Assembly: GCF_004135205.1 (NCBI RefSeq)
Contig: NZ_CP035490.1
Span: 5,633,501-5,697,500 of the forward strand
Source of the DNA: Hahella sp. KA22
GTDB lineage: Bacteria > Pseudomonadota > Gammaproteobacteria > Pseudomonadales > Oleiphilaceae
DNA length: 64,000 nucleotides
Reading direction: 5' to 3'
This document shows positions 1 to 64,000 of this stretch, in pieces. The translations under genes were made by a program, and so were the position numbers. The notes beneath the pieces are model-generated. The model was given only the letters and a program-made list of their open reading frames with translations, was not told the origin of the DNA and did not search any database. How positions within the stretch are numbered: position 1 is the stretch's first letter; every line of letters begins with the position of its first letter.

Positions 1-62
1 ATCCTGATTTTCATGACCAAATTGAAACTTGCTGACGATGGATTTAAGCGGCTAAAAATAGC

Positions 63-80
63 CTGACCTTAAACTGTCAT
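63..80 (+). promoter_or_regulatory. Candidate PhoB (Pho) box upstream of glpQ
   Basis: The 18 bases CTGACCTTAAACTGTCAT match the enterobacterial Pho-box pattern (two 7-base CTGTCAT-like halves 11 bases apart) at 15 of 18 positions by hand comparison; the second half is perfect. A -10-like TATTAG follows at 88-93. Glycerophosphodiesterase genes are common phosphate-starvation targets, which supports the reading. PhoB binding itself is inferred. Confidence 0.5.
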
Positions 81-141
81 TTTCTTTTATTAGTTTGTAC
101 TCTACTGATTGTGAATGAGAAATCTAATTAGGGATATAACG

Positions 142-1470
142 ATGAAACAGTATTTCACTTGGCCGAAGTGTCTCCCCTGGATCGCCGCGGCCGCGCTCAG
201 CGCAGGAGTTACCGCAGCGCAGGCCAAGCAACCGGCGGTCGCCACCGCAGCCGCCGACCACCCTATCGTCATCGGCCATCGGGGCGCTCCCGGATACCGT
301 CCTGAGCACACGCTCGCCAGCTATTGGCTGGCCATTCGCCAGGGCGCGGATTTTATCGAACCCGACCTCGTGCCAACCAAAGACGGACACCTGATCGCCC
401 GCCATGAAAACGAACTGGGCGGTTCCACTGACGTAGCGGATCACCCTGAATTCGCCGACCGCAAAACCACCAAAATGATCGACGGCGTCGCCATGACCGG
501 CTGGTTCAGTGAAGACTTCACCCTGGCGGAAATCAAAACCTTGCGCGCCAAAGAACGCATTCCAGAAGTACGTCCTCGCAACACGCGCTTTGACGGCAAA
601 TTCGCCATTCCCACGCTGGAAGAAATTATCGGCATGGTGCGCCTGATCGAGCATAACACCGGTAAAAAAGTCGGCCTCTATCCAGAAACCAAACATCCCA
701 CTTACTTCGCGAAAGAAGGCGAGTTTCTGGACGGCGGCAAAATCAATATGTCCATCGGCCGCAAGTTGATCGAAACCCTGGTCAGCGAAAACTTCACTGA
801 TCCCACGCGGGTTTACATTCAATCTTTCGAGGTTGAAAACCTGATGGAATTACAGAAGGACATCATGCCCAGCAACAACGTGGATCTGCCGCTGGTGCAG
901 CTGTATGGCGACTTTGACGATATCTACGTACAACCGGACAGCAACTTCTCTCGCCCCTACGACATGTACTACAACGCAAAACACGGCGCGGACATGGCGA
1001 TGATCTATGGTGAGCTGAATGACCTGATTGAAGGCGGCGTCACCGATACAACCGGGTACGGCAAACTGGTCTCGTCAGAAACCGTTAAATTTATTGCTGA
1101 CAACTACGCAGAAGGCGTTGGCCCCTGGAAAAACAGCTTCCTGCTGCGCGCCAGCCTGGACGAGAAGGAAGACACCAACGGCGACGGCAAAGCTGAAGTC
1201 GGCAGCAAGCTGACTGGCGGCGTACACCCCTTCCTGCAGGAAGCCCTGGCTAACGGACTGGAGATTCACCCTTACACGCTGCGAGTGGAAGAACAGTTTC
1301 TGACCCTGCATCCAAACAACGAACCACAAACGCTGACCGGCGAAGCCATTCAAATGCTCGGCCTTGGGGTGAGCGGGTTCTTCACGGACAACCCTGACCT
1401 GGGCGTCAGAGCGCGGGACATGTTCCTGAAAATCAACGAAGAAAGACCGAGACACAGGAACAAAAAGTAA
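142..1470 (+). CDS. glpQ: Periplasmic glycerophosphodiester phosphodiesterase
   Basis: This 442-residue enzyme should hydrolyse glycerophosphodiesters from phospholipids to glycerol-3-phosphate and an alcohol in the periplasm. The N-terminus MKQYFTWPKCLPW followed by an alanine-rich stretch looks like a signal peptide. The GDPD core shows HRG (near residue 47), PEHT, EPDLV and DGHLIARH, then YPETKHP, the metal and phosphate ligands of the family. Its length fits the long secreted GlpQ type. I chose the ATG at 142 because AGGG lies a suitable distance upstream; an upstream in-frame start would leave the signal peptide internal. It stands alone, with a Pho-box-like site in front and a terminator behind, so phosphate control is likely. 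Confidence 0.9.
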   Translation: MKQYFTWPKCLPWIAAAALSAGVTAAQAKQPAVATAAADHPIVIGHRGAPGYRPEHTLASYWLAIRQGADFIEPDLVPTKDGHLIARHENELGGSTDVADHPEFADRKTTKMIDGVAMTGWFSEDFTLAEIKTLRAKERIPEVRPRNTRFDGKFAIPTLEEIIGMVRLIEHNTGKKVGLYPETKHPTYFAKEGEFLDGGKINMSIGRKLIETLVSENFTDPTRVYIQSFEVENLMELQKDIMPSNNVDLPLVQLYGDFDDIYVQPDSNFSRPYDMYYNAKHGADMAMIYGELNDLIEGGVTDTTGYGKLVSSETVKFIADNYAEGVGPWKNSFLLRASLDEKEDTNGDGKAEVGSKLTGGVHPFLQEALANGLEIHPYTLRVEEQFLTLHPNNEPQTLTGEAIQMLGLGVSGFFTDNPDLGVRARDMFLKINEERPRHRNKK

Positions 1471-1483
1471 GACTTAACATTTC

Positions 1484-1510
1484 AGGGGAGGATCAGCCTC
1501 CCCTTTCTTC
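1484..1510 (+). terminator. Rho-independent terminator of glpQ
   Basis: The stem AGGGGAGG / CCTCCCCT with loop ATCAG is followed by TTCTTC, 13 bases after the glpQ stop and just before the convergent isomerase gene ends. Confidence 0.75.
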
Positions 1511-1518
1511 ACAGCTGG

Positions 1519-2331
1519 CTAGTCCCTGAACTTGGGCTCACGCTTCTGCATCTGCGCCATCATGGCTTCCTGAATATCCTCGCTGATCAGCATCGCCGCA
1601 TTCCAGGTAGCGACGTAATTCAGACTGTCCGCGACGCTATGATCACGGGTGTATTTGATCATCTCTTTCGTGCCGCGAATCGCTAAAGGCGACTTGCTGG
1701 CGATTACCTGAGCGGTTTCCATGACCCCCGCCATCAAGGCTTCCGGCGACTCATACACACGATTAACCAGACCAATGGCCCGCGCCTCTTCCGCGTCGAC
1801 TTTACGACCGGTATACGCCAGCTCCCGCATGACGCCATCGCCAATGATATGCGGCAGTCTTTGCAACGTGCCCACATCCGCTGTCATGCCGATATCGATT
1901 TCCTTGATCTGCAGATAGCCTTCCGCAGAGATGTAGCGCATATCGCAACTCGCCACCATATCCACGCCGCCGCCGATACAACCGCCATGCAAGGCGGCCA
2001 GCACGGGTTTACGGCAGTCTTCGATAGCGGAGAGGCAGCCTTGCAGCTTGAGAATCAGACGGCGCAGCTCCTCACGACGACGACCGTCGCACTTTTCCTT
2101 GCCGGTCATCACAGAAGCGAAGTCCATCAGGTCGATACCTGAGCAAAAGTGCTTACCCGCGCCGCGCAGCACCACTACCCGCACTGTGCTTTCCTGATCC
2201 GCCCGACGAAACGCCAGACCGATTTCTTCCCACATCGCCATGTTCAGCGCATTGGCTTTGTCGGGACGATTCAATTCAATGACGGCGACGCCGCCTTCCT
2301 GTGTAACGCTAAGTGTTGAGTATTCTGACAT
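1519..2331 (-). CDS. Crotonase-fold enzyme, probably delta(3,5)-delta(2,4)-dienoyl-CoA isomerase
   Basis: This 270-residue cytoplasmic protein belongs to the enoyl-CoA hydratase/isomerase superfamily. The oxyanion-hole segments GKHFCSGIDL (about residues 60-69) and HGGCIGGGVD (about 115-124) are intact. The segment EIDIGMTADVGTLQRLP carries the Glu and Asp pattern I associate with ECH1-type dienoyl-CoA isomerases, which shift double bonds during beta-oxidation of odd-position unsaturated fatty acids. It lies 23 bases downstream of the phosphopantetheinyl transferase gene, so the two may be co-transcribed. A plain enoyl-CoA hydratase is the alternative. Confidence 0.8.
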   Translation of the reverse strand: MSEYSTLSVTQEGGVAVIELNRPDKANALNMAMWEEIGLAFRRADQESTVRVVVLRGAGKHFCSGIDLMDFASVMTGKEKCDGRRREELRRLILKLQGCLSAIEDCRKPVLAALHGGCIGGGVDMVASCDMRYISAEGYLQIKEIDIGMTADVGTLQRLPHIIGDGVMRELAYTGRKVDAEEARAIGLVNRVYESPEALMAGVMETAQVIASKSPLAIRGTKEMIKYTRDHSVADSLNYVATWNAAMLISEDIQEAMMAQMQKREPKFRD

Positions 2332-2354
2332 TATTAGTATCCACTCTCTTTCTA

Positions 2355-3104
2355 TTATTGATGTCGCCAGTTTTCCGAACCAGCCAGAAGACTTGGCGAA
2401 ACCTGGACGTAGCCCTGTCCCGGCAAGCCTTCAAAAAAGCACATCGGGCGCGGCTCGCTCAGGGCCACTCCCAACAACTGCTCTTCACGCCATTGAAACA
2501 GCCCATAGCCACAGGCCGCGCCTTCAGCAAATTCCGCCACCGCAAAGTCGTCAAGCAGAGCAAACGGAGCCCCGGACAGCAGCTCCGACATGGTCGAACC
2601 ACGCCGTTTCACCTCCGCTTCTTTCAGCGTCCAGATGCGAAAGAAACATTGCGCCTGATTTTCTTCGGGTTGCCCGCACACCCACTGATATTCCTTCTCC
2701 GTATAGAATCTACGCGCCAACGCCTTGACGTTGCGCCGCTCCGCGCGCTCAAGATCGAGCCCTACAGGCGTCAGCGCGATCGCCACCGCCACCCAGGCGC
2801 CGGCATGGGCGATGCTGAAACACCAGGCCGCATCCCTATCGCTCAGAAAAGGTTTGCCCTTGTCGCTGATAGCAATGGCGATCTCCGCCGGCTCGCAGCC
2901 CAGCCTTTCCGCCAGTTGAGTCCGAGCCAGCGCCCGCCCCAGCAAAAAACTTAAACGTCCTTCAGGAAAACGAAACGAGGAAAGCCGTTCGTCTTCTCCG
3001 GAACCCAGCATGGCGCAGTATCGGGCATCGAGATCCTTGTCGATCTGGCGAATATCAGCAAGATAGATGGCGCATTCAGAATGCTCGGAGGTAGACACGT
3101 TCAC
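2355..3104 (-). CDS. Sfp-type 4'-phosphopantetheinyl transferase
   Basis: The 249-residue protein should move the phosphopantetheine arm of CoA onto a serine of carrier proteins (fatty acid, polyketide or peptide synthases). It shows VGLDLERAERR (Mg-binding region), FYTEKEYQWV and FRIWTLKEAEVKRRG, which together form the ACPS superfamily signature; the size fits the monomeric Sfp/AcpT group. The start is a GTG with no clear Shine-Dalgarno sequence. No synthase gene is near, so its substrate cannot be named. The 23-base spacing to the isomerase gene suggests one transcript. Confidence 0.85.
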   Translation of the reverse strand: MNVSTSEHSECAIYLADIRQIDKDLDARYCAMLGSGEDERLSSFRFPEGRLSFLLGRALARTQLAERLGCEPAEIAIAISDKGKPFLSDRDAAWCFSIAHAGAWVAVAIALTPVGLDLERAERRNVKALARRFYTEKEYQWVCGQPEENQAQCFFRIWTLKEAEVKRRGSTMSELLSGAPFALLDDFAVAEFAEGAACGYGLFQWREEQLLGVALSEPRPMCFFEGLPGQGYVQVSPSLLAGSENWRHQ

Positions 3105-3302
3105 TAATCCGGGAGAATAAAGGCCTGTTATATAACAGATTTAAAGGCGGGTGTAAGGGCTTGAGGGCAAACTTTCCAACATTTCACCCGCGTCGCGCCA
3201 GTGCTTGCGGCGACACATCACAGAAGGAAGGCTCCTGCATGTGCAGGGCCGCCGGGTTAATTCTGGTCTTTGATTAAGATTGAGGTTTGTTTCAGAGGGG
3301 CC

Positions 3303-3329
3303 AAAAAAACAGGGACCATCCAGGTCCCT
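3303..3329 (-). terminator. Strong Rho-independent terminator, minus strand
   Basis: On the minus strand the stem AGGGACC / GGTCCCT with loop TGGAT is followed by GTTTTTTT. It lies 65 bases past the stop of the small gene at 3394-3558 and has no other obvious owner. Confidence 0.8.
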
Positions 3330-3393
3330 ATTCACACAAAAGAAAGCGTTCAGCTACATCTTTTGGCGTTATGTTGTTTTGTTCAGCGGGCCA

Positions 3394-3558
3394 TTACACC
3401 CGGCGAGTCACAGTGGAAACGCGCAGTGCTTCAAGCGCGCTCATTTCAAAATCCACCTGAGGAGCTTTGACTTCCGCCTTTTTCTCCTCAACTTGCTTAC
3501 TGGAACGCTTCTCGCCGACGATTCGTCCCATCAGTGTTTCACGTAGACTTTTTAACAT
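3394..3558 (-). CDS. Small conserved-looking protein of unknown function (54 aa)
   Basis: An ATG-initiated frame encodes 54 highly charged residues starting MLKSLRETLMGRIVGEKRS, with a Lys/Glu-rich middle (EEKKAEVKAP) and a C-terminal segment ALEALRVSTVTRRV. The codon choice resembles the surrounding genes, and a textbook terminator stands downstream in the same orientation. The upstream Shine-Dalgarno is weak. I do not recognise a family. An alternative is that the transcript is a small RNA and the frame is incidental. Confidence 0.45.
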   Translation of the reverse strand: MLKSLRETLMGRIVGEKRSSKQVEEKKAEVKAPQVDFEMSALEALRVSTVTRRV

Positions 3559-3680
3559 GGACTTACTAGCTCACTACCGTATCAATACAACAACGCTTAG
3601 CTTTTCGCGAACGTCTATATTGCCACTGAGCTAGCTCGTTTTCCGTGAGAAATACGGCGTTACAAACCCAAACTACGTCA

Positions 3681-3708
3681 CACTTCCGCCCGAAAAGGGC
3701 AGAAAGTG
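3681..3708 (-). terminator. Possible terminator or 3' stem-loop of the aarF-like gene
   Basis: CACTTTCTGCCC and GGGCGGAAGTG pair around a TTTTC loop, beginning 19 bases beyond the aarF-family stop. The T-run that follows is poor, so it may only be a stabilising stem-loop. Confidence 0.35.
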
Positions 3709-3726
3709 ACCATTTTGGGCGCCTTA

Positions 3727-5073
3727 TCAGGCTGCGGAAGAAAGATCGAGGTAATCTTCCAGCTCCTTACGGAAAGCCGCCTGCACCCCTAATCGCATCA
3801 TCATCCAGTAGTGACCGGCGATCATCCTGTCGATAAACAGGCTTTCCACGGGCGGTTGAAAAAAGTCCATGTACTTGAACACCGTAGTCGCCTTGGACGC
3901 CACTTGCTTATGCAGATTGGAACTGGCGAAGTCAAACTCCTCATCCCTGCTTCGGAACGGACGTATGAAGATGTCCCGCCACATTGCGTAATAGTCCTGC
4001 TCCACCGCCGGCTTTCCGCTCACTCTGACGCCCAGGTCCACCAGATAATTGTCCAGCGCGTCGTAATCCGCATTGAGCCCCGCCGTCAAAGCCTGGCTGT
4101 AGGCGTGCACTATCTCCGGCTTCAGGCGTTTTACGCAGCCAAAGTCATACATGATGATGGAGCCGTCAGGGCGAAACGCGAAATTGCCTGCATGAGGGTC
4201 GCCATGAATCGCGTGAAATTTGAATAGCTGATCCGCCATGATGCGGAACAGGCGTCGGCCGATCAGGTTAATGACGTCCTGCCCGTATGCCTCTGCGCTA
4301 ACCGCGCTGATGTGATCCCCTTCCACGCACTCCATGGTCAACACACGCTTGCTGGATAGCTGACGCACCACGCTGGGAATGATCAAACCTTCGTCTTTGG
4401 CGTGAAAGCGCTGGAAATCCGCGATGTTGCGGGCTTCGTTCTCATAGTCGAGTTCTTCATTAAGGCGCTCGCGAATCTCTTCGAACAGCTGATCAACGCT
4501 TTCTTTTGGCAGCTTGAGCAACCCACCCAGTTTCAGCGTCAACTTAAGCTGTTTGAGGTCAGAGTCCACGGACCGATCCACGCCCGGATACTGCACCTTG
4601 ACGATAACTTCTTTGCCATCCAGCGTAACCGCCTTGTGAACCTGGCCAATGGAAGCCGCTGCGTAGGGCTCCTCGCTGAATTCTTTGAACAACTCTTCCG
4701 GCGCCGCGCCCAGCTCTCTCTCGACCTGCTTGGCGATCACTTCATAGTCCATCGGCGGCGCTTCTTTCTGCAAACGCTGCAACGCCTGAGAAAACTCTTT
4801 GGGTAGAAAGTCCTGAGTCTGGGAGGCGATCTGCCCCACTTTCATCACCGCGCCTTTCAATTCACCAAGGGTGTCGGCGATTTGATTGGCCATCTTGTCA
4901 TAGGCCTTGGCCTGACGCTCTTCTTTGTCTTCTTCATTGAAGGCGCGTCGCACCCGCTCCGCCGCATAACTGCCCGCCACGGACGCCGTCATGCCGGCCA
5001 GCTTCAGAAACCGCTTGGTCCTGGTAGCCGGCGCTGTTTTTTGCTTGCTGTCGTCCTTTGTCCGCTTAGCCAA
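3727..5073 (-). CDS. ABC1/AarF (UbiB) family atypical kinase-like protein
   Basis: The 448-residue protein belongs to the UbiB/COQ8 atypical kinase-like family. It has the KxGQ motif (MKVGQIASQ near residue 80), an Ala-rich loop (PYAAASIGQVHKA), the invariant lysine in VIVKVQYPG, and HGDPHAGNF plus MYDFG for the catalytic and metal sites. Family members act in quinone biosynthesis or lipid handling. It lacks the C-terminal membrane helices of UbiB and is not in a ubi operon, so its role is open. The start is an unusual TTG, supported by GGAGGT six to seven bases upstream; no better start exists nearby. Confidence 0.85.
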   Translation of the reverse strand: MAKRTKDDSKQKTAPATRTKRFLKLAGMTASVAGSYAAERVRRAFNEEDKEERQAKAYDKMANQIADTLGELKGAVMKVGQIASQTQDFLPKEFSQALQRLQKEAPPMDYEVIAKQVERELGAAPEELFKEFSEEPYAAASIGQVHKAVTLDGKEVIVKVQYPGVDRSVDSDLKQLKLTLKLGGLLKLPKESVDQLFEEIRERLNEELDYENEARNIADFQRFHAKDEGLIIPSVVRQLSSKRVLTMECVEGDHISAVSAEAYGQDVINLIGRRLFRIMADQLFKFHAIHGDPHAGNFAFRPDGSIIMYDFGCVKRLKPEIVHAYSQALTAGLNADYDALDNYLVDLGVRVSGKPAVEQDYYAMWRDIFIRPFRSRDEEFDFASSNLHKQVASKATTVFKYMDFFQPPVESLFIDRMIAGHYWMMMRLGVQAAFRKELEDYLDLSSAA

Positions 5074-5248
5074 AATTTACCTCCACGGCGATTAAACTCT
5101 CTGGCGGAACTAGCATACTCCATACGTTACCCAGGGTTAACATGGTTTGCTTTACAAGTTTTTCAGACAACAGCGGAAGTCGCCAGTTTTGACGTAATAT
5201 TGCGTAAATAGGATGGGGCGTGCGCCGGTTGGCGGCGGAGAGAAAAGA

Positions 5249-5671
5249 TCAGCCGGGATTGTTGCTGGAAAGCGGACCGTTACGGATTTTATTGATCAGG
5301 GAGTCGTAGCGGGAGAGAAGGGATTCAATCTGCTTGAGATCCTTACGAATCCTGTCGCTCTGCAGCAAGCTGCCGCCCAAATTGAACTCAACCTCATAGT
5401 CGAAACAACTACACACCTTCTGGCGGTCTTTGATATTGATTTCAACCTTGTTGATAGCGATGTCGCCGAAGTCCATGGGCAGCTTGAGAGAAATGACTGC
5501 TTTGCCTCCGACCTGAAGGTTTTCATCGGTGCGCAAAAGCATACCTTCCGCGGAAAATTGCAGAATCTGCACCTTTACCCACTCCCGCGACAACAGTCCT
5601 CGCTTGATTTTTAATTCAGCATGCAGGTGGGTAGCTGGATTTTTCAACCGACTCCTTGGGGACGCCTTCAT
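5249..5671 (-). CDS. PilZ-like domain protein, probable c-di-GMP responder
   Basis: This 140-residue protein has a basic N-terminus with RSR (residues about 5-8) and a beta-rich core containing QFSAEGMLLR, which resembles the D/NxSxxG element of PilZ domains, followed by KAVISLKLP and a C-terminal helical tail (SLLQSDRIRKDLKQIESLLSR cut here). The match to canonical RxxxR is imperfect, so binding of c-di-GMP is uncertain. I use the ATG at 5671 rather than a TTG six codons earlier. The diguanylate cyclase gene just upstream on the same strand supports a c-di-GMP context. Confidence 0.55.
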   Translation of the reverse strand: MKASPRSRLKNPATHLHAELKIKRGLLSREWVKVQILQFSAEGMLLRTDENLQVGGKAVISLKLPMDFGDIAINKVEINIKDRQKVCSCFDYEVEFNLGGSLLQSDRIRKDLKQIESLLSRYDSLINKIRNGPLSSNNPG

Positions 5672-5831
5672 TTCTGGTTCTCGCGACAAACGACCGCCGA
5701 AACTCTAACCAAACGACCGTTTAAAAGCAAAAAAATGTTGATAGCGCCCACTTTCCCCTAGCGGTGACTTTTTATCACATCATAACTCCTGTCTAAGCCT
5801 TTGGGGACGCGCACTTTACTGAATTCTCTCG

Positions 5832-6791
5832 TTATTTTTCGTAGGTCGTGGCGCGGTTGCGTCCGCCTTGTTTGGAAGCGTACAAGGCGGTGTCGGCGCG
5901 CTCGATCCATTCTTTATGATCTTTAATCTTTTTATCCAGTTCAGCCAGCCCCAGACTGATGGTGAAACGGATATCGCGCCCCTCGTGAGTGACTTCCAGA
6001 CTCTCGATGCGGGTGCGCAGGCGCTCAGCGAAGTTCATGGCGTTTTTGCCGTCGGTATTCACCAAAATGACGCCGAATTCTTCGCCGCCGTAGCGGCCGG
6101 CGATATCCGTACTGCGCATGGTTTCCCGCAACGTGGCGGCCACCAGGCGAATCACTTCATCCCCGGCGGGATGCCCATAAGTGTCGTTGACCTTCTTGAA
6201 ATGATCGATATCGAACATGATCAGCGTGCTCGCTTCATTAGTGCGCTTCAGACGCTGATACTCTTTCACCAACTGCTCTTCCCAATAGCCGCGATTGTTG
6301 AGCTGGGTCAGCCTGTCAATGCGGCTGAGCTTCTCCAGTTTCGAATTGGCGGCTTCCAACTGGCGACGGTTACTGGCGATGTCGGTGACGTCATAAATGA
6401 TCAGACAGATGTTCTGTACTTCACCGTTGGGCGACACCAGAGGCGTAATAGTGATGTTCTGATACATGAACTCTTCCGTCCCGGTGATCGGACGGTAGTT
6501 TTTGAAGCGAAACAGAAACGGACGCTGTTCCCAGGTCGTAAAGGTGCGGTTCTTGAGCAGGAATACGGATTGGGTTTTATGCTTGAACCACTCTTCGGGT
6601 ATTTCCTTGAAGACATCGAACAGCACCTGATCCTTCACCACATGGGGCCTCAGCCCGCTATGGTTCTCCATGAAACTGTTCCAGACGTTGATGCGGTATT
6701 CCGAGTCCAGCACCACCAATCCGACATCGATAGTCTGGAGCATATCCATTACCCAGTGGAATTCAGTAATGTCGAAGTGATTCTCAGCCAT
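5832..6791 (-). CDS. PAS-GGDEF diguanylate cyclase
   Basis: The 319-residue protein begins with a PAS domain (about residues 10-140; VVLDSEYRINVWNSFMENHS) and a short coiled linker (NRRQLEAANSKLEKLSRIDR), then a GGDEF domain with intact active site RYGGEEFGVI and DIDHFKKVNDTYGHPAGDE. It should make c-di-GMP from GTP in response to a signal read by the PAS domain. There is no membrane segment. It lies 42 bases downstream of the REC-CheC gene and is probably its output partner in one operon. The GGDEF domain lacks an evident RxxD inhibitory site directly before the motif. Confidence 0.9.
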   Translation of the reverse strand: MAENHFDITEFHWVMDMLQTIDVGLVVLDSEYRINVWNSFMENHSGLRPHVVKDQVLFDVFKEIPEEWFKHKTQSVFLLKNRTFTTWEQRPFLFRFKNYRPITGTEEFMYQNITITPLVSPNGEVQNICLIIYDVTDIASNRRQLEAANSKLEKLSRIDRLTQLNNRGYWEEQLVKEYQRLKRTNEASTLIMFDIDHFKKVNDTYGHPAGDEVIRLVAATLRETMRSTDIAGRYGGEEFGVILVNTDGKNAMNFAERLRTRIESLEVTHEGRDIRFTISLGLAELDKKIKDHKEWIERADTALYASKQGGRNRATTYEK

Positions 6792-6833
6792 GGATTTACC
6801 GTTTTCCTTATACTTTTTATATTAACTGCGACT

Positions 6834-7850
6834 CTATATTAAATACGCCACTTTATCGCGAAATACCGGCAGCGAGTCTTCCGTAAAAAGCAGCAGCAGA
6901 TCGCAATTGATGTTGTAGTTCTCAATGCTATAGCAAATTTCAATGGCCAGGGTTTTGGTCCAGCGCCAGTTGTTGTTGCTCAACAGATCGCCGACGTTCA
7001 CATGCTGCCCCAACACTACCGGATGCCCCTGACTGAAGGCGATGTCCAACTGCTCAGCGATACCTTTGATGCAGGCGCCAATCAGCACTGAGGACACATC
7101 CATCAGCAGCTCCAGCTCAACCAGTTCATTCAGCTTGCCGTCATAACGCATCAGCTTCGCCATATCCTTGAAGCTGGAGTCGTGGAACAGCAGGAAGGCT
7201 TCGCCGGCAATGCCTGAACCGATAAAACCCTGGCATACGCCAGAATAAGTATCGTTGTCCTCCGTCGCCTGCAGCGCCATTTGCAGCTCGGATATTTCCA
7301 GCAGATTCACCCGCGGTATCGGCAGCAGCACAAACACGTCCAGTAAACGCGCGAGCAGGTCAGCCGCCTGCCCCATGGCGACGTTGGCCACTTCCTGGAA
7401 GGCGTCGAACATGGAAATGGCGCCCTGATGGCTGGCTGTGCGGTCCACCGCCGGAGCGGCCGCCTTGGCCGGGGCGTCGGACTCGGTGTAAAGACCGGTC
7501 TTCTGCAGAATCGCCGCTAACTCGTCGCCGTTGATCGGTTTTTTAATGAAATCGAAAGCGCCTAACCCAATCACGCGTTTTCTGGCGTCGGGCTGAATAT
7601 CGCCGGAAACGACAATGACGACCGTCGGCAACTCTTCTTTGCTGATCACCTCGAGCGTCTGATAGCCATCCATAACCGGCATGTTGAGGTCGAGAAATAA
7701 CACATCCCCCAACCCCTGATGAATCAGGTCAATCGCTTCCTGGCCGTTGGCGGCGAAACTGACCTCAACATCCCAGCCCGCAGGCAGCGACTTGGCCATC
7801 TGCTTGCGCGCTACGCCTGAGTCATCGCAAATAAGAATGGGAATGGTCAT
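6834..7850 (-). CDS. Response regulator with CheC-like phosphatase output domain
   Basis: The 338-residue protein carries an N-terminal receiver domain (MTIPILICDDSG, phospho-acceptor Asp in VLFLDLNMPVMDG near residue 57, KKPI lysine) and a C-terminal CheC/CheX-like domain (from about residue 145; FQEVANVAMGQAADLLARLL and ELLMDVSSVLIGACIKGIAEQ). CheC-family proteins dephosphorylate receiver domains, so it could be a self-limiting regulator or a phosphatase for other regulators. No kinase is adjacent. It precedes the PAS-GGDEF gene with a 42-base gap, linking it to c-di-GMP output. Confidence 0.85.
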   Translation of the reverse strand: MTIPILICDDSGVARKQMAKSLPAGWDVEVSFAANGQEAIDLIHQGLGDVLFLDLNMPVMDGYQTLEVISKEELPTVVIVVSGDIQPDARKRVIGLGAFDFIKKPINGDELAAILQKTGLYTESDAPAKAAAPAVDRTASHQGAISMFDAFQEVANVAMGQAADLLARLLDVFVLLPIPRVNLLEISELQMALQATEDNDTYSGVCQGFIGSGIAGEAFLLFHDSSFKDMAKLMRYDGKLNELVELELLMDVSSVLIGACIKGIAEQLDIAFSQGHPVVLGQHVNVGDLLSNNNWRWTKTLAIEICYSIENYNINCDLLLLFTEDSLPVFRDKVAYLI

Positions 7851-8201
7851 GTATAAGTCCAGTTATAGTTGTCTGCATGTACGATAGCGGTTGTTTGAAT
7901 ATGACTACTGAATCAAGCGAACGGTCTCCACCTGAGTTTCGCCAGTAGCCAATTTGCAGGCGGTCAAAATCTCCCTCTGGTTGGCTTATGAAGTCGAAAT
8001 TTTAGGCGCGCTCTTGCCGATATCCTGTAGATAAGTAAAGATCATCTTGCTCTTATTGGCAAAAAAGAGCCGTCCATGACTGCTTGGAAAATTTAGAAAA
8101 ATTGCCCGATGGCGCTTATAATCCGCGCTTTGCTTGCGGCGCGCCAAGGTTCCCGCCCGCTCAGCCGGATTCATTCAGCATTAGTCCCGGATCAGATCGC
8201 C
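7851..8201. other. Intergenic region between divergent REC-CheC and tcdA genes
   Basis: This 351-base stretch holds the start regions of both divergent genes. Apart from the tcdA promoter candidate at 8094-8122 I see only an imperfect hairpin near 8050-8070 (GCTCTT / AAGAGC). Frames within it are short and have no Shine-Dalgarno sequence. Confidence 0.5.
8094..8122 (+). promoter_or_regulatory. Sigma-70 promoter candidate for tcdA
   Basis: TAGAAA (4 of 6 to TTGACA) and a perfect TATAAT are separated by 17 bases. Transcription would start near 8129, which rules out the in-frame ATG at 8109 and supports the start at 8202. Confidence 0.55.
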
Positions 8202-8993
8202 ATGACAGATTCAGATTACAGTTTTCGTTTCGGGGGCATCGCCCGCCTGTACGGCCAACGCGCCCTCGAGCGCTTTCGCAACGCCCATGTCTGCGTGATC
8301 GGCATTGGCGGCGTCGGCTCCTGGGCGGCGGAAGCCCTGGCCCGCTCAGGCGTGGGAACCATCACCCTGATCGATATGGACGACATCTGCGTGTCCAACA
8401 CCAACCGACAGATTCACGCTCTGCAAAACACGGTTGGGCGCAATAAAATCGAAGTCATGGCGGAACGCATCAAGGCGATCAACCCGGAATGCGACGTGCG
8501 CACTGAGTTCAAGTTCGTTACCGAGAAAAACGTGGCGGAGATGCTGGATCGTGGCTACGACTTCATCATCGACGCTATTGACAGCGTACGTCATAAATGC
8601 GCCATCATCGCCTACTGCAGACGCAACAAGATAAAGATCGTCACCGTGGGCGGCGCTGGCGGCCAAACTGACCCGACCCGCATCGAAGCCTGCGACCTGA
8701 GCCGCACCTATCACGATCCGCTGCTGGCGAAAACCCGCAAGCGCCTGCGTCAGGAATACAACTTCCCCGACAACCCGCAGCGCCGCTTTGGCGTGGAAGC
8801 GGTATTCTCCACCGAACAGCAGGTCTATCCAGATGCGGAAGGGGAAGTCTGCCAGAGCAAGCCGGGCAATATGGAGAGCACACGTCTGGACTGCGCTTCC
8901 GGCTTTGGCGCCGCCACGGCGGTCACCGCCACTTTCGGTTTTATCGCGGTGTCGCGGGTGCTGAAAAAGCTGCAGGAAAGCGCGAACAAATAA
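8202..8993 (+). CDS. tcdA: tRNA threonylcarbamoyladenosine dehydratase
   Basis: The 263-residue E1-like enzyme (CsdL/YgdL family) cyclises t6A at tRNA position 37 to ct6A using ATP. It begins MTDSDYSFRFGGIARLYGQ and has the ATP-binding GIGGVGSWAAEALARSG, DMDDICVSNTNRQIHA, the conserved CRRNKI, VGGAGGQ and the C-terminal DCASGFGAATAVTATFGF. It aligns over its whole length with E. coli TcdA as I remember it, including the FGG...RLYG start, which fixes the start codon at 8202. It is a single-gene unit behind its own promoter. Confidence 0.93.
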   Translation: MTDSDYSFRFGGIARLYGQRALERFRNAHVCVIGIGGVGSWAAEALARSGVGTITLIDMDDICVSNTNRQIHALQNTVGRNKIEVMAERIKAINPECDVRTEFKFVTEKNVAEMLDRGYDFIIDAIDSVRHKCAIIAYCRRNKIKIVTVGGAGGQTDPTRIEACDLSRTYHDPLLAKTRKRLRQEYNFPDNPQRRFGVEAVFSTEQQVYPDAEGEVCQSKPGNMESTRLDCASGFGAATAVTATFGFIAVSRVLKKLQESANK

Positions 8994-9179
8994 TCTCTCA
9001 CACGCTCCAATTTCGCCCAACAAACGGCCCTGGTCAGCGACGATGCCGAAACGTCGGCAGCCCTAGCGGTTTCCCGACGATAGCCTATGCTTAGACTATA
9101 GCGACCCTTCGACTTCCCGCAGCGGCCGGGCGCAGTCTTCCGAGCCGCGCCATAACCTCGGCGTACTGGGTTGAATGTT

Positions 9180-9947
9180 ATGAACAGACGTGTAACGACT
9201 TTTCTGGGCAGCATCATCGTGACGCTCGCCGCGACTTTCTGCGGCGCGGCGGAAACCATCACTATCAGCACCGGCGACTACTCCCCCTGGACCGTCGAAA
9301 AGTCCACCTATGGCGGCTATGTCAACCGTCTGGTGCGAGAAGCCTTCAAACGCAAAAACATTGAGGTGGAGTTTGTCTATTTGCCCTGGAAACGGGCTTA
9401 CGAGGAAGTACGCACCTTGCGCGTCCACGCCAGCTCATTCTGGTTTTTCAATGAGGAGCGCAACGCGGAGTTCTATCAGGTAGGGCCAGTGTCCTGGCAT
9501 AACGAGGTGTTCTTTCACCTCAAGTCCAACCCTATCCCTAACTGGAGCAAATTCTCCGACCTGAAACCCTACAGGATCGGCGCCACCATCGGTTATACCT
9601 ACTCCGACGAGTTTTGGAACGCAGCCCGCAGTAACGTGTTTGGGCTGGAAGAAACCGCACGCGACGACATCAATTTCCGCAAACTGCTGCGCCGCCGCAT
9701 CGACCTCTTCCCTATTGACGAAATGACCGGCTGGCGCATTGTGCGCGAGCAGTTCGACGCCGGCATGGCGGACCTGCTGACCACCCTGCCCAAGCCGCTG
9801 ACCACCACGCAGGGCTTCATTCTATTTTCCCGCGCCCATCCGGACAGCGAACGCCTTTCCTCCCTGCTGACGGCCAGCCTGGAGGAAATGGACAAGGATG
9901 GCGTCTTCGACACTTACATGGACGAAATGCTCAAAGGCAATTTTTAA
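9180..9947 (+). CDS. Periplasmic solute-binding-like protein (SBP family 3)
   Basis: This 255-residue protein starts with a signal peptide (MNRRVTTFLGSIIVTLAATFCGAAE, cleaved near residue 26) and continues with a small type II periplasmic binding fold: ITISTGDYSPWT, GGYVNRLVREAFKRKNIEVEF and LPWKRAYEEV are typical of the amino-acid-binding-like proteins found singly in aquatic gammaproteobacteria. No permease or ATPase is adjacent, so it may sense or scavenge rather than feed an ABC importer. I use the ATG at 9180; a TTG three codons earlier is possible. The ligand cannot be read from the sequence. Confidence 0.75.
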   Translation: MNRRVTTFLGSIIVTLAATFCGAAETITISTGDYSPWTVEKSTYGGYVNRLVREAFKRKNIEVEFVYLPWKRAYEEVRTLRVHASSFWFFNEERNAEFYQVGPVSWHNEVFFHLKSNPIPNWSKFSDLKPYRIGATIGYTYSDEFWNAARSNVFGLEETARDDINFRKLLRRRIDLFPIDEMTGWRIVREQFDAGMADLLTTLPKPLTTTQGFILFSRAHPDSERLSSLLTASLEEMDKDGVFDTYMDEMLKGNF

Positions 9948-9950
9948 CGC

Positions 9951-11168
9951 CTACTTCACTATCTGCTTTTTACCGCGGCCGCCTTTTTCACGCTCGCCCA
10001 GCACTTCGTTCACAGTCGGCACGGCAGTGCCTCCAAACTGCATTTCGTCCCAGGTGATCTGATCCTGAAAGTCTTCCTTGGGAATATTCGCCTGGGCGTC
10101 ATGCGGACGCACCGGTTCACTTTGCGCGTAGCGCACCACCAGATCGGAAATGGCGGTCAACGCGTCAATATGGGTGCGCTCGTAGCCATGGGTGGCGTCA
10201 GTGCCGAAGGTCACCAGCGCATGGCGGATATCATGACCCGCCTGCACCGCCGACACTGCGTCACTATAGTAGTAGCGGAACACATCGCGCTGATGGGGAA
10301 TATGATGATCCTGACACAGATGAATCAGGTGCCGGGTCAGATGCCAGTCGAATGGCCCCGAGGAATCTTTCATGGCGATGGTGACGCCATGCTCTTTAGC
10401 GTTCTGTCCTTCCGCCACCGGGCCGATATCAATGCCCACAAATTCGGTGACATCCGCTTCAATCGCGTGCCCGACGCCGGAGCCGATTTCTTCCGTCAGG
10501 GTAAAGATTGGCAGACAGTCCATGGCCAGCGGCAGATCGTTCTCCACAATGGCTTTCAGCCCCGTCAATAGCGCGGCGGTGCCTGCTTTGTTGTCCAAAT
10601 GGCGGGAGACCACGAACCCATTGGGCAGAAATTCCGGGTTGGGATCAAAGGCTACAAAGTCGCCCACGCAGATTCCAATTCTGAGGGCGTCTTCTTTGGA
10701 GTAAATACACTCGTCCACGCGGATTTCCACGTGATCCCAGGTCACCGGAAGGCGGTCCACTTCTTCGTTGTAACGGTGTCCCGCCGCATATAAAGGCAAT
10801 ACAGATCCTCTGAAACAGCCGCTGTCGCTGAAGATGGTCACGCGTGAACCTTCCGCGAAGCGGCTCGACCAATGCCCCACAGGAGTCAGACATAGGCGGC
10901 CGTTGGGCTTGATCTCACGCACCATGGCGCCGATGGTGTCCAGATGCGTCACCACCGCCCGTTGCGGCGCATTCAGTTTGCCCCGCAATCGTCCTTTGAT
11001 GGTGCCGCGCCGGGTCAACTCATAATCAATGCCCAGTTCGCTCAAACGCTCGCACACGTATACAACCGCCCCATCCGTGAAACCGGTGGGGCAAGGTATG
11101 GCCAGCAATTCGAGCAATACTTTGGTGAGGTACTCAGAGTCCAGGGTATAGCCTTTCTCTTCTATCAT
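9951..11168 (-). CDS. M42-family peptidase of the NAGGN osmolyte system
   Basis: The 405-residue metallo-aminopeptidase-like protein belongs to the M42 branch found with N-acetylglutaminylglutamine amide genes. Metal and catalytic residues are visible in VTHLDTIGAMV, SRHLDNKAGTAAL, LTEEIGSG, GIDIGP and the late His in TDATHGYERTHIDAL. It may turn over NAGGN or related peptides. The ATG at 11168 is preferred over one at 11189 because AGAGG stands seven bases upstream of it and lies just beyond the ngg stop, ten bases away. It is the last gene of the asnO-ngg-peptidase operon, the same order I know from Pseudomonas aeruginosa. Confidence 0.88.
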   Translation of the reverse strand: MIEEKGYTLDSEYLTKVLLELLAIPCPTGFTDGAVVYVCERLSELGIDYELTRRGTIKGRLRGKLNAPQRAVVTHLDTIGAMVREIKPNGRLCLTPVGHWSSRFAEGSRVTIFSDSGCFRGSVLPLYAAGHRYNEEVDRLPVTWDHVEIRVDECIYSKEDALRIGICVGDFVAFDPNPEFLPNGFVVSRHLDNKAGTAALLTGLKAIVENDLPLAMDCLPIFTLTEEIGSGVGHAIEADVTEFVGIDIGPVAEGQNAKEHGVTIAMKDSSGPFDWHLTRHLIHLCQDHHIPHQRDVFRYYYSDAVSAVQAGHDIRHALVTFGTDATHGYERTHIDALTAISDLVVRYAQSEPVRPHDAQANIPKEDFQDQITWDEMQFGGTAVPTVNEVLGEREKGGRGKKQIVK

Positions 11169-11178
11169 AACTTCGCCT

Positions 11179-12939
11179 CTAAGATGCATGTCGTACGCTC
11201 CGCGTCAGCGGGAACAGCAAATCGATAAAACGTTGCGCCGTTGGCTGGGGCGCGTGATTCTCCAGCCCCGGGCGTTCATTAGCTTCAATAATGACGTAAT
11301 CCGGCGAGGTGTGGTCCTTGACGATGAAGTCCATACCCACCACCGGAATCTGTAGCGCTCTGGCGGCTTCTTCCGCCGCCGCGCGCAGTTCGGGATGCAG
11401 ATCATCGGTGACGTCAATCAGCGTACCGCCGGTATGCAGGTTGGCGGTGCGCCGTACAAACAGGTGCGCTTCTACTGGCAACACGCTGTCCCAGTCATAA
11501 CCCGCCTCGCGAATACAGCGTTCGGTTTCCGCATCCATGGGTATCTGACTTTCACCGCCTGTCGCCGCGGCGCGCCGACGGCTTTGCTTTTCCACCAGCG
11601 TGCGAATGGAGTCGCGTCCGTTGCCGTAGATCTCCGCTGGACGACGAATCGCCGCCGCCACAGTGTCGAAATCAATCACCACCACCCGCAGGTCGAATCC
11701 GGGATGGTAGGTTTCCAGCAGAACAGAGGAGGAAACACTCTCCGCTTTATTGATCGCGGCGTGCAGGTCGTCCACATTGCGGATATCCACGGAAATGCCT
11801 TTACCCTGCTCGCTATCCAGGGGCTTCACCACCACCGCTCCGTGATCGGCGAGAAACTCTTCCGCCTGCTCCCGCGAGTCATACAGTTGATAAATCGGCG
11901 TGCGCAACCCGGCGCGGGCGCAGGTGCGGTGTGTCAGCATCTTGTTCTGACACAGGGACATAGTCAGCGCTGTCGTCATGTCAGTGAGAGACTCATGGCA
12001 ACGTATGCGGCGACCGCCAAAGCTCAAGGTGAACAGGTTGTTGACTTCATCGTCGATCACCACCTCAATGCCCCTGCGCATGGCTTCGTTAACGATGATT
12101 TTGGCGTAAGGATTCAGCTTCGCGGAGGGCTCCGGCCCAACAAACAACTTCTCATTGATGGCGTTTTTCTTTTTGAGCGCAAAGGTGCGTATCGCCTGAA
12201 ACCCGAGCTTTTCGTATAGCGCCTTGGCTTCATAATTGTCATGCAGCACGCTAAGGTCCATGTACTGGCATTCCCGCGTCTGAAAGTATTCCGCCAGATA
12301 GCGCACCAGCGCTTCGCCGACCCCGGGAGTCTTGCTGTCCGGGGACACCGCCAGGCACCACAGGCTGGAGCCCTTGCTGGGATCGCCAAAAGCCTTAATG
12401 TGGTTTACCCCCATCACGGTGCCGATGATCTTGCCGCTGCCCAGCGCCTCCGCCACCAAATAGACAACATCTTTGGAATGACGATGCGCGAGAACATGAT
12501 CCACAGGTGCACAGACCATTTTTCTCTGGGTGAAAATCGCATTCAGCGCTTCCACATCCGCCGTGCTGCTGGCGCGTCTGACGGTGACGCCAGGCAGAGC
12601 CCGAGTGCGCGGACGATACTGACTCATCCACAAGCGCATGGTGTCGGAGGGGTCAAGAAACAGCGACTGCGGCGCATGACTCAGCACCACATGTGGGTCC
12701 GCGACATAGAGCGCGATATCGCGATCGCCGGTGGATTCTTCCGTCAGACTCTTCGCCAGCTCTTTCGGGCTTTCGAATGTATTCGCCAGCAGCAGTCGCC
12801 CCCAACCGCAGTGAACGCTCACATTCCTGGGAGCGTCCGCGTCCGCGTCCGCGCGTATGTGTTCCGCCTGCATGGATTCGTATGACGGCATTTGTTTGCG
12901 CAACATCCTTTCATGATGATGGCGGGGTGTAATAGCCAT
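11179..12939 (-). CDS. ngg: N-acetylglutaminylglutamine synthetase (GNAT-ATP-grasp fusion)
   Basis: This 586-residue bifunctional enzyme makes the dipeptide core of the osmoprotectant NAGGN. A GNAT acetyltransferase domain occupies about residues 115-270 (DLSVLHDNYEAKALYEKLGF) and an ATP-grasp ligase domain about 300-580 (VVKPLDSEQGKGISVDI, VPVVGMDFIVKD, VIIEANERPG). The ATG at 12939 has AAAGGTTAC upstream and begins MAITPRHHHERMLRKQMPS; the open frame extends further into asnO but without a better start. Between asnO and ngg there are 85 bases. NAGGN accumulates under osmotic stress in Pseudomonas and Sinorhizobium. Confidence 0.9.
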   Translation of the reverse strand: MAITPRHHHERMLRKQMPSYESMQAEHIRADADADAPRNVSVHCGWGRLLLANTFESPKELAKSLTEESTGDRDIALYVADPHVVLSHAPQSLFLDPSDTMRLWMSQYRPRTRALPGVTVRRASSTADVEALNAIFTQRKMVCAPVDHVLAHRHSKDVVYLVAEALGSGKIIGTVMGVNHIKAFGDPSKGSSLWCLAVSPDSKTPGVGEALVRYLAEYFQTRECQYMDLSVLHDNYEAKALYEKLGFQAIRTFALKKKNAINEKLFVGPEPSAKLNPYAKIIVNEAMRRGIEVVIDDEVNNLFTLSFGGRRIRCHESLTDMTTALTMSLCQNKMLTHRTCARAGLRTPIYQLYDSREQAEEFLADHGAVVVKPLDSEQGKGISVDIRNVDDLHAAINKAESVSSSVLLETYHPGFDLRVVVIDFDTVAAAIRRPAEIYGNGRDSIRTLVEKQSRRRAAATGGESQIPMDAETERCIREAGYDWDSVLPVEAHLFVRRTANLHTGGTLIDVTDDLHPELRAAAEEAARALQIPVVGMDFIVKDHTSPDYVIIEANERPGLENHAPQPTAQRFIDLLFPLTRSVRHAS

Positions 12940-13024
12940 ATTGGTGTAACCTTTTCGTGCCTGAGGTTGCTTAGCGCAGCGCCGGTGTGACGCTGCGGGC
13001 TTCACGGCTGAATAATGCTTACCG

Positions 13025-14797
13025 TTATAAATTGTGGCGCTGCAGCCAGAGCTCCAGCAGGCCAAGCTGCCAGAGTTTGGAGCCGCGCAACGGCGTAATG
13101 TGCATATCGGGCGACAACAACAGGTTGTCCACATACGCCTGATCAAACAGGCCGCGCTCCCGTGCGCTTTGCGTGGACAGGGCTTCCTTCACCCATTCCA
13201 GAATGGTTCCGCGCAGATACTTCAGCGCAGGCACCGGAAAATAGCCTTTGGGGCGATCAATCACTTGAGAGGGAATCACGCGGCGCGCGGCTTCCTTCAA
13301 AATCCATTTGCCTTCATCTCTGACCTTCAATGGCGACGGGATACGCGCGGCCAGTTCCACCAGTTCGTGATCGAGGAACGGCACCCGAGCTTCCAATCCA
13401 GCGGACATGGTCATGTTATCCACCCGCTTCACCGGGTCATCCACTAACATGACGCTCATATCCAGACGCAACGCCTTGTCCACCGGATCGTTGGCGCCGG
13501 GACGCAGGAAGTGCTGCTTGACGAATTCGCCGGCGTAATCCGGCGCTATCCAGCGAGGCTGCACTGTCTGCTTGTACTCCTCATAACTGCGGTCAAAAAA
13601 CGCTTCGCGATAACAGGCATAGGGATCTTGCGCGCCGACCAGAGGCGGATACCAGTGATAGCCGCCGAACACTTCGTCGGCGCCCTGCCCGCTCTGCACC
13701 ACGCGGCAGTACTTGCTGACTTCCTGGGACAACAGATAAAACGCCACGCAATCGTGGCTCACCATCGGTTCCGACATAGCGTCGATGGCCTTTGGCAAGG
13801 CTGAAAACATGCGGTCCGAAGCGATCTGAATCTTGTGGTGACGAGTGCTGAAATGATTGGCGATGATATCGGAATAGTGGAACTCATCCCCTTCTTCCCC
13901 ACCAACCGCTTCGAAGCCGATGGAGAAAGTCTGAAACCCGTCCGGAACCACTTCCGCCAGCAATCCGACCAGCAGACTGCTATCGACGCCGCCGGAAAGC
14001 AGCACGCCGACCTCAACCGCCGCGTTATTGCGACGGCGCACGGATGCAAACAAGGCCTCTAACAGACGATCGCGCCAATCATCCGCAGTCAACGTCTCGT
14101 CGCCGGGCTGCATACCGAAAGCAAGACTCCAGTAGCTGCCCGTGTTGATGTTTCCGGTTTTATCCAGCTCCATCCAGGTTCCCGGCTGTACTTTGTAGAT
14201 GCCTTCAAAAATCGTATCAGGCGCCGGTGTGACGGAGTGAAAGTTGAGATACATGTTCAACGCTTTGGGGTTGATCCGCGCGTTGAAGTCCGACGCTTTC
14301 GCCAGCGCCGGCATAAATGAGGAGAAACGCAACGCCTTGGCGTCATGTTGAAAATACAGCGGCTTGATGCCGAGGCGATCGCGGGCCAGCATCGTTTTAC
14401 CACTGTCGCGCTCCCAAACAGCCAGCGCAAACATCCCGTTGAACCGGGTCAGGCAATCCTTGCCCCATGCGTGATAGGCCTTCAACACCACTTCCGTATC
14501 GCCGTCAGAGTAAAATGTATAACCCCGGCCTTCCAATTCCGCGCGCAATTCCCGGTGATTGTAGATAGCGCCATTGAACACCAGCGCCAACCCCAAAGCA
14601 GGGTCGTACAGCGGCTGCTGGGATGCGTCGGAGAGGTCCATGATTTTCAGGCGCCGGTGGCCGAATGCGATATTGTTCTGAACAAAGACACCTTCCGCGT
14701 CCGGGCCGCGTGGGGTTTGAATGTCGTTGGCGTGACGGATGAAATTTAAATCGGGCGAGTGGTTGTCGAAGCGGATCTCTCCGCATATGCCACACAT
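13025..14797 (-). CDS. asnO: N-acetylglutaminylglutamine amidotransferase (asparagine synthase-like)
   Basis: The 590-residue protein has the class II glutamine amidotransferase domain with Cys2 nucleophile (MCGICGEIRF) and RRLKIMD, then an AsnB-type synthetase domain with the PP-loop LLSGGVDSSLLVG and the later GQGADEVFGGYHWY. Together with ngg it converts the acetylated dipeptide to its amide, N-acetylglutaminylglutamine amide. Biosynthetic AsnB is excluded by the neighbours, which are the two other NAGGN genes. AAGGAG lies five to six bases before the ATG. The promoter candidate upstream overlaps a palindrome shared with the divergent marR gene. Confidence 0.9.
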   Translation of the reverse strand: MCGICGEIRFDNHSPDLNFIRHANDIQTPRGPDAEGVFVQNNIAFGHRRLKIMDLSDASQQPLYDPALGLALVFNGAIYNHRELRAELEGRGYTFYSDGDTEVVLKAYHAWGKDCLTRFNGMFALAVWERDSGKTMLARDRLGIKPLYFQHDAKALRFSSFMPALAKASDFNARINPKALNMYLNFHSVTPAPDTIFEGIYKVQPGTWMELDKTGNINTGSYWSLAFGMQPGDETLTADDWRDRLLEALFASVRRRNNAAVEVGVLLSGGVDSSLLVGLLAEVVPDGFQTFSIGFEAVGGEEGDEFHYSDIIANHFSTRHHKIQIASDRMFSALPKAIDAMSEPMVSHDCVAFYLLSQEVSKYCRVVQSGQGADEVFGGYHWYPPLVGAQDPYACYREAFFDRSYEEYKQTVQPRWIAPDYAGEFVKQHFLRPGANDPVDKALRLDMSVMLVDDPVKRVDNMTMSAGLEARVPFLDHELVELAARIPSPLKVRDEGKWILKEAARRVIPSQVIDRPKGYFPVPALKYLRGTILEWVKEALSTQSARERGLFDQAYVDNLLLSPDMHITPLRGSKLWQLGLLELWLQRHNL

Positions 14798-14834
14798 AAG
14801 AACTCCTTGGTTTGTTCATACATATAGCTGATCA

Positions 14835-14863
14835 ATATTAGCACACATTTACTTTGACAACAA
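14835..14863 (-). promoter_or_regulatory. Sigma-70 promoter candidate for the NAGGN operon
   Basis: On the minus strand TTGTTG and TAATAT are separated by 17 bases. A transcript would begin near 14828, leaving a leader of about 30 bases that contains the AAGGAG of asnO. The -35 element sits inside the palindrome at 14849-14868. Confidence 0.6.
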
Positions 14864-14868
14864 AGTAA
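14849..14868. promoter_or_regulatory. Candidate MarR operator palindrome
   Basis: TTACTTTG-ACAA-CAAAGTAA is a perfect 8-base inverted repeat with a 4-base centre, lying between asnO and the divergent marR gene. Its size suits a winged-helix MarR dimer. It covers the -35 of the NAGGN promoter, so occupancy should repress. Confidence 0.55.
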
Positions 14869-15011
14869 CTGATATGCGCGAAACCTCCTATACTTCTGTT
14901 TTTAGGTAATTTTAAAATTTTGTCATGTAATATTTATGTCACAAATTAAAAGGTGGATAGCCCAACAAGTATGAAGGATAATATGAGTTTTTCCATTGAT
15001 GTAATTTACCC

Positions 15012-15479
15012 ATGACTCGACACGATGAAGTATTGGTCCTGATACGAAGGATTATTCGTGCAGCGGACCTACGCTCCAAGCAATTGGGCAAAGAAACCGG
15101 ACTCACCGCGCCGCAGTTATTAATTCTTCGTTCCATCGGCGACTCCCGAAACACAACGATGAGCCAGGTCGCGCAGAACATCAGTCTGAGCCAGGCGACG
15201 GTCACCAGTATCGTTGACCGCCTGGAAAAGAAAAATCTGGTGGCGCGTATTCGCGACTCGGTAGACAAACGGCGCATTTATCTGGTGCTGACGGATGAAG
15301 GCAAAGAAGTGCTGGCGGGCGCCCCCCGGCCGCTGCAGGAGCTGTTCACCTCCCGCTTCGACAACCTGCCGGAGTGGGAGCAATATCTGATCCTGGCCAG
15401 CCTCGCCAAAGTCGCGGACATGATGGACGCCACTGATATCGACGCATCGCCGTTGCTGGCGGTGGGCTCCGTCACCTAA
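15012..15479 (+). CDS. MarR-family transcriptional regulator
   Basis: The 155-residue protein has the MarR winged helix-turn-helix: LTAPQLLILRSIGDS, MSQVAQNISLSQATVTSIVDRLEKKNLV (recognition region about residues 55-85) and the wing RDSVDKRRIYLVLTDEGK. It is divergent from the NAGGN operon, the same arrangement remembered from P. aeruginosa, so it probably controls osmolyte synthesis. What ligand or stress it senses is not visible. A terminator follows the stop within 60 bases. Confidence 0.88.
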   Translation: MTRHDEVLVLIRRIIRAADLRSKQLGKETGLTAPQLLILRSIGDSRNTTMSQVAQNISLSQATVTSIVDRLEKKNLVARIRDSVDKRRIYLVLTDEGKEVLAGAPRPLQELFTSRFDNLPEWEQYLILASLAKVADMMDATDIDASPLLAVGSVT

Positions 15480-15511
15480 GGCGGGACGCAAGAGGCATTT
15501 GCCTGAAAACG

Positions 15512-15540
15512 AAAACGCCCGGCTTCAGACCGGGCGTTTT
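15512..15540. terminator. Bidirectional terminator between marR and glcB
   Basis: AAAACGCCCGG / CCGGGCGTTTT around a short loop gives a GC-rich stem with a T-run in both orientations, serving the convergent marR and glcB genes. Confidence 0.85.
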
Positions 15541-15558
15541 GCATTCAGCGTTACAGGA

Positions 15559-17733
15559 TCAACCGCCGAATTTGGCTTTCGCCTTGCGACGATAGGCGTG
15601 CAGTAGCGGCTCGGTATAACCGTTAGGCTGTTCGCAACCTTTCAGCACCAGGTCGCAAGCGGCTTGAAACGCCACACTGTCGTCAAAATTCGGAGCCATA
15701 TTGCGGTAACTGGGGTCGCCGGCGTTCTGACTGTCTACAATCGCCGCCATGCGCTGCATGGTTTCCAGCACCTGCTCTTTCGAGCAAACGCCATGACGCA
15801 GCCAGTTAGCGATATGCTGACTGGAAATCCGCAGCGTCGCGCGGTCTTCCATCAAGCCCACGTCGTTAATATCAGGCACTTTGGAACAACCCACGCCCTG
15901 ATCGACCCAGCGCACCACATAGCCCAATATGCCCTGCGCGTTGTTATCCAGCTCCTGCTGAATGTCCTGCGCGGACAAAGCCTGATCGCCCAGTAAGGGA
16001 ATGGTCAGGATATCATCTAGAGACGCGCGGGTACGGGAAGCAATCTCCTCCTGACGCGCCGCCACGTTCACCTTGTGATAATGCAAGGCGTGCAGAGTCG
16101 CCGCAGTGGGAGACGGCACCCAGGCGCAATTCGCGCCCGCTTGCGGGTGGCCAATTTTGGCCTGAAGCATCTGCGCCATTTCGTCGGGAATCGGCCACAT
16201 GCCTTTGCCGATTTGCGCCTTGCCTTTCAGACCCACCGCCAGACCGGTATCCACGTTCCAGTCTTCATAAGCGTTGATCCAGGGCTGCTGTTTCATCGTA
16301 GACTTACGCACTACAGGGCCCGCTTCCATACTGGTGTGGATTTCGTCGCCTGTGCGGTCCAAGAAGCCGGTATTGATGAACACCACCCGGTCCGCCGCCG
16401 CTTTGATGCACGCCTTCAGATTAATAGTCGTGCGACGCTCTTCGTCCATGATGCCGACTTTCAGAGTGAAGCGCGGCAGTCCCAGAGCATCCTCGATACG
16501 GGCGAACAGATCGTTGGTGAACGTCACCTCTTCCGGGCCATGCATCTTCGGTTTAACGATATAGACGCTGCCGGTCTTGCTGTTGCGCAAAGGGCCTTCG
16601 CCTTTTAGATCGTGAATGGCGATCAGCGACGTCATCATGCCATCCAGAATGCCTTCTGGAATTTCTTCGCCATTGCTGTCAAGCACGGCGTCGATCGTCA
16701 TCAAATGACCGACGTTGCGCACGAACAACAGACTGCGCCCAGGCAGGCTGAAACGCTCGCCATTCGGGGCGATGTATTCGCGGTCAGCGTGCAAAGTACG
16801 AGTAACGGGTTTACCGCCCTTGTCGAAAGTTTCCGCCAGGTCGCCCTTCATCAGGCCCAGCCAGTTGCCGTACGCTACCACTTTGTCTTCCCCGTCCACC
16901 GCGGCCACAGAATCTTCACAGTCCTGAATAGTGGTTAAAGCAGCTTCCATCAAAACATCTTTGACGCCGGCGGGATCGGTTTTGCCGATAGGGCTGTTAG
17001 CATCAATCTGTATCTCGAAGCGCAAACCATTGTTTTGCAGCAGAAGGCCTTTAGGCGAGGAGGGTTCGCCGACGTAGCCGGCCAGTTTGCTTTCATCCAA
17101 CAGGCCGACGCTGGAGCCGGACTGCAGTTTCACCGCCAGACGTCCGTTCTCCACGCTGTAGCCGACGGCGTCCTTGTGACTGCCGGAGGCCAAGGGCGCA
17201 GCTTCGTCCAGAAACTTCCGGGCGAACTCGATGACCATGGCGCCGCGCACCGGATTGTAGCCTTTGCCTTTCTCCGCGCCGTTTTCTTCGGAGATGACAT
17301 CGGTACCGTACAACGCATCGTACAGGCTGCCCCAGCGCGCATTGGCGGCATTCAGGGCGAAGCGGGCGTTCATTACCGGCACAACCAGCTGCGGACCGGC
17401 CATGGTGGCGATTTCCGGGTCCACATTGGCGGTGGCGATCTGGAAGTCTTCCGCTTCCGCCGCCAGATAACCGATGTCTTGTAGAAATGTTTTATAGGCC
17501 GACAGATCGACCTTACCTGGGTTCTCGCGGTGCCAGGCGTCGATCTGCGCCTGCATCTCATCGCGTTTTTTCAATAACGCCTTGTTTCTGGGAGCCATTT
17601 CATTAATAACGGCTTCCAGCTCGGACCAGAACTTATCCGCAGAAACGCCAGTTCCGGGGATCGCTTTTTCATTCACGAAGTCGTACAGAACCTTAGCGAC
17701 CTGTAAGCCGCCTACTTGTACTCTATCTGTCAT
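15559..17733 (-). CDS. glcB: Malate synthase G
   Basis: The 724-residue enzyme condenses glyoxylate with acetyl-CoA to malate. Diagnostic segments include [21 protein letters not shown] near the C-terminus (written here in part), [25 protein letters not shown] with the catalytic region, [19 protein letters not shown], and [18 protein letters not shown]. The length equals E. coli GlcB. I use the ATG at 17733 ([13 protein letters not shown]) with GAGG upstream; an earlier frame extension has no support. It is a single-gene unit here, separate from any glycolate oxidase operon, although the FAD-linked dehydrogenase at 23.6 kb is GlcD-related. Confidence 0.93.
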
Positions 17734-18008
17734 AGTAAGCCTCAACACACTCTCTTGTGGTTTCCTGAATCCCTTCGCGCGTCGACAGACCTGTGCGACA
17801 TGATGCCGCAAAGGTCGCCGCAGACGCTTCATTACGGGTCCCCATCCGTTCCGAAGCAGGCGAAGAGCGCGTCATTTTACGTGAAAATACGTAGATAATC
17901 ATGTGCAAAAGATTACTAGCAAAATTACGGCCCAGGTAATCGGGCGTAAGGATTAAACTGCCGCCGCAGAAAGGTCCGGTGAAAATCTGCGTATCACCGA
18001 TGCAAACC

Positions 18009-18044
18009 TATATAGATACATATATAGATACATATATAGATAGA
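18009..18044 (+). repeat. Tandem repeat, three copies of a 12-base AT-rich unit
   Basis: TATATAGATACA occurs twice exactly and a third time as TATATAGATAGA, in direct succession, followed by TAGAAGGAGGG. It is the only short tandem repeat of this kind I noticed in the window. Confidence 0.85.
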
Positions 18045-18055
18045 TAGAAGGAGGG

Positions 18056-18124
18056 ATGACTGTGAATCGAGATAGAGAGCTGGAGGAGAAAGCAGCGGAA
18101 GGAGCAAACGCCCCCACCGCGTAG
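18056..18124 (+). CDS. Possible 22-codon micro-ORF
   Basis: ATG (18056) or GTG (18062) opens a frame of 22 or 20 codons rich in Glu, Arg and Ala, ending at TAG 18122-18124. AAGGAGGG precedes it; the spacing suits the GTG better than the ATG. No gene follows on this strand, so it is not an obvious leader peptide. Low confidence. Confidence 0.2.
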   Translation: MTVNRDRELEEKAAEGANAPTA

Positions 18125-18153
18125 GTCTGGATAAGGCCAGCACCGCAGGGCGC

Positions 18154-18618
18154 TTAAGAGTACTGCCCTACCTGATAATCACCGGGTGTATAGGAAAAAG
18201 TCTTCGCCAAGCGGTTCCAACTGTTGATCTGCGCGATAGCCAGAGCAAGATTCGCCGCCTGCGCATGGCCAAACAGGCCGATCACCTTTTCCATCAAGGC
18301 GTCCTCCACTTTCTGCTCCGCCACCAAGGTCAATGTCTCTGTCAGCGCCAGCGCCGCCCGCTCCTTGTCATCAAAGCACGCCATTTCACGCCATACTGCG
18401 ACGGCGTTCAATTTCAACGGGTCGACGCCAGCCGCCACTGCATCCTTATAGTGCATGTCGACACAGTAGGCGCAGCCATTGATCTGCGACGCCCGCAGGC
18501 GCACCAGCTCCAGCAGCTCTTCTGCGAGACCGGTTCCGCGTACGTAGCTTTCCACCGTCATCATAGCGGCATATAGGGGCTTGGGGATTTCAGTCAGGGC
18601 GATACGAGTGCTCATCAT
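18154..18618 (-). CDS. AhpD-like carboxymuconolactone decarboxylase family protein
   Basis: The 154-residue protein has the AhpD fold signature with a redox CxxC pair followed by His in NGCAYCVDMHYKDA (about residues 50-63), preceded by ELVRLRASQ. Such proteins usually reduce peroxides or act as antioxidant partners. It starts with two consecutive ATGs (18618 and 18615). It is divergent from a LysR gene 147 bases away, a very common pairing, so it is probably the regulator's target. Confidence 0.82.
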   Translation of the reverse strand: MMSTRIALTEIPKPLYAAMMTVESYVRGTGLAEELLELVRLRASQINGCAYCVDMHYKDAVAAGVDPLKLNAVAVWREMACFDDKERAALALTETLTLVAEQKVEDALMEKVIGLFGHAQAANLALAIAQINSWNRLAKTFSYTPGDYQVGQYS

Positions 18619-18672
18619 CTTGTTCCTTCTATTAATTAACGATATCGGCTTTAGCCATGGGCATTATCAATC

Positions 18673-18730
18673 TATGCAAAAAACTTAGAAATAAGACCTA
18701 TAATCAAATCTGTTTTGCATAAAACGCAAA
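18673..18730. promoter_or_regulatory. Candidate LysR-regulator binding region
   Basis: TATGCAAAA (18673-18681) is repeated inverted as TTTTGCATA (18713-18721), and TTTGC-N7-GCAAA (18714-18730) forms a second dyad with the T-N11-A layout of LysR sites. They lie between the AhpD-like gene and the divergent lysR gene. Confidence 0.45.
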
Positions 18731-18764
18731 GCCAATCTTTTTCCGTCAACGGTAAAATACACCC

Positions 18765-19658
18765 ATGCTCGACGAACTCAAAACCTTCATCAAATGCTGT
18801 GAATGCGGCAGTTTCTCCGCCGCCGGCAAGGCGCTGGTGTTATCGCCCTCTTCCGTCTCCCGGCAAATCGACAATCTGGAAGCCAAGCTGCAAACCAAGC
18901 TTTTCCAACGCACGACAAGACAGCTTATTCTCAGTGATGAAGGCCACTTTCTGTTCAAGCGCGCGGAAGACATTCTGGCGCAAGTCGATGACACCATCGC
19001 ATCCTTACGCCAACAACACAGCGAGCCAGAAGGCCGCTTGCGCATTTCGGTATTCGAGAGTTATGGCAGATTGCGCATCGCTCCCCTGCTACCGCAATTC
19101 CTCGCGCTCTATCCCAAGGTCAGCATTGATATCGAGCTGGAAAATCAGATTGTGGATCTTTATCGGGACGCCGTGGACATCGCCATACGCATCGGCCCGC
19201 CGGAAGACTCACGGCTAAAAGCCAAGAAATTGACTGACGGCCGCACGCTGTTATGCGCCAGCCCGGACTACGCGCAAAGATTTGGCTCACCGCAAACACC
19301 AGACGAACTGGCGCAACATAACTGTCTACTCATCAGTCGCGGGCGTCGTCAGGCCTGGTGGCACTTTCGCAAGGGCCAGGAGTATCGTCGCGTGCAGGTG
19401 CAAGGCTCCATCCGCTCCGCTGGCGGCACGCCGCTACTGGAGTGCGCGCTACAAGGGGCGGGGGTCACTCTGCTCACACAATGGTCGATGCAGCCCTATA
19501 TAGATGAAGGGCGTTTACTACAGTTGCTGCCGCAATGGGACGCCTCGCTCTACGCAGAAAAAAGCGCCGAAATTTATGCGGTCTACATCGATAACCATTA
19601 TATGCGGCCTGCTATCCGCGCCTTTTTAGACTTTCTTGGCGCACAAATCACGCAGTAG
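18765..19658 (+). CDS. LysR-family transcriptional regulator
   Basis: The 297-residue protein has an N-terminal winged helix (CECGSFSAAGKALVLSPSSV, DNLEAKLQTKLFQRTTRQL) and a LysR substrate-binding domain of the CrgA/AaeR-like subgroup (RLRISVFESYGR, DIAIRIGPPEDS). It probably controls the divergent AhpD-like gene through the dyads in the shared intergenic region. The ligand is unknown. Confidence 0.88.
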   Translation: MLDELKTFIKCCECGSFSAAGKALVLSPSSVSRQIDNLEAKLQTKLFQRTTRQLILSDEGHFLFKRAEDILAQVDDTIASLRQQHSEPEGRLRISVFESYGRLRIAPLLPQFLALYPKVSIDIELENQIVDLYRDAVDIAIRIGPPEDSRLKAKKLTDGRTLLCASPDYAQRFGSPQTPDELAQHNCLLISRGRRQAWWHFRKGQEYRRVQVQGSIRSAGGTPLLECALQGAGVTLLTQWSMQPYIDEGRLLQLLPQWDASLYAEKSAEIYAVYIDNHYMRPAIRAFLDFLGAQITQ

Positions 19659-19683
19659 AGCCCTTCATCGAAGGATAAAAAAC

Positions 19684-19699
19684 GCCGATAAGCGGCTTT
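19684..19699 (+). terminator. Weak terminator after lysR
   Basis: GCCG-ATAAG-CGGC is followed by TTT, 26 bases after the lysR stop. The stem is only four pairs, so confidence is low. Confidence 0.3.
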
Positions 19700-19755
19700 C
19701 ATCGAAAAATACCCTCAACTTTTTCCGTTCTTTCCTCTTTGCGTTCTTTGTTCCC

Positions 19756-19791
19756 GTGAACTAATCGGCACCTTTGTCCCAATTAGTTCAC
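19756..19791. promoter_or_regulatory. Perfect 10-base inverted repeat upstream of Ig-like gene
   Basis: GTGAACTAAT (19756-19765) and ATTAGTTCAC (19782-19791) are perfect inverted copies separated by 16 bases, in an AT-rich region 155 bases before the secreted Ig-like gene. A further AGTTCA occurs near 19815. It could be an operator for a regulator not encoded here. Confidence 0.45.
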
Positions 19792-19945
19792 ATAACCCAA
19801 ATGGACTATCTCTCAGTTCAATAAATAGCCAATTTTTTGACGCATTTTTGTACATTTTATGTGCGTTTTACAACTTTTGACTAAAAATTAATCCGTAGAA
19901 TGGCCCCATCAGTTACGAATCACCATTCATCTGGGGAATAACAAC

Positions 19946-20770
19946 ATGACTACCACTACCAAATTTACAGCAAAAGTTTTCAGCGTCATTCTGGCCAGCG
20001 GCCTGTTGGCGCAATTGGCTCCTATGGCGGAAGCCGCTTCCTGGAAGCGCTCCAACGACACTCAAGTGAGCACCAAGGGTTCCTGGAAAAAGACCACAGA
20101 CGTCACTACTACTGATACCTCTACTACTGACACGTCTACCACTGGCGCTTCCACTACTGATAGCTCCACTGCGACGGATACATCCACAACCACCACCGTT
20201 GCGGACACCTCCAGCAGCACGACCACCACGGAAGAGCAAACCGTAGCGGTAGACATCAACATTACTTTTCAACCGATGTCTCAGTATGTGCCCGTGAACA
20301 ACCTGACTACGCTGAACGTCGCCGCGACAGGCAGTGGAACCCTGGCTTACCAGTGGCGTAAGGACGGTGTGGCCATCCCAGACGCAGTTAAGTCTTACTA
20401 CGATATCAGCGCCGCCACCATGGACGACCAGGGAACCTATGATGTGATCGTCTCCAACAGCACTGGCTCCGTGGTCAGCAACAGCGCACAAGTCACTGTG
20501 TTCGTAGACAGAACCGCCAACATGTTCTGGCAGCCGCCCACTACTCGCGAAGACGGCAGCGCGCTGGCTCTGGAAGACATCTCAGGCTACCGCATCTACG
20601 TCACTAACGACGCTGGTTCCCTGGAAGCGACTTATGACGTGCCCGCTGGCCAGTACTACCACTACTTCGACAATCTGGAAACCGGCACGCACTACTTCAC
20701 CATTACCGCCATCGACACCAGCGGCATGGAAAGCGACTTCTCTGATCTGATGAGCAAAACGATCTTCTAA
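19946..20770 (+). CDS. Secreted Ig-like and fibronectin III-like domain protein with Thr-rich linker
   Basis: The 274-residue protein has a signal peptide (cleavage after about residue 31, LAPMAEAA), then repeated SWKRSNDTQVSTKGSWKKT-type segments, and a low-complexity Thr/Ser/Asp linker (about residues 52-92). An Ig-like domain follows (about 100-190; LAYQWRKDGVAIPDA, DDQGTYDVIVSN), then a fibronectin III-like domain (about 195-274; ISGYRIYVTNDAGS). No catalytic domain or anchor is seen, so an extracellular binding or matrix role is likely. SD-like CTGGGG stands upstream. Three stem-loops and a strong terminator follow. Confidence 0.75.
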   Translation: MTTTTKFTAKVFSVILASGLLAQLAPMAEAASWKRSNDTQVSTKGSWKKTTDVTTTDTSTTDTSTTGASTTDSSTATDTSTTTTVADTSSSTTTTEEQTVAVDINITFQPMSQYVPVNNLTTLNVAATGSGTLAYQWRKDGVAIPDAVKSYYDISAATMDDQGTYDVIVSNSTGSVVSNSAQVTVFVDRTANMFWQPPTTREDGSALALEDISGYRIYVTNDAGSLEATYDVPAGQYYHYFDNLETGTHYFTITAIDTSGMESDFSDLMSKTIF

Positions 20771-20815
20771 GCCAACGCTTATTAATATGGCAATGATATT
20801 GGCATGTTAATAACT

Positions 20816-20883
20816 AGGCGCATGGATGCGCCTGCGCGGCGGCTAGCCGCGGGAGACAGGGCCTGACCTGTGCAGGCCCTGTC
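20816..20883 (+). other. Three consecutive stem-loops downstream of Ig-like gene
   Basis: AGGCGCAT-GG-ATGCGCCT (20816-20833), the palindrome GCGGCTAGCCGC (20839-20850) and GACAGGGCCTG / CAGGCCCTGTC with a 7-base loop (20855-20883) follow one another. They lie between the stop and the terminator at 20943, so they would form the 3' end of the mRNA or a separate small RNA. Confidence 0.6.
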
Positions 20884-20942
20884 GTTGCAGACAAATAGAA
20901 GGAAGCTATTTGACTGCCTGATTAATAGCAAGATCAGAAAAC

Positions 20943-20981
20943 AAAAAAGCGCAGGCGGGGGTAACCCGCCTGCGCTTTTTT
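20943..20981. terminator. Strong bidirectional terminator
   Basis: AAAAAAGCGCAGGCGGG and CCCGCCTGCGCTTTTTT form a 17-base perfect stem around GGTAA, between the Ig-like gene and the convergent chemoreceptor gene. Confidence 0.9.
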
Positions 20982-20997
20982 CTGTCGAACCAACGAC

Positions 20998-22743
20998 TTA
21001 AAACTTAAACAAGCCAACCGCCGTGCGGATATCGCTACTGACCTCGTTTAACCTTGAGGACATATCCGTGGTGGCTTCCGCCAATCCGTTGATCTCATTG
21101 GTTTGCCCGCTCAGGTTATCAATGCTGCGGTCAATGCTCTGCACCGCTTCGCACTGCTCCGCCGTCGCCTGGGCGACCTGATGATTCAGCTCATGCATAC
21201 GCGCCACCGCATCGGAGATGGCTTCCAAGGCTTTGCGACAGTCGTCGATCTTCGCCACGCTGAGCTTGCTTTCGTTCAGGCTGACGCCGATTTCGCCTAC
21301 CGCGCTCTCCGCATCCCGCTGGAGATTCTGCACCACTTCCTGTATTTCCGTGGTCGATTCATTGGTGCGCTTGGCCAGACTCCGCACTTCATCCGCCACC
21401 ACAGCGAAACCGCGCCCCAGCTCTCCCGCCCGGGCCGCTTCAATTGCTGCGTTCAACGCCAGCAAATTGGTCTGCTCGGAAATGCCGCGAATCACATCCA
21501 GCACGCCGCCAATGGACTCAGTGCGCTGCGCCAGCTTGCCAATAACTTCACTGGCGCTCTGAATGCGGTTGGAAAGGTCTTCGATTGAGCGCACCGACGC
21601 CGCCATCGCACTGCGCCCGGCTTCGGTCAGATCGGTCACCTCTTCCGCAATATGCGCGGCGCTGTCCGTCGTCTCCTGGATGCCTTTCGCCGTCGCAGTC
21701 ATCTCGTTGGTCGCCGCCGCCACCATCGAGGTCTCCGCCTGTTGCTGGTTAACCTGGTCCGCCAGTTTCAAACTGCCGTCAGCGCCTTCCGCCGCCACGC
21801 CCTGTAGCACTTCCGTCGCTTTGCCGACATCGCTGATCAGGCTACGAAATTTAAGCAGCATGCGATCCAGGGCCTCAGTGATATCCTGCAATTCATCCGA
21901 GTTGTCGTAATCGATGGTGCGGGTCAGATCATTCTGCGCTTCGATATCGGAAATCACCCGGGTCACTTTGCGCACCGGGCGCACTACCGACCAGATGAAA
22001 AAGGCGCCCAATAGCAGACAGGAAATCACCATAAAACCGAGCCCCGCCAGACTCGCCCGGCGCGCGTCGTCAACAGCGCCGCCTATCGACAATGCTCCCT
22101 CCTGCACCAGACTGCCCTGATGCGCGACCTTATCGGCCGCCGCCGCCACGCCTTCCGCCGAGGTTTTCTGCGCCGCCTCGTACTCGCCGCGAATCTGGTT
22201 CAGCATCGTGATGAACTTAATCGCCTCACCTCGCGCCCGTTCGCTCATGGACTTACCCATGGTCATGGAGCGCTCCTCGTAAAATCCGAACATTCTCACC
22301 GCGAAGTTCTGATACCGGTCCAGCGCATCCTGAATCTTTTTGAAACGCTCCTCCCGCTCAGGATCATTCGCCGCCAGGTCCGCCAGCATTTTTTTTACTC
22401 GTCCGAAGGTGGTTTCGCCCAGGCTCAATGAATTGCGGTCCGCCGCCAGGGAGGCGTGGAAAAACCAGTACTGCAACTCGCTCAACAACAACTGCGCCTG
22501 GGTTATCGCCGCCACCCGGTCATAGATTTTCTGCTGCTCCCCCATCAACTGGTTCTGCTCGCGCACCAACTCATTCTGGGCGTCAATGCTTTGTAACTGT
22601 ACGGAGACCGTGTCGGAAATTTCGTTGATGCGAAGATTCAAAAAATAGGACGACGTCGCCGAGATAAGAATAAAGACCAGGAACAGCAGGATAACGCGCG
22701 CCTTAATGGTCATTAACAAGCGCAATGACGTAGGTAACTTCAT
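20998..22743 (-). CDS. Methyl-accepting chemotaxis protein
   Basis: The 581-residue receptor has a first membrane helix near residues 15-35 (VILLFLVFILISATSSYFL), a periplasmic helical sensor region of about 190 residues, a second helix (ISCLLLGAFFIWSVV), a HAMP linker and a long signalling coiled coil with the conserved tip region (RGISEQTNLLALNAAIEAAR within GELGRGFAVVADEVR). It should feed a CheA/CheW array. The ATG at 22743 with AGAGG six bases upstream is preferred to a TTG two codons earlier. No che genes are near. The ligand is unknown. Confidence 0.92.
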   Translation of the reverse strand: MKLPTSLRLLMTIKARVILLFLVFILISATSSYFLNLRINEISDTVSVQLQSIDAQNELVREQNQLMGEQQKIYDRVAAITQAQLLLSELQYWFFHASLAADRNSLSLGETTFGRVKKMLADLAANDPEREERFKKIQDALDRYQNFAVRMFGFYEERSMTMGKSMSERARGEAIKFITMLNQIRGEYEAAQKTSAEGVAAAADKVAHQGSLVQEGALSIGGAVDDARRASLAGLGFMVISCLLLGAFFIWSVVRPVRKVTRVISDIEAQNDLTRTIDYDNSDELQDITEALDRMLLKFRSLISDVGKATEVLQGVAAEGADGSLKLADQVNQQQAETSMVAAATNEMTATAKGIQETTDSAAHIAEEVTDLTEAGRSAMAASVRSIEDLSNRIQSASEVIGKLAQRTESIGGVLDVIRGISEQTNLLALNAAIEAARAGELGRGFAVVADEVRSLAKRTNESTTEIQEVVQNLQRDAESAVGEIGVSLNESKLSVAKIDDCRKALEAISDAVARMHELNHQVAQATAEQCEAVQSIDRSIDNLSGQTNEINGLAEATTDMSSRLNEVSSDIRTAVGLFKF

Positions 22744-22921
22744 GACCAACCTCTATAAATTTATTTTTTTAGTGTGTAACCAACTAAGTATAGACGCCGC
22801 ATGAAGGCTTAACCGGCGCAACTGAAATATGTTGTTGCAGGGGCGCCGCTACTGTGACCAAAGTCAGGCTGCGCGGGGTTATAGAGTCAAAGAGGAGTCA
22901 GTTTGCAGAGGGCGGAGAGAG

Positions 22922-22949
22922 CAGGAAAAGAAACGGGCGCAGCGCGCCC
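22922..22949 (-). terminator. Terminator of the D-2-HG dehydrogenase/FAH operon
   Basis: On the minus strand GGGCGC-GCT-GCGCCC is followed by GTTTCTTTTCC, just beyond the FAH-family stop at 22957. Confidence 0.65.
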
Positions 22950-22956
22950 TTTCCTA

Positions 22957-23610
22957 TCAAGCGACGGAAGTGGCGATATCCAGCCCAAGGGACAAGGACA
23001 GCTCAACGCGGTCGCCGGATTGCAGACGTCCGACGCCGGCTGGCGTGCCGGTAAGCGCCACATCGCCAGGCATCAGTGTGAAGTGCGAGGACATATAGGC
23101 CAGAAGTGGCGCTATCGCGGTGATCATGTCGGAGGCTTTGCCGTCCTGACGCAGCTCGCCGTTCAGATACATACTGAAATTCAGATCGGCGAGGTCGTCC
23201 TCCGCCGTCACGGAAACGAAATCCGACAACGGACAGGCGCCGTCAAAGCACTTGGCGATTTCCCAAGGGAGGCCTTTTTCTTTCAGAGCCGATTGCAGGT
23301 CGCGCCGGGTCAAATCCAGGGCCAGGCCGACGCCGATAACGGCGCTGCGCGCCTCCTGCGGGGTCGCGTTTTTCAACGGCTTGCCGATAAGCAGGGCGAT
23401 TTCCGTTTCATAATGCACATCCCCCTCAGGAATAACGAGAGGCCCCCGCATGTCCACCACCGCCGTGCTCGGCTTGATGAACAGGATGGGGGTGGTCGGC
23501 ACCGGGTTGTTTAATTCCCGGGCGTGCTCAGCGTAGTTACGTCCTACACACACCACTTTGCCGATCTGACTCTCAAAATCGCCTCCGCCAATAAAACGCG
23601 CCTTGACCAT
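22957..23610 (-). CDS. Fumarylacetoacetate hydrolase family protein (YcgM-like)
   Basis: The 217-residue protein has the FAH catalytic core: KVVCVGRNYAEHARE, the metal ligands in HYETEIALLIGK, ALDLTRRDLQ, and GDVALTGTPAGVG. Small members of this family act as acylpyruvases or oxaloacetate decarboxylases (FAHD1 type) in the cytoplasm. It lies 22 bases after the D-2-hydroxyglutarate dehydrogenase-like gene and ends at a terminator, so the two form an operon. A role in clearing a keto-acid by-product of that enzyme is a guess. Confidence 0.82.
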   Translation of the reverse strand: MVKARFIGGGDFESQIGKVVCVGRNYAEHARELNNPVPTTPILFIKPSTAVVDMRGPLVIPEGDVHYETEIALLIGKPLKNATPQEARSAVIGVGLALDLTRRDLQSALKEKGLPWEIAKCFDGACPLSDFVSVTAEDDLADLNFSMYLNGELRQDGKASDMITAIAPLLAYMSSHFTLMPGDVALTGTPAGVGRLQSGDRVELSLSLGLDIATSVA

Positions 23611-23632
23611 AACAAACGCTCCGTTTTCCCGT

Positions 23633-25036
23633 TTAGATATCCAGCACTTTGCCGGGGTTCATCACATTGTTGGGATCAAACGCCACCTTGATCGCCTTCA
23701 GGTAAGCGATTTCTTCTGGAGCGCGGGTGTATTGCAGATAGTCCTTTTTCAGCAAGCCCACGCCATGCTCGGCGGAAACGCTGCCTTGATGACGCTGCAC
23801 GGTTTCAAACACCTGAGTGTTCACTTCTTCACACTTGGCGAAGAACTCTTCTTTAGCCAGACCTTCCGGCTTCAGAATATTCAAGTGCAGGTTGCCGTCG
23901 CCGATGTGGCCGAACCAGATGATCTCGAAATCTGGATAACGACTGGCGACAATTTCGTCGATTTCCGTCAGGAATTCGGGCACTTTGCTGGGAACGACCG
24001 AAATATCGTTCTTGTAAGGCGTGAACTTGGAAATGGTTTCGGAAATATCTTCACGCAGACGCCACAGGTTTTTAGCCTGGGTTTCGCTCTGGCTGATGAC
24101 GCCATCCACCACCCAGCCGTTTTCCATGCATTCCTCGAAAACGCCCATGGCTTCTTCCAGAGTTTCTTCCGTCAGCGATTCAAACTCCAGCAACGCGTAA
24201 AACGGCGCTTCGCCTTCGAAAGGCGCCGTCACATCGCCGTTAGCCAGCACATGACGCAGCGCTTTGTCGGAGAAAAATTCGAATGCGGTCAGGTCGATGC
24301 GGCGGGAAAACGCCTGCAGTACATCCATCACATGATTGAAGTGGCTCAGGCCGAGCACTAGCACCGTGAGGTTTTTAGGCTGACGGGTCAGCTTCATGGT
24401 GGCTTCGGTGATAAAGCCCAAAGTGCCTTCGGCGCCAATAAACAGGTGGCGCAGATCATAACCGGTGTTGTTCTTGGCCAGACCTTTGTTGAGTTCGAGA
24501 ATATCGCCTTTACCGGTGACCACTTTCAGGCCGGCCACCCAATCGCGGCTCATGCCCCAGCGGATCACCTTGATGCCGCCGGCGTTGGTGGACAGGTTGC
24601 CGCCGATCTGGCTGGAGCCGGCGGAGGCGAAATCCACCGGGTAAAACAGTCCCTGCTCCTCAGCGAAGTTCTGCAGTTGCTCGGTAATGACTCCGGCCTG
24701 ACATACAAGGGTGCGGTCAGCGGGATTGAAGTCGCTGATTTTATTCATGGCGTCGAACGCCACCACAACCTCGCCGGAGGCCGCCATCGCGCCTGCGCTC
24801 AGGCCCGTCCGGCCGCCTGACGGCACCAGGGCGAAGCCCATTTCATTGGCCGCCAGCACAATCGCCTGCACTTCTTCCGTGGTTTTGGGCAACACGACAG
24901 CCACGGGATCGGGCTCGTATTTCTTGGTCCAGTCCTTGCCGTACGCCTGCAAGGAATCCGCATCCGTCAACACTTTGCCGGAGACGACTATGGCCTTAAG
25001 CCTCTCAACGATCTGTTCCGCCGCAACCTTACTCAT
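23633..25036 (-). CDS. FAD-binding oxidoreductase, probable D-2-hydroxyglutarate dehydrogenase
   Basis: The 467-residue protein belongs to the GlcD/D2HGDH family: FAD_binding_4 domain (VVLPKTTEEVQAIVLAANE, PSGGRTGLSAGA, GNLSTNAGGIKVIRWG, GAEGTLGFITEAT) and the C-terminal metal-binding HIGDGNLHLN and SAEHGVGLLKK. It oxidises D-2-hydroxyglutarate to 2-oxoglutarate, passing electrons to the respiratory chain. The divergent neighbour is serA; in Pseudomonas this pair couples serine synthesis with removal of D-2-hydroxyglutarate made by SerA. D-lactate dehydrogenase is the alternative. The ATG at 25036 is preferred to a GTG six codons earlier. Confidence 0.82.
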   Translation of the reverse strand: MSKVAAEQIVERLKAIVVSGKVLTDADSLQAYGKDWTKKYEPDPVAVVLPKTTEEVQAIVLAANEMGFALVPSGGRTGLSAGAMAASGEVVVAFDAMNKISDFNPADRTLVCQAGVITEQLQNFAEEQGLFYPVDFASAGSSQIGGNLSTNAGGIKVIRWGMSRDWVAGLKVVTGKGDILELNKGLAKNNTGYDLRHLFIGAEGTLGFITEATMKLTRQPKNLTVLVLGLSHFNHVMDVLQAFSRRIDLTAFEFFSDKALRHVLANGDVTAPFEGEAPFYALLEFESLTEETLEEAMGVFEECMENGWVVDGVISQSETQAKNLWRLREDISETISKFTPYKNDISVVPSKVPEFLTEIDEIVASRYPDFEIIWFGHIGDGNLHLNILKPEGLAKEEFFAKCEEVNTQVFETVQRHQGSVSAEHGVGLLKKDYLQYTRAPEEIAYLKAIKVAFDPNNVMNPGKVLDI

Positions 25037-25404
25037 AGGATTTCTCAACAACACCTTGTAATCAGCGTCCGGAAAACCGCGTCGCCACTGCGCGCGCAGC
25101 CTTTTGCCACATGACGTGGAGAGACATCGGTCAACCGGCGATTTATATGAATATGCGAGTTCAAAAAGCGGCGATTATGGTATCATACGCGCCCTGCGCT
25201 GTAGATCCCTGATGCGATTTATGTCTGAATCCGGGGTTTGGTCACCAACAGCAGAGCCCAAAATGCTAAGCGCCAGTGGCGGAGTTTGTCGGCGCCGTTC
25301 CCAGCCTGAAAAATAGAATAACGATGGAGGCGGCCCGGGAAGCCTTTCTGTTTAAGAACTTAGCGGCGGAAATAAGTGCGATTACACAAAAGGTCCGAAC
25401 CGAT

Positions 25405-26634
25405 ATGACACAGACGTCCTTAGACAAGAGCAAGATCAAGTTCCTTCTTCTCGAAGGTGTGCACCAGTCTGCGATAGACACCCTGCAAGCGGCTGGCTAC
25501 ACCAATATCGAGTATCACAAGGGCTCCCTGCCCGAACAGGAACTGAAAGAACGCATCGCTGACGCTCACTTCATCGGAATACGCTCCCGCACCCAGCTCA
25601 CTGAAAGCGTGCTGGAAGAAGCGAAAAAGCTGATTGCGATCGGCTGTTTCTGTATCGGAACCAATCAGGTCGACCTTGACGCAGCGCTGGCGAAAGGCGT
25701 CGCCGTCTTCAACGCCCCCTACTCCAATACCCGCTCTGTCGCCGAACTGGTGCTGGCGGAAGCTATTCTGCTGCTGCGCGGCATTCCTGAGAAAAACGCG
25801 TCTGCGCATCGCGGCGGCTGGTTGAAACACGCGAAGGACAGCTATGAAATTCGCGGCAAAAACCTGGGCATTGTCGGTTACGGCAGCATCGGCGCGCAGT
25901 TGAGCATCATGGCGGAAGCCATGGGGATGAAAGTCTACTTCTACGACGTTTCAACCAAACTGCCCCTGGGTAACGCCACACAGGTGGACAGCCTGAAAGA
26001 ACTGCTGGCCATCAGCGACATCGTCACTCTGCACGTGCCGGAAACTCACAGCACCAAAGACATGATGGGCGCTGCGGAATTCGAAGCGATGAAGGACAAG
26101 AGCATCTTCATCAACGCTTCCCGCGGCACTGTCGTGGATATCGACGCCCTGGCGGACGCGTTGCGCGCCAAGAAACTGCTCGGCGCCGCCATCGACGTAT
26201 TCCCGGTGGAGCCTCGCTCCAATGACGAGGAGTTCGTTTCTCCCCTGCGTGAATTCGACAACGTCATTCTGACGCCTCATGTCGGCGGCAGCACCATGGA
26301 AGCTCAGGAAAACATCGGGCGCGAAGTCGGCGAGAAGCTGGCCAAGTACAGCGACACCGGCGCCACCGTGACATCCGTTAACTTCCCGGAAGTGTCTCTG
26401 CCTTCGCATCCGCAGAACCATCGCTTGCTGCACATCCACGAAAACGTCCCGGGCGTGCTGTCCGAGATCAACAGCGTGTTCTCCGACAACGGCATCAACA
26501 TCTGCGGTCAGTACCTGCAGACCAACGATAAGGTCGGTTATGTGGTTGTGGACGTGAACAAGGATTACAGCGATCTGGCGCTGCAAAAACTCAAGTCCGT
26601 CAAAGGCACCATTCGCTGCCGCGTGCTGTTCTAA
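25405..26634 (+). CDS. serA: D-3-phosphoglycerate dehydrogenase
   Basis: The 409-residue enzyme starts serine synthesis by oxidising 3-phosphoglycerate with NAD. It aligns along its full length with E. coli SerA as remembered: KIKFLLLEGVHQSA, CFCIGTNQVDLDAA, the Rossmann motif GIVGYGSIGAQ, INASRGTVVDIDAL, LTPHVGGSTMEAQENIG and a C-terminal ACT domain (HENVPGVLSEINSVF) that normally binds serine for feedback inhibition. I use ATG 25405 (MTQTSLDKSK) with AGGT upstream; the frame extends 43 codons further without support. It is divergent from the D-2-hydroxyglutarate dehydrogenase gene. Confidence 0.93.
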   Translation: MTQTSLDKSKIKFLLLEGVHQSAIDTLQAAGYTNIEYHKGSLPEQELKERIADAHFIGIRSRTQLTESVLEEAKKLIAIGCFCIGTNQVDLDAALAKGVAVFNAPYSNTRSVAELVLAEAILLLRGIPEKNASAHRGGWLKHAKDSYEIRGKNLGIVGYGSIGAQLSIMAEAMGMKVYFYDVSTKLPLGNATQVDSLKELLAISDIVTLHVPETHSTKDMMGAAEFEAMKDKSIFINASRGTVVDIDALADALRAKKLLGAAIDVFPVEPRSNDEEFVSPLREFDNVILTPHVGGSTMEAQENIGREVGEKLAKYSDTGATVTSVNFPEVSLPSHPQNHRLLHIHENVPGVLSEINSVFSDNGINICGQYLQTNDKVGYVVVDVNKDYSDLALQKLKSVKGTIRCRVLF

Positions 26635-26696
26635 GCATCCCTTACAGCGAAACTCGACGCCGCTCGCACTGATCATGTGATCGAAACGGGGGCGTC

Positions 26697-26731
26697 AAAA
26701 AAACGGGCGCGGTGGATAACCATCGCGCCCG
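26697..26731 (-). terminator. Terminator downstream of serA, best oriented on the minus strand
   Basis: CGGGCGCGGTGG / CCATCGCGCCCG (one G-T wobble) around ATAA gives a 12-pair stem. On the plus strand it is followed only by AGCTTCTTCTC, but on the minus strand by TTTTTTT. It probably ends serA transcripts and also stops antisense transcripts from the right. Confidence 0.65.
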
Positions 26732-26834
26732 AGCTTCTTCTCAGAGAGATGACTGTCAGTCCCCACCCGTCGTATCTCCTGTCTCAGCTTCAGTTATACG
26801 CCTCCCACTCTCCTGCGCCTATCCACAGTCCCGC

Positions 26835-26854
26835 CTAAACCAAAGTTTAGGGCC
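26835..26854. promoter_or_regulatory. Operator-like palindrome, copy 1, upstream of LuxR-type regulator
   Basis: CTAAAC-CAAA-GTTTAG followed by GGCC lies 88 bases before the regulator start. The 19 bases TAAACCWARGTTTAGGSCC are shared with the site at 29570-29588. Confidence 0.5.
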
Positions 26855-26942
26855 AAAGAAATATCGATTTTATTGTGGCGCTGCGCCAGCATTACTACAC
26901 TGGAAATCAAGGCGTATACGCGATTTCGCTAAGGGGAAAAAC

Positions 26943-27614
26943 ATGGAAAGCACTCATTGCGCTGACGTTCGCGCCCTTCTGGTCGATGACCATCCAATAG
27001 TGATCGACGCCCTGTCCACTTCGTTGCTCGCGTTGAAGCTGTGCAACTGGATCGACAAGGCCAACACGCTGGCGGAAGCTAAGGAGAAACTGGCTAACAA
27101 TACGGAAATCAGCCTGGTGTTACTTGATCTGCACCTGTCCGACGCCGAGGGCATACACGCCATGATGACCTTGCGGGAAACTTATCCCGACGTTCCCATC
27201 ATCATTTTTTCCGGCGACGACTCCACCGACACCATCGCCAAAGCGTTTGAGTACGGCGTACGCGGCTACGTGCCGAAGAACTCGCCAGTGGAAGTCGTAG
27301 TGAGCGCAGTCAAAGTGGTGCTCGCCGGCAGTTGCTACATCCCACCCCACGCCATCCGCATGCTGGGTTTTGAACCTGCGGCGGGAACTGTGGCCATAGG
27401 CAATACCGCCGTCGAAACCCGCCCCTATTTTTCACCCCGCCAGGAACAGGTGTTTCACTATTTGCTGGAAGGCATGCCCAACAAGGTAATCGCCGCGCGC
27501 CTGGATATGGCGGAAGGCACGGTGAAAACCCATATGAACACGATCTTCAGAGCCTTGGGAGTGCGTAATCGCGCGCAGGCGATTCTGAAGGCGCGACAGC
27601 TGGGCGTCATCTGA
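26943..27614 (+). CDS. LuxR/NarL-type response regulator
   Basis: The 223-residue protein has a receiver domain (ALLVDDHPIVIDAL, phospho-Asp in LVLLDLHLSDAEG near residue 61, FSGDDS, KN lysine) and a LuxR helix-turn-helix (YFSPRQEQVFHYLLEGMPNK, MAEGTVKTHMNTIFRALG). AAGGGG lies six to seven bases before the ATG. The hybrid kinase gene converges on it with only 15 bases between stops and is its likely partner. An operator-like palindrome stands upstream and recurs near the kinase and the large fusion gene. Confidence 0.9.
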   Translation: MESTHCADVRALLVDDHPIVIDALSTSLLALKLCNWIDKANTLAEAKEKLANNTEISLVLLDLHLSDAEGIHAMMTLRETYPDVPIIIFSGDDSTDTIAKAFEYGVRGYVPKNSPVEVVVSAVKVVLAGSCYIPPHAIRMLGFEPAAGTVAIGNTAVETRPYFSPRQEQVFHYLLEGMPNKVIAARLDMAEGTVKTHMNTIFRALGVRNRAQAILKARQLGVI

Positions 27615-27629
27615 AGCGCTCGGTCGTCG

Positions 27630-29459
27630 CTAATGGGACGAGACGGACTCTATCCAGGTCTGCAGCTGGCGCGAAGAGATGGGTTTGGTGAGAAAGCTGA
27701 ACCCGCTTTCCTGTAGTTCTCTTACCCGTTCAGGCTGTACATTGCCGGACACCAGCAGCATCTTTTCCTTTGGCATCTGCTGGGACAGGCTGTCGGCGAT
27801 ATCCAGCCCATCCTCGCCTTTGTCCAGCATGTCGTCGAGTATCAGCGCGTCCGGCCAGCCCTGGCTGCGATGGCGCAGCGCCAGCAATTCATCCTTGTTG
27901 GCGACGATTTCGTAGCGGCATCCCCAGGCGTCGAACTGAAAGGAAAGCGCGGACCTCACTAACGGATCGTCCTCCACCAGCCAGACATTGAGGTCAATGA
28001 AGGCATTGTCCGGGGCTTCCAGATCGCGAAGACTGGGCGCGATACAGGCGTATTCCGCCAGAGGCGCGTAGAAAGAAAAGCGCGAGCCCTTGCCTGGCGA
28101 GGACTGCACGGTCAGCCCCGCATCGAGAATTTCGTTGATGCGGCGTACGATGGCCAATCCCATGCCGATGCCCTTCTCCCTGTTACGGCTGGGATTATTG
28201 AGTTGCACAAAATCTTCAAAGATACGCACCTGATCGTCACGCTCAATGCCCGGCCCCGTATCGCTGATAGTGAAAGCCACGCGACGTCCCTCCACCGCTG
28301 CCTCCACGCTGACTTCGCCTTTGTGTGTGTACCGGATGGCATTGGAAATCAGATTGTTAAGCAAACGGCTCAGCAGTTCCAGGTCGGAATAGAGGCAGAC
28401 TCGCGAGTAGTTGCAACGCCAAGCCAAACCTTTGGCCTGACACAGCAATTGGAACTCCGCCTCCAAAGGCCGCATGACTTCATCCAGCGACAGCGCCTTC
28501 ATACTGGGTTGAAACTTGCCTGCTTCGAAGCGCGACAGGTCCAGCAGGTTATTGAACAGCGTGCGCAACACTTCAATCGCCTGCCGCTGTTTACTGACGA
28601 TCTCCTGCGCCGTCTCCCCCAAAGGCTGATACGACAGCGTGTCCGTCAACAGGGACACTGCGTACAAGGGCTGGCGCAGATCGTGACTGGCCGCGGCCAT
28701 GAAATAGGTTTTGGCTTTATTCGCTTCCTGCGCCGCCGCCAGCGCCTCTTCGGCTTTTTTGCGCTCCGCCTCGACTTTGTTCAGCAACGCGCTCTTTTCA
28801 AAACGCATGGCGACGCTCTCCGCAAAAGTGCGACTGCTGCGACGCACTGAGCTGATCATCAATAACGTCAGGGTCGCCAAGGGCGCGGCGATGCGCAGTT
28901 CGTCCACCCCTTGCAGTGACCAGTACAGAATTGGCTGTCCCATCAACAGGGGAATGGATAACAAAAAGGAGCGGTAATCGGACGCCAGATTCACCATGGC
29001 CCCCACCCCGTACAGGCTGATGGCCAGGGTCATGAAAAAGGCGACATTGTCCGTCTCCACCGCGCCCACGGTCCAAATTCCCGTACCGACCAGCGCTTGA
29101 TTGATAAGACTGCTGCGCAGCAATCGCTTGTCGCTGTGCGCAATTTCCTGGAAGGTCATGCTGTCCAACTGGCGCATAATCTGACGACTGATCTGCAGGC
29201 GCAGAACTTGCGCCGCCGCCACGGGCCCTACCCACAACAAAATGCGCGACAGAGGCGCCTGGTCCCATAACATGAATAGAAAGATCGCCATGATGAGAAA
29301 CACGCCCTGCACTGCAGGCAGCGTCTGTTGGCAGCGGATTTTGACGGACTCGATCAGGTGGGCGCGCTCAAACTCCTCCGGCGCCGTCCCTAAGCGACTG
29401 GAATCCTTAGCTTTATGCTCTTGTCTCACCTTGCTCTCCAGGCTGGGCTGAGAACGCAT
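27630..29459 (-). CDS. Membrane hybrid histidine kinase/response regulator
   Basis: The 609-residue protein has an N-terminal membrane region with about six hydrophobic segments (from FLIMAIFLFMLW near residue 55 to about 210), a short coiled coil rich in Lys, Glu and Ala, a HisKA domain with the phospho-His in AASHDLRQPLYAVS, a HATPase domain (LISNAIRYTHKGE, DTGPGIERDD, GIGMGLAIVRR) and a C-terminal receiver domain (LVEDDPLVRSAL, LILDDMLDKGEDG). The membrane region is presumably the sensor. It converges with the LuxR-type regulator gene and is divergent from the GMC fusion gene. Confidence 0.9.
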   Translation of the reverse strand: MRSQPSLESKVRQEHKAKDSSRLGTAPEEFERAHLIESVKIRCQQTLPAVQGVFLIMAIFLFMLWDQAPLSRILLWVGPVAAAQVLRLQISRQIMRQLDSMTFQEIAHSDKRLLRSSLINQALVGTGIWTVGAVETDNVAFFMTLAISLYGVGAMVNLASDYRSFLLSIPLLMGQPILYWSLQGVDELRIAAPLATLTLLMISSVRRSSRTFAESVAMRFEKSALLNKVEAERKKAEEALAAAQEANKAKTYFMAAASHDLRQPLYAVSLLTDTLSYQPLGETAQEIVSKQRQAIEVLRTLFNNLLDLSRFEAGKFQPSMKALSLDEVMRPLEAEFQLLCQAKGLAWRCNYSRVCLYSDLELLSRLLNNLISNAIRYTHKGEVSVEAAVEGRRVAFTISDTGPGIERDDQVRIFEDFVQLNNPSRNREKGIGMGLAIVRRINEILDAGLTVQSSPGKGSRFSFYAPLAEYACIAPSLRDLEAPDNAFIDLNVWLVEDDPLVRSALSFQFDAWGCRYEIVANKDELLALRHRSQGWPDALILDDMLDKGEDGLDIADSLSQQMPKEKMLLVSGNVQPERVRELQESGFSFLTKPISSRQLQTWIESVSSH

Positions 29460-29887
29460 CTCATCGGTGGATGAGCGTCACGCCACGGTCTCTCTTAATC
29501 TTAGATGAGTTTGATTACCGCGCGGCGATTCAGTTTCAGTTTAACAGCAGAATTTTCGTCGATTGCAAGTAAACCTAGGTTTAGGCCCCTCGTTTATTCC
29601 TTTCTGTGTATTCAACCTGTATTTTGTTTAAAAATTAACCAAATCAAATTTTCATTGCTATTCTGATTCAAGCAGTCCTCTAACAATAATGACCTGATCG
29701 ACAGATAAGCCGAACGCCATCCTCTTGTCGATTAATACAATGCGTCCAACGCATTGGCGTAGCCCATCACCCTGGAACCAGAGCGGCGCAGTCCGACGCT
29801 CCCTTGCGCCCGGACATCGCAGTCAAAACGTCGCCGAACGGACATCAACCTCATAACAAGTCCTTTGCTAGGGAAGGAGTTCCGGCC
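29460..29887. other. Regulatory region between hybrid kinase and GMC fusion gene
   Basis: This 428-base AT-rich stretch separates two divergent genes. It holds the perfect palindrome TAAACCTAGGTTTA at 29570-29583 and, just before the fusion gene, GGAAGGAG as Shine-Dalgarno sequence at about 29872-29879. No small gene is supported. Confidence 0.55.
29570..29588. promoter_or_regulatory. Operator-like palindrome, copy 2, between hybrid kinase and GMC fusion gene
   Basis: TAAACCTAGGTTTA is a perfect 14-base palindrome followed by GGCCC, giving 17 of 19 identities with the copy upstream of the regulator gene. It lies 111 bases before the kinase start and 318 before the fusion gene, and has the same flank orientation relative to the fusion gene as copy 1 has to the regulator gene. 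Confidence 0.55.
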
Positions 29888-32800
29888 ATGCACTTTCATC
29901 TTTCCGAACCGTTCGAAAGCCTGATAAAAGATGCGCTCCCAGAAACGCGGGTCCACGACACCGATGTATTGATTGTCGGCTCCGGCTATGGCGGCTCCAT
30001 CGCCGCCATGCAACTGGCCGGGGGCAAGTCTTCCAAAGACAATACCGGTGACGCGACAGTGACGGTGTTGGAACGGGGCAAAGAGTACCGTCCTGGCGAT
30101 TTCCCGGAAGCCCTGGGGGACATCCCCGGCCACATGCAATTATTGAAATCCGGCTCCAACCGCCCTATTGGCTACGCTGACGCGCTCTATGATTTTCGCA
30201 TTGGTAAAGAAGTGGATGTGTTGGTGGGCTGCGGGCTGGGAGGCGGGTCGCTGATTAACGCCAACGTGGCCCTGGAGCCAGAGGCGGATACATTGGCGCA
30301 AGCCGCCTGGCCGCGTGAGTTTCGGGAACATCCGGGACTGCTGGAGCCGCACTTTCAGAAAGTGCGTCGCTTGCTGGGAGTCCGCAATCAGGATCAGACC
30401 GCCCGCGACAGACTATGCCGTCTCCCCAAGTTTCAGGCGCTGACCAGACTCGCCAACTCAATTGACGCGTCAGTGGAAACAGCGCCATTGACCGTCAGCC
30501 TGCGTCCTGGCGCCAACGCCGTCGGCATTGAGCAGCCGGGCTGTAATCTCTGCGGCAACTGTGTGTCTGGATGCAATCAGGGCGCGAAGAATACCCTGGC
30601 CATGAACGTCATTCCGCTGGCGAAGTCCCGCGGGGCCAGGTTTTACACCGGCGCCACGGTTCTCACTCTGGAGCCCATCGCCCTCTCAGCAGCCGATAAC
30701 ACGACAGGGGCGAACAGGCGACGTTGGCGGGTGCGGGTACGGCGCACCGCCACAGAAAAGAACAATCTGGCTGACGAGGTATTCTGGATTGAAGCCGCCA
30801 CCGTCATCCTGGCGGCGGGAGCGCTAGGCAGCACGGAAATTCTGTTACGGTCTCAGAATTCCGGCCGTTTGCAGCTTTCCGACAGACTGGGCAAGCGCTT
30901 TTCCACCAACGGCGACGGTTTCGCCATGAGCTATGGGCAGGCGAACCCAGTCATGGCGATCGGCAAGTCTGACGAATCTCTGCAAACCGGCGAGGAGTCA
31001 TGCGTCGGCCCCACCATTACCGGCGTATCCCGCCCGCTGGCTCGCCATCCCGAAACCGGCGCCGAAGTACGTTTGACCTTGGAGGACGGCTCTGCGCCCT
31101 ACGGCGTGGCGCGCCTTTTCGGCGAAATCGCCACGACCGGCGCGCAACTGAACCGTCTCACCGACATGACCTTGCCCGCCTGGTTTGTAAACGCGAGTAA
31201 AAACGGCGTGTTCAAAGATCCTCTGGCGCACCACAACGGCGCCATGGAGCGCTCGCAAATCCTCTTGATCATGGGGGATGACGGCGCCGCCGGCGGCCTT
31301 TCCCTGCGCGCCAGCGATAATCCCGCGCAACAGGCTGACACAGACTACTCCCGCATTCGCGTCGAATGGCCCAAGGCGGCGGAGGACGCCTGCCTGACCG
31401 CGGCTGACGCCCTGTTGCGCAGCCAGGACAGAAAAGCCGGATTCGACGGCGGCCAATATGTCCCTAATCCTCTCTGGAAAACCCTGCCGGATGACGCCTC
31501 TACCGTCATGAGCGGCAAGCTTCCCGGCGGTCGCGTCATCACGGTGCACCCACTGGGCGGCTGCGCCATGGGCGACGGTCCCGACACTGGCGTCGTCAAC
31601 CATTACGGCCAGGTATTCAAGGCCGACCCTGGCGCCCGAAACATCAGCGCCCCCGCTTTGCATGATGGGCTATATGTGCTGGATGGCTCTATCCTGCCAA
31701 CCGCCCTGGGCGTCAATCCGTTCCTGACCATATCCGCGTTGTCTCTTCGGGCCGCAGAGTCGATTCAGGAACAACATGACTGGCTTGCAGCAACGCAGGA
31801 ACGCGTCAGTCCCGAGTTGGCGCAAGCCATCTCGCCAGTAAAACAGACGCCGCCGACCACAGCGGCCAAGCCCAACCCCACGGTGACGCTGAGTATCAGC
31901 GAGCAGATGTTCGGCCGTTTGCAGGCTGAGGAAGCCAGCGCTCATCTGCCCGACTGGATAGAAAGCTGGATCAGACAGTGGGCCGAGGCGCTTCCCACTG
32001 AATCTCGACCCGCCAGTGGCGTCGCTACGCGCCTCACCGGCGATCAGGGGCTGATTTTCAAGGTGGAAACGCAAATAGATGATCTGCATGACTGGCTGCA
32101 GAAACCAGGAGAGGAGCTGAAGGCGACGGCAAAGCTGTATCTAAATCCGCTCAGCGCGGAGCAAACCGCCAAAATGCACACCTACGGACTGCCTCCAGAA
32201 CTGTTGCAAGGCGCAATTCCCATCGCCGTGGGCGAAGGCGTGGTGCGCCTGCTGCACTGCGATGAGCCCGGTCCGCTGGCCACCGCCTGGCGCGGCGCAC
32301 AGGCCCTCAACGCTTATCGTACGCGCCGCCAATCTCTGTCTGGCTTCGCCTTGCGTCAGCTCAAGCAGCGCCTGAGTCGCTGGGATTCTGACGCCTCGCT
32401 GAAGGAGCCGGCGCCAGGGTTGTTCAAACAAATCAAAGGTTTCTGGACCGTCGCCAAGCATCATGCGCAATACCGTCGCATGAGTTACAGCTTCCAGTTC
32501 ACCCCCAATACCAACGGCTCGCGCGCGCCTCGTTTCAAAAACATGCCTGGGGAGATCATTCACCTGCGTGGAGAAAAGCTGCTGGCCTGGAAGAACGGGG
32601 TTCCCAGACTCTGGCGCGCCCTGACCAATCTTCCCATTGAGTTGTCCCACGATCGCCATGGCGACGCCGTGTCAGGTTCGCTGTACGTGGACATGGAATA
32701 CATGTCGGAAAGGGGCCTGGCCCAGGTGGTCAAATCGCCTAATCTGCCGGAGTCCGCCATGGCGGCCGCGGGCCTGGGCATGCTGTTTCTGCGCTGCTTG

Positions 32801-35782
32801 CTGCAAACCCAGTTCTGGGATTTCGGCTCGCCTCATTACCCTGACAAGCCCATCGCCTCCAATCCGCATCCCCGGGCGTTACGCGTATCGGATAACCGGG
32901 TGATCAGCCCGCAGCGCGCTGAACTCAGCGTCCCTTTGAATGACGCCTCGTCGGAGCAGATCGGTATTGTGCTGACCCGCTATCCGCAAACTAACGCGCA
33001 GCGGCCGGGACAGCCTGTGCTGCTCATTCATGGGCTCGCCCAGGGCAGTCTTATTTATTGTTCCGAAGCCATCCCCGGGAACATGGCGGTTTATCTGTGG
33101 CGCGCCGGCTTTGATGTGTGGATGCTGGATTATCGACTCAGCAACGCCCTTCCCACACCGGCGCCCCTGCAGGGCTGGAGTATTGAAGAAATCGCCCGCT
33201 ACGATATCCCCGCCGCGGTGCGCCATATTCACCGGGTCAACCCGGGTAAGATCAACCTGTTCGCCCATTGCGTCGGCGCTACCGCCACGACCATGGCCAT
33301 TCTCAAAGGCTGGTTGGACGATCCCGCCGATCCCTTTATCGGACGGGTGGCCTTCAATGCGATCCATCCCTGGATCATCCCTTCGCCGGTCAACCGCAGC
33401 CGCGCCAAGCTGGGCAGTTTCCTGCGCGACTCGGTCAATGACGCTCAACTCAACCCTATACCTCAGCCTAACCCCGGCGCCTTCGATTCCATGTTCGATC
33501 GTCTGGCTTTCTCTTTCGCGCGCCTGGGCGAGCTGCAAGAGGCGGAAGAAGGTAGAGCGCGCAACGGCGGCGAGCGGCATACGCACAGCGACCATGCGCC
33601 CGATGGCGGCGTGGAAATCTCCCAGGGCATCTGCGACAAAATGAGTTTCCTGTACGGCCGCATGTGGCGACACGATCAGATTTCTCCCGCCACTCACAAA
33701 GCCTTTCAGGATATGTTGGGGCAAGCTCCTGGCGCAGTCTATCGGCACCTGTATTACTTCGCCCAGCAACAACGGGTCACTTCCCGGGACGGCGAAAACA
33801 CCTTTCTTACCCCCTCTGCGGTGCGCAAACACTGGAGTTATCCCACCCTGTTCATTCATGGCGAGCAAAGCAAAGTGTTCAATCCCCAATCCGCCACCCG
33901 CTCCGCCATCCGGCTCAGTGAAATGCTGAAGGGCGGTCCATCCGCGCCGCCGGTGCTGTTGAAGCGGGCGCCGCATTACGGCCACATGGATGTCATCCTG
34001 GCGCAAAACGCTTACAAGGACACCTTTCCCAGTCTGCGCGCGTTTTTTAGCGAAGATGAGGAATGTCTGCGCCACTCCGCCGGGGACCGCGTCGAATTTC
34101 ATCATCAACTGTTCGACAGCTATCGCGCTGCGGATGACCTGCATGCGGTAAACGCCAACCTGTTCAGCGCCGGACCAATCATCCGCGGCGCCTGGCTGGA
34201 TAGCGCCGGTATTGGCCGCCCGCGTATTGTGCTGCGGTTGTGGGCGGAGCTTTCCGATCTGGCGGATCTGGCCGACGCCCAGGCGACGCCGACCCGACGT
34301 CTGGCGCTGGAAGGCGCTGAATTGATTCAATGTCAGTTCTGCTCCGCCAATGATCCACATCATTTATTGCTGGATGTGGCGGTGAGGGTCGATCCGGGAC
34401 AGGAACGGGAGGTGCGCATCCGCTTCAGCCTGACCCAGCGTCAGTTTGATCCAGCAACCCAGCAGGCCATGTCGCAGACCTTACATATCCCCGCCTCCGC
34501 TGGCTGGCTGCGCCGTCTGCGCGAGCTTTGCCTGCATCGCGGCGTCAGCCCCGCCATGCGCTTTCTGGTTGGCTCCTGCCGCTATCCGGGCGCAGTGCTG
34601 GAACGGGATCTCGCCGATCAGGCGTTCGTCGGCATGGGACGTCAGGTCAGAGGCGACGCCCAACTGCCCGGTGCGGATTCCGTCTTTTTTATTGGGGATC
34701 AGATATACGCAGACGCCACCGCCGAGGCGTTTGACAACACCGCCCTGAAAGAGCGCTACATCACACGCTACCGAGAGGCGTTCAACTCGCCCAATATGCG
34801 AAAACTGCTGCAACTGGCTCCCGTTCACTTCACGGTGGATGACCATGAGTTCAGCGACGATTGCTCCGGACGTCCGCCACAATTGGACGCTCACCTGCAG
34901 GAGCGCGAACGCTTTGACTTCGCCCTGCGCGCCGCCCGCAGCTTTCAATGCAGCGGACGCCAGCCGGACGCCGCACTCTGGTATCCCCAGGGCGTTAGCG
35001 CAACCCGGGAGTTCGACTGTCCGGTCTTCGTCATGGACACCCGCACCGAACGGCGACTACGCAGCGCTGGCGCCGCTGGCGCGCAAGCGGAAATGATCGA
35101 CGCGACGCAATTCGCCGCCCTGTCCAATTGGCTATCGGAAGCGCAACGGCTAACGCCGGAGCGGCCTAAATTTATCTTCTCCGGCAGCGTGATTGCGCCA
35201 GTGGAAATACGCCTCACACAGTACCCTGACCTGTGGCGCAATCACGACAGCTGGTGCGGCTATCCTCATACCCTGGCGGCGGTAATGGGGCTGATCTACG
35301 AGCGGCAGATCGCTAACGTCATTTTCGTCGGCGGCGACCAGCATTTATGCGCTCTGGCGCGCATGACGCTGGCCAACCCTGCGGATCAGGCGGTATCGCA
35401 CCGCAAGGCCGTGACAGTATGGCAGATCGTGTCGTCCGGCCTGTACGCGCCACTGCCCTTCGCCAACGCTAATCCCCGGGATTTCGAGTGGGAAAAACCC
35501 AGCGTCGTGCCCATGCACGGCTCGCAGTTACAACTGCAGGCGGAAGCGCGCTTGTTGCGGGCGGATAAATCCCAGTTCGTGCGCGTGGACGCCGTCCCCA
35601 CGGGAGACTGCTGGACGCTGGAAGTCCGCGTATGCGACCCGGAGGGTTTCGTGGCTCCAGTGGCGCAGCCAACCGCGCTGAAAGATGGCGAGCTGGCGGA
35701 CGACGACAAAACCTGGCGCATCCGGCTGACCGCCAATGTCGAAGCGGAGCCGGGCAAACCTGTGCGTCCAGAACCCGCGTAA
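29888..35782 (+). CDS. Trifunctional fusion: GMC oxidoreductase, alpha/beta hydrolase, PhoD-like phosphatase
   Basis: This 1964-residue protein joins three enzymes. The first 640 residues form a GMC (cholesterol-oxidase-like) flavoprotein: FAD motif GSGYGGS at 31-37, a Cys cluster C219-C222-C225-C229 (CNLCGNCVSGC), HPLGGCAMG near 553 and GVNPFLTISAL near 608. A region to about 1020 resembles no domain I know. Residues about 1040-1420 are an alpha/beta hydrolase (VLLIHGLAQGS; nucleophile elbow AHCVGA with Cys1128; HYGHMD). Residues about 1555-1900 are a PhoD-like metallophosphatase (GDQIYAD at 1603, VDDHEFSDD near 1650, GGDQHLCAL near 1815). No signal peptide is seen, so it is probably cytoplasmic. 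The ATG at 29888 has GGAAGGAG eight bases upstream. A role in sterol or lipid ester use is inferred. Confidence 0.85.
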   Translation: MHFHLSEPFESLIKDALPETRVHDTDVLIVGSGYGGSIAAMQLAGGKSSKDNTGDATVTVLERGKEYRPGDFPEALGDIPGHMQLLKSGSNRPIGYADALYDFRIGKEVDVLVGCGLGGGSLINANVALEPEADTLAQAAWPREFREHPGLLEPHFQKVRRLLGVRNQDQTARDRLCRLPKFQALTRLANSIDASVETAPLTVSLRPGANAVGIEQPGCNLCGNCVSGCNQGAKNTLAMNVIPLAKSRGARFYTGATVLTLEPIALSAADNTTGANRRRWRVRVRRTATEKNNLADEVFWIEAATVILAAGALGSTEILLRSQNSGRLQLSDRLGKRFSTNGDGFAMSYGQANPVMAIGKSDESLQTGEESCVGPTITGVSRPLARHPETGAEVRLTLEDGSAPYGVARLFGEIATTGAQLNRLTDMTLPAWFVNASKNGVFKDPLAHHNGAMERSQILLIMGDDGAAGGLSLRASDNPAQQADTDYSRIRVEWPKAAEDACLTAADALLRSQDRKAGFDGGQYVPNPLWKTLPDDASTVMSGKLPGGRVITVHPLGGCAMGDGPDTGVVNHYGQVFKADPGARNISAPALHDGLYVLDGSILPTALGVNPFLTISALSLRAAESIQEQHDWLAATQERVSPELAQAISPVKQTPPTTAAKPNPTVTLSISEQMFGRLQAEEASAHLPDWIESWIRQWAEALPTESRPASGVATRLTGDQGLIFKVETQIDDLHDWLQKPGEELKATAKLYLNPLSAEQTAKMHTYGLPPELLQGAIPIAVGEGVVRLLHCDEPGPLATAWRGAQALNAYRTRRQSLSGFALRQLKQRLSRWDSDASLKEPAPGLFKQIKGFWTVAKHHAQYRRMSYSFQFTPNTNGSRAPRFKNMPGEIIHLRGEKLLAWKNGVPRLWRALTNLPIELSHDRHGDAVSGSLYVDMEYMSERGLAQVVKSPNLPESAMAAAGLGMLFLRCLLQTQFWDFGSPHYPDKPIASNPHPRALRVSDNRVISPQRAELSVPLNDASSEQIGIVLTRYPQTNAQRPGQPVLLIHGLAQGSLIYCSEAIPGNMAVYLWRAGFDVWMLDYRLSNALPTPAPLQGWSIEEIARYDIPAAVRHIHRVNPGKINLFAHCVGATATTMAILKGWLDDPADPFIGRVAFNAIHPWIIPSPVNRSRAKLGSFLRDSVNDAQLNPIPQPNPGAFDSMFDRLAFSFARLGELQEAEEGRARNGGERHTHSDHAPDGGVEISQGICDKMSFLYGRMWRHDQISPATHKAFQDMLGQAPGAVYRHLYYFAQQQRVTSRDGENTFLTPSAVRKHWSYPTLFIHGEQSKVFNPQSATRSAIRLSEMLKGGPSAPPVLLKRAPHYGHMDVILAQNAYKDTFPSLRAFFSEDEECLRHSAGDRVEFHHQLFDSYRAADDLHAVNANLFSAGPIIRGAWLDSAGIGRPRIVLRLWAELSDLADLADAQATPTRRLALEGAELIQCQFCSANDPHHLLLDVAVRVDPGQEREVRIRFSLTQRQFDPATQQAMSQTLHIPASAGWLRRLRELCLHRGVSPAMRFLVGSCRYPGAVLERDLADQAFVGMGRQVRGDAQLPGADSVFFIGDQIYADATAEAFDNTALKERYITRYREAFNSPNMRKLLQLAPVHFTVDDHEFSDDCSGRPPQLDAHLQERERFDFALRAARSFQCSGRQPDAALWYPQGVSATREFDCPVFVMDTRTERRLRSAGAAGAQAEMIDATQFAALSNWLSEAQRLTPERPKFIFSGSVIAPVEIRLTQYPDLWRNHDSWCGYPHTLAAVMGLIYERQIANVIFVGGDQHLCALARMTLANPADQAVSHRKAVTVWQIVSSGLYAPLPFANANPRDFEWEKPSVVPMHGSQLQLQAEARLLRADKSQFVRVDAVPTGDCWTLEVRVCDPEGFVAPVAQPTALKDGELADDDKTWRIRLTANVEAEPGKPVRPEPA

Positions 35783-35943
35783 TCAGGACAGTCAATCTGG
35801 AACAAAAAGTGTGAATAAATGCAGATTTGAAGGGATAGAGAGGTGAAAAAATAAGGGCAAAGGGAAATAGGAAAAGATAAAGATAAAGAAGAGTGAAAAG
35901 AAAGGCTGCGACGGCAAAATTGGGGGCCGCGCAGCCAAGGCAA

Positions 35944-35987
35944 TGGAAACTATGACTTTAACAGGAGGAGAGCGGGCATAGTTTCCA
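35944..35987. repeat. 11-base perfect inverted repeat after the GMC fusion gene
   Basis: TGGAAACTATG (35944-35954) and CATAGTTTCCA (35977-35987) are separated by 22 bases. The loop contains AGGAGG but no start codon follows. The preceding stretch, about 35815-35910, is almost pure purine. Its role is unclear. Confidence 0.5.
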
Positions 35988-35995
35988 CACCGAGG

Positions 35996-36015
35996 AAAAA
36001 GGGTCTTTCGACCCG
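35996..36015 (-). terminator. Terminator of the tctCBA operon
   Basis: On the minus strand GGGTC-GAAA-GACCC, a stem with a stable GAAA loop, is followed by TTTTT, about 60 bases beyond the tctA stop. Confidence 0.75.
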
Positions 36016-36075
36016 AAAATGGGACCAAGACTTACAATCAAATCTCAGTTGCGCGCCCATCCCTGGACGCAAGGG

Positions 36076-37611
36076 TCAATCGGCGGTGACCGCCTCGTCC
36101 ACTTCGTGATCGACGCCTTTCATGCGCTTGCGCAAAATAGGACCGATAACGTAGGGAGCGATAAGACCCACTCCAGCGACAATCCAAAGCGTGATGGACA
36201 GACCGCTGCTCCAAAGGATGCTCCAGTCGCCGTCCGACAACGTCATGGCGTGACGCAGGTTTTTCTCCATCTCCGGCCCCAGCAAGGTTCCCAGAATAAC
36301 CGGGACCAGTGGGATTTCGACTTTGCGCAGAACATAGCCGAGCACGCCGAAGAAAATCATAAAGTACAGATCAAACACACTGTGGCTGATTGAATAGACG
36401 CCAACAAAAGCGACCATGGTGACAATCGGCAACAGGTATTTGGGCGGCACCGACAGCAGTTTCACGAACACGCCGACCAGCGGAATGTTGAGCAACAGCA
36501 GCATCAGGTTGCCGATTAGCAGTGCGGCGATAACGCCCCAGACAATGTCGCCATGCTGCTGGAACATCAGCGGGCCTGGTGTGATGTTCATGGAAATCAA
36601 CATCGCCAGCAGAACAGCAGTGGTGCCGCTGCCAGGCACGCCCAGGGTCAGCATGGGCACCAGCGCGCCATTGGCGGCGGCGTTATTGCCCGCTTCCGGC
36701 GCAGCCACGCCGCGAGGGTCGCCTTCACCGAATTTGGCCTTCTTGCCCAGAATGCGTTTTTCCAGGGTATAGCTGACGAAGCTGCCCAATGAGGCGCCCG
36801 CGCCGGGCAGAACCCCAGCCAGGAAGCCGATAACGCTGCCGCGCAGCGATGTCGGGAAGACAGCGGTGAAGTCTTTCCACTTCATTTTCAGCTTGTTCAT
36901 CGCAATCATCTTGCGGCCTTCGCCAGCATGCGCTTCGATGAAAAACAGCAGTTCAGAGATAGCGAACAGACCGACGATCAGAATGATGAAGTCAACGCCT
37001 TCATACAGCTCCAGTGTGTTGAAGGTGAAGCGCTGCACGCCGGTGTTCATGTCGATGCCCACCGTCGCCATCATCAAGCCTATGGCCGCCGCCAGAATCG
37101 TCTTCACCGGGTTCTTGCCGGTGATGCCGCCCAGGGTGGCGAACGCCAGCACAAAGAGCGCGAAGTATTCAGCCGGCCCAAAGGTCAGGGCGAATTTCGC
37201 CAGCCAGGGCGCCAGCAGAATCAAGCCGATCGTCGCGATCACGCTGCCGATAAAGGAGGCTACTGCGGAAATCGCCAGCGCTTCCGCGGCTCTGCCGCCT
37301 TGCGCCATGGGATAGCCGTCCAGACAGGTCATCATCGCCGGCTCGTCGCCGGGAATATTCAGCAGAATCGACGAAATGCGTCCGCCATACATGGCCCCGG
37401 CGTACACCGAGGTCAGCATGATCAAGGCCGTTTCCGGTTTCAGCCCGAGGGTGAACGCCAACGGGATCAGGATCGCCACGCCATTGGCGGGGCCCAATCC
37501 CGGCAGCGCGCCAATCAGGGTGCCCAGGAAGCAGCCGAGGAGCGCGAACATCAAGTTTTCCGGCGTCAGGGCGACAGCAAAGCCCTGCATCAGAAAGTTC
37601 AAGGTTTCCAT
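36076..37611 (-). CDS. tctA: Tripartite tricarboxylate transporter large membrane subunit
   Basis: The 511-residue polytopic protein has the TctA signatures: FALLGCFLGTLIGALPGLGP near residue 25, MYAGAMYGGRISSILLNIPG-type segment (VYAGAMYGGRISSILLNIPG), GVLPGAGASLGSFVSY and TLGVPGSGTTAVLLAML. It forms the channel for a carboxylate such as citrate, driven by an ion gradient. Its ATG overlaps the TGA of tctB by one base (TGATG), which points to coupled translation. The operon ends at the terminator near 36000. Confidence 0.92.
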   Translation of the reverse strand: METLNFLMQGFAVALTPENLMFALLGCFLGTLIGALPGLGPANGVAILIPLAFTLGLKPETALIMLTSVYAGAMYGGRISSILLNIPGDEPAMMTCLDGYPMAQGGRAAEALAISAVASFIGSVIATIGLILLAPWLAKFALTFGPAEYFALFVLAFATLGGITGKNPVKTILAAAIGLMMATVGIDMNTGVQRFTFNTLELYEGVDFIILIVGLFAISELLFFIEAHAGEGRKMIAMNKLKMKWKDFTAVFPTSLRGSVIGFLAGVLPGAGASLGSFVSYTLEKRILGKKAKFGEGDPRGVAAPEAGNNAAANGALVPMLTLGVPGSGTTAVLLAMLISMNITPGPLMFQQHGDIVWGVIAALLIGNLMLLLLNIPLVGVFVKLLSVPPKYLLPIVTMVAFVGVYSISHSVFDLYFMIFFGVLGYVLRKVEIPLVPVILGTLLGPEMEKNLRHAMTLSDGDWSILWSSGLSITLWIVAGVGLIAPYVIGPILRKRMKGVDHEVDEAVTAD

Positions 37612-38048
37612 CAGCTTACCTCCAGTACGCCCAGCGGCAACGGCAATTCAAGCACGTAGTTGAACAACACGAACACCACTACGCCGCCAATCAGGCCGGA
37701 CATATAGGCCGGGAACTTGCGGGCGCCCATGCGCCAGCTCAGGGTGCCGACCGCCAGCGTCGTGGTAATGATGAAGCCCAGCGGCTCCAGCAACACGCCA
37801 TACAGCGTCAGCACTACCACCGCCACCACCATTTCAGCGCCGGTGCGGTTCCAGGGCCAGTGATTGTCCGGGTCGGGACGCAGCATCAGATAAAGACTGC
37901 TTAGACCAAGCACTACCGACAGGAGAATCGGGAAGGTCTCGGGTCCGACCGATTCATTGCCGCCGAAGGGCTCGGGCAGTTGATACGCGCCCCAGCCATA
38001 GGCTATGGCCAGGACGAGCATCACTAAACCGAAAATACGGTCATTCAT
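37611..38048 (-). CDS. tctB: Tripartite tricarboxylate transporter small membrane subunit
   Basis: The 145-residue TctB-type protein has four hydrophobic segments (LVMLVLAIAYGWGAYQLP; FPILLSVVLGLSSLYLML; MVVAVVVLTLYGVLLEPLGF; GLIGGVVVFVLFNYVL) and the characteristic length of the family. It lies between tctC (five bases away) and tctA (one-base overlap). Confidence 0.88.
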   Translation of the reverse strand: MNDRIFGLVMLVLAIAYGWGAYQLPEPFGGNESVGPETFPILLSVVLGLSSLYLMLRPDPDNHWPWNRTGAEMVVAVVVLTLYGVLLEPLGFIITTTLAVGTLSWRMGARKFPAYMSGLIGGVVVFVLFNYVLELPLPLGVLEVS

Positions 38049-38053
38049 GGCGA

Positions 38054-39040
38054 TTAACGGATCAAGCCAATTTCTTTAGAAAGCGCTTGGATGTCCGAGA
38101 TTTGCGCTTTCACGAAATTGTTGAATTCAGCGCCGCTTTTGTGGAACGGCATCAGTCCATTTTTCTCCATCAAGGATTTCCACTGCTCGCTGGCGTAGAT
38201 CTTGTCGATGGCGGCGGTCCAGTACTCTTTTACATCAGCCGGCGCGCCGCCAGGGATGTAGAAACCGCGCCAGTTAGGAGCGACGGACTCGATGCCCTGC
38301 TCGCGAGCGGTAGGAATAGTCGCGAATTTACCTGGCAGGCGATCTTCAGACAGCACCGCCAATACGCGCAGGTCACCGGATTCGAAGAAGCCCTGCACCT
38401 CAGTGATGTCGCCGGTGAACGCGTCAACGTGACCGCCTACGACCTGAGTCATGGCTTCGCCGCCGTTGTTGTAGGACAGGTAAGAGATTTTCGGCAGATT
38501 GGTGACGCCAGCAGCCTTCGCGCTGATCAGCACTTTCAGGTGATCCCAGCCGCCGTTGGCGCTGCCGCCTGCGAATTTAACGGAGCGCGGATCTTGTTTC
38601 AGCGCCGCCATCAGATCGCTCAGACTTTTATAAGGAGAGTTTTTGGATACCGCGATAACGCCATAATCCGCGCCGATTGCGCCAATCCAGTTAACCATTT
38701 CCGCGTTCATGCCGGGATACTGACCCTGGGCCAGACGGGTTGTGGTGGCGGTGGACGCGGCGACCACCAGATTCTGGTCATTCTTGCGCTTGCTGACGGT
38801 ATGCGCGAATGCGACGCCGCCGCCTGCGCCCGCCATGTTAATGGTCTGTACGCTGCCGGGAACTAACTTCAGTTCCTCCATCACGTTGCCGACGCTACGA
38901 CAGGTGAAGTCCCAGCCGCCGCCAGGATCTGCAGGAGCGATACATTCAACTTTGCCTTTAGGTTCGTAGGCCATGGTCAGAGTAGCGCTGACGGTCAGCG
39001 CGGCGGCCACAAGCATTTTAATCGGAGTTCTGATTGTCAT
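38054..39040 (-). CDS. tctC: Tripartite tricarboxylate transporter substrate-binding protein
   Basis: The 328-residue periplasmic receptor has a signal peptide (MTIRTPIKMLVAAALTVSAT, cleaved near residue 24) and the TctC/Bug fold: VECIAPADPGGGWDFTCRS, NMAGAGGGVAFAHTV, FAGGSANGGWDHLK and GDITEVQGFFESG. It delivers a carboxylate to TctAB. GAGGT stands seven bases before the ATG. It is divergent from tctDE, which normally controls this operon. Confidence 0.92.
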   Translation of the reverse strand: MTIRTPIKMLVAAALTVSATLTMAYEPKGKVECIAPADPGGGWDFTCRSVGNVMEELKLVPGSVQTINMAGAGGGVAFAHTVSKRKNDQNLVVAASTATTTRLAQGQYPGMNAEMVNWIGAIGADYGVIAVSKNSPYKSLSDLMAALKQDPRSVKFAGGSANGGWDHLKVLISAKAAGVTNLPKISYLSYNNGGEAMTQVVGGHVDAFTGDITEVQGFFESGDLRVLAVLSEDRLPGKFATIPTAREQGIESVAPNWRGFYIPGGAPADVKEYWTAAIDKIYASEQWKSLMEKNGLMPFHKSGAEFNNFVKAQISDIQALSKEIGLIR

Positions 39041-39398
39041 TATTGTTACCTCACAGGTTACAGGAATTAATTCGATCGCAAATATATTGGTTTTGCCCTT
39101 ACGGGGCTACCGGCGTCCGCCGTCCTGCTTATATTGTCATTTGCTGACGGAACGAAAAGCTGGCGGGATTCCAAGGTCTGGGGGGTGGGATTGTCGAAAA
39201 AGATACGTTGTGTTCATGTCACGCTCCTATTATTTTTGTTGCGCTTTATGTTTAGTCGCTCGTTGCGGTTTTGGAAACTTGGTTTCGATTACCTCTCCGG
39301 CGACCTATGCTTGATATGGAACAGGTAATGACGGCATCCTAACTGCTGAACCTGTCATAAACCTGTCACGTCCTGATTCGAAAAAGTGAAGTCGGCGC
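39041..39398. other. Divergent regulatory region between tctC and tctD
   Basis: This 358-base region must hold both promoters. Besides the direct-repeat site at 39352-39369, ACAGGT half-sites (ACCTGT on the other strand) occur near 39054 next to tctC and near 39321. No small gene is supported. Confidence 0.5.
39352..39369 (+). promoter_or_regulatory. Near-consensus Pho-box-like direct repeat upstream of tctD
   Basis: CTGTCATAAACCTGTCAC matches the 18-base Pho-box pattern at all but one position by hand. The two CTGTCA halves are 11 bases apart, as expected for any OmpR/PhoB-family regulator, so it may instead be a TctD self-regulatory site. It ends 29 bases before the tctD start. Confidence 0.55.
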
Positions 39399-40062
<664 letters not shown>

Positions 40063-40070
<8 letters not shown>

Positions 40071-41493
40071 CTCGCCGTTGCGTCCGGATCAGCCGGTCTC
40101 ACTGCGCAACAGGTTGATCCTGGGCGCCGTGGCGCTGATTCTGGTGCTCGGAACTCTGGCCATCATCGCTATCGACGGATACGGCAAACGCGCGGCGGAA
40201 CTCTCTTATGACCGACTGCTGGCCAGCGCCGCCTTTCAGATTGCGGACGCCATACACGTTCGCGATGGCGTAGTGGATGTGGATCTGCCGGTGGCGGCCT
40301 TCGAAACCCTCGCCCTGGCCCGCGACGACCGGGTGTTCTACCGCATCAGCGGCCCTCGCGACGCCTACCTCACCGGTTACGACGACCTGCCCCGTCCTGA
40401 GGCCAGCCAAGGCTTCAGCAAAGACGGCGCGCGCCTGATCCAGCAACGATTTTTCACCAGCCGCTATCTGGACGAACCTGTGCGCTTCATCGTGTTGCGG
40501 CGCTTGTTGACGGAGGCGGACATCACCGGCTACATCACCGTGCAATTGGGACAGACCATCAACGCCCGCGCCGATCTGGCCGAGGATATCACCGGCAAAG
40601 GTTTACAACTGATCGCCATCGCTTCCGTCATCGCCCTGGGACTATTGGGCTACGGCATCAAACGCGCTTTCTCTCCCCTGGATCAGATCGAAAGAGAGCT
40701 GGCCGCGCGCTCCCCTACTGATCTGACGCCCCTGCACGTCACGCCCATCAAGGAAACCTGGCGCTTACAGCAAACTATCAATCACTTTATGCAGCGCCTG
40801 CAGGATACCCTGGACCGCATGCAGCGCTACACCGGCGAGGCGGCTCACCAGATCCGCACGCCGTTGGCGGGGTTGCGCGCGGCGTTGCAGAACCTGCGCG
40901 ACCATCCCGATATCGATGACCCCAAACCCGTGTATAACCGCATCATGCAGTCGGTGGATCAACTTAACACCACCGTGTCGCAACTGCTCAATCAGGCCAC
41001 TATCACCCATCGCCTGCAAAGCGAGGCGCTGCGGCGCATCGAACTCAACAAAGTGGTGAAAGAGGCCTGCCTGGAGCTGGCGTCACACGCTATCAACGAG
41101 AAAGTGGAACTGGCTTTTGAGGCGGACGCAGAGGATACGACTTTGCTTGGCGACGCCTTTGCACTGAAGCAGTTGTTCCGCAATCTGATCGAGAACGCCG
41201 TCCGCTACAGCCCGGTGGATAGCGTAGTGGTAGTACGCGTCCACCAAAGCGTCAACCGATTGTTCGTGGAAGTAAAAGACCACGGCCCAGGCATTCCTGT
41301 GGAATATCGGGACAAAGTCTTCACCCGTTTCTTTCGCGCGCCTGCCGCCGTCGGCGTCGGCAGCGGACTGGGTCTGGCCATCGTGCGCGAGATTGCGGAG
41401 CGCCATAACGCGGAGGTGGGGCTGATGGATAATCACCCTCAAGGCCTGACGGTGCGGGTAGGCTTTCGTAAGGAGAGCATCCATGGCAAATAG
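40063..41493 (+). CDS. tctE: Sensor histidine kinase of the tricarboxylate system
   Basis: The 476-residue inner-membrane kinase has a first membrane helix (LILGAVALILVLGTLAIIAI), a periplasmic sensor region of about 120 residues, a second helix (IAIASVIALGLLGYGI), a HisKA domain with GEAAHQIRTPLAGLRAAL and a HATPase domain (NLIENAVRYSPVD, DHGPGIP, GSGLGLAIVREI). The ATG at 40063, or its twin at 40060, overlaps the end of tctD, so the two are translationally coupled. It likely senses the transported carboxylate. Confidence 0.88.
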
Positions 41494-42616
41494 CCGCTTC
41501 GGTTTTTTCCGTACAGATTTGCTATGCAGAGCGCTTCTCGTGCTCGCCCTCTTCGGCGTCACTACCGCACGGGCAGTGTCCGGTCCGCTGCCGGTCGTGC
41601 TTTATCCGGCGCAGCAGAAGCCGGTCAGCGTGCTCAATATTCATGCGGTGCTGGATTACGTGGTGATGAACCCCATCATCAAGGCGTTTCAGCAGCGTTA
41701 TCCCAATGTGGAAATCCGACTGATTGAGTTTGAAACCGCCGACCTGTTCCAGCACACCGTGGAAGGCTCCACCCATACGACAGAACCGCCGGACGCCATC
41801 GTCGGCGACCTGCTGATCAGCTCGGCGATGGACCTGCAGGTGAAACTGGTCAATGACGGCTATGCGCAGCGCTACGAGTCCCCCTACACCCGCCGCATTC
41901 CCGACTGGGCGAAGTGGCGCAACGAGGCGTTCGGCTTTACTTTTGAACCGGTGGTGACCGTGGTGAACACTAAACTGTTGCCGGGGCCGCCACCACAGGA
42001 TCGCCAACAATTGCTGGAGCTGATCCGTAGCCAGGGCGAAAGTCTGGCGGGCAAAATCGCCACCTATGATATCGCCCGCAGCGGCGTCGGTTACCTGTTC
42101 GCCGCCCAGGACAGCCAGCAGGCGACCACCTATGGCCGACTATTGGAGGCCTTCGGCACCCACTCCGTACAACTGGCCTGCTGCACCGGCGACATTCTCG
42201 ACGGTCTGGCTTCCGGGCAGTACGCGATCGGCTATAATCTGCTGGGCTCGTACACCAAGGCCCGACTGGCGTCGGCGCCTAACCTGAAAATGATCCTACC
42301 GGCGGACTACACCTTGATCATGACGCGCATCGCTCTGATTCATAAGCACGCCGTCAACACGCAGAACGCCCGGGATTTCCTGGATTTTCTGCTGTCTCCG
42401 GCAGGTCAGCAGACTCTGGCCAGCGAGTCGAAACTGTATCCTATCGACCCTGGCGTGCACGGCGAAGTCACTGCGGACTGGCTGAACAAGCATGCGCCGG
42501 GGCCGCTGAAACCCATTACGGTGGGACCGCAATTGCTGGTTCCGCTGGATAAATTGAAACGGCAACGCTTTTTAAGCGAGTGGCGCCGCTCTCTGGAACG
42601 TGAAACGAAACAATGA
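41483..42616 (+). CDS. Periplasmic extracellular solute-binding protein linked to TctDE
   Basis: The 377-residue protein has a signal peptide (MANSRFGFFRTDLLCRALLV, cleaved near ARA-VSG) and an iron/polyamine-type solute-binding fold: VLYPAQQKP, MNPIIKAFQQRYPNVEIRL, PDAIVGDLLISSAMD and FLDFLLSPAGQQTLASES. It overlaps tctE by 11 bases with AAGGAG upstream, and I remember a similar protein after tctE in P. aeruginosa. No ABC permease is near, so it may be an accessory sensor that presents ligand to TctE. That role is inferred. Confidence 0.8.
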   Translation: MANSRFGFFRTDLLCRALLVLALFGVTTARAVSGPLPVVLYPAQQKPVSVLNIHAVLDYVVMNPIIKAFQQRYPNVEIRLIEFETADLFQHTVEGSTHTTEPPDAIVGDLLISSAMDLQVKLVNDGYAQRYESPYTRRIPDWAKWRNEAFGFTFEPVVTVVNTKLLPGPPPQDRQQLLELIRSQGESLAGKIATYDIARSGVGYLFAAQDSQQATTYGRLLEAFGTHSVQLACCTGDILDGLASGQYAIGYNLLGSYTKARLASAPNLKMILPADYTLIMTRIALIHKHAVNTQNARDFLDFLLSPAGQQTLASESKLYPIDPGVHGEVTADWLNKHAPGPLKPITVGPQLLVPLDKLKRQRFLSEWRRSLERETKQ

Positions 42617-43191
42617 AAGACACCGATTTAGTCGCCAGACTGGGCAAACGCATTCAACAGCTCCGCAAGTCAGAAAAGCTGACTCTGGAGCAACTGGCGC
42701 AACAGTCCAACGTATCGCGCTCCATGCTGTCGCAGATCGAACGCGGCCAGGCCAACCCGACCTTCGCCACCCTGTGGAACCTCACCCGCGCCCTGGGCAT
42801 TGAGTGGTCGGAGCTGGTGGATGAGAGCGAGGGGGTCTCCCACTCTCCCATCGAACACATCATCGCCGCGCAAACGCCGAAAATCGACAATCCTCAGGGC
42901 GGCTATCACCTCAGCATTCTCAGCCCGCCCCATCTGGTGGGCTCCATTGAATGGTACGAGCTGCGTATGCGTCCCCAGGGCAAACTGGAAAGCCAGGCCC
43001 ATACACAGGGCTGCATGGAGCACCTCACCGTGCTAAGCGGTCAGCTTGAAGTCGTCAGCGGCCAGCAATCCCAGCGTCTGGCGCAGGGCGACACCGCCCG
43101 CTATCACGCCGACGTCGCCCACACCATTCAGAATCACGGCGACAGCGACACCATCGCTCTTTTAGTCGTGATGAATCACAGTCATCGCTAG
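42613..43191 (+). CDS. XRE-cupin transcriptional regulator
   Basis: The 192-residue regulator joins an XRE helix-turn-helix (about residues 8-65; LTLEQLAQQSNVSRSMLSQI, NPTFATLWNLTRALG) to a C-terminal cupin domain (about 115-185; LTVLSGQLEVVSG, GDTARYHADVAHTIQN). The cupin presumably binds a small metabolite. It overlaps the preceding gene by four bases (ATGA) and so ends the tctDE transcript, or it controls the kbl-tdh operon that follows 185 bases later. Both are possible. Confidence 0.85.
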   Translation: MKDTDLVARLGKRIQQLRKSEKLTLEQLAQQSNVSRSMLSQIERGQANPTFATLWNLTRALGIEWSELVDESEGVSHSPIEHIIAAQTPKIDNPQGGYHLSILSPPHLVGSIEWYELRMRPQGKLESQAHTQGCMEHLTVLSGQLEVVSGQQSQRLAQGDTARYHADVAHTIQNHGDSDTIALLVVMNHSHR

Positions 43192-43315
43192 AGTCAGTCG
43201 ACGTTTTGGCGCGGTCACGCGATAACCCTTCCGCTTAACAATCAGGTTAGGCGACGCAACGTGGCAGGGAGGCCGCCATGGCCCTGATTCAGGGGGCTGG
43301 GTATATTTTTCCCTA

Positions 43316-43344
43316 TTGCTTTGCGCTCTTTTTTCCACTATACA
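43316..43344 (+). promoter_or_regulatory. Sigma-70 promoter candidate for kbl-tdh
   Basis: TTGCTT and TATACA are separated by 17 bases, with a predicted start near 43351 and a leader of about 25 bases before the kbl ATG, which contains AAGGGA. Confidence 0.6.
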
Positions 43345-43375
43345 GGAAACACGTCCGATATAAGGGAAAATTCCA

Positions 43376-44578
43376 ATGAACCAGACTTTCCAACAACAAT
43401 TACAGCAAACCCTTGATGAGATTGAAAAAGCCGGCCTGTTTAAAAAGGAGCGTGTGATCGACACCCCTCAGGCGGCCGCCGTCAAGCTCGCCGGAGACGC
43501 TGGCGATAAACAAATTCTCAATCTTTGCGCGAATAATTATCTGGGCTTGGCGGACAACCCGGAAGTCATCGCTGCGGCGCATGAAGCGCTCGACAAATAC
43601 GGTTTTGGCATGGCTTCCGTGCGCTTTATCTGCGGCACGCAAACGCTGCACAAAGATCTGGAGCACAAAATCGCAGAGTTCCTGGGAATGGAGGACAGCA
43701 TTCTGTTCGCCGCCTGTTTCGACGCCAACGGCGGCCTGTTCGAGCCGTTATTAAGCGCTGAAGACGCTATCGTCTCCGACTCCCTGAACCATGCCTCCAT
43801 CATCGACGGCATCCGTCTGTGTAAAGCCAAACGCTACCGTTTCGGCAACCGCGACCTGAACGATCTGGAAGCCCAGCTGAAACAGGCCCGCGCTGACGGC
43901 GCCCGCAATATTCTGGTGGCCACCGACGGCGTCTTCTCCATGGACGGCTATATCGCGCCGCTGAAGGACATTGTCGCCATCGCGCGTAAATACGAGGCCC
44001 TGGTGATGGTGGACGACTGTCACGCCACCGGCGTTATCGGCCCGCAGGGCAAAGGCAGCGCCGCCTACAACGGCGTGGAAGTGGACATTATTACCGGCAC
44101 GCTGGGTAAAGCCCTCGGCGGCGCAGCCGGCGGCTTTATTGCAGCGAGCCGCAATATTATCGAACTGCTCCGTCAACGCGCCCGTCCCTACCTGTTCTCC
44201 AACTCCCTTCCCCCGCCTGTCGTCGCTGGCAGCCTGAAAGCCCTGGAAATTTCCATCGCCGGCGACCATCTGCGCGACAAGCTGCGCGAACACGCCGCGT
44301 TTTTCCGTAACAGCCTGAGCGAAGCCGGCTTCAAACTTCTGCCCGGCGAGCACGCCATCATCCCGGTCATGCTGGGAGACGCCAAGCTGGCGCAGGATTT
44401 CGCGAAAGCGCTGTACGAGCAAGGGGTATACGTCACTGGATTCTTCTATCCAGTGGTGCCGCAAGGTCAGGCGCGCATCCGCACCCAAATGAACGCGGCG
44501 CTGACCCGCGAACAACTGGAGCAGGCGGTGGCCGCCTTTACCCGCGTCGGTCAACAACTTGGGGTTATTGGAGGCTGA
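43376..44578 (+). CDS. kbl: Glycine C-acetyltransferase (2-amino-3-ketobutyrate CoA ligase)
   Basis: The 400-residue PLP enzyme cleaves 2-amino-3-ketobutyrate with CoA to glycine and acetyl-CoA. It shows [67 protein letters not shown] and the PLP-lysine region [15 protein letters not shown] (Lys near residue 245). It aligns over its length with E. coli Kbl. Only two bases separate its stop from tdh, which makes the preceding substrate from threonine. Confidence 0.95.
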
Positions 44579-44580
44579 AC

Positions 44581-45624
44581 ATGCAGTCGTCAACCATGAA
44601 GGCGTTGGTCAAAGCGCAATCCGCTCCCGGACTCTGGTTGCAGGAGCAGCCGGTTCCCGAGTGCGGTCCAAACGATGTGATCATCAAGATCAAGCGCACC
44701 GCGATCTGTGGCACCGACATCCACATCTACAACTGGGACGACTGGGCGCGCAATAACGTTCCCGTCCCTTTAACCACCGGTCATGAATACAGCGGTGAGA
44801 TTGTGGAAGTCGGCAGTCATGTGGACGGTCTGCATATCGGACAGCGCGTTTCGGGAGAAGGTCACGTGGTGGGCATGCTCAGCCGCAACGCCCGCGCAGG
44901 ACGTTTCCATCTGGCGCCGGACACCAAAGGCATCGGCGTAAACCTGCCCGGCGCTTTCGCCGAGTACCTTTGCCTGCCGGCTTTCAACGTCGTGCCCTTG
45001 CCGGACGCAGTGAGCCTGGAGCTTGGCGCGATTCTCGACCCGTTGGGCAACGCCGTACACGCGGCCCTGGCCTATGATCTGGTGGGCGAGGACGTTCTCA
45101 TCACCGGCGCCGGGCCTATCGGCATCATGGCCGCCGCGGTGGCGCGCTTCGCCGGCGCTCATAAAGTAGTGATCACCGACATCAACGATTACCGCCTGGA
45201 GCTGGCGGCCAAGGTCGCGGATGTGGAGCCGGTGAACGCGCAACGGGAATCTCTGCGCGACGTCATGGGACGACTGAAAATGAAGGAAGGCTTCGATGTG
45301 GGCCTGGAAATGAGCGGTATTCCTTCAGCCCTCAACGACATGCTGGACGTAATGATGATGGGCGGACGTATTTCCCTGCTGGGTCTGCCCTCCAAGCCGG
45401 CGGAGCTGGATCTCAGCAAAATCGTGCTCAAGGCGCTGCAGATCAAAGGCATCTACGGTCGCGAGATGTTCGAGACCTGGTACAAGATGCTGGCGATGCT
45501 GGAGGCGGGACTGGATATCGAGCCGATCATTACTCACCACTACGATTACGCCGACTACGAACAAGGCTTCGAAGCCATGCGTAGCGGCCGTTCCGGCAAA
45601 GTGGTGCTGCGCTGGTCGGACTGA
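44581..45624 (+). CDS. tdh: L-threonine 3-dehydrogenase lacking the structural zinc cysteines
   Basis: The 347-residue medium-chain dehydrogenase oxidises threonine to 2-amino-3-ketobutyrate with NAD. The catalytic zinc site is intact ([16 protein letters not shown] with Cys43; GHEYSGE with His68), as are the Rossmann motif [18 protein letters not shown] and [14 protein letters not shown]. The structural zinc lobe is changed: residues 94-112 read [19 protein letters not shown], so all four cysteines of the E. coli enzyme (pattern C-x2-C-x2-C-x7-C) are Gly98, Ser101, Ala104 and Ala112 while flanking residues are kept. GGAGG lies six bases before the ATG at 44581. It is coupled to kbl. Confidence 0.93.
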
Positions 45625-45643
45625 GTTTTTCCTGCATGGCATA

Positions 45644-45673
45644 GGGAGCGACAGCGTCGCTCCCGCCCTTCTT
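45644..45673 (+). terminator. Terminator of kbl-tdh
   Basis: GGGAGCGAC-AGC-GTCGCTCCC, a 9-pair perfect stem, is followed by GCCCTTCTT, 20 bases after the tdh stop and before the convergent exported-protein gene ends. Confidence 0.65.
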
Positions 45674-46613
45674 ACTGACAACGGTTATTGCCGTCCCGCA
45701 GCCACTGAGTTCCATCCAGATACAGCTTGTTATTGGCCAGAGCCAGCGTAAAGGTAACGCGCTCCCCGCCCGGGCCGGATTCATTCCAGTCAAAACCCGG
45801 CGTGCTGCCCTGCATGCTGTAGCCAGGGCCGTATTGCAGAATCAGTCTGCCCTGAGCGTTCATCGAGCCCTGGGCCTCCCATCTGCCAGAGCCCTGACTG
45901 CCAGTGGCGCCGCTGGCTCCGCCGCCATAGCCCCCGCTGTTGCCGGAGCGATAGAACTCACCGTTGCTGCATAACCAGATGTGTTCTTCTTCGTGATAAC
46001 CGGAGCCGGAGTAATAGCGCACGATATGACGCCCTCGCATGTAGGTGCTCCAGCCGCCATCGCCCCCGCCTTGCGCCAGGGGTTTCGGCGCGGAGAACTT
46101 AACCGAGGAAGCCACGGTCTCAGCCACTTTCCAGACCTGCGCGGCGGTGCTCTGATCCGCGACTGCAATCAACGCCACGGAGGTGGAGCCTTTGCCGGTG
46201 ACGGCGCTGATGCGGCCTTCCATGTTGGGCATATTGCCGATGCTGTAGTCCGCCGTCAGACGACCGTTGCGTTTTTGCGGCGCGCTTTTCGGATACAGGA
46301 CGACGGAAGCGTCCAACGGCACCGGTTGCGCCATCTGTTGCATCAGCGCCTGCTCGCCGGACTGGTCGATGTAGACAAAGATATTGGCTTTCAGCGCCTG
46401 GGATTCCAGTACAAAGAGTTCCGATCCCGCCGGCCAGGCGCCCTGCCAGCCGTCAGGAATCTTGAACGACAGGCCCAGCGAGCCGGACTCAATCAGGGTT
46501 CCCCCTTCGTACAACTGGTTTTGCTGAACTTCCACCGCTGTTACGGAGGTCGCGCACAGACTGCAATAGAGTCCCATGGCGACCAGTAGAGATTTCGCTG
46601 TTACGCCGCTCAT
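45672..46613 (-). CDS. Exported protein of unknown function
   Basis: The 313-residue product starts MSGVTAKSLLVAMGLYCSL with a signal peptide cleaved near residue 27. The mature part has a beta-rich N-terminal half (LSFKIPDGWQGAWPAGSELF) and a C-terminal half with a Gly-rich linker (GGYGGGASGATG) and lipocalin-like strands (GRLILQYGPGY, LYLDGTQWLRDGNNRC). I do not recognise the family. GAGG stands nine bases before the ATG at 46613. It lies 101 bases downstream of the receptor-like kinase gene on the same strand, so it may be part of that signalling unit. Confidence 0.65.
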   Translation of the reverse strand: MSGVTAKSLLVAMGLYCSLCATSVTAVEVQQNQLYEGGTLIESGSLGLSFKIPDGWQGAWPAGSELFVLESQALKANIFVYIDQSGEQALMQQMAQPVPLDASVVLYPKSAPQKRNGRLTADYSIGNMPNMEGRISAVTGKGSTSVALIAVADQSTAAQVWKVAETVASSVKFSAPKPLAQGGGDGGWSTYMRGRHIVRYYSGSGYHEEEHIWLCSNGEFYRSGNSGGYGGGASGATGSQGSGRWEAQGSMNAQGRLILQYGPGYSMQGSTPGFDWNESGPGGERVTFTLALANNKLYLDGTQWLRDGNNRCQ

Positions 46614-46714
46614 TTCGCTTCGCCTCATGCTGAGTCCACAGCGCGCGGCCCGGCCTGGCGCATCCTTCATCCAGCCGCATCGGACGCCGCAGAGATGATG
46701 TCGGAATGGCCCGG

Positions 46715-49435
46715 CTACAGCGTTTCTTTCTTGCTGAGCCTGACCGCCTCAAACGCTCCATCGCGATTCAACTGGGTTCCCCATACCCGATGACTGCCCT
46801 GGTGATCCGAAGCGCGGAAAGTGATCGTCTCCCCGATGCCCAAGTCCACGCCGTCAAACGACTCCAGCGTGTCCACCAGCGATTCGGTATCGAAGTGTCG
46901 ACCCGCCCGCTCCAACGCATGGAAAAACAAGGTCGCCACAATGTAGCCTTCCAGTGAAATAAAGTCCGGCTGCTCATTGGGATAAAAACGGCTCAAGGCC
47001 TCCCTATAGCGCAGCACCCCGGTAGCATAGGAGTCAAACGGCGGCACCACCTGAGACACCACCACGCCCTCGCCGTACTCCACGCCCAACTCCTTGAACT
47101 GCTCCGCCAGCGCCCGCGCCCCGACAAAGGAGACATTGGCGAAAGGCCCGGTGAATCCGGCCTGACGCAGACGTTTGGTCAAGCGCGCGCTGGCGGTGTA
47201 AGTGCTGATAGCCACTACCGCCTGAATCTCGCTCAGGCGGCCCAACATGCCCTGGGCCGCGCCTTCAATCTGCGCCGTATTGCGCTGATAGCTGAATTTG
47301 GCGATTTCATGGGGACGCACGCCGTAATCCGACAGCGCATCCTCCACCCCTTTCAAACCGTCCTGGCCGTAGCCGTCGTCCTGATAGAACACGGCGATCA
47401 TTCTGGGATCGACGTCCTGTTCCTCGATGAAGTAGCGAATCAGAGCGTTGGTTTCATCTTCGTAGCTGGCGCGATAGTTGAACACGTATCGCTCCGGCGG
47501 ACTTTTCCGCAGCAGGGCCGCGCCGGAGAAAGTGCCGAACACGATCATTCTATCCTTCAGGGCGACCGGCAATATTGTTTCCGCTGTGGGAGTTCCCACA
47601 TTGCCCAACATGGCGAATACGCCGTCCGGCTGCATAAACTTTTCAACATTCTGGTGCGCCGCCGCAGGTTCATATCCATCATCCAAGGCGCGCAATTCGA
47701 TATAGCGTCCGTGGATGCCGCCCTGCTCGTTAATTTCGCGAATGCGCACGTCGACGCCCAACTGCATGGCGCGCCCCAGTTCTCTGGCGCCACCGCTGAA
47801 AGCGGCGCTCATTCCCAGCGCCACCCGGTTTTCACTCACGCCGCGCGGCGCCTGCCAGCCGGTTAACTCCGCATACCCATCCGCCACGCTGTAGCGCACC
47901 ACCGGAACGGCGTAGCCCACGCCCAACAGAATCACTATCAGCGCCGTCAGCCCCAGCCAAAGCGGCATTCGACGCTGGGCGCTCTGACCAGCAGCCGTCG
48001 CCATGCCGGGCGCCATCGTAGGAAGCGTTCCCGGAGCCACCACAGTAGTCGCCTCATCTTCGTCCAGCGTCGGCGCGACAGGATGCGTATACCTCTGCAC
48101 GCCGAACGGGTGCGGTTGCGAGCCCAGATGCATGGGCTCCGCCAAAGTGGACGCCACCACCACAATAGGCTGGCTCATGGAGCGCTCATCCATGCTGTGC
48201 GCGGGATCGATACGGGTGGCGGTATCCATTTCCTCAATCTGTCCTAAAGCGCCGGCGGCCTGAAACGCCTCGTCGTACTTTTTCGCCTTGCCCAGGCTGA
48301 GATTCTTCTTCACCACCACCCGCTTACCGCTGAACAGACGGGCGCAGGCGGCGTCGCTCAATCCCAGCGCCGCTTTCAGTTTTTCCTGGGTGTCCTGCAA
48401 CTCCACGTCGCCGCGAATTTCGCCATAGAAAATGAATTGATAGACATCGGGATTGGGAGGAGCCATCTCCATAGCTTTGGAATATTCCGCGATAGCGGCG
48501 TGAGCGCGGTTTTGAATGTCCCGCACCATCGCCTGGGCGTCCGGATAGCGGTCATCCGGGCTTAGCGCCATGGCCTTCAGAATCACCGGCTCCAGCGCTT
48601 TATTGCGGGCGTCGGTCAAGCGGTTTTCCCGCAGCGCCGGCGGCGGTCCGGCGCATTGCCGGTTCATGATGTCCTGAGGGCTCTCGCCGGTATAAGGGCG
48701 CTCGCCAGTAATGCAGAAATAAAGAATCGCGCCCAGGGCGTAAATATCAGCACGTTTGTCGATATTGCGCGCGCCTTCAATCTGCTCCGGCGCCAAATAG
48801 CCGGGCGTCCCCATCACCATGCCCAAACGGGTGTATTTAAGATCCCCTTCTCCCAGTGGCTTGCTGATGCCGAAATCCAGCAGCTTGGCGACGGAATGGT
48901 CGCCGGACACTCGCGCGACAATAATGTTGCCGGGCTTCAAGTCCCGGTGCACGATGTTCATCTGATGGGCGGCCTGCAGCCCGGCGCCGATCTGCTCCAG
49001 CAGCCACACCACGTTTTCCAACGGCAGCCCGCTGCGCTTTTCCACCAGATCGGACAGATTTTCTCCGCGCAGATACTCCACCACCAGATACATCATGCCG
49101 TCGTCGGTGTTGCCGAAGTCGATCACATGCATGACGTTGGGATGGTTTAATTGGCTGGCGATGCGCGCTTCGCGGAAAAACAGCTGGATAAAGTCATGAT
49201 CGTCCATGCCCGCCCGCAGCAGTTTGACCACCACCAGACGGTCCAGCGATAACTGGCGCGCTACATAGACCAGGCTCATTCCGCCTTCCGCCAGACGGGA
49301 TTCAATGCGATACATATCCTTCAGCATTTTGCCGATAAGCGGATCGCGGCGCTGCTTATCCACCAATGTCGCCCCATCGGCCGGGCAATAATCGCCCTGG
49401 GGAAAATCCGTACTGCAAATGGGACAAACCTTCAT
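46715..49435 (-). CDS. Receptor-like Ser/Thr protein kinase with LIVBP-type extracytoplasmic domain
   Basis: The 906-residue protein begins with a zinc-ribbon-like motif (CPIC at 4-7, CPADG at 17-21). A Hanks-type kinase follows (about 40-310): glycine loop RLAEGGMSLVYVA, VVVKLL lysine, NIVHRDLKPGNI, LLDFGISK and GTPGYLAPEQ, all intact. A linker of about 170 residues leads to one membrane helix at about 490-513. Residues about 535-890 form a branched-chain-amino-acid-receptor fold (VALGMSAAFSGGARELGRAM, NEQGGIHGRYIEL, FYQDDGYGQDG). Ligand binding outside should control phosphorylation inside. The ATG at 49435 is preferred to a TTG six codons earlier. Confidence 0.88.
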   Translation of the reverse strand: MKVCPICSTDFPQGDYCPADGATLVDKQRRDPLIGKMLKDMYRIESRLAEGGMSLVYVARQLSLDRLVVVKLLRAGMDDHDFIQLFFREARIASQLNHPNVMHVIDFGNTDDGMMYLVVEYLRGENLSDLVEKRSGLPLENVVWLLEQIGAGLQAAHQMNIVHRDLKPGNIIVARVSGDHSVAKLLDFGISKPLGEGDLKYTRLGMVMGTPGYLAPEQIEGARNIDKRADIYALGAILYFCITGERPYTGESPQDIMNRQCAGPPPALRENRLTDARNKALEPVILKAMALSPDDRYPDAQAMVRDIQNRAHAAIAEYSKAMEMAPPNPDVYQFIFYGEIRGDVELQDTQEKLKAALGLSDAACARLFSGKRVVVKKNLSLGKAKKYDEAFQAAGALGQIEEMDTATRIDPAHSMDERSMSQPIVVVASTLAEPMHLGSQPHPFGVQRYTHPVAPTLDEDEATTVVAPGTLPTMAPGMATAAGQSAQRRMPLWLGLTALIVILLGVGYAVPVVRYSVADGYAELTGWQAPRGVSENRVALGMSAAFSGGARELGRAMQLGVDVRIREINEQGGIHGRYIELRALDDGYEPAAAHQNVEKFMQPDGVFAMLGNVGTPTAETILPVALKDRMIVFGTFSGAALLRKSPPERYVFNYRASYEDETNALIRYFIEEQDVDPRMIAVFYQDDGYGQDGLKGVEDALSDYGVRPHEIAKFSYQRNTAQIEGAAQGMLGRLSEIQAVVAISTYTASARLTKRLRQAGFTGPFANVSFVGARALAEQFKELGVEYGEGVVVSQVVPPFDSYATGVLRYREALSRFYPNEQPDFISLEGYIVATLFFHALERAGRHFDTESLVDTLESFDGVDLGIGETITFRASDHQGSHRVWGTQLNRDGAFEAVRLSKKETL

Positions 49436-49582
49436 AGACTCCCCGAGTCGCAAACTGCTGAACTACTGCTTCAGGTTCGTGTCCGGCGCCTGGAAAATAA
49501 CTGGCTGGACGAAGAAATAGAAATGAATGCTAGGGAGTATAGACAGGGAATAGCCGCAGCGCGAACGCTGCGACAGGGGAGA

Positions 49583-49978
49583 TTAATCTCTGCGGCTGGA
49601 TTTCCATTTATGGTTCACGCACAGGCGATCCGCCTCACGGGCAAGCTCGTTTCCCGCCTCCTTGATCTGAGGAATGAGGCAGCGCATAACCTCCAGATCT
49701 TCGTTATGCAGCGCGAGCCGACACCAGCGCTGCAATTCCAGACCACATTCCGCGATGCTGGGCAGCCCCTGGCTTTCCGCCGTGGCGACAATGCCGCTGG
49801 CGATGTCCCGCATCATTGTAATCATGCGAGACGTATCCGCCAGGCTGGCGCAATGCAGCCGGGAGCCATTGGAGCTGATCAATGACATACTGTCGGCGAG
49901 ATGCTCCAGAAACTTGTTTCTGACGACATCCGCAGCGAAATCACCTTCATCCATTGCCATAACCTTCTCTGCGTTCAT
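49583..49978 (-). CDS. Small helical protein of unknown function in a signalling operon
   Basis: This 131-residue protein (MNAEKVMAMDEGDFAADVV) looks entirely helical, with FLEHLADSMSLISSN and LELQRWCRLALHNEDLEVM. Its size and helix pattern recall an HPt-type bundle but no HxLKG phospho-site is present. Its ATG overlaps the TGA of the upstream gene by four bases, so the two are co-translated. I do not recognise the family. Confidence 0.6.
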   Translation of the reverse strand: MNAEKVMAMDEGDFAADVVRNKFLEHLADSMSLISSNGSRLHCASLADTSRMITMMRDIASGIVATAESQGLPSIAECGLELQRWCRLALHNEDLEVMRCLIPQIKEAGNELAREADRLCVNHKWKSSRRD

Positions 49979-50811
49979 TTCGTTTCTCCCGCACAGCCAG
50001 CATTAAGCTGCGACAAATTCTCCTTCACCGAACGGATATAGTTTTCGATGATCCGGGTGGAGGCTTGTTGGTGCTCGAATTGCTCCATCAATTGATCGAC
50101 GATATTGAAAATGCTCTGTTCCGTCTCGGTGTCCAGATCGAGTCCCATAATGGAGCTCTGGATTGTCCACTTCAGATCGGAAAAGCTCTGGATAGAGTGG
50201 GCGCCACAGTCGAGCGCCATCTTCATGATGTTGTCCAGCAATGCTTCCGTACGCCGCAGCGCCCGTTGCATGATGCCTTGGCGCACCATTTTCTCCTGCG
50301 TCTCTCTCACCAGATCCGCCAGCACGTAGTTCGCTACTTGCGCCAGGCGGGTAAGATCGTCCAGATAGGCTTCATTGTCCTCCGCCGTCATGGTCAGACA
50401 GATGGAGAAGTACGGAAAATTAATCAGCGTATATTGATCAAAGTTCACAATGCGCTCACGTTGCAGCGTCAATGTGGTGATGACGTCGAACTGCAGATTG
50501 GTGACATAGTTTTTACCGCCGAACACATAGTGCTGTTCGGGCAGGTTGAGAATAAACACGTAAGGGAGCTGATAACCGCTCAACGCGCTTTCCATCGCTA
50601 CGCCAATCTCAGAGGGATCGCGACTTTCCGAGCAGCGCTCGAAAAATTCAATCATTCCGCCCAGGAAGCTGTTGGAGCGCAACAACCCCAGCGCCATTTG
50701 ATTCACACTGGCGAAACTTTGCTCCAGCTCGGCAATCTTTTGCTTGCTGAGTTCCAACTCGTTTTGTGGCGCATTGTTCGCGACCAGGGAAACTACTCGA
50801 TTTGCTGACAT
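49975..50811 (-). CDS. Possible sensor-like protein of unknown function
   Basis: The 278-residue protein has an N-terminal coiled coil (NELELSKQKIAELEQSFASV), a central region that could be a GAF-like domain (about 70-165; YVFILNLPEQHYVFGG, YFSICLTMTAED) and a C-terminal helical region (about 170-278). There is no kinase, GGDEF or DNA-binding domain. AGGAGG lies four bases before the ATG. It lies between a FixJ-type response regulator gene (195 bases upstream) and the helical 131-residue gene (4-base overlap). The GAF assignment is tentative. Confidence 0.6.
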   Translation of the reverse strand: MSANRVVSLVANNAPQNELELSKQKIAELEQSFASVNQMALGLLRSNSFLGGMIEFFERCSESRDPSEIGVAMESALSGYQLPYVFILNLPEQHYVFGGKNYVTNLQFDVITTLTLQRERIVNFDQYTLINFPYFSICLTMTAEDNEAYLDDLTRLAQVANYVLADLVRETQEKMVRQGIMQRALRRTEALLDNIMKMALDCGAHSIQSFSDLKWTIQSSIMGLDLDTETEQSIFNIVDQLMEQFEHQQASTRIIENYIRSVKENLSQLNAGCAGETK

Positions 50812-51006
50812 ACCGCCTCCTGAACTTTATAAGCCAAGAATACGCACATTGCCTACGCAAAAGGATTCGTATGCGTACTGAAATGTCAGGCAGGTTCTCA
50901 GTAGTACTACTTAACCGAGGAGACGCTGATCACCAGCGCCAGGGGATATAAGACGGCCATGAGACAGGTCGCGCGCAGCAGGTTGGCGGGACAAAACGCG
51001 CGCAGG

Positions 51007-51630
51007 TCAGCCGACGCCATTCTCCTCCGCCGCCAGGGGCAGCACTTTGACCAGCAGATCCTTGATGGAGGAGACGTCAAACTTCGCCAACACGTTGCGG
51101 CAGTGCGTCTCAATGGTGCGGGGACTGATAAACAGTCTGGCCTCCATCTCCTTGGTGCTGAGTCCCTGTAGCAGCAGATCGTAGACCTGCTTTTCGCGAG
51201 CAGTCAGCTGGGTGATAGAGTGCTGTATGTCGAGGCGTTTCTTATAGCGTTCGCGGTGCAGTTTCTCATGGACCACGGCCTTTTCCAGCAATGGCCCTAC
51301 ATCTGTAATACTGATGGGTTTGAGCAGAAAATCAAAGGCGCCGCCCTGCAACGCTTCTTTCACCACCGGCACCGTGGAGTAGGCGGTCATCAATATCAAC
51401 GGCGGCAGGTAACCGGTTTCGGACATCCTGGTCAGCAAGTCCAGCCCCGTCATGTCCGGCATCACGATGTCGGAGAGAATCACGCAATTGTGGTCGTTGC
51501 TGAACTCGGATAAGAACGCTTTGGGATTGCCGTAGGCTTTGGACTGGTAACCGTAGGACTCCAGAATAGCCGACAGCAGATCCGCCTGCATCTGGTCATC
51601 TTCGATGATATATACGCACGTATCTTTCAT
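51007..51630 (-). CDS. FixJ/NarL-type response regulator
   Basis: The 207-residue protein has a receiver domain (YIIEDDQMQADLLSAIL, phospho-Asp in VILSDIVMPDMTGLD near residue 55, LLKPI lysine) and a LuxR helix-turn-helix (LTAREKQVYDLLLQGLSTKE, ISPRTIETHCRNVLAKFD). No histidine kinase is adjacent. The two genes downstream are of unknown function and may be its partners. Confidence 0.88.
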   Translation of the reverse strand: MKDTCVYIIEDDQMQADLLSAILESYGYQSKAYGNPKAFLSEFSNDHNCVILSDIVMPDMTGLDLLTRMSETGYLPPLILMTAYSTVPVVKEALQGGAFDFLLKPISITDVGPLLEKAVVHEKLHRERYKKRLDIQHSITQLTAREKQVYDLLLQGLSTKEMEARLFISPRTIETHCRNVLAKFDVSSIKDLLVKVLPLAAEENGVG

Positions 51631-51734
51631 GGCGTTTTTGCTTATCCCAAGCAGAAAAACACGGATGGAACCTTATTGTTATCGTCTCAGCGCCCTCAGT
51701 TAATTGATAACTATTGGACAGAGTGCGGGTAATG

Positions 51735-52616
51735 TCAAAGCGAAGCGCCCAACATTTCATCCCAGAATTCCTGCGCCAGCGGCGATAACAATTGATTGCG
51801 CAAGCGGATGAGATAAATAGGAACCAGACTGCGCGAAGGAAAATTCTCCACCTGTAGAAACCTCAGCTCTCCCCGCTCCAATTCAGTGTCCACCATATGC
51901 AGCGGAATCCGCGCCCAGCCCATACCGGAAAGAAGCAGCCCCTTTTTCATCAGAAAGTCATTCACATACCAGCGGTGGCCGCCAGGAATGACATTGACAT
52001 GGTCAAAGGGCGCCAGCGAACCGCTGTCGGCGATCAGAATATGCGGCAGATTGCGTAACTGCGCATGGCGCACCACGCCGTCCGCGCCAGCGTCGACAAA
52101 ACCCGGCGCGGCGACGGTGACCTGGGTGACTTTCGCCACCTCAGTAAACTCATAGCGATCATCCAGACCAACCTGGGGGCCAATAGCCACTTCCGCTTTT
52201 TCCAGCAGCAGTTGCTCCAGCACCCCGGACAAATGCTCCGTATGTAAATGCAGGCGCATCTCGGGTCGCTTTTTGGCAAACGCTTTCAAAGTGTCCAGCC
52301 CCGGTAAGTGCGCGCACATGGCGCTCAGGGAAAGGGACAGCTCCGGCGCCTTGTCTTGCGCCAGACGATGCCCTAGCATTTCCAGATCATGAGCTTTGGA
52401 CAGTAGCGCCTTGGCCTCCCGGAACAACGCCTTGCCTTCGATAGTCAGCGTCGGCCGATAGGTTTCGCGACTGAATAACTGTAAATCGAACTCTTGCTCC
52501 AGCGCCGCCACCGCCGCGCTGACCGTAGATTGGGTTTTAAACAGAGCCGCAGCAGCAGCACGAAAACTGCCATGCTCCACCACGCCAACAAATGCGCGTA
52601 ACTGCTCATTAGTCAT
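51735..52616 (-). CDS. LysR-family transcriptional regulator
   Basis: The 293-residue protein has the LysR helix-turn-helix (VVEHGSFRAAAAALFKTQST, VAALEQEFDLQLFSRETY) and a substrate-binding domain (ELSLSLSAMCAHLPGLDTLK). It is divergent from the TauE/SafE-type permease gene with 138 bases between, so it probably controls it. The intergenic region contains the palindrome GATATATATC. Confidence 0.88.
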   Translation of the reverse strand: MTNEQLRAFVGVVEHGSFRAAAAALFKTQSTVSAAVAALEQEFDLQLFSRETYRPTLTIEGKALFREAKALLSKAHDLEMLGHRLAQDKAPELSLSLSAMCAHLPGLDTLKAFAKKRPEMRLHLHTEHLSGVLEQLLLEKAEVAIGPQVGLDDRYEFTEVAKVTQVTVAAPGFVDAGADGVVRHAQLRNLPHILIADSGSLAPFDHVNVIPGGHRWYVNDFLMKKGLLLSGMGWARIPLHMVDTELERGELRFLQVENFPSRSLVPIYLIRLRNQLLSPLAQEFWDEMLGASL

Positions 52617-52754
52617 GCTCGCCCTCCCCTGATGCTCCCGCCAAAATCAACGCCCACAACAATCGAGAATACCGATCAACCTGAGCGATATATATCATTA
52701 TTTTACGGTCATATAACGGAGTAAGCTTGCCCCGTCAAGATCTGAGGGGGTTGT

Positions 52755-53486
52755 ATGGACTTTGATACCGCATTCTTCTGTATTCTCGCCGCCGGGTTTA
52801 TCACCGGCTTCTCCAAATTCTCCATTGGCGGCATGGGGCTGCTCATTCTGCCGATCATCGCTATCGCCTATCCTGGCCCGGAAGCGCTGGGGATTCTGAT
52901 TCCCATGTACATCGCGACGGATATTCTGGCGGTGAAAAGCTATGGCCGCCATGCTTCCTGGCCTATCGTGCTGCGCCTGTTGCCGTTGGCGCTAATCGGC
53001 ATCGGCCTGGGCATCTGGTTGCTCTCCAGCATCAATCCAGAGCAGTTCACGCTGTTGCTGGGCGTCATGATTGTGTTGATCCTGGCCCTGGGGCTTTGGC
53101 TGGATTACCGCCCCTCCGCTGTCATGCGCCATCCGGCGGCCACCCAGGCCATGGGATTGCTGTCAGGGTTCGTCACCATGACGGCTAACGCCGCCGGCCC
53201 TCTGCTCAGCCTGTATCTGATGGAGCAGCGTCTGTCCAAGGAAGCCTATGTGGGAACCCGGGCATGGGCGTTTATGATCCTGAACAGCGCCAAAGTGCCG
53301 TTGCTGATCGCCGCGGGATTTCTCAACGAGGACATCGCCCTGCGCAGCCTCGCGGGATTGCCTGGATTGCTGGTCGGTTCGTGGGCAGGCTATTGGCTGC
53401 TGAGAAAGCTGAACATCAACCAGTTTAAGTGGTTGATACGGGGTATGGCGGCAATCGCCGCGGTCAAGATGCTGGCGTTCGGCTGA
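52755..53486 (+). CDS. TauE/SafE-family membrane permease
   Basis: The 243-residue protein has about eight hydrophobic segments and the family repeats (FCILAAGFITGFSKFSIGGM near the N-terminus and GLLSGFVTMTANAAGPLLSL in the second half). Members export sulfite or sulfoacetate, or carry other anions. The short spacing to the divergent LysR gene suggests regulated expression. The substrate is not evident. AGGGGG lies upstream of the ATG. Confidence 0.85.
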   Translation: MDFDTAFFCILAAGFITGFSKFSIGGMGLLILPIIAIAYPGPEALGILIPMYIATDILAVKSYGRHASWPIVLRLLPLALIGIGLGIWLLSSINPEQFTLLLGVMIVLILALGLWLDYRPSAVMRHPAATQAMGLLSGFVTMTANAAGPLLSLYLMEQRLSKEAYVGTRAWAFMILNSAKVPLLIAAGFLNEDIALRSLAGLPGLLVGSWAGYWLLRKLNINQFKWLIRGMAAIAAVKMLAFG

Positions 53487-53580
53487 ACGCCGCCGGTGAC
53501 AAGTTAAATCCATTCATGAGCGCCCGGAGTCAGCACTGTCGTCACTGCGTATCCGGGCCTCGTTTCTCCATCCGCAATGC

Positions 53581-53883
53581 TTATTTGATGGGAAAGACTA
53601 CGACAATGCCGTCATCGTTGTAGCGGCGGTGGTTGTAGTAGCTGTAACGATTATCCCATCTACGGCCGTCATGATGTCTGTAATAACGATGATGGCGGTG
53701 GTGGCGACGATTGTGATGCTTATGGTGTCCGCCACGATGGCGATGTTTATCATGATGCCCATGGTTGTGGTGGTTATCGTAACGCCTACCTTCATGACGT
53801 CCGCCATCGTGGGCCATGGCGGAAGTGGATGCGCCGGCGATCGCCAGCCCCAGGGTCAGTAACAACATCGGTAACTTTTTCAT
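53581..53883 (-). CDS. Exported histidine-rich small protein
   Basis: The 100-residue protein has a clear signal peptide (MKKLPMLLLTLGLAIAGAST, cleaved near SAMA-HDG). The mature peptide of about 75 residues is dominated by His, Arg, Tyr and Asn, with runs such as HHNHGHHDKHRHRGGHHKHH, and ends in IVVVFPIK. Such composition suggests metal binding (nickel, zinc or copper) in the periplasm. It stands alone between convergent and divergent neighbours; no metal transporter is near. Confidence 0.75.
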   Translation of the reverse strand: MKKLPMLLLTLGLAIAGASTSAMAHDGGRHEGRRYDNHHNHGHHDKHRHRGGHHKHHNRRHHRHHRYYRHHDGRRWDNRYSYYNHRRYNDDGIVVVFPIK

Positions 53884-54086
53884 TTTTAATTCCTCGCAGG
53901 TTTATCGATCACGGTTGTTACGATAAGCCTGTTAACGTGAACCTTAACTGAATGAAAAACCGAATAATTATCCGCTGGGCTTCATCTCCTTCCAGCCATC
54001 TTGGCAAAGCCTGCGCCTGAGGCTACAGTCGCAGTGGGCGAACCCCATCGCCGCCGCCTGATAACCAATAAATTGAGAAAGCCTCT

Positions 54087-54635
54087 ATGAAGAAAGCGCT
54101 TAAATCCACTGGGCAAATCCTGCTTGGCGTCGTTGTATTGGTCATTATCGCCGGTTTTTTTCTACCGGACTCTACTCATGTCGAACGCAGTGTGGTGATT
54201 AACGCGCCGCAGCGACAGGTGTTTGACTTCCTTAATAGCTACCGCAACTTTAATGACTGGTCGCCCTGGGCCAAGCTGGACCCCAACGCCCAATACCAGT
54301 TTTCAGGCCCTCAGTCCGGCGTAGGCGCCAAGATGAGTTGGCGCAGCGACGACCCGAAAGTGGGTCAGGGCTATCAGGAGATTATCGCCGTCAAAGAGGC
54401 GGAGGAGATTCAAGTAGCGCTGGACTTTGGCGAAAACGGCCAGGCTTCAGCGTTTTACCGCCTGCAGCCCGCCGACAGTGCCGTGAGAGTAACTTGGGGT
54501 TTCGACACCGAGCACGGCCTCAACCTGTTCAACCGCTACATCGGCCTGCTGCTGGAAAGGCTGTTGGCGCCCATGTACGAAGAGGGACTGCAAAGCCTGA
54601 AGCGACGCCTTGAAAATCCAGGTGCCGCCAGTTGA
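54087..54635 (+). CDS. SRPBCC-family (polyketide cyclase/START-like) membrane-anchored protein
   Basis: The 182-residue protein has an N-terminal membrane anchor or signal (LLGVVVLVIIAGFFLP within GQILLGVVVLV) and a START-like ligand-binding domain (HVERSVVINAPQRQVFDFLN, WSPWAKLDPNAQYQFSGP, GFDTEHGLNLFNRYIGLLL). This domain holds a hydrophobic ligand; the function is usually unknown. It converges with the GST gene with four bases between the stops. Confidence 0.8.
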   Translation: MKKALKSTGQILLGVVVLVIIAGFFLPDSTHVERSVVINAPQRQVFDFLNSYRNFNDWSPWAKLDPNAQYQFSGPQSGVGAKMSWRSDDPKVGQGYQEIIAVKEAEEIQVALDFGENGQASAFYRLQPADSAVRVTWGFDTEHGLNLFNRYIGLLLERLLAPMYEEGLQSLKRRLENPGAAS

Positions 54636-54639
54636 TGGT

Positions 54640-55365
54640 TCAACGATAACGGGCGTAGATTCTCCGCGCCCATTCCAGTTGCGGCTCCAGCTCTTTCACG
54701 GTCTGCGCCAACGCTGGCGGCGGGTCTTGCGGCCATGGAATATCGAAGGATTCCGGCTGCAGAAACGGCGTCAGCAATGATGCAGCCGTCAGATCCGCCC
54801 GGGTGAAATAGTCTCCCACCAGATAACCGTCATTCCCCACGCGTTCATTGATACGGGCCAGCGCAGCCTGAATGCGACGCAATGAGTCCGCCGCCGTTTC
54901 ATCATTAATACGCATGTGCTTGCGCATAATTTTGCTTAACTTGCCAAAGCCCAGACGCAACAGCCACTTGCCATACCAGGGCCCGTGGTGCGCGAGCATG
55001 GGAATCACCTGATCCGGGCGCGTCAATAAATAGTGGTAGCAGTAACAACGGATGGAGACGCCGATCTCTCTATCGAGGTATTTTTCCCATTCCAGAGCGG
55101 CGGATCTTGCTCCCGGCTCCACCGGCGTCAATGGCCTCTCCGAAGACAGTTCATCAAGATAGTTAATGATTTCCGCCGAGCCCTGCACAATTCTTCCGTC
55201 ATGCTCGATAACCGGCACCGTGGACTTATCCGCCAGCTTCTTGATGGCTTTGATATGCGCCCCGGGCATCAGGTTTTTCACCTTATATTCCAGCCCTTTA
55301 TAGTCGAGCGCCCATCTCGCTTTTTCGCAGAAATGAGAAATAGGAAACTGATAAAGAATGATCAT
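54640..55365 (-). CDS. Glutathione S-transferase family protein
   Basis: The 241-residue protein has an N-terminal thioredoxin-like GST domain (ILYQFPISHFCEKARWALDY, STVPVIEHDGRIVQGSAEI with the glutathione-binding cis-Pro and Ser) and an all-helical C-terminal domain (YLVGDYFTRADLTAASLL). The FCEKAR segment with a cysteine near residue 13 suggests an omega- or beta-like catalytic site. The substrate is unknown. Confidence 0.85.
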   Translation of the reverse strand: MIILYQFPISHFCEKARWALDYKGLEYKVKNLMPGAHIKAIKKLADKSTVPVIEHDGRIVQGSAEIINYLDELSSERPLTPVEPGARSAALEWEKYLDREIGVSIRCYCYHYLLTRPDQVIPMLAHHGPWYGKWLLRLGFGKLSKIMRKHMRINDETAADSLRRIQAALARINERVGNDGYLVGDYFTRADLTAASLLTPFLQPESFDIPWPQDPPPALAQTVKELEPQLEWARRIYARYR

Positions 55366-55617
55366 GCGTTAATCCACTGAGATAGAAAAACCGTATCTAG
55401 AATACGCGGCAAATAGTTTGAATATAAGGCGCGTGGATTAAATTATAAGACTCTGTCACATCCTGTATTGACAGTGAGCCTCCACGCTTCTATCTTCAAA
55501 ATATCCGTTTTTTTCAAGGCTGTTCCTTGCGCGCACCCCTTGAATGACGCGCCTTCCAGCCAAAACGTTGACAAGGTCGGAACCAGTTGACAGGGGTTCT
55601 TAGAACGGAAGGATATT

Positions 55618-57849
55618 ATGGAAACCACGCCGATGGATGACGATGTCATCAGCTTCGCGCAAGATGAGCCCGACTCACCGGAGCGAACTACGCGGCAAGC
55701 TTGGAAAATACTTACCGTCGATGACGATTTCAACTATCAACGCTCTACAGAGTTCGCACTCGCCGGCCTGAAGATTTTAGATCGCCCCATCCAGCTACTA
55801 CGCGCCTACAGTTACGCGGAAGCCTCCAAACTGCTGTCAGAACACGCCGATATCGCTATCGCATTGGTGGACGTGGTGATGGAGACTGACGACGCGGGCC
55901 TCCGTCTCGTACGGGCCATTCGGGAAGTGCTCGGCAATGCGGAAATCCGTCTGGTGCTGCTGACAGGACAGCCCGGTATGGCGCCCATGCTGGACGTGAT
56001 GAAAGAGTACGATATCAATGATTACTGGACCAAATCCGAACTGACCGACACACGACTGCAAACCGTGTTAACCGGCTGCGCCCGCTCTTATATCCAGATT
56101 CGGGAAATCGCGCGGGCGAAACGAGGTCTGCAGTTGATCGCCGAGTCCAGCGATTCCGTTTACTCCGCTAAAAACCTGCAGGAATTCTCCGCGCGCATGC
56201 TGGCGGAGCTGGCCAAACTCCTGGGGCTTCCGCCCGATGGTCTGGTGTGCGCCAAAGCGTATACGACCTCCAGGCCTGAAAGTCGGGAAAGCTATATCAT
56301 CGGCGCAGCGGGGATTTACTCCAACTGCGTCGGTAAAACCCTGATGGAGTTTGAAGCGCCTAACGTACGGGACCACCTGAACCAGTGCCTGCAGACACGC
56401 AAGTCCATTCACGAGACAGACTACACCTGTCTGTTTTTTCTCGACCCCATAGGAGCCGCCGATTACGCCGCCTACATCGAAACCGGCCACTCCCTCGACT
56501 CCACCGAGCAGGAGTTGATTCGCGTATTCAGCCTGAATATCGCCAATGGCCTGCAAAACGTCTCTTTGTTCAACCGACTGGAACGCCTGGCCTACGAAGA
56601 TGACACTCTGCGCATCCCCAATCGCAATGCATTACTGCGCAGACTGAGCCAAATTCTCTCCCGCGCGGACAGAAACCAATATCAGCTGATGCTGGTGGAC
56701 ATAGACGGCTTCGCCAGCATCAACTCCGTATTGGGCGCCCGTTACGGTGATTCGGTTTTAAAGCTGGTGTCGAGCCGGCTCAAAGATACGTTTAATGGCG
56801 CCGTTCAGGTGTCCCGGGTCAAGGACGATCTATTCGCCGTACTGGGGAGTGTCGAAAGTGTCTCCGCCGTTAAGCTGGACGGATTGTTCAACGGCCTTTC
56901 CGTCAGTGAAAAAAGCTTAAAGTTACTTAACATCAGCTCGGTGATCTATCCCCTCAATCATCCTGACAGCTCGCCGCCAGAGGTCATTACCCGGGCGGGA
57001 ATCGCCCTGAAGCAGGCGAAAAAACGCGGCATACGCCAGCACACCATCTACGACCCTGAAACCGAAGCCGCCGCCGCGAGTCGCTTCCACTTGTTACAGG
57101 CGCTACAGGACGCGTTGACCAAACAAAGTATTTTCGCTGTCCTGCAACCGCAGGTGGACATAGAAACCAATCAAGTCACCGGCGTAGAAGTGCTGGCGCG
57201 TTGGCGCCTGGAGGACGGAACCCACATCCGACCAGATCAGTTTATCTCCCTGGCGGAGACCTCCGGTTTAATTCTGCCCCTGGGACAACAAATTCTCACC
57301 CAGGGCTGCGCCGCCTGCCGTCGTCTGCAGGAAGCCGGTTACCGCGATATTCGCATTGGCGTGAACTACTCCGTCATCCAGTTTGAGCAGGATGATATGG
57401 TGGACACGCTTATCCGCAGCGCGGAGGCGGTCGGCATCAGACCCCAGCAAATCGAGGTCGAAATCACTGAGTCCACAGTCATGCACAACTTCGCGCTGGT
57501 GCAAAATAAGTTGGAGCGTCTGCGGGAAATTGGCGTCGCTGTCGCCATTGACGACTTTGGCGTCGGCTTTTCTTCCCTGGCTTACCTGAGCCGCCTCGCC
57601 GTGGACCGGCTGAAAATTGACAAGTCGTTCATCGATAAAGTCACCACCGATAAAGGCGCCGCCGCAATCGCCAAGACGGTCATTCAACTTGGCGAAAGCT
57701 TCAATCTCGACATTATCGCCGAGGGAGTGGAAACCAAGGAACAGGCGCAGTGGCTGCTCGACAACGGCTGCAGGAGCGTGCAGGGATACCTTTACGCCCG
57801 CCCGATGGCGGTGGACGACCTGCTGCAATGGCTGACCCAACGACGCTGA
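55618..57849 (+). CDS. Response regulator with DUF3369, degenerate GGDEF and active-looking EAL domain
   Basis: The 743-residue protein has a receiver domain (ILTVDDDFNYQRSTEFALAG), a DUF3369-type sensor region (about 170-315), a GGDEF domain whose signature is replaced by RVKDDLFAVLG, and an EAL domain (about 490-743). EAL residues appear kept: EVLARW, NYSVIQFE, EITES, IDDFGVGFSS, RLKIDKSFI, AEGVETKEQ and VQGYLYARP. It should degrade c-di-GMP under control of the histidine kinase whose gene begins four bases later. The degenerate GGDEF may bind GTP as a regulator. The ATG follows GGAAGGA closely. Confidence 0.9.
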   Translation: METTPMDDDVISFAQDEPDSPERTTRQAWKILTVDDDFNYQRSTEFALAGLKILDRPIQLLRAYSYAEASKLLSEHADIAIALVDVVMETDDAGLRLVRAIREVLGNAEIRLVLLTGQPGMAPMLDVMKEYDINDYWTKSELTDTRLQTVLTGCARSYIQIREIARAKRGLQLIAESSDSVYSAKNLQEFSARMLAELAKLLGLPPDGLVCAKAYTTSRPESRESYIIGAAGIYSNCVGKTLMEFEAPNVRDHLNQCLQTRKSIHETDYTCLFFLDPIGAADYAAYIETGHSLDSTEQELIRVFSLNIANGLQNVSLFNRLERLAYEDDTLRIPNRNALLRRLSQILSRADRNQYQLMLVDIDGFASINSVLGARYGDSVLKLVSSRLKDTFNGAVQVSRVKDDLFAVLGSVESVSAVKLDGLFNGLSVSEKSLKLLNISSVIYPLNHPDSSPPEVITRAGIALKQAKKRGIRQHTIYDPETEAAAASRFHLLQALQDALTKQSIFAVLQPQVDIETNQVTGVEVLARWRLEDGTHIRPDQFISLAETSGLILPLGQQILTQGCAACRRLQEAGYRDIRIGVNYSVIQFEQDDMVDTLIRSAEAVGIRPQQIEVEITESTVMHNFALVQNKLERLREIGVAVAIDDFGVGFSSLAYLSRLAVDRLKIDKSFIDKVTTDKGAAAIAKTVIQLGESFNLDIIAEGVETKEQAQWLLDNGCRSVQGYLYARPMAVDDLLQWLTQRR

Positions 57850-57853
57850 CGCC

Positions 57854-59803
57854 ATGACCAACCAGGAACCGTCCCTATATCACCTTCGCAAACGTCTGCT
57901 GAATTTCATCGCGCCCTGGAGTGTTCTTCTGTTGGCCCTTTCATTCTTTCTGTACGACTACCTGCTGGATAATAAGCTGTCCCCCCTGCAGGAAACCGCT
58001 TCAGGTTCACTCAACTCCGCCTACGAGACAATGGCCAGGAATTTCGGCGATCTGGCTACAGACATTCGTTTCCTGGCGCACAATAAAGCAATACGCAACG
58101 CCACCCCAGACAGCAAACAAGGCGCTGAGGCCTTGCTGCAGGATTTCTCGGAAGCCTCCGGTATTTACGACCAAGTACGCTGGCTGGGTCCTGACGGCAA
58201 AGAGTTAGTTCGCGTGGAAACGTTCGGTTCCCAGGCGATTCGCATCCCTGAAGAGCAGTTGCAGGAGAAAAGCAAGCGCTATTATTTCATCTCCGGCATG
58301 GCGTTGAACCCGGAAGAAATCTACTTCTCTCCCTTGGACCTTAATATCGAACACGGAGCAATCCAGACTCCGCATAACCCTGTACTTCGCGCGGTCTCCC
58401 CCATTCATACAGACCATGGCGAGCACAATGGCGTGATAGTACTGAACTACAAAGCCAACCTGATGTTGCAAGCTTTACGTAATTTACATCTGCCTTCCAG
58501 CTTGCGCCTTCACTTGCTGAATTCCGATGGGTATTGGCTGTTAAGCAATCATCCCAAAGACGAATGGGGCTTCATGTTCAAGCGCAGCAATCTGCGCTTT
58601 GGCGTCCGTCACCCTGAAGGGTGGGACCGCATCATCAATACCAACTATGGGACTTTTACGGATGATGACGGCCTCTGGCTGTTCACGACGTTCTCACCCA
58701 CCTCAAACCATAGCAAGGACGACCAATACTGGAAACTGGTGGTGAATGTGGAGCCAACGGCGATCTCCGCAATTCAGCGGGAAGCGCTCGCCTCTACCCT
58801 GGGGTTGATCATCACACTCTGGGTGATATTGTTCTTTGCATTCATCCGCATCGCCAGAGCCGACGCCCTTAAAGACACACTTAACGCTCAACTGAGCGCG
58901 CGAAGCGGTGAACTGGAGCACGCCAACACCCTATTGCAAGAGTCGCTGGACAACCTGATGCGCACTCAGGACGAATTGGTGCGAGCGGAAAAGCTCTCGT
59001 CTTTGGGGATGATGGTGGCCGGCGTCGCCCATGAACTGAATACGCCTCTCGGGGCCTCTCTGGTGACGCTTTCCTCCATGCAGCGGCAGGCGGTGGAGTT
59101 GAAAGAGGCCTTTGCTCGTGGTCTGCGCCGTTCCGATATGAATGACTACTTCGCGCGGTTCGAACAAGGCGCCGGCATCATCCTCAGCAACCTCAATCGC
59201 TCCGCACAACTGGTGCATAGTTTCAAACAACTCGCCACTGACCGCGCCGGGGCGGAGCGACGGGTATTCTCACTGAGAGGGCTGATAGAAGACATGCTGC
59301 TGACCACCTGGCTGCGTATTCACAAAAGAGAACACCAACTGGTTACGGATATCGACCCAGACCTGGAGCTGGACAGCTATCCCGGCGCCTTGAGCCAGGT
59401 ATTGGAAAACCTGGTCAACAACGCCATGAAACACGCCTTTCAGGATATGCCGCAAGGCAGAGTCTGGCTCTCCGCTCAGCGCCGCAACGACCAGATCGCC
59501 GAAATAGAAGTTCGCGACAACGGCGCCGGCATCCCACCGGAAATCCTGCCCAAAGTCTTCGATCCCTTCTTCACTACCAAACGCAACCAGGGCGGCACCG
59601 GCCTGGGACTGCACCTGACGCACCAACTGGTCACCAACGTATTGGGCGGAACCATCAACATATCCAGCGCCATCGGACACGGCTGCGTCGTCAAAATAGA
59701 ACTACCGCTACATGCGCCCGCCACAGAAGAGCGCGATGTAGAACAAAAAGAAGAAGAGAAAGAAGCCGACACTGGAACTCGTGATGCGTCTATAACTTAT
59801 TAG
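57854..59803 (+). CDS. Sensor histidine kinase with periplasmic Cache-like domain
   Basis: The 649-residue protein has a first membrane helix (WSVLLLALSFFLYDYLL), a periplasmic region of about 260 residues with Cache-like features (RFLAHNKAIRNATPDSKQ, YYFISGMALNPEEIYFSPLD, WKLVVNVEPTAI), a second helix (TLGLIITLWVILFFAFI), a HisKA domain with VAGVAHELNTPLGASL and a HATPase domain (LVNNAMKHAFQDM, DNGAGIPPEILPKVFDPFFT, GTGLGLHLTH). The C-terminal tail is Glu/Lys-rich. It begins four bases after the REC-EAL gene and is its cognate kinase. Confidence 0.92.
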   Translation: MTNQEPSLYHLRKRLLNFIAPWSVLLLALSFFLYDYLLDNKLSPLQETASGSLNSAYETMARNFGDLATDIRFLAHNKAIRNATPDSKQGAEALLQDFSEASGIYDQVRWLGPDGKELVRVETFGSQAIRIPEEQLQEKSKRYYFISGMALNPEEIYFSPLDLNIEHGAIQTPHNPVLRAVSPIHTDHGEHNGVIVLNYKANLMLQALRNLHLPSSLRLHLLNSDGYWLLSNHPKDEWGFMFKRSNLRFGVRHPEGWDRIINTNYGTFTDDDGLWLFTTFSPTSNHSKDDQYWKLVVNVEPTAISAIQREALASTLGLIITLWVILFFAFIRIARADALKDTLNAQLSARSGELEHANTLLQESLDNLMRTQDELVRAEKLSSLGMMVAGVAHELNTPLGASLVTLSSMQRQAVELKEAFARGLRRSDMNDYFARFEQGAGIILSNLNRSAQLVHSFKQLATDRAGAERRVFSLRGLIEDMLLTTWLRIHKREHQLVTDIDPDLELDSYPGALSQVLENLVNNAMKHAFQDMPQGRVWLSAQRRNDQIAEIEVRDNGAGIPPEILPKVFDPFFTTKRNQGGTGLGLHLTHQLVTNVLGGTINISSAIGHGCVVKIELPLHAPATEERDVEQKEEEKEADTGTRDASITY

Positions 59804-59872
59804 AGTCGATGAAAAATATCTTCAATATGAACAAATTAAGCCAAACTGGAGACAGGCCCACTCCCTTGGGCG

Positions 59873-60145
59873 TTAACTCTTGGAGTAGCGCTTGATGACG
59901 TCACAGAGTCCTTTGGCCAGCTCGGTAAAATCATGTTCTAAACCTGAACTTGTCACTATTTTCACAGCGCCCTCACTTTCATAAACCCGAATCAAAGTAT
60001 TAATTTCTTCTTTTATCTCAATAGGAAGCGTACTTATTTTTTCAGGGCGCTTTTCAAGAATTATCAACTCGGCAATATCCAGAGCGGCGCTGGTTTTGTC
60101 GCACCTGTACTCTTCAAAGTCTTCCACTATATCTTCAATTTTCAC
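59873..60145 (-). CDS. Small acidic protein, possible immunity protein
   Basis: The 90-residue protein begins at a GTG (60145) preceded by GAGGG; an earlier GTG at 60184 lacks a Shine-Dalgarno sequence. It is acidic and helical (VKIEDIVEDFEEYRCDKTSA, EIKEEINTLIRVYESEGAVK, ELAKGLCDVIKRY). It lies 290 bases downstream of the likely toxin-immunity pair, same strand, in the same AT-richer stretch. I do not recognise the family; an orphan immunity protein is an inference from position. Confidence 0.5.
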   Translation of the reverse strand: MKIEDIVEDFEEYRCDKTSAALDIAELIILEKRPEKISTLPIEIKEEINTLIRVYESEGAVKIVTSSGLEHDFTELAKGLCDVIKRYSKS

Positions 60146-60436
60146 GTTACCCTCGCTCCCTGAAATACTTGTTCTTGAGCGCACAGCTATATTTCGCCAA
60201 CTGCAGCAAAGCTTTCATAAATAATACGCTTCATAGATCAAAATCTTGGCGTCTACTTACGCTCTTTCGCCAGCTTTAAGCGCCTAGTATGAGGCTAACC
60301 AGTTGTAACCACTTGCCTAACATAATTTGAGAATAACCAACACGTGCTCTCTAATGAAATGCTCCCATCAAACATCACATTTCATCAAAGCTCATGCACT
60401 AAGACGAGCCTTATTGATGGGCAGGTCCCTCAAGCA

Positions 60437-60937
60437 TCAAAACTTAGGCGCTATTTCAGCAAAACGCTTCCAATTATTCAGGGGGATTGCAGAGTTTCCA
60501 ACCATTATATCCCCATGATGAAAACCAAACTTTCCGCCGCTCTCTATCAGACGAATCAACGGATCAAATATATCTGGGTAGGCTAAAGCTGTGTCTCGAC
60601 CTTCATCGACGCCCTCGCTCCACTCCAGGTAGCATTCACATGAGCGTCGCACGTATGCATTTTTAATAAGGTCAGCATCTTCCGCTATAACCATGAACTC
60701 CGCCATCGCATTAGCAGATTGATTGCCGCTTATCCCTAAAACTTTAACCGGCTTAAAAAATGGAGAGGCTAACTCTAGTCCAAGCTCATTCGACATCACC
60801 GCAACCCGTCGCAAGTACTCAGCTATCCATTGCGCATGACTTTCAGGATCACCAGACTCCAGCCAATTGATGCGCTTTAGTCTATTCAGGCTATTGGACA
60901 CGTTTTTGTATTGAATATTTGCCACTTTCTTTACCAA
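60437..60937 (-). CDS. Probable immunity protein of the upstream toxin-like gene
   Basis: The 166-residue protein (helical N-terminal half, IAEYLRRVAVMSNELGLELA; C-terminal segment GGKFGFHHGDIMVGNSAIPL) overlaps the stop of the upstream gene by seven bases. The start is a TTG at 60937 or a GTG at 60925 (162 residues); neither has a strong Shine-Dalgarno sequence, which fits coupled translation. No signal peptide is present, so it is cytoplasmic. Toxin and immunity genes are typically arranged like this, but the family is not recognised. Confidence 0.5.
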   Translation of the reverse strand: MVKKVANIQYKNVSNSLNRLKRINWLESGDPESHAQWIAEYLRRVAVMSNELGLELASPFFKPVKVLGISGNQSANAMAEFMVIAEDADLIKNAYVRRSCECYLEWSEGVDEGRDTALAYPDIFDPLIRLIESGGKFGFHHGDIMVGNSAIPLNNWKRFAEIAPKF

Positions 60938-62496
60938 CTTAATGTATCTTCAAATCCTGGAAATGATCCCCAGTCTGGTTGAGGAGGAGCAAGATCATGA
61001 GCTCCAGGAGGAGTTGAGTTAAATCTACCCGCTCCACCTAAGGCACTAGCGTCCCATGCGGCTGGATTACGATATGGCACCCCTTGAGACATTAATACTC
61101 GCTCTCCCAATTCATGATCTGAGAGTTGCCTAAACCATTCTTTTTGACCAGCGGTTAGCTCTTGTTTCTGAGCCAGCTCCCATGCATGAGCAATCTCATC
61201 GTCAGCAGCAAATCTTTTCAATTCCCATCTCACGTCATCTAGAGGAAGGTTATGCTTTCCAAAGAACAAGTGTTTTTTCAATGCTGTCGTTTCTTGAATA
61301 GATAAGCCAGCGTTAGTCGATACTATGGGAACATCGTCCAAATACGCACCTCTAATCCGACTATAAGCAGCTTCTGCTGCCTCAAAGATATCATCGATCT
61401 CTCCGGCCCCAGTAAAGTGTGGCTGTTTGCTACTAGAGGTAGAGTGAGCGGCTAAGTTTGCTTTTCGTATCTCTGCGCTGACTAAAGCGGGGTGTCCCAT
61501 TACTGCGGTAATGGCCCCAGCATAGATCTCTTCCAACTCTCCCAGCCTGGGCGGAATTTCAGTAACAAATGAGCCGACGTCTTCTAATGCTACGCGTTCG
61601 CTTAGTCCTTCCAGTGAGCTGACTTCGATGCTGCGTCTGGCGGCGATTGGGTCTGAACTGGCGTTGATCAGATTCTTACGGATGTCTCTGATCTTATTGT
61701 CGAATGCTCTTACATCGTCAATGGGGCTTCCCCGTTCAATGACGCGTAGCCCTTCCAGCATCAGCTCCGCTCGCTCCTTCGGTATAGCATAGTACTTCCC
61801 GAAAGGACCACCCCCGCCTGTTTCGAGTGAGCTGTAAAACTCATCCCCCAACTTTTCTTCCATTGCCAGAATAGCGGAGGCGTCTCCTTGTTTTTTGGCC
61901 TCCCAGAAATCTCTGTAAACCTCCTCACGCTCGTCCTCGGTCAGACTTGTTGTTTCATCTGGTTCTGCTTGAGCAATATCAGGCGTTTCAGATCTTTTGG
62001 ATGGCGGGGGGAGATAATTGCGGCGCTCTGCAGGAACACTTTCCCACCACAAATTACCATTCAATGAGGGAATGTCCTTCAGTAGTCCGTTTAACATTGG
62101 CGGCGGCGGAGGTTCAGGATTCGCCCGCGCTATCAGTCGCTCAGCCAAGACAGGATCTGAGTTTGTAGGGAAGATGCCCTCGTCTTCTTCCCTTGCGATC
62201 GGGCTAAATGGTTTTTTACCGTCTTTAAACACCAGAAGAATGTCGCCGCGTTCAACCAGCCTGACGAAGTCTTCCTTCCATTTCCGAAAGTACGGCGTCC
62301 CTCTCCCGGGAAAGGCGCCGAAAGCAGAGCGAAAATGGGGACCTGAGAGGTTACCGACAATTTCGCTGACCTTCATATCATTGTTCAAACAGCGTTCAGC
62401 GTAGCTGGCGGCGAAGAATGGAGACTCAACAAAAGACAAGTCAACAATGGTTAAATCTGTCCAATGTTTGAACTCGTACCGACGAGTTGAATACAT
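60931..62496 (-). CDS. Putative polymorphic toxin-like protein
   Basis: The 521-residue protein has no signal peptide or membrane segment. The N-terminal 110 residues (TDLTIVDLSFVESPFFAASY, LSGPHFRSAFGAFPGRGTPY) match nothing I know. A Pro-rich linker follows (EPPPPPM). The C-terminal part, from about residue 404, contains KKHLFFGKH, DDEIAHAWELAQ and LSDHELGERVLMSQGVPYR (His461, Glu462), which resembles C-terminal domains I remember at the ends of Rhs and other polymorphic toxins. The overlapping downstream gene would be the immunity partner. No VgrG, PAAR or Rhs gene is in the window, so the secretion route is unknown. Confidence 0.5.
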   Translation of the reverse strand: MYSTRRYEFKHWTDLTIVDLSFVESPFFAASYAERCLNNDMKVSEIVGNLSGPHFRSAFGAFPGRGTPYFRKWKEDFVRLVERGDILLVFKDGKKPFSPIAREEDEGIFPTNSDPVLAERLIARANPEPPPPPMLNGLLKDIPSLNGNLWWESVPAERRNYLPPPSKRSETPDIAQAEPDETTSLTEDEREEVYRDFWEAKKQGDASAILAMEEKLGDEFYSSLETGGGGPFGKYYAIPKERAELMLEGLRVIERGSPIDDVRAFDNKIRDIRKNLINASSDPIAARRSIEVSSLEGLSERVALEDVGSFVTEIPPRLGELEEIYAGAITAVMGHPALVSAEIRKANLAAHSTSSSKQPHFTGAGEIDDIFEAAEAAYSRIRGAYLDDVPIVSTNAGLSIQETTALKKHLFFGKHNLPLDDVRWELKRFAADDEIAHAWELAQKQELTAGQKEWFRQLSDHELGERVLMSQGVPYRNPAAWDASALGGAGRFNSTPPGAHDLAPPQPDWGSFPGFEDTLSW

Positions 62497-62708
62497 GCGA
62501 ATACATCCCTAGTAATCCGCCTTTACTGCTCATGACAGGTATTACGGCAAAGGAAGAGGCGAAACAAACCGTTACAATGCAAGTTTATTTTAATTTCCAT
62601 TACCGCTTGGTTATATCATTCGGAGGGCATAGTACTCTTGACTGACAGCTTCGATATCTGAAGTGTTTGAGAGAATCTAGCGTGTAGCTGCTGCGGACTC
62701 CATTATGT

Positions 62709-63533
62709 TCACCCGGTTTGTTCTTCTCTCACCGCAAACCAAAGTTGTTCCAGGAGTTGATTGATATGCGCGGCAAGATGCAGTCGCTGTTGGATTTCCG
62801 TTGCGCTCAAGTTGGCGCAAACGGGTAAGACGTATAGGTCATTCGCTTCCAGATCATGGTGTTGCAGGAGCGAGGCCATGTCCAGCCAGGGCCAGCCCAA
62901 GCCGGCGTATTCCCAGTCCAGCACGATAAGCTGTCCTTGATCCAGACACAGGTTGCCTGAGTGCAGATCATGGTGGGTCAGCGTCATTATGTCGTTGGGG
63001 ATAGCGGAAAACGCATCTTCCAGTTGCTGCAGACAAGCCTGATGTACAGCCGCAGCAGCACGCTCCTGCAGACGACGCCGATAGAGCGCCATCAAGGCCT
63101 GGTAATCGAATGCAGGGCCTTCAGTGATACGCTGCAGATCGGCGACAAACGCCAGTAACTGCCTGACAGTCTGTTGCGAGGCGGTGTCCTGTGCGCCTGC
63201 TTCGGTCAAACTGGCGCCATGATGCGCCATTAACAGCCAGCCTTCCCGCCATGCATTACACAACACCCGCGGCGCCCAGCGAGCGCCCTGGATCACGCGC
63301 AGCACATCCGCCTCAAGTCGCCGGTCAACGCCAAAGGCGCGTAGCGAGCTGGCGTTGATACGCAGCACCAAATCGCCTTGTGGTCCTTGCGCTCGAAACA
63401 GCATATTGCTGTGTCCTGACTCCAGCATGAGCCCCCAGTCCATCTCCTCCCCCAGAAAGGCGTCCGCCGCCCGCAGCCGCTCCGCAACAAACGGGCGTTG
63501 TGTGGGTTCTTCTGACTGTAGGGTATCGCTCAT
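62709..63533 (-). CDS. APH-family phosphotransferase (thiamine/choline kinase-like)
   Basis: The 274-residue protein has the APH/ChoK kinase fold: GHSNMLFRAQGPQGDLVLRI for the nucleotide loop and lysine region (the usual Lys appears as Arg), LTHHDLHSGNLCL as the Brenner catalytic motif and VLDWEYAGLGWPWLDMA with the metal-binding Asp. The closest functional groups I recall are thiamine kinase and choline kinase; the substrate is uncertain. It lies 47 bases downstream of the acetyltransferase gene on the same strand. Confidence 0.8.
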   Translation of the reverse strand: MSDTLQSEEPTQRPFVAERLRAADAFLGEEMDWGLMLESGHSNMLFRAQGPQGDLVLRINASSLRAFGVDRRLEADVLRVIQGARWAPRVLCNAWREGWLLMAHHGASLTEAGAQDTASQQTVRQLLAFVADLQRITEGPAFDYQALMALYRRRLQERAAAAVHQACLQQLEDAFSAIPNDIMTLTHHDLHSGNLCLDQGQLIVLDWEYAGLGWPWLDMASLLQHHDLEANDLYVLPVCANLSATEIQQRLHLAAHINQLLEQLWFAVREEQTG

Positions 63534-63580
63534 GCCGTGCTCATTATTTAAGGGTGTGAAAGGTTTATGGGGGCGACAGG

Positions 63581-64000
63581 TTAATGGGTAGTCCAGTTTC
63601 CCGCCGCAATTCTCGCGTACACGCAGGTGTTACGAAACTGTCCCTGGTTATCCATGCGCTCATTGCGCAACACGCCCTCAAGCTGAAATCCTGCGCGCTC
63701 CGCCAGTTTGCGACTGCTGAGATTGCGTTCGTCCGTGGTCAGATAAACCCGGCTGGCGGCCAGCTCAAGCAGCGCATACTCCGCCAAAGCCTTTACGCCC
63801 TCAGTCATATAACCGGCGCCTTGCAGGCGCGCCGAGCCCCAATACCCCACCTCATGGTGACGCAAAGCAGCGTTGACCTTACGCAAACCGCACACTCCCG
63901 CCAACGCGCCGTCTTCCTTGCGCAACAGCATCAGATTCACTTCTTCCTCCAGCAGATAGCGCGCGTACGCCTGCCGGCACCAGCGGGAAGTCTCCTCCAC
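63581..64000 (-). CDS. RimJ/RimL-type GNAT acetyltransferase, 5' end beyond the window
   Basis: 139 codons are visible; the frame is open to the window edge, so the start is missing. The acetyl-CoA-binding region is GYWGSARLQGAGYMTEGVKA and the C-terminal half has YLTTDERNLSSRKLAERAGF and EGVLRNERMDNQGQFRN, as in RimJ/RimL N-acetyltransferases acting on proteins or small molecules. It probably shares a transcript with the phosphotransferase gene. Confidence 0.85.
   Translation of the reverse strand: MEETSRWCRQAYARYLLEEEVNLMLLRKEDGALAGVCGLRKVNAALRHHEVGYWGSARLQGAGYMTEGVKALAEYALLELAASRVYLTTDERNLSSRKLAERAGFQLEGVLRNERMDNQGQFRNTCVYARIAAGNWTTH

Follow-up and report, generated by a model that had tools for sequence, protein, structure and literature searches.

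Does the 1964-codon gene in this 64,000-nucleotide stretch of Hahella sp. KA22 DNA (the window) encode enzymes that merely share a chain, or a single enzyme into which a pathway has been gathered? The original prediction joined a GMC flavoenzyme, an alpha/beta-hydrolase and a PhoD-like phosphatase in one protein, and suggested that they act in turn on a lipid conjugate, with sterols among the possible substrates. The parts of the gene discussed below are as follows.

29888-35782, plus strand: fusion coding sequence, 1964 aa, in the order GMC, LINK, Cys-type alpha/beta-hydrolase, spacer, PhoD
29888-31807, plus strand: GMC flavodehydrogenase domain, residues 1-640 (GSGYGGS at 31-37, His554, Asn610)
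30542-30574, plus strand: C219-X2-C222-X2-C225-X3-C229, putative Fe-S cluster loop, invariant, with spacing like that of FAD-GDH-type subunits
31865-32917, plus strand: LINK unit, about residues 660-1010, conserved, no Pfam match, patatin-fused in split operons
33014-33997, plus strand: alpha/beta-hydrolase, acid-lipase-like, residues 1043-1370 (from Pfam and solved relatives)
33269-33271, plus strand: Cys1128, nucleophile position (AHCVGA; chain alignment)
33983-33985, plus strand: His1366, catalytic His position (YGHxD; chain alignment)
34085-34552, plus strand: variable spacer before PhoD, residues 1400-1555 (chain alignment)
34577-35452, plus strand: PhoD domain (Cys1564, GDQIY at 1603, DDHEF at 1651, GGDQH at 1815)

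The gene is a single uninterrupted frame running from the ATG at 29888 to the stop at 35782, with an AAGGAG, in place as a ribosome-binding site, ending eight bases 5' of that ATG and an earlier possible start in the same frame, a TTG, at 29804; the encoded chain has a mass of about 216 kDa. An assembly artefact or missed stops as the source of the joins were considered and rejected, because the window's genome is one 6.96-Mb contig and near-full-length relatives have no internal stops, and the joins are accordingly real. All of the motifs quoted in the original prediction (GSGYGGS, HPLGGCAMG, GVNPFLTISAL, HGLAQGS, AHCVGA, GDQIYAD, DDHEF and GGDQH) are present in the chain, and the domain search set beforehand as a check placed each enzyme above its Pfam cut-off: GMC_oxred_N (residues 111-322, 42.6 bits against 23) and GMC_oxred_C (residues 489-618, 45.7 against 24.6), Abhydrolase_1 (residues 1043-1370, 36.5 against 25.8) and, as the third domain, PhoD (residues 1595-1855, 65.4 against 27). 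The three predicted enzymes thus do stand in one real, continuous chain, but a fourth conserved unit between the GMC and hydrolase parts, here called LINK, and the spacer at about residues 1400-1555 had been overlooked, so that the chain is more than three enzymes laid end to end. Structure prediction for the window chain and for the relative L024 (93% and 95% alike in two pieces) returned pLDDT values of 26.9 and 28.8, with no residue reaching 50.

The same domain order, which the original prediction had proposed to seek among homologues, recurs in five of the six other genomes of the genus, in distant Gammaproteobacteria and on Ensifer plasmids. Among the 58 genomes searched as relatives (own included), the near-full-length matches within the genus are 92-95% (G001, G002, G005) or 43% (G004, G006) identical to the window chain, none being found in G003, and the match in G056, of the same taxonomic order, consists of three stretches of one 2028-codon frame; Hahella sp. 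HN01 has a chain 95% identical throughout. Chains with the same domain order at 26-28% identity are found in G056, G200, G216 and two Ensifer plasmids. With residues 640-1964 as the query, at least 13 of 369 class-sample genomes (own included) matched at E 1e-6, and a LINK plus hydrolase profile matched at least 12 of the 369 class genomes and at least 9 of 398 phylum genomes at E 1e-25, these class and phylum counts being lower bounds because scoring was confined to the top two or three candidates of each genome. A plasmid search matched 52 records, 7 of which, all from Ensifer, cover at least 80% of the chain; among three Ensifer loci inspected, two are intact (L065, L072) and one is split over two frames (L066). 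The two-enzyme GMC-hydrolase form reaches into Bacteroidota, with Persicobacter and Bernardetia, and tblastn together with gene length places it on a Leptospira plasmid too. In the records seen, such chains are annotated only as 'alpha/beta fold hydrolase' or 'GMC oxidoreductase'. The chain alignment used below comprises 21 chains, most of them 25-32% identical to the window chain; 10 include PhoD, one of these being interrupted by a frameshift, and 11 lack it.

Two plasmid loci deserve separate mention. On the 59.5-kb plasmid lbp2 of Leptospira borgpetersenii (L099), a hybrid histidine kinase lies two genes upstream of the two-enzyme chain and a gene annotated as a sphingomyelin phosphodiesterase lies downstream, and on a Rhizobium leguminosarum plasmid (L070) a GMC-hydrolase gene is found near phaC, phaE, an Fe-alcohol dehydrogenase gene and a CoA-transferase gene.

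The GMC domain shows the features of its oxidoreductase family, with both Pfam domains above cut-off, the FAD motif and the His/Asn pair. In addition, it contains four cysteines (C219, C222, C225 and C229) that are invariant in all 21 aligned chains and present in all 19 other GMC frames returned (L023 gave none; L073 repeats L094). In the FAD-glucose dehydrogenase of Burkholderia cepacia a [3Fe-4S] cluster is held by Cys212, Cys218 and Cys222, that is, C-X5-C-X3-C (PMC6719666), and this spacing equals that of C219, C225 and C229. The three ligand-type cysteines also align onto those of the window in 5/5 GMC subunits that adjoin a Gluconate_2-dh3 gene (L094-L098), three of which keep the fourth cysteine as well, and Fer4_6 matched weakly in 7 of the 21 chains (best E 0.011). 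The GMC domain therefore likely carries an Fe-S cluster, and because the invariant CX2CX2CX3C motif matches the [3Fe-4S] cysteine spacing of FAD-glucose dehydrogenase, its role is more probably that of a dehydrogenase passing electrons on than that of a sterol oxidase. Gluconate_2-dh3 (PF13618), taken as a proxy for the hitchhiker gamma subunit, gave no match among six candidates scored in G000. Genes for RoxA-like and di-haem CCP/MauG-type (c-type) cytochromes were observed near GMC-hydrolase genes at L086:11245-13140, L060:5966-7021 and L062:3101-4180; they are possible electron partners or there by chance.

The middle domain was expected to be an esterase, and its best solved relatives are gastric/lysosomal acid lipases (E 1.8e-19 to 9.9e-16), but it does not have the residues of an ordinary serine esterase. 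Acid lipases have a Ser-Asp-His catalytic triad and PhaC a Cys-Asp-His triad. In all 21 chains the nucleophile position is Cys (HCxG) and His1366 is invariant, while opposite the lipase Asp (GGKD) stands Asn in 17 chains and Ser in the other 4; the acid lipase triad is thus replaced by Cys, Asn/Ser and His throughout, and on the acid-lipase alignment the PhaC triad keeps its Cys and His but not its Asp. The replaced Ser and Asp positions are the catalytic residues of the lipases. Cys, Asn and His are also found in 6 of 7 stand-alone hydrolase genes (L081-L085 and L092), the seventh (L091) having Gly in place of Cys. As Cys and His are kept in 21/21 chains and in 6/7 stand-alone genes, the Cys-type hydrolase marks a subfamily, not one odd protein. 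The lone relative at L091:9303-10475 is probably inactive, and its start resembles a signal peptide by eye; another lone gene, of the Cys type, at L085:5213-10197 has neighbours that we take to be beta-oxidation genes (fadA/fadB).

At the C-terminal end, the Pfam match is accompanied by GDxxY, DDHE, GDxH and the Cys ligand position of the PhoD family. Two PhoD paralogues in the window genome (L031 and L032, at 2.48 and 6.19 Mb), which have twin-arginine-like N-termini, share with it the Cys, GDQIY, DDHE and GDxH positions. The B. subtilis PhoD binds one Fe3+ and two Ca2+ with Cys-180 as a ligand (PMC4223295), and we infer that Cys1564 is the equivalent of Cys-180 by way of the two paralogues, not by alignment to 2yeq. 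The domain matches solved structures by sequence at E 0.12 and 0.47 only. Neither a Tat signal nor a hydrophobic segment was seen on the fusion chain, and because it has no such segment the fusion protein is probably cytosolic and soluble.

LINK was matched by no Pfam family in the window protein or in LINK-holding ORFs of 201, 260 and 479 aa, and was not identified in the 21 chains among 25 of 39 matched families listed. A LINK search returned at least 16 matches in at least 12 of 369 genomes (up to six candidates scored per genome), and each of those found is either part of a GMC or hydrolase gene or adjacent to one. In two loci the parts form split operons:

L083:7844-14723: five-gene operon
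L082:3315-10237: five-gene operon

The L083 operon encodes, in one direction, the hydrolase, ADC, a patatin with a C-terminal LINK, the GMC protein and a calcineurin-type phosphoesterase (21.6 bits against a cut-off of 21.5). The gene order in L082, from the same genus, is identical, with the phosphoesterase under the cut-off (18.0 bits) and ADC and patatin assigned by likeness and motif, not by Pfam. L081 has hydrolase, ADC and patatin/LINK with no GMC gene nearby, and L084, L092, L093 and L100 hold parts of the module, some in broken frames. It is the patatin joined to LINK in the split form that suggests a lipid substrate. Among PMC open papers, none was found on this operon, nor on the combination of enzymes in the chain.

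The phosphoesterase, too, occurs as a separate gene. For 24 single-chain loci the gene surroundings were mapped; PhoD is part of the chain in 8 of them and absent from it in 16 (the near-copies L024, L028, L029 and L072, the frameshifted L066 and the Leptospira locus being left out). A separate phosphoesterase lies no more than two genes away from 9 of the 16 unfused GMC-LINK-hydrolase genes, and six of these nine score above the Pfam cut-off (L061, L062, L068, L086 and L088 for PF00149; L090 for PhoD). The PhoD gene of L090 is 31 bp off, calcineurin-type phosphoesterases overlap or lie within 34 bp at L061, L062, L068, L067 and L071, and the distance is 85 bp at L088 and 2.0 kb at L086. The three weaker cases are L067 (19.5 bits; named a metallophosphoesterase in its record), L059 (a PhoD-like gene 55 bp off, 22.5 bits, hhalign probability 97 to the PhoD set) and L071 (no relevant Pfam match, but metal motifs, and a probability of 98 in hhalign against the phosphoesterases of the split operons). 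With 52 PF00149 matches in 28.4 Mb (six genomes), about 0.18 of 16 loci would be expected to have such a gene within 3 kb, as against 5 of 16 observed above cut-off, plus the PhoD above cut-off and the three weaker cases, although the loci are not fully independent (L061 and L062 are from one genus, and the L086 gene is 2.0 kb away). The phosphoesterases beside unfused genes are of several kinds, and that of L088 may instead be the partner of an adjacent gene, apparently one for a glycosyltransferase. At the other seven loci (L058, L060, L064, L069, L070, L087 and L089) no phosphoesterase was found among the neighbours scanned (some neighbours by Pfam; the L060 contig is short), so that this enzyme is apparently not strictly required.

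In many relatives these activities are encoded by separate genes side by side, which strengthens the case for the functional link originally proposed between the domains. On the sequence evidence, the module recurs in fused, half-split and fully split forms, of which the PhoD fusion is one, and the neighbouring genes of the relatives suggest one undescribed, probably lipid-processing, pathway. In a tree of the GMC and hydrolase parts (24 rows; a quick search with no bootstrap), the 8 PhoD fusions and L090, whose next gene is PhoD, together make up one side of a branch supported by an SH-aLRT of 100, and the PhoD-fusion label needs two changes; a single fusion that was later undone in L090 explains this as well as two fusions do. 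Both kinds are found in genus g182: in G200 (L055) PhoD is part of the chain, in G312 and G408 (L062 and L061) a phosphoesterase gene lies upstream, and the kinases and regulators of these loci are related. As the chains fall in different clades, this difference, judged from the tree, is not a swap within one gene.

Two regulatory genes precede the fusion gene in the window:

27630-29459, minus strand: hybrid histidine kinase (sensor, HisKA, HATPase, receiver), divergent from the fusion gene
26943-27614, plus strand: LuxR-type response regulator (the listed ORF begins at 26712; the start of homologues agrees with an ATG that a count by eye puts at 26943)

A hybrid kinase with a C-terminal receiver lies near 9 of the 24 genes (that of the window, L026, L027, L025, L055, L056, L061, L062 and L089), and a LuxR-type regulator near eight of these, not being seen at L056. 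BLAST links 8/9 kinases (26-50% identity between genera), and the L089 kinase, which is not among the seven that built the model, scored 346 bits. When the L055 kinase was compared with the window genome, the window kinase was the first of 89 matches (238 bits, the runner-up having 226), and its alignment alone began at residue 30, all others starting at residue 114 or later. The sensor profile scored 263-318 bits in the five genomes that supplied the kinases it was built from, and no more than 93 bits in the rest of the 369 genomes (up to seven candidates scored per genome); it found no such kinase in G095, G109, G257 and G379, which have the single-chain gene. This kinase type was thus not seen away from the module, as far as the profile can tell, and most module genes do without it. 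In the window, the neighbouring kinase and regulator probably control the fusion gene. Another sensor-like protein (Reg_prop/SpoIIE) is found upstream at L069, and window positions 36076-42616 appear to hold genes for a tripartite tricarboxylate transporter together with a two-component pair of their own.

We would give roughly even chances to the reading in which the gene encodes a large soluble enzyme that collapses a multi-gene pathway for a lipid-like phosphoester/acyl substrate into one chain. The substrate would be a lipid-like molecule with both an acyl group and a phosphate ester. Cleavage of the phosphoester by the PhoD domain would free an alcohol; the GMC domain would oxidise an alcohol, the electrons passing from FAD through the Fe-S cluster to a cellular acceptor and not to O2; the Cys hydrolase would form a thioester acyl-enzyme and then hydrolyse or transfer the acyl group, LINK would keep the lipid or the domains together, and the hybrid kinase and LuxR-type regulator would govern the gene. 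Put in full, as an undescribed cytosolic lipid pathway built of an Fe-S GMC enzyme, a new class of Cys-type acid-lipase relatives, the new domain LINK and a phosphoesterase, ranging from a five-gene operon to a single chain and governed, in several lineages, by a dedicated hybrid kinase and LuxR-type regulator, the proposal falls a little short of an even chance. Counted against this reading are the seven unfused genes at which no neighbouring phosphoesterase was found, the several kinds of phosphoesterase, the presence of the kinase near only 9/24 genes, the change of Asp to Asn/Ser, by which the hydrolase may be weak or dead, and the look of the other window neighbours, which, read by eye, is not lipid-related.

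A fusion that serves co-expression or joint regulation only, with unrelated substrates and no common pathway, would accord with the 7/16 unfused genes at which no neighbouring phosphoesterase was found and with the variation in phosphoesterase type between loci; it is nevertheless unlikely, as the pairing turns up repeatedly, both in several lineages and among the split operons, and more often than the base rate predicts. Less likely still is an acyltransferase or polymerase-like hydrolase acting in hydroxyacid or polyhydroxyalkanoate metabolism. PhaC likewise has a Cys nucleophile, its profile matches weakly (E 0.005), ADC is present in the split operons and pha genes lie at the Rhizobium locus described above, yet acid lipases match far better than PhaC, the PhaC catalytic Asp is not kept and pha genes were noticed at that single locus.

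The sterol reading, in which an esterase, a cholesterol oxidase and a phosphatase degrade a sterol (ester) in series, draws on the nearest solved structures, which are cholesterol oxidases for the GMC domain (profile E 8.4e-44) and acid lipases for the hydrolase. It appears very improbable, and sterol oxidation as originally predicted was not borne out: the NCBIfam cholesterol oxidase model NF058674 gives 148.1 bits against an equivalog cut-off of 850, the cysteine loop is missing from the one solved cholesterol oxidase shown in the alignment, and the Ser nucleophile of the hydrolase is replaced. More remote again is a catalytically dead hydrolase that serves the other two enzymes as a lipid-binding scaffold. 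The loss of the lipase Asp in 21/21 chains and the Gly of L091 would be in keeping with this, but Cys and His are invariant across chains of such low identity and are retained in most stand-alone genes.

The fused, half-split and fully split forms name the partner enzymes for each part, so that a search for the substrate can use genes of about 350-600 codons in place of one of 1964. An Fe-S cluster in the GMC branch, if true, would mean that electron acceptors should be assayed rather than peroxide.

Compared with cholesterol oxidases (PDB 4u2l, 1coy), the GMC domain shares the FAD fold family and the His/Asn pair, which cholesterol oxidase has according to PMC6719666, but the solved example in the alignment has none of the four loop cysteines. 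Beyond the three cluster ligands of the Burkholderia cepacia FAD-glucose dehydrogenase alpha subunit (6a2u; profile match E 3.7e-17), the loop in the window protein has one more Cys (C222), and the window GMC part is fused to other enzymes, with no PF13618 partner matched in G000. The hydrolase finds its best solved match in the acid lipases (1hlg, 1k8q, 6v7n), from which it departs by the changes of nucleophile from Ser to Cys and of Asp to Asn/Ser. The PhoD domain is distant by sequence from the B. subtilis enzyme (2yeq, E 0.47) and has the metal-site motifs, including the aligned Cys, in common with the Tat-type paralogues L031 and L032, but it lacks their twin-arginine start and forms the C-terminal part of a 1964-aa chain. 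Finally, the two-enzyme chains of Azospirillum, Rhizobium and Bernardetia have the same GMC-LINK-hydrolase core as the window protein and, unlike it, do not carry PhoD in the chain.
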